Shown here one piece after another: positions 1 through 27,260 of a stretch of DNA of 27,260 nucleotides (position 1 is its first letter; each line of letters opens with the position of its first letter). Below the pieces are notes generated by a model, which made no database searches, was not told the DNA's origin, and saw only the letters and a program-made list of their open reading frames with translations. Both the position numbers and the translations under genes were made by a program. The DNA comes from a virus. Location: the IMG/VR virus record IMGVR_UViG_3300044535_000336, positions 1 to 27,260 of that record; one strand, 5' to 3'.

Positions 1-2
1 TA

Positions 3-59
3 AGATTGCGCTCGACGGGAGTTGGAATCATCGTCACCATTCACCCCTCCGGCGCGTAG
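3..59 (+). CDS. Possible C-terminal end of a plus-strand gene entering from the left edge
   Basis: The frame starting at base 3 is open from the edge to a TAG at 57-59, giving 18 residues ending in IHPSGA. A strong plus-strand terminator starts 15 bases later, as expected after the last gene of a convergent operon. Eighteen codons are too few to recognise a family. The frame starting at base 2 is also open (it begins KIALDGSWNHRHH and reads through the terminator to a TGA near 172), so the true frame is uncertain. The placement relies on the terminator rather than on the protein sequence. Confidence 0.22.
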   Translation, partial: RLRSTGVGIIVTIHPSGA

Positions 60-74
60 AGCAATGGATCTTCT

Positions 75-118
75 GGGACTGGTCGAGTATCCAACTCCTC
101 GGCCAGTCCCTTTGTTTT
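75..118 (+). terminator. Rho-independent terminator, plus strand
   Basis: Bases 75-87 pair with 98-110 to give a 13-bp stem (one G-U pair) around a 10-base loop, followed at once by TTTGTTTTT. There is no T-run on the minus-strand side, so it acts on plus-strand transcripts. It shows that a plus-strand transcription unit arrives from the left of the window, facing the minus-strand virion operon. Confidence 0.8.
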
Positions 119-120
119 TA

Positions 121-480
121 CCCGAAGTGCTGGTGACATAGATAAGGAATCGAGGAACGCTAAAACGACCGAACGAAACCTAGGTAAGAGTCCACAAAGG
201 TGCTGCCTGATGATCGACGAAGCAGCTTAAAAGTGTGTGACGACTAGAGAGTTTGATGCCGCCAACTCACAACCTTCGGCTATCTCTAGTTCCAGCTTTG
301 CTGGTGTGCATGTCGTCCTTTCCGAAGAATATACGGGAGTATGAGGCACAGTTAACCCGTTATGGGCGAACTGTGTCTGCGAGCCTTCCTCTAATGCCGG
401 GAGTTGGGGAATGTGCTAATGTACGAGAAACTGGACGAAAACCGTCCTAATGTGCGTTTATTCACTCATTATGAGCATTT
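121..480. ncRNA. Gene-free stretch with clustered hairpins, candidate structured RNA
   Basis: About 360 bases between two facing terminators contain no convincing gene but several well-formed hairpins: 202-206 with 222-226, 243-250 with 283-290, 292-296 with 300-304, 347-353 with 369-375 (with an inner CCC/GGG pair at 356-358/364-366), and 433-437 with 443-447. The segment GACGACTAGAGA at 239-250, its pairing partner and the adjoining small hairpin look superficially like the P7/P9 part of a group I intron core, but I could not place P3, P4 or P6. The strand is not determined. Only short frames with no recognisable protein cross it. It could be a phage non-coding RNA, a degenerate intron, or simply a hairpin-rich spacer. 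Confidence 0.35.
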
Positions 481-490
481 ACACTATCCA

Positions 491-533
491 GTAAAGAAAA
501 CACCCTTGATAGGGATTGAACCTACCAAGGGTG
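491..533 (-). terminator. Terminator of the minus-strand virion operon
   Basis: CACCCTTG at 501-508 pairs with CAAGGGTG at 526-533, and after one mismatch TAGG at 510-513 pairs with CCTA at 521-524. On the minus strand the hairpin is followed by TTTTCTTT (500-493). It lies about 100 bases after the last gene of the operon. The inner stem and its 7-base loop TTCAATC have the geometry of a tRNA T-arm stacked on an 8-bp acceptor-like stem. Confidence 0.75.
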
Positions 534-554
534 AAACCAATGAACAATGAAACA

Positions 555-590
555 CACGCTACCTACAGCGATCAAGCATTCGCTAGCGTG
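555..590. repeat. Inverted repeat just past the last virion-operon gene
   Basis: CACGCTA at 555-561 pairs with TAGCGTG at 584-590, and inside it AGCG at 567-570 can pair with CGCT at 581-584. The hairpin lies between the last small gene (ends at 632) and the operon terminator. It has no T-run, so it may be a 3' untranslated stabilising hairpin or a processing site rather than a terminator. Confidence 0.5.
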
Positions 591-631
591 ATGGGTAATG
601 TTTACATTGTTACAGGCAAATTGTCAAGCAA

Positions 632-820
632 TCACATGCCGCCCATAGGTTTGTAAGTAGCCGAAGACATTGTGCCGCGAGCCTTGTTGGCGGCAACTGC
701 TGGTCGGTAAAACATGCTTGTGGGCATTGCTTTTGCTGCTTGGGTTCTCATGGCATTCATGCCACCCATTGACTGCATCTTGTTGGAGATTGCCTTGTTG
801 AGGCCTTGTCGATTCATCAT
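632..820 (-). CDS. Small Met/Ala-rich hypothetical protein, last gene of the virion operon
   Basis: A 62-residue basic, Met-rich protein with no recognised domain. Methionine is unusually frequent, in clusters such as MQSMGGMNAM, and the protein ends in MGGM. The start is a double ATG (820 and 817). There is no Shine-Dalgarno sequence; the 20 bases before it are C/A-rich (CCCAACACTAAAACAC). It follows the neighbouring gene by about 20 bases in the same direction and is followed by a hairpin and the operon terminator. Its position after the portal suggests a minor virion or assembly role, but that is inference only. Confidence 0.55.
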   Translation of the reverse strand: MMNRQGLNKAISNKMQSMGGMNAMRTQAAKAMPTSMFYRPAVAANKARGTMSSATYKPMGGM

Positions 821-840
821 AATAGTGTTTTAGTGTTGGG

Positions 841-1044
841 TTAATTTAGTACGGAGAGTAGTTCATCCAGAGCAGCCACAGACCCAGCAATCTTCATCAC
901 ATCATTGCTGGACTCGCACAGGCGAAGGTCACCGAAGAACTTCTCGCGTTCGTCGCGGATGAACTGAATGATGGCGTGATATTCCTCGCGGTCGGAGAGT
1001 GCTTCTACGGATTGTTGTATCGTTGGTTTCGGTAGTGGTGTCAT
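841..1044 (-). CDS. Small conserved-looking phage protein, 67 aa
   Basis: A 67-residue mostly helical protein, with a central segment REEYHAIIQFIRDEREKFF followed by DLRLCES and DVMKIAGSVAALDELLSVL. From memory, short proteins with this pattern occur near portal genes in other phages, but I know of no function. It starts one base after the stop of the preceding gene, so it is surely co-translated in the portal operon. No Shine-Dalgarno sequence is visible. A chaperone or scaffold-like role would fit its size and place but is unproven. Confidence 0.7.
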   Translation of the reverse strand: MTPLPKPTIQQSVEALSDREEYHAIIQFIRDEREKFFGDLRLCESSNDVMKIAGSVAALDELLSVLN

Positions 1045-1045
1045 G

Positions 1046-1270
1046 TTATTTCATTGATTTGCTTCCCTTACACTTCCATTTGCGGCGGGAAAGGTTGTTG
1101 GGCGAGTTCGGGTCTGACTTCCAGTCACCCTTGATCTTGGCTGAACGAGCGCAATAGCTGTCACCCCGTTTTGAGCCGGGGCTGATAGTCGCTCCCTTTT
1201 GCCCGAAGCGTACGGTCTTCTTGCGACCTGTCTCAGGGTTGGTGACTACCTTTGTGAAACGCTTTTCCAT
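1046..1270 (-). CDS. Small basic Cys-containing phage protein (GDSYCARS motif), 74 aa
   Basis: A 74-residue very basic protein. It contains NPETGRKKTVRFGQKG, then GDSYCARSAKIKGDW and SPNNLSRRKWKC. The combination of a Gly/Lys-rich start, CARS and LSRRKWKC is one I associate with a small phage protein family of unknown function. Basicity and paired cysteines suggest nucleic-acid binding or metal binding, but no complete zinc motif is present. Its ATG overlaps the portal stop codon (TAATG). An AAGGAA stretch about ten bases upstream, inside the portal gene, may serve as ribosome binding site. Confidence 0.7.
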   Translation of the reverse strand: MEKRFTKVVTNPETGRKKTVRFGQKGATISPGSKRGDSYCARSAKIKGDWKSDPNSPNNLSRRKWKCKGSKSMK

Positions 1271-3339
1271 TACTGCTGCATTCCTTGCGTTTGCATACCA
1301 CCCATCTCGGCGGGAGCCGTGCCGATGCGACCGATTTCTGCGTTCTGGGCTTGTTGGAGTTGAAATGCGTACTGTTCTCCGTATTTCTGGAGTCGTGCCG
1401 CGAATGCCTCGTCCTGCTGTGCGCGTTGTGCCACATCTGGCTGCTGGACATAAGCCTGTAGCATCTGCATTGCGATCTGTGCGCCATTGGGCTGGGCTGG
1501 AACCTCGATGCCTGCGAAGATTTTGGCGAGGTCGTCCGTGACATTCTTCATGACCTTCTGCTGCGCTTCCTCGGCGGGTTGCAGGACATAGTCGGCAAAG
1601 ATCGGGTTGATGCTGGATGCCGTAAATTCCAACAGCTTGTTGACATCCATGATTCCGTTGCGGTCGAGTTGGACGAGCGACACCATGTTTTTCAACTGCG
1701 TCTCGGCAGTCTCTGGGTCATTGCTCTGGGAGTCGAAGTTGACAACAATGGAGAAGTTCTCGTCAGCAGAACCCTTGGTCATCACCTGCGGGTTGGGGTT
1801 GCCAGTAACTTGGAAGAACACCTCATCAGGCCCCATTCGTTGGTATAGTTTCCAAGCAAGGTTCAGCACATCACGCACATGATCCAAGAACTTGGACACG
1901 AAGTATTGCTGCCTCATGGACGAGAGCGGATTGTTAAGGTCGAGACCAACGCTGCGGTCTGCTTGTCCGATCATCGAAACCTCGACCTCCACGGAGCCAT
2001 TGTCTGGTGGTGGTGTCGGCCCCCACTGGATCTCACCCAGACGACGATATGGGATGCGCCTGCCCGGCCCCCAGTCGGAGGGTGGCTTGCCAGCGGGGTG
2101 CATGAGCGGTGGCAGGGTTGCCAGCGACGAGCGGTCAACACGCGAATCACGCTCAGTCTTAATCTGTAGCTGTGCTCCACGGAGGATGTCCCCGAAGGTC
2201 TGCACCTCGTACATGCGCTTCTGGTTGTTGCTAAGGCGAGTTACCACAAACGGATAGTCGTCATATCCGTTAAGCAGTTCGTGCTTGGCGTAGCCCTCTG
2301 CGCTTGGGTGAAAAACGGTGCAGTAGATGCCCTCGCTGCCGTCCTCTTCGTCGATGAGTCTCTGGTAGCCATAAATCACCATAACGAGGTCGTTGTCATC
2401 GGTGATGGGCAGGCGGGTGACATTCTTTTGTTTCTCCCCGTCTAGGTACATGCTGTCCTTGCCACGGAGTCGCTCGATAGCGTTTTCGACCCAGTCCTCG
2501 TCCCATCCCTCGTTGGTGACCTTTTTCTCCAACTCTTGGGCAGTCAGGAAGGTTCTCCAAAAAATGTAGGGTGACCGCTGCGGGTCGGAGACATAGGGTG
2601 GTAGGATGACCTCCCCGTCCGGGGCGCAGGAATGGACGACCGGGCGATCCACGGTTACCCTCGGAATGGGTATTTGCGCCTCTCCCTTCGTTCTGAGGTC
2701 TTTGAGGGCTTTTCTGGCTCTCTTCCCCGAAAGTGCAGGGAAAGCCTGAGAAATCAATCCTAGGGCCATTTCTGTGGCATTCTCGTCCATGAGCAGATCC
2801 ACCATCTCTGGTGCGGCCTGCGCGATCTCGTCGAGCGTCATGGTCTGGAGGTAGGTGCGGGACTCCCGCTGCCACCCCACATAGGAAATCATCAACCCCT
2901 TCTCTAGCAGATAATTAGCACCCAGCTCCATGCTCTCGCGGAAGTTGGGGATGTATGTCGAGCGCATCCACTTCAGGAAGCCAGACACCATCGCTGCCCT
3001 CGGCATGGATGCCATGCTGGTCGGGAAGGCTTTAATGTGGGAGCGTTGGAGGGCTTGGTCAAACAGGGCCACATAGGTATCGATCCGCTCTCCAATAACG
3101 TTGACCTCTTGGTCGGAGGCTCCCTCCCACGGGAATGCGTTAGCACCGTGCTTGCGGAGGTCGTCACTCTTGCCCGGCCAAATGTTGCGCCGCTCATCGT
3201 AAGAGCGCAGGCAGGTCTGGAAGTACTCGTCGAGGTCTATGAGTGCGGTTTCGTAGGCATAGGTAAGCGCACCCACATCTGGCTCCTTGTCCAGATAAAT
3301 CAACGATTCGCCTTCTAGGGCTTCTGAGTCAGTTTCCAT
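1270..3339 (-). CDS. Portal protein
   Basis: A 689-residue protein in the size range of podovirus-type portals, which form the dodecameric ring through which DNA is packaged and ejected. Recognisable stretches are the N-terminal FPWEGASDQEVNVIGERID, the central MYEVQTFGDILRGAQLQIKT with DSRVDRSSLATLPPLM, then VSMIGQADRSVGLD, and a Gln/Met-rich C-terminal tail. The gene lies downstream of the terminase genes, as usual for packaging modules. It overlaps the end of the preceding small gene by 11 bases and its stop overlaps the next start. No Shine-Dalgarno sequence precedes the ATG. Assignment rests on pattern and gene order, not on a search. Confidence 0.85.
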   Translation of the reverse strand: METDSEALEGESLIYLDKEPDVGALTYAYETALIDLDEYFQTCLRSYDERRNIWPGKSDDLRKHGANAFPWEGASDQEVNVIGERIDTYVALFDQALQRSHIKAFPTSMASMPRAAMVSGFLKWMRSTYIPNFRESMELGANYLLEKGLMISYVGWQRESRTYLQTMTLDEIAQAAPEMVDLLMDENATEMALGLISQAFPALSGKRARKALKDLRTKGEAQIPIPRVTVDRPVVHSCAPDGEVILPPYVSDPQRSPYIFWRTFLTAQELEKKVTNEGWDEDWVENAIERLRGKDSMYLDGEKQKNVTRLPITDDNDLVMVIYGYQRLIDEEDGSEGIYCTVFHPSAEGYAKHELLNGYDDYPFVVTRLSNNQKRMYEVQTFGDILRGAQLQIKTERDSRVDRSSLATLPPLMHPAGKPPSDWGPGRRIPYRRLGEIQWGPTPPPDNGSVEVEVSMIGQADRSVGLDLNNPLSSMRQQYFVSKFLDHVRDVLNLAWKLYQRMGPDEVFFQVTGNPNPQVMTKGSADENFSIVVNFDSQSNDPETAETQLKNMVSLVQLDRNGIMDVNKLLEFTASSINPIFADYVLQPAEEAQQKVMKNVTDDLAKIFAGIEVPAQPNGAQIAMQMLQAYVQQPDVAQRAQQDEAFAARLQKYGEQYAFQLQQAQNAEIGRIGTAPAEMGGMQTQGMQQ

Positions 3340-3613
3340 GATATAATTCGTAGGTGTCGGAGTCTAATTTCCTGTTGATTTTAATAGTCTTGTGAAGCAG
3401 TCGCTGGGACATGCGGTTGGGAACCTCGATGGCAATGCGATTCCCATCCAACCCTGCATATACATACCTTGGGTTAATTGCTAGTCCAATAACCGTGACC
3501 TCCAAAGGCTCGGCTGCTGGTTCTGGGGCGGGAATGACCGCTTCCGCTTGTGGCTCCACCTTTGGCGCAACCTTCTTGGCCACCTTCTTTGCTGCTTTTT
3601 TCTTTGTTTTCAT
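3329..3613 (-). CDS. Lys/Ala/Pro-rich small protein between terminase and portal
   Basis: A 94-residue protein in two parts. The first 25 residues are a histone-like basic stretch (KTKKKAAKKVAKKVAPK), followed by an acidic Pro/Ala linker to about residue 40. The rest, with NPRYVYAGLDGNRIAIEVPNR, looks like a small beta-rich domain. The start has a good ribosome binding site, GGAGG eight bases before the ATG, encoded inside the end of the large terminase gene; this is exceptional in a genome where most starts lack one. A DNA-binding role in packaging is possible, but no family is recognised. Confidence 0.65.
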   Translation of the reverse strand: MKTKKKAAKKVAKKVAPKVEPQAEAVIPAPEPAAEPLEVTVIGLAINPRYVYAGLDGNRIAIEVPNRMSQRLLHKTIKINRKLDSDTYELYHGN

Positions 3614-3615
3614 GG

Positions 3616-5214
3616 TTAGTATCCTCCAGTGCCTTGTCTAGTTACAGCTATATGTGACCCGTCCACATGGTCAATGCCAGAGATTGCGGCGTAGCGCAGG
3701 ACATCTATTGGGTCTTTCCATGCCTCCTTCAGCCCCCCGTCACCCGTGTATTCCGACAACGCTTGGATGATGTTCTCGCACTCCTCGCTGACATAGAAAT
3801 GCGGTCGGTTGACCGAATCTGACGGTATAGTTACATTCCAAGACATTTTCCCGATCAAAGCCTGCAACCCATCGTCGATTTCCAAGCCGGGGGCGGGGAT
3901 GCACACGATGCCCTCGTCGTTCAAATCCTCGATAATGCTACTAGCCCCATCTGCTGACTGGTACTTTGCCGCCCCAAGTCTGGGGTCAATGAGACGCTCT
4001 AGAATCTCCTCGTCACCCTCTAGGTCTTTTATGAGTTCCACATAGTCGCGGATGCCGTATCCCTGCCCCTTGGCTCCCTCTCCTGCAACCCACTTGCCCC
4101 CTCGCCACTCGGCCCAATCGCCCACATCCACGCCCGGCCACTCCCTGTAGACCCAATAGGTTCCGCTCGCATCCACAGCAATCCAAGCCATAAACCAATT
4201 CTTCGCACCCGCAGGATCGACAATATGGTAGCGAGTCACATTATTCGTCGGAATAGCGTGAGGCTCAACCACATTGACCTCCTTGTTGAACTTGGGAAAC
4301 TTGGTGGCGTGGGACTTGACTGGAACCCCGTACGCACGAATTAGGATCTCCTCCCTAGGCCTACCAACCAAAGTCTCCTTAATCCGCTCGTAGCCACCGA
4401 AAGGGTTGTCCTGTGAATGGAAGTAATGGACGCTAGCATTGCGCTTCTTACTCCGCTGGACATATGGGACAAGCTCACCATTTAGCAGTTCAGCCTCGCG
4501 GCTCTCTATGCTGGTGGCTCCATCCAAATACTCTTTGATCACCTCCGTGTACCCGTCAATAGGCGTGAAGGTCAGCAACAGCTTTGCGTTGCGGGTTGCT
4601 AGTCGGAACCGCAGGGTGTTTATAAGCTCAGGCCCAAGCAAATATTCATCCAACCAAACGCCCACATTATGCCAATTAGGAGAGCGAGAACCCAACTCCG
4701 CTCCCTCAAGGATGGTCGGGTTGTTCTGATACTGGGAGTAGGTCTTAAATATGATTTGAGAGCCGTTGGGTAGGATGAGCGATGAGTCGGTGAATCCATT
4801 CTTCTTCGTGTAACTGATGTATGTCCCGGAGGATGTCTGCTTCGTGCGTAGCTCCGCTGGAAGCCAATCCCACACGGCACTCTGCTGCTGGCGAATGCTG
4901 ACCTCGGAAGTCTGTGCGAAACACATGATCTCGGCATTAGGATTTTCAATCGCCGCACGCACCACAGAGAATGCGCCCCACTGCGTCTTGCCGCTGCGGT
5001 TGCCGCCTAGTGCCACAATCTCGTTTACCTCCTGTAGCTGATCCTCTGCCTTCGCCCAGTGGGGGAGTCGGAAGCCAAAGCGGTACGGGTCTCGTTCTGC
5101 GTTGTCTACGGCTTCGTGGTAGACCCTGTGAAGCTCCACAAGGTCAGCAGGCTCCATGAGGGCAATTTCCTCATCGGTCGGCGGGGAAAGGATCTGGTGC
5201 GTGCGCCACTTCAT
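3616..5214 (-). CDS. terL: Terminase large subunit (packaging ATPase-nuclease)
   Basis: A 532-residue terminase that drives DNA into the procapsid and cuts it at the ends of packaging. The ATPase domain has a Walker A motif GGNRSGKT (70-77), Walker B VGVWLDE with the catalytic acid pair at 189-190, and a coupling motif LLTFTPIDGY (213-222). The C-terminal RNase-H-like nuclease domain begins near YHIVDPAG (first Asp at 333), has LIDPRLG (Asp 410) and ends with DPIDVLRYA (501-509), which supply candidate metal-binding acids. Its ATG overlaps the stop of the preceding zinc-ribbon gene (ATGA), indicating coupled translation. Confidence 0.95.
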   Translation of the reverse strand: MKWRTHQILSPPTDEEIALMEPADLVELHRVYHEAVDNAERDPYRFGFRLPHWAKAEDQLQEVNEIVALGGNRSGKTQWGAFSVVRAAIENPNAEIMCFAQTSEVSIRQQQSAVWDWLPAELRTKQTSSGTYISYTKKNGFTDSSLILPNGSQIIFKTYSQYQNNPTILEGAELGSRSPNWHNVGVWLDEYLLGPELINTLRFRLATRNAKLLLTFTPIDGYTEVIKEYLDGATSIESREAELLNGELVPYVQRSKKRNASVHYFHSQDNPFGGYERIKETLVGRPREEILIRAYGVPVKSHATKFPKFNKEVNVVEPHAIPTNNVTRYHIVDPAGAKNWFMAWIAVDASGTYWVYREWPGVDVGDWAEWRGGKWVAGEGAKGQGYGIRDYVELIKDLEGDEEILERLIDPRLGAAKYQSADGASSIIEDLNDEGIVCIPAPGLEIDDGLQALIGKMSWNVTIPSDSVNRPHFYVSEECENIIQALSEYTGDGGLKEAWKDPIDVLRYAAISGIDHVDGSHIAVTRQGTGGY

Positions 5215-5546
5215 TTTGTCTTATATGCGTCCGTTTCCATGAGGATGTCGATTATCCGATAGACGCTTCCGCATTCAGGGCATCCAAATGCATCATCCTC
5301 TGGAGGGAGTGAACCTCGGTTGCCGTCAATAAAATGAAGTTCGCGATGCCTGTGGCAGTACCTACATATGCCTATGTGTGGCTCAATGTGCTTCTCCAGC
5401 ACCACATTCCAAACCTTGGCGTTGAACTTCTCGGCCAAGTACGAGGCGTAGGCTAGGGTGTTGCACTTGTGCTGGATGCCGTCCTGCTCCACCACATAGT
5501 GGTGAAATATCGGCCCATCAAATCTCGACTCTGGTTCTGGGATCAT
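5211..5546 (-). CDS. Zinc-ribbon protein between the terminase genes, 111 aa
   Basis: A 111-residue protein with two Cys pairs, CRYCHRHRELHF and GCPECGSVYRIIDI, about 25 residues apart: a typical C-x2-C...C-x2-C zinc ribbon in its C-terminal half. The N-terminal half (FHHYVVEQDGIQHKCNTL) has no recognised fold. It sits exactly between the small and large terminase genes with ATGA overlaps on both sides, so it is made with them. An accessory role in packaging or end recognition is a reasonable inference. It is not an HNH nuclease: no HNH or DH motif is seen. Confidence 0.7.
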   Translation of the reverse strand: MIPEPESRFDGPIFHHYVVEQDGIQHKCNTLAYASYLAEKFNAKVWNVVLEKHIEPHIGICRYCHRHRELHFIDGNRGSLPPEDDAFGCPECGSVYRIIDILMETDAYKTK

Positions 5547-6082
5547 GCGACAATTTCAGCCTCGACTGCCTTCGCCTTCACCTTGCTGGCAATGCGAGAT
5601 TTAGCCTCTGCGATCATCTTGGCGGCATCGTCGATACTCGCCCCCTGCCTGTGTTCCACGACCGCAGTAGCCATGCCAGAGAGTTGCATGGACTTGTCCG
5701 TGAGGACTCCCACGGTGATCGCCAGTCGGTCGGGGGAGATGTTCTTGAGTTGTTCGGGATCGTCGGACAACTGGTCTGCTTTCGCGAACAACAGGTCAGT
5801 GTATGTTTCAGCAGCCATCGCGTACTTCTGGCTGAACTCCTTCCGCTTCGTCTCCAGAGTGTCGTTGTGCCGCCACATGAGCGACCTCACGGTGTCACGG
5901 GCAAGCCCGGTGATCTCGGAGGTGCTTTTGATGCTCTTGCCCTGTGCGAGCAGCCAGAGGCACTTTGCCGCCGCCTGCGGGTTCCAGAACTCCACACGCT
6001 GCCTGTTACCGTGTTCCTCGGCTCGGCGCATCACTTCTGCGAACCATTCTTGATCTGGTTCTGCGGTTAGTTTCTCGCTCAT
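5543..6082 (-). CDS. terS: Probable terminase small subunit
   Basis: A 179-residue, mainly helical protein. It contains a helix-turn-helix-like segment near residues 50-75 (KSTSEITGLARDTVRSLMWRH), followed by long helices that could form the oligomerisation region, and an Ala/Lys-rich tail. Small terminase subunits recognise the packaging site and load the large subunit. Identification rests on the DNA-binding motif, size and position just upstream of the large subunit gene. The start lacks a Shine-Dalgarno sequence; the leader is AACTAACCACC directly before the ATG. Confidence 0.75.
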   Translation of the reverse strand: MSEKLTAEPDQEWFAEVMRRAEEHGNRQRVEFWNPQAAAKCLWLLAQGKSIKSTSEITGLARDTVRSLMWRHNDTLETKRKEFSQKYAMAAETYTDLLFAKADQLSDDPEQLKNISPDRLAITVGVLTDKSMQLSGMATAVVEHRQGASIDDAAKMIAEAKSRIASKVKAKAVEAEIVA

Positions 6083-6093
6083 GGTGGTTAGTT

Positions 6094-6312
6094 TTACTTC
6101 AGCTTTGCGGCGTTTGCAATAGCTGAAGCGTTACCTTTTGCGGTACTTCTGGAGTAGCTTTTAGACATCAGTTCTTCCAATTGATCGCATTCACGAAACG
6201 CAGTTTCTAAATCTGCGTCTTTTTCGTAATTGATCGGAAGCGATCTCATTATCTTTGAGTACTTCAGAACATCGTTTAGCTCATTAGGCTGAATGATCTC
6301 GTTGTTATTCAT
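6094..6312 (-). CDS. Small hypothetical protein, 72 aa
   Basis: A 72-residue acidic-to-neutral helical protein beginning MNNNEIIQPNELNDVLKY, with a Ser/Ala-rich end. No domain is recognised. Its ATG lies inside the last codons of the giant gene (8-base overlap), so translation is probably coupled to it. It shares the AT-rich composition of the 3' part of the giant gene, unlike the terminase genes that follow, which hints that the two may have travelled together. Confidence 0.6.
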   Translation of the reverse strand: MNNNEIIQPNELNDVLKYSKIMRSLPINYEKDADLETAFRECDQLEELMSKSYSRSTAKGNASAIANAAKLK

Positions 6313-9300
6313 TGTCTTCTGTTTCTTGGTCTAGGTTTTGTGCCGATTCAGCATAGCCTTCAGATGCGAGTTTTGCAGAAGCTTCCTCAAAACTCAATGG
6401 TTTTTGCTTGTCTGGGAAGAATATTGAGAAAATATCATCAAAGCTAGACTTTTCAGCTCCAACTTTTTGCGTCCAACCCATTTTATCCCAGCGATCTTTT
6501 TCAGCAAACCACAAAACAGCCTGCAGGTCATCCGGGTTCATTTTTAGCTTCTTGGCGGCGCGTTCAAAAATGATTTGACCAATGGCGAAATCTTCATTCG
6601 TTACTGCGCTTTCAGCTTTTGGCTGAATTCTCCAAGGTGTCTTTTTGCCTTCATACAAAACAGCCCTTAAGAACCGCGCAGCCCATACATCAATAGTTGC
6701 CTGCAAAGTTCTGCCAGATAAGTTGCCAGCAAAATTAGGTGTCTTTGGTGCATTCCTATTGTCTAACCATGAACCGTGAATCACCTTGAGTACCGCCAAT
6801 GAATTAGCATTGAATTTCTTTCCATTGCTGCGCTTTGGCAACATGTCTGTTGCTAGAATCATTATTTTTGCTCTCTGCGATGGTTTCCATGATTCTGGTT
6901 TTTGATTGATAAGGCTTTTAAGGTTTTTAGCCTCCTTGAGCAGATTTGATTGATCTTGTCCTTTTAAAGATTTGGCCTTTTCCTCAATGTCATTTATTTT
7001 TGAACTAAGAATATCCAAGTACCCGCGATTGACAATCTCATCGGCTAGCGTCCCGGACTCCTCAAGTTGAAGCATATCAATATATGCTTTACGATTTGGT
7101 TCATATCTTCCTGCGTTGATGCCTTCATATGCATCCATCGCCTGCAAGAAGTTTTCTCTAACTGGTGTTCGTGCGCTTGTAGCACCAAGCAATTGCGAAA
7201 GTGTTTCGCGCCCTTGCTCTCCTAACGCTTTTACTAGTTTGACTCTCATGCGCGAATACCAACCCATGCCAGCGGCAATTTCTGGGTTTTCAAGATATTT
7301 CTTTGTGCGCTTTACTACATCACCAACCACAGCGTCTACTGCTCCAGAATCAATAGCTTGATCAATTTTCTTTTGAGCAGACTTGGGAATGTCATATGCT
7401 AGTTCAGCATAATTTGTCTTTGTTTTATCAGTTGGGTTGTTTTTATCATACTCAACCAATTTTGGCGATTTGAGAAAATTGTATGGTATAATTTGCGGAA
7501 CTGGTTTTCCGTCTTTGAATTTTAGCTCGCCTTTATCGTCAACAGCTTGGATTACTGGCAATGCATCTTTTGTTCCTTTGCTGATTTCTGTTGGCTTCTT
7601 AACAGGCTCAACATCACCCTCTGGCATAAACCGCATCTGACCAGTCTGCGAAATCTTCCTCATCTCTGGGGTGATGTTCACCTTCCAGATTGGAATGCTG
7701 CCAGTCTCCGCTTCCTCACCGCTCATGATGTCGGCTTCCACTGATTGCGTCATGTCTGCCCTCTCGACCTTTCCGCCGAACTGCTTGACATACTTGCCAA
7801 CCTCTTTTGGGAGCATGTTGTCGTAGAAGCCTTTCATGCCGCTTCCGCCAACTTTTAAGTCTAGACCACTATATGATACATCGGACTTTCCATTTAATAC
7901 ACGGAACTCTTCAGCTTTACGCTCATATTCATCAAACAATGGACTATCATACCCTACTCCGGGTTGTTGCAGTTTGTTTCTAGCTTCTTCCGCTGCGATT
8001 TTGGCGCGTTGAATCTGTTGCGGAGTTCCTTTAGGGGACATATCAGAAATCACCTTTTCTGCTAACTCCTTGCCAATTACATCTGGAAGTGCCTCAAGCG
8101 TGCTTTGTTGAGTAATAACATTATTATTGCCCTTTGTCCCGTAAACGGTTACGCGATTGCTACCATCAATTCGGCGGACTTCTATTGAGTCAAGAGACTT
8201 ACTTAAATCAAACCGATCATTCTGCGTCTCTCCAGTCGTCCAGCCAATCCAGTCCTTGCCACCATCCACGGCATCACGCAGTGCGCGTTTGAATAGTTGG
8301 ATGGGCCAAGTAGTGCGGAAGGGTGCGTCTGCTACACCACCAACACCAAGTTCCGATCTCCCTTGGTTGAATGCGTTAATAGCATTTTCTCGGCTAGAAT
8401 AATTAGATGTCAATCTACGACCATCATCGTCTGCTACAATGTAGAAATTCTCGTTGTCTTGTTTAGCTGAGAAGCCTGCCTCCAAATCTCCACGATACCC
8501 CTTCTTCCTCCCCGCCTGATGCCTGTCAGACTGGAACTCCTCCACGAACAAGCCCTCGCTACCATCGTCCAGCGCGCGTTCGTTTGTACGTATGTGGGCA
8601 ACATAGTTGGGGATGTCGGGGAAGTGGGGGGAGGTGTATTCGGATGCTGCCTTTGGATATTTCGCGTAGTAGTCTAATAGTGCGTCATCGCGGCTATTAC
8701 CCACCGCAACGGCTCGACCTTCAGCGTTTCTAAGGAACCATCTCTGATTTCCGTTGTTGGACTTTGCTTCCAAGGTGTGACCATCGGGTACGCCGCCTTG
8801 CGTTGGCATAGCCAGCACCACCTCGCGGTAGTTCTCGCCGCCGGGGAGTTGGTATTGGGCGTATTTGGGTTCTGGTTTTTGTGATTCCTTGGCATCCAAT
8901 TCATCCACCAAACGTCGAAATTCTTCTGAAGTGATTTCACCTCGACCCATTTGCTCTCCAAGTTTTGCTCGTTCAGCTTCGTATGCCTGCCTTCCCTCGC
9001 TGATTGTTACCTCCTCAAACCTAACCCTACCCTCGTTACGAAGGTAGTTAAGCAGATCCTCCTTGGACACCTTGCCGTCCTTCTCCAGACTCGTTAGTGC
9101 CTGCTCTATGCCGCTCCACTTGATCTCGTCTGCCTTGACTCCACTTCCCCGTGTCGGGTCGATGGTGGCCATGATCTGCTGCGCTGTGGCGCGGGTGGGA
9201 ACCTTGTCGGTGATGACACGCTCAAGCTGGGAGTAGAACTTATCCTCGTCCACGCCCTCTGGCATGAAGCGGGAACCTTGGCTTGGAACTGCTTTAGAAA

Positions 9301-12300
9301 TCGGATCACGATACATGGTCTTCCTTGTCGTGTAATCCTTGTTTCTCCCTTTATTTTCAACAAAACCAAGTTTTTTGTACCAATTAGTCAACCTTTGCTT
9401 GTTTGAACCGAACTCATTTGTTGGAGATACAACAATTCTTTTGCCGACTTGATCCGCATAGTCTATGAGAATAGACATTGCCTTGTTCCCAATACCTTGA
9501 TTTCTGTTTTCCTTTGGAACCTTAATTACTCCGGGTTCAATTTCATTGGATCTTTCAGACAAACCATGCTGAATCCCAAGATTATCCCATTGCTTTCTAA
9601 TGTCATCAATGTTTTGAGTCTGCTCACCCTCTGGCATGAATCGGGTGGGAGCAGCTTCCCCTCTAGACTCCTTGCTGTCCAAGAAGCTCATAACGGATGA
9701 AATTGCAGACTCGGTGCTGGCTTCAGAGTCTCCCCTTCCGGCCCATGTGGTGAATTCTTCCTCAAGGTCTCTCTTCGCTTGGTCAACCTTGTTTAGAATG
9801 TCTTGAGGGAAGTATCCAGATGGAGCGTCATTGATGATGAAGTCAAGCTCGTCAATCGCCTCGCGTTCTGTGAGGTTTTCGTCCAACCCATCGCGGATTT
9901 CGCGGAGTCTGGTGAGCGTGACATCACCACCCTGCTCACCCTCTGGCATCGCTCGCTGGGCTTCTGGCATGCGGACTTGGCTCACTGCCTCGTAGCTAAA
10001 CGGCATTGCTGCGTATTCCTCTGGGGCCATTGGGACTGCCTTGCTAACGCGATCTGCGCGGTAGGTGCGGTAGACATTGTCCTTGCTCTTAATGCCATCC
10101 TCCAGAAGCATCGGGTTGAGGACTGCCTGCTCCTTTTGGTTAAGCAGGCCGAACATGGTGTTGATGAACTTCTTGCGCTCATCGGCCTCGACCGCTCCAT
10201 ATTTCTGCTTGAAAAACTCAATGCTGTCCAAGCCTTGCTTGTGGTAGTCCATCATCGCCTGCGTGTCGCGCAGGATCAAATCCACATTACCACCATACAG
10301 CTTCTTGCCACGTCTGTCTTGTGAGCGTTTCTGGATGTTTTCATGAAGCTTGGTTACGGACATAAGCCCGAACAGCAAGTTGCCGTCTTTGGAGATGGTG
10401 ACAGCGACTGGAACCGTGTCGCGTAGAGTAGCACCCTGCGGCTTGTAAACCACCTTCCCAGCCTTGTTGCGGGTAGTAGCAGGGAAGTTGATCATGACCA
10501 CCCGATCACCAGCACCCTTGCGGATTAGCTTGTTCATCTCGCGGATGATACGCTTCTGCTCTGGGTTGTACTTGTTCTTGGCAAACATCTCGGTGAGGAC
10601 ATCGTTGGACAACCATCCAGGCTGGAATTGCCCCTCGTCATCCACATGTGCCTCACCCTTCTCTGGGGCATAGTTCTCTGCCCTCTTCCTCCGCATCACC
10701 TCGACCGCAGTAAGCCCTGCAAGCGCACGCGAAAGCTCTGTAGCCCTATCCAGTGCCACAGGCTTGCCGTCCTTCATGATCGGCTTGTTAGCATCGTCAA
10801 CCTGCACCAGCGGGTGAAGAAGCTCGGCATCAATGCTGTCGGATGGGTTTAGCAGGATCGGCGCACCAGAGTCTGGCTTGTCGCTCATGAGAGGGTCAAA
10901 TTGCCCCGGCACAAGCCCGGCACTGCGCCTGTTCATGTCGCGGAACATCTTGCTGGTGATTGGGTCACGCTTGACTCCCTCTGCGTCTAGGATGCCGTTT
11001 CCAGTCACCCACGCACCATTCTTGTCGATCATCCCGCCGCTCTTGAAGTGGAGGTCTTTGAGGACTGGAATCCTCGGCAGGACGGTCTCAAGGATTGATC
11101 CAAGCTTGCGCCTAGCAGCACCACTGGATGCAACCGCTCCAAGCTCGCCACTTTCCGCCATTGCTGCGTACTGATCAGCGTGCTTCTCGATGAAATACTC
11201 AACCGCAATCTTGTCGAGCGGGTAGATGGCATCTCTCTCGGCGTTGGACATGCCCTCAACCCCAAGACGCTTGTAATAACCATCGCGGAATGCCTCGAAA
11301 TTAGGGTCTAGTTTACCATCCCTAGAACGGAACAATCCACCAACCGTGTTGTTCTTGGTGTCACCTAGGAACAGGGCGGCGATGCCGGGTTCCATGTTGT
11401 TCTTGATGACCGTGTGGTGGAGCGTTTCGTGAGCAACCAGTGCCTTGATCGGGTTGGTTGAATTAACATTGATAACTGCCGTGTTGGTGTTGGGGTCGTA
11501 CCTGCTAGCACCAGAGTCCTTAAAGGTGTAGTTGAGTGTTGGGTTGGCGATGGCGTAAGTTGAAATAGCCCTGCGAGTGCCAGCGGGAATTGCTTCAAAC
11601 AATGCCTTCTGGCGGGTGTCGGTCAAGTTGCGCCTAAAGTTGAGTTCGTCACCAATGGAAAGCTCGCGCATGCGTTTCTTGGTTCCCATGAACGCGCCAC
11701 CACCAGCGGCAAACGATCCTCCAATAACAAACGATTCTGCTCCAGCTTGCCAAAGTGTTTCTGGACGCATGTCAGCACCATCAGACAAGTATTCAAACAT
11801 TAAGTCCGTAGGTGCGGCTGCGGCAATACCACGACCAGCCCTGCGGATTGTGTCAGAGGTTACACCCCCTAGGTCTAGCATGTTGAAGGTGTGTGCAAAC
11901 CCACGACCCAATGAACCGGGTGCGGTGTGTGCCGCCACACGCTTCCAGAATGGAATTTGACCACGCACATTCTCCATCTCTTTGCCGACATAACGGAATA
12001 GCTTTCCATAGTTGGACAGAACCCTGCCAGTCTTGAGTGCTGCCGCCCCTGCGCCAAGTGAACCAATAATTGGATTTCCAGCCAAACCGACAACCCCGGC
12101 CGCGCCAACGGCAGCGGTGTACATTTGATCCAGACCACGCTCTTGCAGGAAGTTTGTGACTGCCGTATCAGTCTTTGAAATAGTGTCACCAACACGCTCC
12201 AAGGTTGCCCCAACTGCCTTTGCTGGCATAGCTCGCATCTGCCTACCAAGCTCCATCGTTTGCAGAACCTTCTGTGAGTAGGCTTCTGGAATTCTGGTAG

Positions 12301-13951
12301 CTAGGCTATTGCGTTTTGTAATCAAGCTATCAAGCTCGGCAGTAATAGTTGGAAGTGTTGATCTAATTTGATTAGCTTCAGCAGTTACCCTGCTTGCTAT
12401 CTGTGATGCCTTTGCCGATCTCTCAAGTAGTGCTGGTTGAGTTTTTGCTCCTTCAGCAAAATTAGCAGCCATACGCTGAGCGAGATTAACTGTCGGTTCA
12501 ACCTTGGCTAATGCTGCTCGACTTGCCTGAACTGCGGTATTTCCTTGAGCAATTGCAAGATCCATTGCGGCAATGTTACCCATTGTTTTCTGGGCATTAA
12601 GCATTGCCCTAGAAGCAAGTGGAACCGCTCTTGATGCCTTTACGGCAAATGCAGCAGGAATGACATTGGTCGGATCACCAGCGATATTCGTAAACGCACC
12701 AACCCTTCCATAAACCTTGTTGAATTCTTCGTTGCCAAGTTCTTGTTTTGCCGCTTCTGCTTTTTGAACTGCATTATCAATCCCCAAAACAGTTTCACCA
12801 ATCTCCCCAGCTTCCATGTCTGCTAGACGCTGGTCGGTCGCCCACTGATTGTAACGAGCCGCAACCAGAGCATCTTTTGAGTTTTTGATGTTGGCGTTAG
12901 CTTGATCAATTTCTTGTGGTTGCGGTCTTTGAATGCCAGTTATTTTCTCTAGCGCACCATAGAATGGCGACATAATCGACTCATCAATAAACTGCTTATC
13001 GGCAGCAAGACCAACATCAATCAAATTGGATGTCTGAATAACATTTTTGTACATGTTTTCAGCTATGGATAACTCCGTAGCTTCTCCACGCGCCTTGAGA
13101 TAGTCTGGTCTAGAATCCTCCATGCCCAGCAATCCACCCCAAGTTCTGGAGTTGTACGCCAGACCCATTGCTTGCTGTTGAGCCAATTCCGCACCACCAT
13201 AAACGGCATCTCCAGCAAACTTTGTAACATTGCTAAGAATTTCACCCGGCGTGGAACTGGATCGGATAACTCCATCCTCCCACAGAATGTCAAATTTCTC
13301 TTTGCTTCCGGGTTGCGTGAACCACTCTGGGTTTTTCATCTCCTCAATTGGAGTAAGATACGCCTGACCCTTTTCGTTGATGGTTCCGTCCTCGTTGAAC
13401 ATTCCAGACTGCTGGAGGTTGTAAAACAACTGACCTCTTTCGGTTGGATTCCCATCTTGATCGACCAACCCTAATGCACGCACGCTATTTGCGTTTAGCG
13501 GTTTAGAAAAAACTTCCAGTGGTGATTTTGCGATTTCGCCAGCATCGTTTCGTAGCGAATCAACCTCCGCTCCCACAACATCCGTTATGGCTTGCTCGTA
13601 TGGTGTGATGGACACCATATCCCTGTCAAATTGCGCTTCCGCTTGGTTGCGAAAGTTTGACAGAACTTGAGGCTGCTCCTGCGGAATAACCATGCTATCC
13701 CTCGCTGGCATCTCGGTGAGACTACCAACTTCCGGGACTGGCTGAGGCTCGTAAACATACTGCTCCAGTGGAGTCAGGTCACGGGCGATGGGAGATTGAA
13801 CAGGCTGGTTGTACGCCTCAACCAGAGTCTGCGGCTGAAGAACCTCTAGTTGCCCAAGGGTTCTTTGGACATCCTTTGCAAACAAATTAAGTCCGCTTTG
13901 GACTTTTTTGTTAAATTCGGGCTGTTCTTCTTTGGGTACATTGAATGCCAT
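6305..13951 (-). CDS. Giant internal-virion-type polyvalent protein (HExxH, GNAT, MPEG separators)
   Basis: A 2,548-residue multidomain protein without frameshift. Residues 1 to about 600 are long Ala/Gln-rich helices. Gly/Ala-rich hydrophobic segments at about 610-640 and 738-755 could insert in membranes, as in podovirus ejection proteins. An HETLHH zinc-metallopeptidase motif lies at 841-846. A module near 1085-1300 contains LHENIQKRSQDRRGKKLYGG. A GNAT acetyltransferase-like domain has RNQGIGNKAM at 1483-1492. A module near 1700-2070 contains LPGGENYREV, WTTGETQNDRFDLSK and GMKGFYDNMLP. A C-terminal module near 2180-2500 contains GATSARTPVRENF and DVWAARFLR. The motif MPEG, usually as RFMPEG, recurs at 1335, 1439, 1563 and 2109 between modules. 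Such polyvalent proteins are typically injected with the DNA and act in the host. Individual activities are inferred from motifs. Confidence 0.85.
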   Translation of the reverse strand: MAFNVPKEEQPEFNKKVQSGLNLFAKDVQRTLGQLEVLQPQTLVEAYNQPVQSPIARDLTPLEQYVYEPQPVPEVGSLTEMPARDSMVIPQEQPQVLSNFRNQAEAQFDRDMVSITPYEQAITDVVGAEVDSLRNDAGEIAKSPLEVFSKPLNANSVRALGLVDQDGNPTERGQLFYNLQQSGMFNEDGTINEKGQAYLTPIEEMKNPEWFTQPGSKEKFDILWEDGVIRSSSTPGEILSNVTKFAGDAVYGGAELAQQQAMGLAYNSRTWGGLLGMEDSRPDYLKARGEATELSIAENMYKNVIQTSNLIDVGLAADKQFIDESIMSPFYGALEKITGIQRPQPQEIDQANANIKNSKDALVAARYNQWATDQRLADMEAGEIGETVLGIDNAVQKAEAAKQELGNEEFNKVYGRVGAFTNIAGDPTNVIPAAFAVKASRAVPLASRAMLNAQKTMGNIAAMDLAIAQGNTAVQASRAALAKVEPTVNLAQRMAANFAEGAKTQPALLERSAKASQIASRVTAEANQIRSTLPTITAELDSLITKRNSLATRIPEAYSQKVLQTMELGRQMRAMPAKAVGATLERVGDTISKTDTAVTNFLQERGLDQMYTAAVGAAGVVGLAGNPIIGSLGAGAAALKTGRVLSNYGKLFRYVGKEMENVRGQIPFWKRVAAHTAPGSLGRGFAHTFNMLDLGGVTSDTIRRAGRGIAAAAPTDLMFEYLSDGADMRPETLWQAGAESFVIGGSFAAGGGAFMGTKKRMRELSIGDELNFRRNLTDTRQKALFEAIPAGTRRAISTYAIANPTLNYTFKDSGASRYDPNTNTAVINVNSTNPIKALVAHETLHHTVIKNNMEPGIAALFLGDTKNNTVGGLFRSRDGKLDPNFEAFRDGYYKRLGVEGMSNAERDAIYPLDKIAVEYFIEKHADQYAAMAESGELGAVASSGAARRKLGSILETVLPRIPVLKDLHFKSGGMIDKNGAWVTGNGILDAEGVKRDPITSKMFRDMNRRSAGLVPGQFDPLMSDKPDSGAPILLNPSDSIDAELLHPLVQVDDANKPIMKDGKPVALDRATELSRALAGLTAVEVMRRKRAENYAPEKGEAHVDDEGQFQPGWLSNDVLTEMFAKNKYNPEQKRIIREMNKLIRKGAGDRVVMINFPATTRNKAGKVVYKPQGATLRDTVPVAVTISKDGNLLFGLMSVTKLHENIQKRSQDRRGKKLYGGNVDLILRDTQAMMDYHKQGLDSIEFFKQKYGAVEADERKKFINTMFGLLNQKEQAVLNPMLLEDGIKSKDNVYRTYRADRVSKAVPMAPEEYAAMPFSYEAVSQVRMPEAQRAMPEGEQGGDVTLTRLREIRDGLDENLTEREAIDELDFIINDAPSGYFPQDILNKVDQAKRDLEEEFTTWAGRGDSEASTESAISSVMSFLDSKESRGEAAPTRFMPEGEQTQNIDDIRKQWDNLGIQHGLSERSNEIEPGVIKVPKENRNQGIGNKAMSILIDYADQVGKRIVVSPTNEFGSNKQRLTNWYKKLGFVENKGRNKDYTTRKTMYRDPISKAVPSQGSRFMPEGVDEDKFYSQLERVITDKVPTRATAQQIMATIDPTRGSGVKADEIKWSGIEQALTSLEKDGKVSKEDLLNYLRNEGRVRFEEVTISEGRQAYEAERAKLGEQMGRGEITSEEFRRLVDELDAKESQKPEPKYAQYQLPGGENYREVVLAMPTQGGVPDGHTLEAKSNNGNQRWFLRNAEGRAVAVGNSRDDALLDYYAKYPKAASEYTSPHFPDIPNYVAHIRTNERALDDGSEGLFVEEFQSDRHQAGRKKGYRGDLEAGFSAKQDNENFYIVADDDGRRLTSNYSSRENAINAFNQGRSELGVGGVADAPFRTTWPIQLFKRALRDAVDGGKDWIGWTTGETQNDRFDLSKSLDSIEVRRIDGSNRVTVYGTKGNNNVITQQSTLEALPDVIGKELAEKVISDMSPKGTPQQIQRAKIAAEEARNKLQQPGVGYDSPLFDEYERKAEEFRVLNGKSDVSYSGLDLKVGGSGMKGFYDNMLPKEVGKYVKQFGGKVERADMTQSVEADIMSGEEAETGSIPIWKVNITPEMRKISQTGQMRFMPEGDVEPVKKPTEISKGTKDALPVIQAVDDKGELKFKDGKPVPQIIPYNFLKSPKLVEYDKNNPTDKTKTNYAELAYDIPKSAQKKIDQAIDSGAVDAVVGDVVKRTKKYLENPEIAAGMGWYSRMRVKLVKALGEQGRETLSQLLGATSARTPVRENFLQAMDAYEGINAGRYEPNRKAYIDMLQLEESGTLADEIVNRGYLDILSSKINDIEEKAKSLKGQDQSNLLKEAKNLKSLINQKPESWKPSQRAKIMILATDMLPKRSNGKKFNANSLAVLKVIHGSWLDNRNAPKTPNFAGNLSGRTLQATIDVWAARFLRAVLYEGKKTPWRIQPKAESAVTNEDFAIGQIIFERAAKKLKMNPDDLQAVLWFAEKDRWDKMGWTQKVGAEKSSFDDIFSIFFPDKQKPLSFEEASAKLASEGYAESAQNLDQETEDNE

Positions 13952-13969
13952 TACCTTAAAGGTGGTTTG

Positions 13970-14875
13970 TTATTTAAATTTATTGAAGAACGAATTGATT
14001 CCGCTTACTGTCTCTTCTGGTTTTTCTTCAGGTGTCTTTAGCTCAGTGTCAATTTGAACATCTGCACCAGTTGATTTTTTATACTGATTGATCCTTTCGA
14101 CAATATCCGACCTAAAAGATTTTGCTGCAGCCAATGCTGTATCATTTCTAGTGCCAGCTCCGAGTGGAATTAAATACTTCTGTGCTGCGGCAACCTCACC
14201 CTCTCTCGCCACGGAGCTTGGGTCAACAGTCTTTGCGTATGCAATTGCCATTTGATATGGAAGCTGTCCAAGTTTTGCAGATCCTTCTGGGGATGCAATT
14301 TCAAATGTTCCATATTGCTTGATTGCGTCAGTCAATTGATCTGTAAATCGCAATGCTGCAGATGCGTTCTGCTCGAATGTAACATCTGCTTGGGTTTTCT
14401 TTGGCGTTTTGTCTTCTTCCTTTTTCTCAAGAATAGGAAGCGATGATTTAGCAATTTCCCTAGCCTTGTCTGGGTCTACTTGAGCAAGTGCTGTAATTGA
14501 CTGCACTAGAGATGGATCAAATTGATTCCCACTTTCAGCAGATTTTTTGGCAAGTTGATTTAATTCAGCAATAGTCGCAGCGGTGGTAGCTTCCTTTTTA
14601 GCTGTGTCCGCTACTGTGGTGTCTTGTGGTCTGGTTGCGCCTTCACCCTTAATGTTTGATCCGTAAAATTTAGCAATTTCCTCAAAATCATTGCCCATTG
14701 TTTCAAAAGCTTTGTTTTGAATCTTGCCCATCAATCCCTGCTCGAAAACATCTGCTTCCGCATTAAATCCTCTAGCCCTTAATAGTGCGATGCGTTGTTG
14801 GGCATTTCCAATTTTCTCTTTAGCTTTTGGCCCAGCATTTGGGACAACCTGTGTAAATGTTTCAAGAAGATTCAT
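13970..14875 (-). CDS. Probable internal virion (ejection) protein, 301 aa
   Basis: A 301-residue protein rich in Ala, Lys, Glu and Gln, predicted to be almost wholly helical with coiled-coil-like stretches (KKEATTAATIAELNQLAKKS) and a charged linker EKKEEDKTPKK near the middle. No enzyme motif is visible. Composition and position between another Gln-rich protein and the giant polyvalent gene suggest a virion core or ejection protein. The start at 14875 (MNLLETF) lies two bases after the upstream stop and is preferred; an upstream TTG at 14887 would overlap the previous gene. Confidence 0.65.
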   Translation of the reverse strand: MNLLETFTQVVPNAGPKAKEKIGNAQQRIALLRARGFNAEADVFEQGLMGKIQNKAFETMGNDFEEIAKFYGSNIKGEGATRPQDTTVADTAKKEATTAATIAELNQLAKKSAESGNQFDPSLVQSITALAQVDPDKAREIAKSSLPILEKKEEDKTPKKTQADVTFEQNASAALRFTDQLTDAIKQYGTFEIASPEGSAKLGQLPYQMAIAYAKTVDPSSVAREGEVAAAQKYLIPLGAGTRNDTALAAAKSFRSDIVERINQYKKSTGADVQIDTELKTPEEKPEETVSGINSFFNKFK

Positions 14876-14877
14876 AA

Positions 14878-15366
14878 TTATTCCCAAGGGTTAAATCCTC
14901 CGTTGCTAGATGCGGCAGGTTTTGCTCCGCCACCACCGCCGCCACTTTGCGATGCGGCAAACTTTTGCTGGCGAAGGTTCATCATTGCGTTTTGGTTAAT
15001 TAGACTTTGTACCTCAAAACCAGTTTTCATCGTGCTAAACAGCGATTCAGCAGCGGAGATGCGCTGAGACAATGGTATCTCTTGGTCGTCAAGAGTAGCT
15101 TTAAGTTGTCCAATTCCTGGGACTAAGTCTGGTGCTTTAGCTTCAAGCAATCCAGCAATACGGCTTGCTGTATCAACAGACTTAGCCTTTTCCTTTTGTT
15201 GCTTGTAGTAATCTCCAACTTGAGTTATCCCTTGTGCAATCCCTTGCCCAAGGTTCTGCATCCCTTGTGCTTGGATCTCCGCAGCCCTTGTGAAGCCAGA
15301 GTAATCCTGCACAAACATCCGTGGGTCTACACCCGCTCCTAGCATCTGTCCTTGTCCGTATGGCAT
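14878..15366 (-). CDS. Probable internal virion (ejection) protein, 162 aa
   Basis: A 162-residue Gln/Gly/Ala-rich protein. It has a helical part (IQAQGMQNLGQGIAQGITQVGDYYKQQKEKA) typical of podovirus internal core or ejection proteins, then a second helical part, and a C-terminal low-complexity tail with a run of six glycines ending in NPWE. No catalytic motif is seen. It is placed between the PAPS-reductase-like gene and a second ejection-like gene. Start is at the ATG five bases after the upstream gene; no ribosome binding site is visible. Function is inferred from composition and context only. Confidence 0.65.
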   Translation of the reverse strand: MPYGQGQMLGAGVDPRMFVQDYSGFTRAAEIQAQGMQNLGQGIAQGITQVGDYYKQQKEKAKSVDTASRIAGLLEAKAPDLVPGIGQLKATLDDQEIPLSQRISAAESLFSTMKTGFEVQSLINQNAMMNLRQQKFAASQSGGGGGGAKPAASSNGGFNPWE

Positions 15367-15370
15367 ATTA

Positions 15371-16177
15371 TTAGTCTTTCATGAAAGATGGAATACTTTG
15401 GTCAAACCACAGTACTCGTTGTGAAATGTTTTCAATTGTGCAGTCCAGCTTTGGGCAATGCACAAATTTAGGGGCCGACTTTCTACGGTCAATACAAGCA
15501 GTACAAGCATGAACATAGTCACAATTGTGTGTTCGGTCAACCTTCTCTGACCACTTGCCATTTACCTTTTCATATCGGCTAGTTTGAATTGGCACATTGT
15601 TTTCCTCACAGTATTGGAACACATCATCGTGCGTCCAATTTTTCATTGGGTAGAAGGCATTGCACTGTCCGGGGTTAATACGCACATCTACGCGCACTCC
15701 AGCATCCCCACCGTAGATTGGGTCAGAGTCGCAGAGTTTGTGGCCAACCAGCATCCCATCCCATCCTGCGATAATGCCGGGGTTTTTTGGGCGGTTGTAA
15801 ATATCCATAGCGCACACCCACGGTTTGTCTTCCTCAATTGGAGTAATGCCAGTAGGGCAAGTCATGTCAGTGTTGTCAAAGATATACTTGTTCTGCACCT
15901 CAAACTCGTCGTCAGTTTGCTGGAATGAAGAGAATGTTGGATGCCATGTATAGACCTCAAGACCCCATTCCTCAATTATGCGATTCTGAAATGCATATTT
16001 GCTTGGTTGCCATTGTTCGCGGTAGAATACAACTGGAACCTTTACCCCAACTTTTTTGAACACAAGGTCAAGAAGTGCCATGCTATCTTTTCCACCGCTC
16101 CAAGCAAGGCACGGTTTCTTAGAGACACTTAGGCATGTCTCGATATTCTTAATGGCTGATTGTACTTTGTTAAACAT
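15371..16177 (-). CDS. PAPS-reductase-like PP-loop enzyme with C-terminal cysteine cluster
   Basis: A 268-residue member of the phosphoadenosine phosphosulfate reductase/PP-loop ATPase superfamily. The PP-loop SGGKDS is at 27-32, after CLAW. These enzymes activate a substrate with a nucleotide, either reducing PAPS or, in the relatives DndC and the tRNA thiolases, transferring sulfur. The C-terminal part has cysteines at 219, 225, 228, 241 and 246 (C-x5-C-x2-C-x12-C-x4-C), suggesting an iron-sulfur or zinc site. It does not carry the classical C-terminal ECGLH motif of assimilatory reductases. It lies inside the virion operon with a TAATG overlap to the upstream ejection-like gene, an odd place for an enzyme. 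Substrate unknown. Confidence 0.88.
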   Translation of the reverse strand: MFNKVQSAIKNIETCLSVSKKPCLAWSGGKDSMALLDLVFKKVGVKVPVVFYREQWQPSKYAFQNRIIEEWGLEVYTWHPTFSSFQQTDDEFEVQNKYIFDNTDMTCPTGITPIEEDKPWVCAMDIYNRPKNPGIIAGWDGMLVGHKLCDSDPIYGGDAGVRVDVRINPGQCNAFYPMKNWTHDDVFQYCEENNVPIQTSRYEKVNGKWSEKVDRTHNCDYVHACTACIDRRKSAPKFVHCPKLDCTIENISQRVLWFDQSIPSFMKD

Positions 16178-16989
16178 TAGATTGCAATAATAGCAGCACC
16201 AGCAACAGCTCCACCAGCACTCATCATAGCAGCATTCCGAGTAGCACTTGACTGCGCGTTAGCTGCCCCTGCTCCAACGGCGTTCTGCCTGTTAGCTGCC
16301 CCAAGGTTAAGCGCAGATCCAACATCAAACAGCTGAGGCTTACCAGCACCGATAGCGTCAAGTCCAAGTCCCATCATCTGGTTGCCAACTTGGTACGATA
16401 GAGGTTGGCTGCCAAGAAGCTGAAGGCCCGGCTGCGTGTAAAACTGACTCGCCATATCAAATGCCAGTGTTCCTGCTTGTGCCGCTTCTGCTCGCTTCCG
16501 CGCCATCATGTCCTCACGACCCATGATCTCAGAAGCAATGGCGTAGTTGCCGCCAACGCGACCAGCGGCTTGTGCGCCCTCTCTGGCGGCTTGCTGGTAC
16601 ATGCGCTTTTGCTCTGGAGTAACTCCCTGTGCGGCGGCATATGCGCGTTGTGACTCTTGTTGCGCTTGTTGTACTGAACTCGCCTGCTCTGGTGACAAAC
16701 CTGCCATTAAACCACGGGTAAGCCCAGCCTGTCCAGTTATCTGACCGAGTTCAGCCTCACGCGCCGTGCCAAGTTGCTGTGCCGTTTGTTGGGTGAACTC
16801 TGGAGACATTCCAAGCATCCCAAGTCCAAACCGAGAAACATCTTGAAGATTGAGGTCTTGAAACTGTGGACGATATTGCTGCTCAAACGACAAGATTCCC
16901 GGCATTGACTGCCGATATGCGTTTAGCATTTTCCTAATATCCTTAGTCGGATTGAACTCTGGTGTTTTTACTTTTGGAGAACTTCCCAT
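16177..16989 (-). CDS. Probable internal virion (ejection) protein with C-terminal hydrophobic segment
   Basis: A 270-residue Ala/Gln/Gly-rich protein. The N-terminus contains PEFNPTKDIRKML, followed by a long helical Gln-rich region (SSVQQAQQESQRAYAAAQG and QQAAREGAQAAGRVGG). It ends with a glycine-zipper-like hydrophobic tail (AGGAVAGAAIIAI) that could insert in a membrane. This composition matches ejection proteins that cross the host envelope with the DNA. Start ATG follows a short A-rich gap without Shine-Dalgarno sequence; the stop overlaps the next start. No homology search was possible. Confidence 0.68.
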   Translation of the reverse strand: MGSSPKVKTPEFNPTKDIRKMLNAYRQSMPGILSFEQQYRPQFQDLNLQDVSRFGLGMLGMSPEFTQQTAQQLGTAREAELGQITGQAGLTRGLMAGLSPEQASSVQQAQQESQRAYAAAQGVTPEQKRMYQQAAREGAQAAGRVGGNYAIASEIMGREDMMARKRAEAAQAGTLAFDMASQFYTQPGLQLLGSQPLSYQVGNQMMGLGLDAIGAGKPQLFDVGSALNLGAANRQNAVGAGAANAQSSATRNAAMMSAGGAVAGAAIIAI

Positions 16990-16993
16990 GAGA

Positions 16994-17332
16994 TTAACTT
17001 TCTTTTAACTTTGAATAAAATTTGTACATATCGTGTACCCTTACGCGGTCGCTTCCTTTGAAACTGCGCTGGAATGCGATGAAGTCGTAGTTTTGAATGT
17101 ATTTGGACAATGCTCCACGCATATCCCCTGTAGTGAATGTAACAAACAAGGTGTCCCCATCGTCAACATGGACTGCTTGAGTTGGGCTTTCACGGAACAC
17201 ACTAAAGCCCATAGCAAAACAATCCATATCGCAAACAACAACGCCATGACACAAGTGCCATGTGAGAAGTTGTTGGAAGTCGATACCTTCTTGTTCATAT
17301 ATTGCTATTGCTTTAGCTAGGTGCTGGTTCAT
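16994..17332 (-). CDS. Small hypothetical protein downstream of the fiber gene, 112 aa
   Basis: A 112-residue protein with the pattern WHLCHGVVVCDMDCFAMGF, then VHVDDGDTLFVTFTTGD and YDFIAFQRSFKG. I recall a loose family of small phage proteins near tail genes with a similar W-x2-HG-V...MG...FxR layout, with no assigned function. It begins with an ATGA overlap with the fiber gene and is followed four bases later by an ejection-like gene, so it belongs to the virion operon. It may assist fiber folding or be a minor virion part; neither is shown. Confidence 0.65.
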   Translation of the reverse strand: MNQHLAKAIAIYEQEGIDFQQLLTWHLCHGVVVCDMDCFAMGFSVFRESPTQAVHVDDGDTLFVTFTTGDMRGALSKYIQNYDFIAFQRSFKGSDRVRVHDMYKFYSKLKES

Positions 17333-18267
17333 CCGATAACAATAACACTTGTTTCGTTGTTATAATCAGTACCATTACCATTCTGTAATCTTATTTGGCA
17401 TCCACCAATATATCTCGCCACAAGATCACATGCGGAATTTGTACCCCCAGATGGGGAATCTCCCGGCATGGCAACTGCCGCATAATTTTGACTTGGCATT
17501 TCGGTTATAAAATTAACAACTTGTCTACCAGCTGCTATAATACTAACGCTGGAAACATTACCAGCTCCATTAATTGTTGCCCTTGGAAGAGTAACATTCC
17601 CACTTGTAGTTCCAGATGTCCCATGTGTTATTGTAAATGTATCATCAGCAACCGTTGTAGTGCTAACTCCCGTAACAATAAACTCACCATCCGTTGCTGC
17701 TCCTGTATTGAAGTCCAAATAAACAAGCGACCCAACCTTAAGTCCATGTCCAGCAGCAACTACTGTTACTGTTGTTCCGCTTCTTGAGTAAGTACCACTA
17801 AACGCAGGAGATAACGGGACTTCTGGGTTATAAAATACCCAAGCTCTTGCGCCAAAAATTGGAGCAGACCCAGATGGAACATCCATTTTAGCAGTACCAA
17901 CAGTTAATGCTCCAGTGGAAGTTGTTGTTCCAGTAATGGTAGCGTTTCCAGTGACCGTGGCGTTTCCAGTAATGGTGGTGTTTCCAGTAATGGTAGTTGG
18001 ATTAGGAAGAGAAATTGAAGATGCCGTCCAGCTTGGGCCGCCTGTGGAAATTTTCGCTGGAGTTACGCTTAAATCTGCTAATTTTGCTGTAGTTACACCA
18101 TTAGCCCCATCTCCAATTTGCATTTGTCCACCAGCAGTAATTTGTAATCCTTGACCGGGAACAACAGCACCAGAGACAAAAAACGAATTGTCCATAATGT
18201 TGTTGAGCTTTGTCGAGGTAATTTGCTCGTTATTAGAAAATGGGGTTGTTGTATCAACGACTGGCAT
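17329..18267 (-). CDS. Probable tail or head fiber protein
   Basis: A 312-residue Thr/Gly/Ser-rich protein. The N-terminus includes ITSTKLNNIMDNSFFVSGAVVPG, typical of the attachment end of phage fibers. Residues about 85-120 contain hexapeptide repeats (TITGNT, TVTGNA, TITGNA), which suggest a trimeric beta-helix or stalk. The C-terminal part (INGAGNVSSVSII, VARYIGGCQIRLQNG) resembles a small beta-sandwich head. A role in host binding is likely. The gene starts three bases after the tail nozzle-like gene. No autoprotease or chaperone domain is seen. Confidence 0.72.
   Translation of the reverse strand: MPVVDTTTPFSNNEQITSTKLNNIMDNSFFVSGAVVPGQGLQITAGGQMQIGDGANGVTTAKLADLSVTPAKISTGGPSWTASSISLPNPTTITGNTTITGNATVTGNATITGTTTSTGALTVGTAKMDVPSGSAPIFGARAWVFYNPEVPLSPAFSGTYSRSGTTVTVVAAGHGLKVGSLVYLDFNTGAATDGEFIVTGVSTTTVADDTFTITHGTSGTTSGNVTLPRATINGAGNVSSVSIIAAGRQVVNFITEMPSQNYAAVAMPGDSPSGGTNSACDLVARYIGGCQIRLQNGNGTDYNNETSVIVIG
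17928..17999 (-). repeat. Four 18-bp tandem repeats in the fiber gene
   Basis: Four units of 18 bp start at 17928, 17946, 17964 and 17982 on the plus strand, each beginning TTCCAGT followed by a short variable part. They encode the hexapeptide ITGNxT/A on the minus strand. The near identity at DNA level suggests recent expansion and makes length variation by slippage or recombination likely. Confidence 0.85.
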
Positions 18268-18270
18268 AAT

Positions 18271-20754
18271 TTATTTCTGTGATATGATTGCGCGGTTGGA
18301 AACCGCTCCTGATATTTTAACTGAATGCACCTTGGGGGAGCCGCTTGTTCTTGTCAAGATCATAGTGCCTGTATAACCACGCAGTCCACCAAGTCTACCC
18401 CTAACATTAGCTGTTTCTTCCTCTTGATCGGCGTTAGACAAGTCACCAATTAGCTCGTTAGTGCTACCAATGGGAAAGGCGTTGTCTGGATCTTCGGTAG
18501 AAAATGAAACATCAAAAGTAGATGGTGATCCAGCAGGGAAAGATTGCATTTGGGTCTGAAAGTCAGTAAACCTTTTGCGCTCTTGAGTCCCAAAGTCGTA
18601 CCCACGGGTAGTTAGAGAGGCGTTGATTGGCTCAGAGTCAATAGTAGCACTACCAAACTCAGCTGAAATGCTGTCTGATGGAGATTCGGTAGCTTCCATT
18701 TTATGGATTCCTCCGCTAGACGACACGGCATAAAGGTCGTTTCGCACTCCCGCCCCAGCAGTTACAAAGTCCGTAATCAAAAACCCAGAGCTTCCATAGG
18801 TGTCGAGAGACTCCCAGCCCTTATTTAGGAAGTTAAACACCAGAATAGCGTTATTTCCCTGTGCATCGTCAGCACCAACCACAGAATCCAGCGGAACCGC
18901 GAGGTAATACCGATTATCGTAATAAACCGCAGTAGCATTTCCAGCCAATCTAGCGTTAATCCTGTCAATATACGGCTGAATATTCTTTGAAAGCGGTTCT
19001 TCTGTTCCTCGTAGGTTGTAATCGTTAAGGAAGGTGAGGGCGTAAACCCCGTTATCAGATAGGAACAGGAGGTTATTGGCTTGCATTACCACGGACTTGC
19101 GAGCCAAGCAGCCCACCTCGCTGGTTAGTTCTTTAACCACGGTATCCGCAAGGCTTCCTTGAGTGCCAACAACCGCATGGATGCTGTTGCGATTCATTAC
19201 CACTAACGCATCGTCGTAGAACCCGTGCATGGCTACCACATAGTCAGCCGTACCTCCAGAAATACGGAACTGATTCAGCACCCGATCATAGGTATTGCTG
19301 TCCAAGATGTCGGAAGCAATGATCTCATCGGCAATCCCACGATTGGTGTAAGTCGAAACTGTTAATGTGCCACCATTCTCGTACAGATATGGCATCCACA
19401 GGCGGCGTTGGAAGTAAGTTGCCCAAGGTGGGCCGGGCATGAACGAAAATCCAAGTCCAATAGACTCCTGCTGGGAGTAGTGGATAGTGTGCGACGACAC
19501 ATCTGGTTCGCTCGTGAAGAACCGCCAAGTGTCGTATGTTGGAATGGCAGACACATTGAGAATATCGCCAACATTTAAGACCTTAAATGCTGTTGATGTC
19601 TGGGTGAGCCTTAATGATTGCCCAACAGAGAAAGGGGTGTCTTTAAGTGCTGTGAATGTGTAATTTGTGCCACTGGTAAATGTACCAGTTGAAAGTGTCA
19701 ACGTTCTTGTTGCCCCAACATAATCCGAAACCGTGTAGGTTGTCCCAGAAATTACAAGGGTTGCCCCATTATAAAAGTCATTTAATACAGATGGTTTAAA
19801 TCCATCGTCAAAAAAGTGTGGCAAGACGATAGTTGCTCCACCACCACCCACCGCAATTCCAGTAGATTCCTGTAGGTCTGGGCCGTCTATTGTAACCGTG
19901 GCAGTGCCATCTGAGATTACAATGTTGTTGTTTTTAGTGTAGTCCTTTCCTGCTTGGTACGGGCCACCGGGAACTTTGTAGAACTGGGTGCTAACACCAT
20001 CCCACTGCAGGGCGGACTGCCCACCACGGAAGATGATTACCTTATCAAATACCTGCATCATCGACACCTCAACCCCAGCATCCAAGGTAATGCCAGTTGG
20101 AAAAGTCAAATCTGTGACCCCAGCCGTACCAGCATCAGCTAGCTTGGATACCTCAATCTTCTTAACCCCGGCATTTGTAGCCACAAGGATGTACTCCTTA
20201 TTGCTTTCATTTGGATTGCTGAACAAACAAGACGCACGCACATCAGACACCACGTTGTCATTTACCTGTGAGCGCAAGTACCCAGTAGCACCAACAGTAA
20301 GCGACCCGTCAGCACCATTGTTAGCAAAGGTCAATGTATTAACCCCTGTAACCGTCATCAAGAAAGACCCAGCAACAATTCCAGTCAAAGGTTCAACTGT
20401 AGGCGTGGCCGTATTACCAAGAGTAACATAAGCAGTGCCAGTCAACCCATGATTGGAACTTGTGGTAATGGTCACCACATTGGATGTCCTGCTCGCAGAT
20501 GCAATTGTCTTGTCTGTATCAATCACAAAGAACGGCAACCTCAACGGAGTGCCACCAGTAGTCAAGCTGGTCTTCTGGGCAATGACTGCCTTGCGAGGCT
20601 TCCAGTAACCCTCCATCCGCCCGTTAAGGCTCTCCCTAACCTCACCCTCTGCCAACTGGTTGAGCTGAAGCCTACGGTTAACACCATAGAACCCACGATC
20701 ACCAGCATCGGCAATCGAGTCGTCTAACCCACCAGTGGATCGAAACTGGGACAT
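18271..20754 (-). CDS. Tail nozzle / packaged-DNA stabilization-like protein (P22 gp10 type)
   Basis: An 827-residue beta-rich protein. Features resembling podovirus tail-tube or DNA-stabilization proteins (P22 gp10, tail tubular B) are the N-terminal GVNRRLQLNQLAEGEVRESLNGRMEGYWKPRK, a segment FRGGQSALQWDGVS, and NLLFLSDNGVYALTFLNDY followed by YYDNRYYLAVPLDS and ILVFNFLNKGWESLDTYG, which look like propeller blades. Such proteins close the portal channel and join it to the needle or fibers. Its ATG overlaps the stop of the preceding 86-residue gene (TAATG). The precise class is inferred from pattern, not from a search. Confidence 0.8.
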   Translation of the reverse strand: MSQFRSTGGLDDSIADAGDRGFYGVNRRLQLNQLAEGEVRESLNGRMEGYWKPRKAVIAQKTSLTTGGTPLRLPFFVIDTDKTIASASRTSNVVTITTSSNHGLTGTAYVTLGNTATPTVEPLTGIVAGSFLMTVTGVNTLTFANNGADGSLTVGATGYLRSQVNDNVVSDVRASCLFSNPNESNKEYILVATNAGVKKIEVSKLADAGTAGVTDLTFPTGITLDAGVEVSMMQVFDKVIIFRGGQSALQWDGVSTQFYKVPGGPYQAGKDYTKNNNIVISDGTATVTIDGPDLQESTGIAVGGGGATIVLPHFFDDGFKPSVLNDFYNGATLVISGTTYTVSDYVGATRTLTLSTGTFTSGTNYTFTALKDTPFSVGQSLRLTQTSTAFKVLNVGDILNVSAIPTYDTWRFFTSEPDVSSHTIHYSQQESIGLGFSFMPGPPWATYFQRRLWMPYLYENGGTLTVSTYTNRGIADEIIASDILDSNTYDRVLNQFRISGGTADYVVAMHGFYDDALVVMNRNSIHAVVGTQGSLADTVVKELTSEVGCLARKSVVMQANNLLFLSDNGVYALTFLNDYNLRGTEEPLSKNIQPYIDRINARLAGNATAVYYDNRYYLAVPLDSVVGADDAQGNNAILVFNFLNKGWESLDTYGSSGFLITDFVTAGAGVRNDLYAVSSSGGIHKMEATESPSDSISAEFGSATIDSEPINASLTTRGYDFGTQERKRFTDFQTQMQSFPAGSPSTFDVSFSTEDPDNAFPIGSTNELIGDLSNADQEEETANVRGRLGGLRGYTGTMILTRTSGSPKVHSVKISGAVSNRAIISQK

Positions 20755-21014
20755 TAAGCGTAGTACGCAATAACCGTACCAGAACTAATTTGAACTTTGG
20801 TAAAGATACCACCAATGCCACCACCCGCAGCAAGCGTCTTGCCATCAAGGTTGGAAATGTCATCCAAGTTACCAGCAGTCTCTCCAGCACCAGCCTCAAT
20901 TACGCTGTCAGTAATCGCTTGAATCCAACGGAATAGACCAGTCGCGCTGTCAGCACCAGTAAGCACGATGCCACCCATTTGGCCTTGTAATTGATATGAG
21001 TCGCCTCTAGGCAT
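20754..21014 (-). CDS. Small virion-operon protein, 86 aa, first gene of the operon
   Basis: An 86-residue Gly/Ala-rich protein beginning MPRGDSYQLQGQ, with an RGD tripeptide near the N-terminus, and containing ISNLDGKTLAAGGGIGGIFTKVQ. No family is recognised. It is the first gene after the long control region and its stop overlaps the start of the tail nozzle-like gene, so it may be a virion decoration or adaptor protein. The upstream sequence is AT-rich (ACTTTATTTATATT) directly before the ATG, with no Shine-Dalgarno sequence. Confidence 0.65.
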   Translation of the reverse strand: MPRGDSYQLQGQMGGIVLTGADSATGLFRWIQAITDSVIEAGAGETAGNLDDISNLDGKTLAAGGGIGGIFTKVQISSGTVIAYYA

Positions 21015-21327
21015 AATATAAATAAAGTATCAACCCAACACCATGTCGGGCATGCTTCTCAAATGCGGAGGGAATCACCATGCGTCAAGGGGGAACTTGT
21101 GGGGACTTGGGCTTGAAGGGGGGTGTTCAAGCCTAAGTCAAACATTGGTCAAGCGTAAGTAAAGTGCCACCCACAGGTTCGCTTGCCGAGGACTAGTTGC
21201 TCTTGCAGAGGCGCGGGGTGGTAGCGTCAAATTGCAGGGGGAACGCCAACTTGACAAGTTCCCAGTCGGGAACATCGGGGGGGAATTGGAGGGGGTGGGA
21301 TGGGGAATGTGCGTGAGCGGGAATAGG
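21015..21327. promoter_or_regulatory. Control region of the virion operon with CTTGA-type inverted repeats
   Basis: A 313-base non-coding block between the HNH gene and the virion operon. It contains a large inverted repeat, GGCTTGAA at 21110-21117 with TTCAAGCC at 21126-21133, extended by ACTT/AAGT (21105-21108/21135-21138). There is also a 13-base palindrome AACTTGACAAGTT at 21248-21260 and an adjoining one, GTTCCC (21258-21263) with GGGAAC (21268-21273). Extra copies of CTTG or TCAAG lie at 21085, 21096, 21106 and 21149. I could not place a confident minus-strand promoter; the AT-rich end next to the first gene is the best candidate. No gene is seen here. Confidence 0.55.
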
Positions 21328-22167
21328 CTAGTCGTGGAAACCTGCTGGAACATTCGCAGCGATAAACTCAAACGGGTCTAAATCACGCTTTCTGGAGTTG
21401 CATGGATGGCAGGCAAACACGAAATTTGACACGCAATGCGCCCCACCTTTGGCCAATGGCTCAAAATGATCCAAGGTCAACTCGGCCTTCTTGCCGCAGT
21501 AATAGCAGCGGTCTCCCGCTAGCTTTCTGGCGTCCTCCACCATTTTAGGTGTAGCCTTTACCTCACAATTGTTGATCCTAGCCCTGCGGACATGCTTGTA
21601 GTTGCGCTTCTCAAGCTTTCTCTTCTCCTTCCGCTGCTCTTCGGTTAGCGCAATCCTTTTGGGGCGCAAGGATTTAGCCAACGCTTTTTCAGCAGCGATC
21701 TTGGCCTTTTCAATGCGCCTAGCCTCGGCTTGCTCTTGCTTGATCTTTTGTAGGGCTTCTTGCTCGGCCTTGCGCTTTGCCTTCTTTTCAGCATTGATTG
21801 CCTTTTGTTTCTCGTTGTACCGCTTGCGAGAGCGAGCTTGTTTGGCTCTGTGCTTCTCCAGCCTAACTGGATCAAGCAACATTTTTGCGTAAGATTCGCG
21901 GTGGGATTTGCTCCTTTTTTCAACAGTCAAGTGCTTGGTTTCGTGGTAAAGCTTAATGCTATTCTCTCGCTTCTTTAACGCGCGAACTTCTTTCGTTCTT
22001 GCCATTTCCGCTAGGTATTCTCGATACGCAGCCGTTCTTTCGTAATAATCTTGACCGCATGTTCTTAAGAAGTGGTTCATCTCCATCCAATATTCTCCCC
22101 CAACGCACTTTGTGTTTTTGCCGAAAAACACTCGACCGTCATCCCTAATATCACCCTTCTTGTGCAT
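21328..22167 (-). CDS. HNH endonuclease with long Lys-rich coiled coil
   Basis: A 279-residue free-standing HNH nuclease. The N-terminus (GDIRDDGRVFFGK, CVGGEYWM) resembles a small domain often joined to phage HNH proteins. Residues about 50-195 form a very Lys/Arg/Glu-rich, probably coiled-coil region. The C-terminal HNH domain has CYYC at 221-224, catalytic LDHFEPLAKGG with His 234, an Asn at 248, and CHPCNSRK starting at Cys 253. All metal-binding and catalytic residues are present. Free-standing HNH genes in phages are often homing endonucleases or packaging helpers. It stands alone between two non-coding blocks, which favours a mobile homing-type gene. Confidence 0.88.
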   Translation of the reverse strand: MHKKGDIRDDGRVFFGKNTKCVGGEYWMEMNHFLRTCGQDYYERTAAYREYLAEMARTKEVRALKKRENSIKLYHETKHLTVEKRSKSHRESYAKMLLDPVRLEKHRAKQARSRKRYNEKQKAINAEKKAKRKAEQEALQKIKQEQAEARRIEKAKIAAEKALAKSLRPKRIALTEEQRKEKRKLEKRNYKHVRRARINNCEVKATPKMVEDARKLAGDRCYYCGKKAELTLDHFEPLAKGGAHCVSNFVFACHPCNSRKRDLDPFEFIAANVPAGFHD

Positions 22168-22201
22168 ATGTCTATGGTATGAAAAAACCCAAATCCGTCA
22201 A
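22168..22201 (-). promoter_or_regulatory. Candidate promoter for the HNH gene, possibly leaderless
   Basis: On the minus strand TTGACG (22201-22196) is followed after 16 bases by TACCAT (22179-22174). The ATG of the HNH gene begins six bases after the -10 hexamer. If used, the transcript would start at or next to the start codon, with no room for a ribosome binding site. The -10 matches the consensus at four of six positions, so this is only a candidate. Confidence 0.35.
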
Positions 22202-22660
22202 TTCCCCTTTGCAAAAAAATTGAAAGGCAGGCTTTTCGTTCCCCCTTTTTTCTGGTGGCCAAAATGCGACTCCCCCCGCCCCATATCTATTGTTACAACT
22301 TGTACAAACGGTTGTAATCCGTAGTCCTGTTCCACGGAAATCGCCAGCATCTATCGGTGTTCCACGGGATTGGGTGTGGAATCTGGTCGCGCTGCCGTGT
22401 TGAGTTGCAGGGTGGACACAATATGTAGTGCCGCGATCAACCCTCGCGTGCGTGTTTGTGATTCTCTAGCGGAAAGTGGGAACGATTCCCCATGCAAATC
22501 CCGCCATTTTCCTAGGATTCTCTCCATGTTCCCGAAACGGATTTCGGTGACATCCAATCCACTTGTGATCAGAATAAATTCTAGTCCCAACTCCTACTTC
22601 GCACCAGAATGCCCTACAATCGCTTTGACCCCCAATATGGGATCAACACCCACAAGAAAG
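22202..22660. promoter_or_regulatory. Non-coding stretch with operator-like repeats
   Basis: Between the helicase terminator and the HNH promoter lies a stretch without a convincing gene. It holds an inverted repeat TTACAAC (22293-22299) / GTTGTAA (22311-22317) enclosing the palindrome TTGTACAA (22300-22307), and two direct copies of TGTTCCACGG at 22328-22337 and 22358-22367, 30 bases apart. A 58-codon minus-strand frame starting with ATG at 22527 and ending at 22351 (MERILGKWRDLHG...) is possible but unsupported: no leader motif, no family, and the repeats lie next to or inside its end. The repeats suggest a regulator-binding region. Confidence 0.4.
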
Positions 22661-22689
22661 CCCCAGACGCCGTGTGAGCGATTCTGGGG
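22651..22689 (-). terminator. Terminator downstream of the helicase gene
   Basis: CCCCAGACGC at 22661-22670 pairs with GCG (22678-22680) and TCTGGGG (22683-22689), with a small bulge. On the minus strand the hairpin is followed by CTTTCTTGT. It lies about 50 bases after the helicase stop codon and closes the early/replication operon. The T-run is imperfect, so efficiency is uncertain. Confidence 0.55.
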
Positions 22690-22739
22690 CAATCTAGAGG
22701 GTATCTGGCGCGGTTTGGTGGAAGATGTTGGCTGGATAG

Positions 22740-23975
22740 TCAGACGAACTCCTGATATTGGCCATTGAGACGCAGGGGAAGGACTACATCGCGCCTGCCG
22801 TTGCGTAGCTTCCCAACCTTCAGCCCATCCTCGGCAATGAACAGGAGGGCATCAGCGTCCTGCTCGATAGCCCTAGACTCGCGCACCTGATTGTTGTCGT
22901 TGAGTTGCGATGCTGAGATGACCGGGCATTGGAGGTGCTTGGCTAGCTGTTTGAGTCCACCAGAGACTCTTGCGACTTCCTCTTCCCGTGATTCCCGGCT
23001 GGAGCGCGATCCTCGGATGAGTTGGAGGTAGTCCACGACCACAAGGTCGAGGGAGCCATGCAGGTCACGGATGCGCTCTGCCTCAGCCGCGATGCTGTCG
23101 ATGCTCTGGTTGGAGCTAGAGTCGATCCAGAGTGGAGCGGAACTGATCTGTTCAACGCCTGTCTGGATCTTCTGCAATTCGTGCTTGGCCGCTGTCCTTG
23201 GCTGGGTGATTGACCCGTAGTTCGTGTGGGTCATGGTGCTGATCAAGCGTCCAATGACTTCGTGCGTCATCATTTCCAAGCTGTGGATTGCCACTGGTCT
23301 TTGGTCTGCGATGAACTTGCTGGCGATCTGGAGCATGAGGACGCTCTTACCTCGGCTGGGCTTGCCTGCAATGACCCAGAATTCTCCGGGTCTCATGCCA
23401 CCGCAAATCTCGTCTAGCTCTGCGATGCCCGTGCTCATGCCCGGCAGTCCGCCTGAGTTGTAGTCACGGAGCATGTTGGTGATGAACTGCTTGGATGCCT
23501 TCTCTGCGTCGATTGATCTCTGCTTGCCGCTCACCACCTGCTGGAGGCTCTGGAGTGTGGTACGGAACGAGTCGATAGCACTAGTGGCATCCTCGGCATC
23601 GGCAATCTGCCTTGCGGCCTGCTGGGCAAGCCTGCGTGCTTGAAATTCCTTGAGCGTCGAGACCCACTGCGTCCAGCCTGCGGGTGTGGGCGCGTAATTG
23701 TAGCACTCGACCACTTGACCGGGGCCGCCGATACGATCAAGCTTTCCAGCCTCGTTTAGGTGCTGGATGAGCGAGATGAGGTCGTACTGGTTATTGTCGC
23801 TGGCTGGAAGCTCGCGGCAGGCTTCCCAGAGTGTCCTAGTGTCTGGGTGGTGGAATGAATCTGCGGTGATGCCGTCTGCGGCTGCACGCTTGAGCAGGTT
23901 TGCGTCCTTGAGTATGGATGAGATGACTGCCTTCTCGCTGGTATGTGCGGATGGGATGGTTTGTTCTGTGTTCAT
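22740..23975 (-). CDS. dnaB: Replicative DNA helicase, DnaB type
   Basis: A 411-residue hexameric helicase that unwinds DNA at the phage fork. The N-terminal helical domain (residues 10-100, SEKAVISSILKD) is followed by a linker and a RecA-like domain starting near STGIAELDEICGG. Walker A is AGKPSRGKS (203-211), HSLEMM is at 231-236, Walker B VVVDYLQLI has Asp 315, and ISASQLN is at 353-359 with RESRAIEQDAD at 366-375. The C-terminal KLRNGRRDVVLPL is typical of the family. The start at 23975 (MNTEQTIP) is preferred to the longer frame, which would overlap the previous gene; its leader is TAACCAGAACC. It follows the replication protein by eight bases. Confidence 0.93.
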   Translation of the reverse strand: MNTEQTIPSAHTSEKAVISSILKDANLLKRAAADGITADSFHHPDTRTLWEACRELPASDNNQYDLISLIQHLNEAGKLDRIGGPGQVVECYNYAPTPAGWTQWVSTLKEFQARRLAQQAARQIADAEDATSAIDSFRTTLQSLQQVVSGKQRSIDAEKASKQFITNMLRDYNSGGLPGMSTGIAELDEICGGMRPGEFWVIAGKPSRGKSVLMLQIASKFIADQRPVAIHSLEMMTHEVIGRLISTMTHTNYGSITQPRTAAKHELQKIQTGVEQISSAPLWIDSSSNQSIDSIAAEAERIRDLHGSLDLVVVDYLQLIRGSRSSRESREEEVARVSGGLKQLAKHLQCPVISASQLNDNNQVRESRAIEQDADALLFIAEDGLKVGKLRNGRRDVVLPLRLNGQYQEFV

Positions 23976-23983
23976 GGTTCTGG

Positions 23984-24565
23984 TTAGATTCCGAACTGGT
24001 CGGAGGTTTGTGGTTTTCCTACTGGCTTCTCCTTGGCCTGCCAAGTCCTTACTGCGGCCTTCCACGATTTCATGGGTGACTTCCCAATAACCCAGCCCTT
24101 GGACTCGTAGTAGTCGCAGAACTGCTGGGCCTTGAGGAAGCGAGGTGAGAGGGTCATGCCGTAGGCGTGGACTTCGGGAATGGTGGGCTTCTGGAACCTC
24201 TGGGGTTTCTCCGCTTCTTCCCCTATATGTTCTCTTGACTGTTCTTTAATATAGGGTAAGTCCGATGGTGGGACTTCTAGAGGTCTCACTGTGGGACTTG
24301 TAGAGGTCTCATGGTGGGACTTCTGGATTTGGTAGATGACCTCATTCCTGCCTCGGTGACGCTCGACGATGCCGCTCTTCTCAAGCTCGTCCAATGCCCG
24401 GAACACACTGCTCCTCGCCAACCCTGTCTCGGCTGCGATAGTCTCGATGTGGGGCCAAGCCTTGCCCTCGTCGCTGGCGTTGTCAGCAAGCTTCAGAAGG
24501 ACTAGCTTTGCAGCCAGAGATCCAACTGGAGTCTTCCAAGCCTGCGATGTCATGTGTATGCTCAT
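23984..24565 (-). CDS. Winged-helix replication initiator / helicase-loader-like protein
   Basis: A 193-residue replication protein. Residues 10-75 form a winged helix-turn-helix (LAAKLVLLKLADNASDEGKA, IAAETGLARSSVFRALDEL), matching the N-terminal domain of many phage initiators. Residues 80-125 are a polar, Pro/Ser-rich linker. The C-terminal domain (PRFLKAQQFCDYYESKGWVIG, MKSWKAAVRTWQ, 141-176) is the usual tail of phage initiators next to DnaB genes. The chosen start at 24565 (MSIHMTSQ) overlaps the previous stop (ATGA); the upstream part of the open frame is not protein-like. The linker coding region carries three 23-bp repeats, suggesting that the gene contains its own origin. Confidence 0.82.
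   Translation of the reverse strand: MSIHMTSQAWKTPVGSLAAKLVLLKLADNASDEGKAWPHIETIAAETGLARSSVFRALDELEKSGIVERHRGRNEVIYQIQKSHHETSTSPTVRPLEVPPSDLPYIKEQSREHIGEEAEKPQRFQKPTIPEVHAYGMTLSPRFLKAQQFCDYYESKGWVIGKSPMKSWKAAVRTWQAKEKPVGKPQTSDQFGI
24241..24330. repeat. Three 23-bp iterons and AT-rich flank: candidate replication origin
   Basis: GTGGGACTT occurs at 24268-24276, 24291-24299 and 24314-24322, exactly 23 bases apart. The first two copies also share TAGAGGTCTCA after it. The period is not a multiple of three, so the encoded peptide is not repeated and selection at the DNA level is likely. AAGTCC just before the first copy (from 24259) forms an inverted repeat with its GGACTT. An AT-rich stretch (TTCTTTAATATA) lies immediately to the left at 24242-24253. 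The layout matches lambda-type origins inside initiator genes. Confidence 0.65.
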
Positions 24566-24762
24566 TCCTGCTCGAAATTGTCTTGGATAAATGTGATGAA
24601 GTGTTCTATAGCCCGGCTGCGTGACTTCTCCCCTCGGAAGTGCTGCCTCTGGAGGTGTGCGAGTATTTCCCACGCCTCTGGTGACATGGTGATACTGCGA
24701 GCGATGCGGTGCTTGCCTTCTGGGAGTGGCTTACGACCACGCTTACTTTGGTTCTGATTCAT
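24562..24762 (-). CDS. Ribbon-helix-helix-like DNA-binding protein, 66 aa
   Basis: A 66-residue protein. After a basic tail (KRGRKPLPEGKHR) comes a strand-helix-helix pattern, ARSITMSPEAWEILAHLQRQHFRGEKSRSRAIEHFITFIQDN, as in MetJ/Arc-type repressors. Such proteins dimerise and insert the beta strand into the major groove. It overlaps the previous gene by 20 bases and the next by 4, directly upstream of the replication genes, so it may regulate this operon. A specific operator cannot be assigned. Confidence 0.65.
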   Translation of the reverse strand: MNQNQSKRGRKPLPEGKHRIARSITMSPEAWEILAHLQRQHFRGEKSRSRAIEHFITFIQDNFEQE

Positions 24763-24922
24763 AGATTTGTTCTGCGATGTCTTGTATGGCTAGCTCAAGC
24801 AGGTTCAATTCCTGCGTGAGTCTCGGTGTCGATCCCAGCTTCTCCCTCTTGAGTCTGCGAAAATAAGCCTCCTTGAGACAGGCTAGGATGAGTCCTCTTG
24901 CTGTTATTGGTTGGTCGTTCAT
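24743..24922 (-). CDS. Small helical hypothetical protein, 59 aa
   Basis: A 59-residue protein starting MNDQPITARG, with two amphipathic helices (LILACLKEAYFRRLKREK and LTQELNLLELAIQDIAEQIYES). No family is recognised. The ATG at 24922 is preferred; an upstream extension in the same frame lacks protein character. The gene overlaps the zinc-ribbon frame upstream by 128 bases in another frame and the downstream ribbon-helix-helix gene by 20 bases. Confidence 0.55.
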   Translation of the reverse strand: MNDQPITARGLILACLKEAYFRRLKREKLGSTPRLTQELNLLELAIQDIAEQIYESEPK

Positions 24923-25016
24923 GGCACTTGTGGCAACTGGGCGACGAGCGAAACTCTGAGATTGCTTTCGGGAGTCCGCAGGTCGCACAGATGCGCCAGC
25001 GTATTGGTTGGGTCAT
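24795..25016 (-). CDS. Small zinc-ribbon protein overlapping the next gene
   Basis: A 73-residue frame starting MTQPIRW at 25016 with an ATGA overlap to the previous gene, which supports this start. The first 35 residues, CATCGLPKAISEFRSSPSCHKCH, are a convincing zinc ribbon (C-x2-C...C-x2-C) of the kind seen in small phage proteins related to the endonuclease VII zinc module. The last 40 residues are low in protein character and overlap another gene for 128 bases. The true end may be as annotated, but only the ribbon part is well supported. Confidence 0.55.
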   Translation of the reverse strand: MTQPIRWRICATCGLPKAISEFRSSPSCHKCHERPTNNSKRTHPSLSQGGLFSQTQEGEAGIDTETHAGIEPA

Positions 25017-25306
25017 GGGTAAGTATGTGAGTCGTTGTCGTGGTCTGGCGAGCAGAATGGATCTGCATCGTGCGGCCAAGTGATGACACGCTGGATGTAC
25101 AATTCCTTCTCCTCAAGTTCTGCCTTCAGTCGCTTGTTCTCGACGATCAGCGCATTCTCCCGTTGCTGCGTCTCCCGCAGGATTCGGCACAGGCTAGTGA
25201 CGCTGATGTGTTCTGACGCTAGGTTGCCGCAGCATCCGCACTCGTAGTCCGTTGGTGCTACCCAGTCCTGCTTGCAGGTAGGGCATTCGTTATGTTCTGT
25301 ATTCAT
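25013..25306 (-). CDS. Zinc-ribbon plus coiled-coil protein, 97 aa
   Basis: A 97-residue protein. The N-terminus has CPTC (residues 8-11) and CGCC (24-27), a zinc ribbon. Residues 40-72 (RETQQRENALIVENKRLKAELEEKELY) are a clear coiled coil. Similar small proteins are frequent in phage early regions without known function. The leader is TTAACCATAGAACC directly before the ATG, with no Shine-Dalgarno sequence. The stop overlaps the next start (ATGA). Confidence 0.7.
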   Translation of the reverse strand: MNTEHNECPTCKQDWVAPTDYECGCCGNLASEHISVTSLCRILRETQQRENALIVENKRLKAELEEKELYIQRVITWPHDADPFCSPDHDNDSHTYP

Positions 25307-25316
25307 GGTTCTATGG

Positions 25317-25508
25317 TTAAATGCTGTGGTCTTCGATGAATTCCCGTTTGAACATGCTCTCCACGATGTCTGGATGCCATGACATATAGGTCATGAGCGT
25401 GCGGAGGATGGTGACGATCTCGGCAAGATCCGCATCGCGTGAAAACACAAATTCCATTCGTGATCCCTCGTTGAGGATCTCAATCTTTATTTTTCGGTCG
25501 TATTGCAT
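25317..25508 (-). CDS. Hypothetical protein, 63 aa
   Basis: A 63-residue acidic protein (KIKIEILNEGSRMEFVFSRD, then LAEIVTILRTLMTYMSWHPD), likely a beta-hairpin followed by helices. No family is recognised. Its start lies inside the C-terminal codons of the preceding gene (22-base overlap). The bases before the ATG are two copies of ACAACCAACACC, part of the leader pattern seen across this region. Confidence 0.6.
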   Translation of the reverse strand: MQYDRKIKIEILNEGSRMEFVFSRDADLAEIVTILRTLMTYMSWHPDIVESMFKREFIEDHSI

Positions 25509-25624
25509 GGTGGTGTTGGTTGTGGTGTTGGTTGTGGTTTGTCCTTGCGGAAAATGTCCTCGTAGTTCTGCCCGTACACCTCGGCGTTGACCGGGCGCGG
25601 GGAGTCACCCTTTCCTGCGCTCAT
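25487..25624 (-). CDS. Small phage protein of the GKGD-PRPV type, 45 aa
   Basis: A 45-residue protein starting MSAGKGDSPRPVNAEVYGQN, then YEDIFRK. From memory, tiny proteins with GKGDxPRPV...NYxxIF are widespread in phages and have no known function. The start is supported by a strong GGAGG six bases upstream and an ATGA overlap with the preceding membrane peptide. The C-terminal PQPTPQPTPP tail is encoded by the leader repeat of the next gene. Confidence 0.75.
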   Translation of the reverse strand: MSAGKGDSPRPVNAEVYGQNYEDIFRKDKPQPTPQPTPPCNTTEK

Positions 25625-25758
25625 GGCTGACCTCCTTTGTACTGGAGGTAGCACCAGATGAGTCCAACCCACCATGCGATGGCGAAGGTGATGATTGCGA
25701 TGCGATCCCAGCGGACATAGCGGCGGGGTGGTGGAATGATGGGTAGTGGTAGTTTCAT
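25621..25758 (-). CDS. Single-helix membrane peptide, 45 aa
   Basis: A 45-codon gene: a Pro/Arg-rich N-terminus (KLPLPIIPPPRRYVRW), then one membrane helix of about 20 residues (IAIITFAIAWWVGLIW), then a short polar tail. Arg residues before the helix suggest the N-terminus stays inside the cell. The leader is AACCAACAAAACAAGCAT. The end of the gene supplies the GGAGG site for the next one. It could be a small lysis-related or membrane-anchored early protein, but no family is recognised. Confidence 0.55.
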   Translation of the reverse strand: MKLPLPIIPPPRRYVRWDRIAIITFAIAWWVGLIWCYLQYKGGQP

Positions 25759-25774
25759 ATGCTTGTTTTGTTGG

Positions 25775-25879
25775 TTAGTAGCTGTGTGTGAATTCTGCGA
25801 GCAGGATTGCGGCTTGCACGAAGCCCCATCCTAGGGCTGCACAGGCGAGGGTTTGGGCGATGAGGATTAGTGCTTTCAT
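25775..25879 (-). CDS. Hydrophobic peptide, 34 aa
   Basis: A 34-codon frame starting MKALILIAQTLACAALGWGF, followed by VQAAILLAEF. Nearly the whole product is hydrophobic and could span the membrane once, or be a signal-like peptide. It is preceded by the leader (ACCAA/ACCAACC repeats) typical of this region, which is the main reason to call it a gene. It lies between a hypothetical gene and another membrane peptide. Function unknown. Confidence 0.5.
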   Translation of the reverse strand: MKALILIAQTLACAALGWGFVQAAILLAEFTHSY

Positions 25880-25900
25880 GTTGGTTGGTTGGTTTGGTTT
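25880..25900 (-). promoter_or_regulatory. ACCAAC-type leader repeat before the 34-aa gene
   Basis: On the minus strand the bases immediately before the ATG read as repeated AACC/AACCA units with no purine-rich ribosome binding site. The same pattern precedes the genes starting at 26156, 25508, 25758, 25306, 23975 and 6082. Confidence 0.5.
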
Positions 25901-25904
25901 GTGG

Positions 25905-26156
25905 TTATGCAACGCGATCTGCGTATGATTCCAAGATTTGAGACTCCACCGTCAATGTTGGGCCTTTTCTGCAGAATTTGCTCTGTGTGATTTTGCGGAT
26001 GAGAACGCATGTGGCATCCGAATCTCCAACTGCTGGAAGAACAATCCACCATTGTGTCGTGCGTGGAGTTTCAACGCGCATGATTGATTTCATTCCATCA
26101 AGCGTGGCAATCGTTTTGCGATCCATGTAGCGGAAGTGGCTAAGTTGCTTTTTCAT
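25905..26156 (-). CDS. Hypothetical protein, 83 aa
   Basis: An 83-residue basic protein starting MKKQLSHFRYMDRKTIATLDG, with VETPRTTQWWIVLPAV and ATCVLIRKITQSKF. It looks like a small beta-rich fold. No family is recognised. The ATG at 26156 directly follows a run of AACCAACCAG repeats; a longer frame upstream would translate that repeat into Asn/Gln/Pro residues and is not favoured. It is the first gene after a 154-base gap that may hold a promoter. Confidence 0.6.
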   Translation of the reverse strand: MKKQLSHFRYMDRKTIATLDGMKSIMRVETPRTTQWWIVLPAVGDSDATCVLIRKITQSKFCRKGPTLTVESQILESYADRVA

Positions 26157-26162
26157 TGTATT

Positions 26163-26189
26163 GGTTGGTTCTGGTTGGTTCTGGTTGGG
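26163..26189 (-). repeat. Leader repeat (GGTTGGTTCT on plus strand)
   Basis: Plus-strand bases 26163-26172 and 26173-26182 are identical 10-mers, followed by GGTTGGG. On the minus strand they form an AACC-rich leader ending seven bases before the ATG at 26156. Confidence 0.7.
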
Positions 26190-26310
26190 TGTCGCTCGCG
26201 GCGACGAGAAGAACTTCCCACACATGTGGAATAAACTCAACATAAAAATGCAGAATTACTGAAAATAATTTCAGAATCCTCTGCAACCCGCTTAAACACT
26301 AGGAATTTTC
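26190..26310. promoter_or_regulatory. Gap with palindromes, possible promoter/operator
   Basis: This stretch has no gene. It contains the palindrome CACATGTG (26221-26228) and the inverted repeat CTGAAA (26259-26264) / TTTCAG (26269-26274) around ATAA, in an AT-rich setting. These could be an operator or promoter for the minus-strand genes that follow. No hexamer pair with good spacing was found. Confidence 0.35.
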
Positions 26311-26697
26311 CTACTCCAATTCGTCGTCCAATCCGGGGTAATCGGGCAATTTCGATGGTTCCGGGACAGGCTCGGAGGCAAATCCCCGCTCATCGATGAT
26401 CAGTGCCTTGGCCAAGATTGCGTAATTCACAAGGTCGAGACAGGCATCTTCCGCAGACTCATTCGGAACTGCGAGCTTGCCATCGTTAGCGAACGATTTC
26501 AGCCGCTGCAACTTGTCCTGCATGCGCAGTAGAAGTCCTGTGATAGGATGCAAACCTAGTGACTCTGATGCTTTGAAGTTAGCTAACGCATCATGTGCAT
26601 GCTCACCTCCAGAGTAGTCATTGTTTTTCACATCCATGATTGCAAGGGCTTGCTTGCATGTTTCCGTGTGTACCTTCAGTAGTGCTTGTTTGTTCAT
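26311..26697 (-). CDS. DUF1599 / Nmad1-like protein (nucleotide-modification-associated)
   Basis: A 128-residue helical protein. It shows the family pattern KNNDYSGGEHAHDALANF (24-41), then LRMQDKLQRL (57-66) and ESAEDACLDLVNYAILA (80-96), with conserved acidic, Lys and Asn residues. DUF1599, also called nucleotide modification associated domain 1, is common in phages and linked by genome context to modified nucleotide metabolism; its exact activity is unknown to me. The chosen start at 26697 (MNKQALLK) has an AACAAACGAC leader; an upstream extension is not protein-like. The gene overlaps the previous one by 80 bases. Confidence 0.8.
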   Translation of the reverse strand: MNKQALLKVHTETCKQALAIMDVKNNDYSGGEHAHDALANFKASESLGLHPITGLLLRMQDKLQRLKSFANDGKLAVPNESAEDACLDLVNYAILAKALIIDERGFASEPVPEPSKLPDYPGLDDELE

Positions 26698-26848
26698 GTC
26701 GTTTGTTCCATGTTTTATAGTTATTCTCGTCAGCAAAAAATGGGTCATTGGCTAGCAACCATCGCTCGCATGCGCGGCGGACATCGAGGTACATCTCCTG
26801 CGGGAGACCATCTTCGGCTAGTGTTGGGTTTCGGACAAACCTAGGCAT
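26618..26848 (-). CDS. Small hypothetical protein, 76 aa
   Basis: A 76-residue protein beginning MPRFVRNPTLAEDGLPQ, with MYLDVRRACERWLLANDPFF and an Asn/Lys-rich end. The last 25 residues overlap the start of the DUF1599-like gene and look less protein-like. No family is recognised. It starts with a CAACAACAACACGC leader and lies in a run of overlapping small genes. Confidence 0.5.
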   Translation of the reverse strand: MPRFVRNPTLAEDGLPQEMYLDVRRACERWLLANDPFFADENNYKTWNKRHEQTSTTEGTHGNMQASPCNHGCEKQ

Positions 26849-26927
26849 GCGTGTTGTTGTTGGGTGGCATTAACAATAATGCAGCCACCATTGCAATAAC
26901 CAAAAAGTATGTGATGTCCTCATGCAT
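26841..26927 (-). CDS. Tiny membrane peptide, 28 aa
   Basis: A 28-codon frame starting at 26927 with MHEDITYFLVIAMVAALLLM, then a polar PPNNNTHA tail. Acidic residues precede one short hydrophobic helix. It overlaps the stop of the upstream gene and the start of the downstream gene by 8 bases each, filling the only gap between them, which is the main support. Function unknown. Confidence 0.45.
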   Translation of the reverse strand: MHEDITYFLVIAMVAALLLMPPNNNTHA

Positions 26928-27153
26928 TGATCAGTCTGTATTTGACCTTTGATAGATGCTCGCATGCCTTCACGAACTCTTCCGCATCGTCAACGCTGGT
27001 GATTTTAGCGAGGTCTTCCTGCAAGCACTCCAAGCATACTCTTCCACCTCTGGCTGCACGTTCGCACCCGTCACGCTGGCATGTGCTGTAGGTGCTTGGC
27101 CAAAGCGGGAACTGGTATTGTATATCGTAGATGAGTTGGTCAATGGTTTTCAT
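26920..27153 (-). CDS. Small Cys-rich (zinc-binding) hypothetical protein, 77 aa
   Basis: A 77-residue protein starting MKTIDQLIYDIQYQFP. The middle part STCQRDGCERAARGGRVCLECL has two Cys pairs (C-x4-C and C-x2-C) that probably bind zinc, followed by a helical acidic end. No family is recognised. Its ATG overlaps the stop of the upstream partial gene (ATGA). Confidence 0.65.
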   Translation of the reverse strand: MKTIDQLIYDIQYQFPLWPSTYSTCQRDGCERAARGGRVCLECLQEDLAKITSVDDAEEFVKACEHLSKVKYRLINA

Positions 27154-27260
27154 AGTCCTCGCATTCTATTCCTTTCCTGCTCGATAAGTTGTTTCCATGC
27201 TGTCACTTGAAAGTTCTCACCCGCCTGCTCTCTCCAGCGTTCAGCCTCGGCTTTCCAAAG
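27150..27260 (-). CDS. C-terminal end of a minus-strand gene cut by the right edge
   Basis: The minus frame from the right edge is open for 36 codons to a TGA that overlaps the next ATG (ATGA). The product is a charged, Trp-containing helix (KAEAERWREQAGENFQ, then WKQLIEQERNRM), probably coiled coil. The rest of the gene lies outside the window. Confidence 0.6.
   Translation of the reverse strand, partial: LWKAEAERWREQAGENFQVTAWKQLIEQERNRMRGL

Follow-up and report, generated by a model that had tools for sequence, protein, structure and literature searches.

Short peptide words at the module ends of a giant phage polyvalent protein as putative processing sites

The 27,260-bp IMG/VR virus record analyzed here (referred to below as the window) raises the question of why a giant phage protein repeats the same short peptide between its parts. 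According to the ORF list and its translation, the gene lies on the minus strand (6305..13951) and encodes 2,548 amino acids, with the tetrapeptide MPEG at residues 1335, 1439, 1563, and 2109, exactly the positions reported in the first-pass annotation; its description of the copies as mostly RFMPEG fits three of the four, the first being RAMPEG. Only 0.02 copies of MPEG are expected from composition (Poisson P(≥4) about 7e-9), and it is the commonest tetrapeptide of the protein. The repeat had been read as a processing site, a recombination hotspot, or a linker at module borders. Comparison of sequences suggests that such words are functional cut or recognition sites and not filler.

Composition and surroundings of the giant protein

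The protein belongs to the phage polyvalent proteins, as it combines several conflict-type domains in one chain (GNAT and DUF7178 in the window), and the modules of its relatives match ART-PolyVal, methyltransferase, and, weakly, ParB domains. Passages of Iyer et al. (2017; PMC5512222) describe giant phage proteins that combine ART, GNAT, methyltransferase, ParB-type, and HEXXH peptidase-like modules, and the window protein resembles these in carrying several effector-type modules. Its N-terminal part (residues 1-1337, 9941..13951, minus strand, as are all features below) is constant and common to all close relatives; homology blocks stop at residues 1337-1340, and the series of modules starts where this part ends. 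Within it, an HEXXH motif (HETLH, residues 841-845, 11417..11431) marks a candidate zincin-like peptidase, for which Glu918 in IAVEYF (11198..11200), invariant in the alignment, is the candidate third zinc ligand.

The first junction, or seam, is double (VRMPEAQRAMPEG): MPEG at residues 1335-1338 (9938..9949), in the context QRAMPEG, is preceded by RMPE at residues 1327-1330 (9962..9973), the MPE of which, at residue 1328, is a fifth copy that the first-pass annotation had overlooked. It is followed by module m04 (residues 1338-1441, 9629..9940), a helical unit of 104 amino acids that recurs in relatives in other contexts. Between the second seam (RFMPEG, residues 1437-1442, 9626..9643) and the third (RFMPEG, residues 1561-1566, 9254..9271) lies module m10 (residues 1442-1565, 9257..9628), which resembles GNAT acetyltransferases (PHROG 10691, E 2e-21); GNAT folds also head its Foldseek list of PDB structures with probabilities of up to 0.99-1.00, but with E values of about 0.1. 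Module Y (residues 1566-2111, 546 amino acids, 7619..9256) is widespread in phage giant proteins: 171 relatives were confirmed in viral contigs, and 80 of these were kept. It contains the strongly conserved stretches EEFQSDRHQAGRKKGY and WTTGETQNDRFDLSK, and its core is modeled largely with confidence by AlphaFold2; searches returned no significant Pfam counterpart and no PDB fold match. The fourth seam (RFMPEG, residues 2107-2112, 7616..7633) opens the terminal module m07 (residues 2112-2548, 6305..7618), which matches DUF7178 at residues 2397-2485 (Pfam PF23802, E 1.5e-6) and shares 96-98% identity with its counterparts in relatives that are 58-78% identical elsewhere. DUF7178 occurs in three or more terminal modules that otherwise differ, among them m07 (window 6305-7618), m09 (L054:9486-10328), and m17 (L039:7386-8765), and this recurrence suggests a common C-terminal function.

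The giant gene lies directly upstream of the genes for the small and large terminase subunits. A small ORF of 72 amino acids (6094..6312) ends in GNASAIANAAKLK (about 6097-6135), and in many relatives this stretch and its stop codon end whichever ORF precedes the small terminase gene. Many terminal modules of different kinds close with this tail, which ends 10-12 nt ahead of that gene's start. The fixed stretch thus forms the right-hand limit of the variable region, and unrelated terminal modules share one C-terminal tail because of it. The tail IANAAKLK was also considered as a packaging tag; its position in a constant sequence immediately ahead of the gene for the small terminase subunit explains it better.

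The neighbor before the giant gene (relative L084) has a match to PHROG 2534, annotated as "released from the phage upon host infection"; the match was seen in a related 40-kb contig, which looks near-complete because its giant gene runs off both contig ends. The position beside ejection/lysis-type and terminase genes is only suggestive of a virion protein that may be delivered into the host. Before the giant gene, relatives carry a single ORF of 639-677 amino acids, which in L084 has PHROG matches of the lysis/ejection type; at the corresponding place in the window (13970-15366), a 162-residue ORF alone matches the N-terminal part of that ORF, and the adjoining 301-residue ORF has no match to the relatives that carry it. 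A gene resembling phosphoadenosine-phosphosulfate reductase (PHROG 424) is found at 15371-16177, among the structural genes of the window.

The word at module borders and the exchange of modules

A search of viral contigs identified 71 relatives of the giant protein, and in 47 non-redundant ones the word generalizes to R[FYL][ML]PE. It occurs 84 times in 85,538 amino acids of giant proteins and not once in 158,359 amino acids of other ORFs of the same loci (stop-to-stop ORFs, in part not real proteins); it is absent from the capsid protein and from every other protein of these phages. The residues around the word vary, and Arg and MPE are kept. About a fifth of the seams continue with Pro (PVEK, PVPV, PLPA), and in diverged relatives Glu is replaced by Gln, Lys, or Asp (RYVPQ, RFMPK, RFMPD), so that the firmer core of the word is Arg-hydrophobic-hydrophobic-Pro. 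The view that the word sits in linkers between modules is borne out: the GNAT module fills precisely the interval from the seam at 1439 to that at 1563, and all four MPEG sites have AlphaFold2 pLDDT values below 50, none of the window's own copies lying inside a folded domain. Nearly every non-terminal module ends in R[FYL][ML]PE, in a linker predicted to be unfolded.

The word also coincides with the limits of homology. Matches to the window often halt at residue 1337/1338 or 2111, even with 96% identity before the halt, and some restart at residues 2102-2106, now at 96-98% identity, in contigs that are 58-78% identical in the N-terminal part. When block edges were defined as the limits of 6-mers shared with the window, with no part played by the motif in placing them, 56 of the 92 edges beyond residue 1300 fell within 10 amino acids of a window seam, where 6.7% would be expected; the remaining edges mostly represent variable stretches within the constant part and module Y. 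Because related proteins contribute edges that depend in part on one another, the nominal binomial P (9e-42) overstates the significance, though the effect is plain. When the 47 non-redundant relatives are cut at the word, they resolve into a single constant part plus about 28 modules; among 30 complete proteins there are 27 different module orders, module m02 (70 amino acids) being followed by 11 different modules and module Y by nine. In this comparison of homologous giant proteins, of the kind that the first-pass annotation had proposed, homology blocks begin and end at the seams, and modules are exchanged there. Judged from sequence, these comparisons show that the phages swap modules exactly at the word.

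At the DNA level, junctions were compared in pairs. Where two junctions have only the upstream module in common, their bases agree as far as the MPE codons and from there on resemble unrelated pairs; pairs that share only the downstream module display the reverse pattern, and the switch in identity is confined to about nine bases. In the window lineage the similarity of these bases (ATGCCAGAG) exceeds what the peptide calls for, and the codons for Arg and Phe/Tyr/Leu vary. In particular, the Pro codon is CCA in 83% of the words versus 55% in general, and its third base is identical in 0.71 of unrelated pairs, when about 0.37 is expected from codon usage. Short DNA homology may therefore have aided the exchanges. 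Two other uses of the word were considered and dropped. Translation starting internally, at the Met of MPE, is disfavored, as an upstream stretch resembling a Shine-Dalgarno (SD) sequence is present at only three of 75 sites (the SD control itself being weak, with 14 of 117 ORF starts) and Leu (CTG/TTG) replaces Met in some copies. A DNA site used elsewhere is also disfavored, as the 9-mer ATGCC[AT]GA[GA] is only sporadic outside the giant gene.

Words of other giant proteins

In other giant proteins, module Y ends in the same GQ-x-x-F frame, and the letters after Phe/Tyr differ: FDD in L149, FSSAS in L160, FAKAR in L069, FSIG in L157, YQV in L187, FQQ in L193, and FMPAE in L177. A protein's own word recurs at its other module ends, with FDD found 13 times in L149 (0.75 expected), LFSS six times in L160, and [LM]FAK six times in L069. 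These are very large proteins of uncultivated phages (a 3,527-residue ORF in L149, 6,287 amino acids with LFSSAS in L160, and 6,895 amino acids with LFAKAR in L069). Across 39 independent proteins that carry module Y, 74 further copies of the protein's own Y-end trimer were counted versus about 15 expected. With the end of the ART module as an unrelated anchor, 91 independent proteins gave 84 extra copies versus 27 expected; when MP/LP words were set aside, 63 remained versus 26.8 ± 5.4 (maximum of 45 in 500 permutations). The exact trimer has no extra copy in nine of the 39 proteins with the Y anchor and in 45 of the 91 with the ART anchor; one word per protein thus appears as a tendency and not as a law. 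In a small test, the Y and ART words within one protein were the same in 8 of 16 cases versus 13% between proteins. No clear single repeated word was found in the distant giants of Parlo, Skulduggery, and ZX1 (Parlo has RYSV three times), and the giant protein of phage C75C1, the terminase of which is 44% identical, contains neither such words nor HEXXH.

For the three proteins richest in copies, the codons of these words were compared. The fraction of identical codons among copies was 0.30 for LFSS (0.38 expected), 0.42 for FDD (0.52), and 0.36 for FAK (0.38); LFSS, for instance, is written TTG TTT TCA TCC, CTT TTC AGT TCC, and in other ways. In the pooled ART-anchored set, codon identity was somewhat higher than expected (0.57 versus 0.43), as it would be if some modules are recent duplicates. 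By the evidence of its codons, at least several giants keep the word as a peptide, and a scar left by recombination is insufficient by itself to account for it, since the codons of the copies vary as usage predicts. The suggestion of a recombination hotspot is therefore upheld insofar as modules are exchanged at the seams, and falls short as the whole story, because several unrelated giants keep the peptide and its codons vary.

Putative processing, its alternatives, and known systems

The best-supported functional reading is that the word is a putative processing site. In the model we prefer, to which we give about an even chance, the modular polyvalent protein carries the word as a peptide recognition site, most likely for cleavage, as predicted from sequence. 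The full-length chain would be cut at the words into separate effectors, either around packaging or after entry. A single protease reading every junction would keep the words uniform, and an incoming module would be retained only if it ended in, or evolved, the local word. The location in linkers, the position at module ends, and the tendency to uniformity within a protein and difference between phages would fit a recognition word that has a single reader in each phage, for which a protease would be the simplest candidate. Evidence consistent with cleavage includes the restriction of the word to giant proteins, the block edges at the seams, the shuffled module orders, the low pLDDT of the sites, the tendency to one word per protein, and conservation at the peptide level. 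There is also precedent: P1 DdrB is processed, and embedded peptidases have been proposed for the polyvalent class in passages of PMC5512222.

The best candidate for the protease would be the zincin-like HEXXH domain of the constant part. Its HEXXH is invariant in 29 of 29 constant parts, one of them only about 25% identical, and H841, E842, H845, and E918 are all invariant, which is the combination of HEXXH and a downstream Glu that is characteristic of zincin-like metallopeptidases; the constant part thus carries the signature of such a peptidase, as a candidate only. The zincin-like peptidase is listed by Iyer et al. 2017 (PMC5512222) as the commonest domain of polyvalent proteins; its elements are a helix, a three-stranded sheet, the HEXXH helix, and a second helix. 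The AlphaFold2 model of the constant part places strands at positions 168-172, 178-180, and 185-189 before a helix (197-211) containing HEXXH, with pLDDT of about 58-76 there and a mean of 58 overall; the constant part has no PDB fold match, and the HEXXH region no sequence match in the PDB. HEXXH is present in each of the 12 complete giants that have two or more extra copies of the word, and the association is not significant (12/25 versus 0/3, p = 0.24), the comparison group being tiny.

Several observations weigh against cleavage, or against a cut directly after Glu. Pro is a poor P1' residue, yet it follows about a fifth of the seams, and Glu is lost in diverged relatives; the scissile bond may therefore lie elsewhere. 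The excess similarity of the word's DNA in the window lineage and of the codons in the ART pool goes beyond what a peptide signal needs, HEXXH and repeated words are not significantly associated, and the model of the constant part is of low to moderate confidence and has no PDB match. Moreover, for the similar giant N4 vRNAP, packaging in unprocessed form has been reported (PMC5512222). One alternative is a docking role, in which the word would be a short linear motif that occurs several times along the chain and is bound by one phage partner (in packaging, ejection, or as a chaperone). One partner per phage would likewise yield one word per protein, peptide-level and protein-specific uniformity fits equally well, a Pro after Glu is no obstacle, and the word lies in exposed linkers; nevertheless, placement at module ends is more natural for cutting, and no partner candidate emerged, so that we consider docking rather unlikely. 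Another alternative is a purely structural seam, i.e., a coding stretch conserved for in-frame recombination that yields a neutral flexible linker with no post-translational function. Exchange exactly at the word and the over-similar nine bases of the window lineage speak for it, as does the constant right-hand limit of the variable region next to the terminase genes. However, unrelated giants write the same words in different codons, which implies that the words were not copied as DNA or were kept as peptide long after, and within the window family the Arg and Phe/Tyr/Leu codons vary; we therefore regard this explanation as improbable.

Cleavage in trans, by a phage prohead protease of the T4 or SPN3US type or by a host protease, is the least probable alternative, and we hold it to be very unlikely. 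Prohead proteases of these types cleave behind hydrophobic-x-Glu or Ala-x-Glu, and [ML]-P-E resembles the (I/L)-x-E sites of the T4 type. Cleavage after A-x-E by SPN3US gp245 and of DarA by P1 Pro (PMC10052503, PMC12810830) would also favor this route. Against it, neither prohead protease family (PF04586 or PF03420, T4 gp21) was found in the searched contigs, mostly fragments with one near-complete; the word is present in no other protein of these phages; and words that differ between phages suit a phage-encoded reader better than a host protease.

A broader and more tentative proposal is that polyvalent proteins may be true polyproteins, each with its own junction word and its own embedded, co-evolving protease, the word serving as a passport for moving modules. 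Polyvalent proteins have been called polyprotein-like since 2017, without known junction sites; the module-end word would supply exact, testable processing sites, a simple means of finding module borders in many unannotated giant phage proteins, and a rule for the movement of modules, many of them likely anti-defense effectors, between phages. The polyprotein analogy is already published (in passages of Iyer et al. 2017, PMC5512222, polyvalent proteins are likened to polyproteins and embedded peptidases are proposed to release domains), and no description of the seam words was found in the literature searched. A term search of that paper returned no module-end peptide word, no exchange at one, and no case of one word per protein, and the open-access literature, to which the search was mostly confined, gave no account of module-end words or of one word per protein.

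Among known systems, P1 DarA and DdrB are ejected antirestriction proteins that are proteolytically processed, DdrB with a zincin-like domain (according to the relevant passages of PMC5512222 and PMC12810830). The window protein carries a candidate for such a domain in its HEXXH region. DarA and DdrB undergo single processing events, and DarA is cut by the prohead protease Pro, whereas neither of the two prohead protease families searched for was found in the contigs here. For the substrates of SPN3US gp245 and T4 gp21, which are ejected head proteins, the likeness lies in the short word with Glu at its end at which they are cut; there a trans-acting protease serves many head proteins, whereas in the window family only the giant protein bears the word. 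The "PLxRFG" giants of Klebsiella phage ZX1 and Serratia phage Parlo have a GNAT-type module in common with the window. PLxRFG was also considered as the same motif and rejected: NCBIfam NF032893 is a 680-residue C-terminal domain, not a repeated short separator, with strong matches in ZX1 and Parlo, and a search of the window protein with it returned no match. Eukaryotic RNA virus polyproteins differ in their unrelated domains and type of protease, while in the phage proteins modules are freely reshuffled and cleavage is putative; the two are alike in combining several functions in one chain, one junction word, and a candidate protease within the same chain, and the repeated junction word at module borders that characterizes autoprocessed polyproteins is present in the giant protein of the window.
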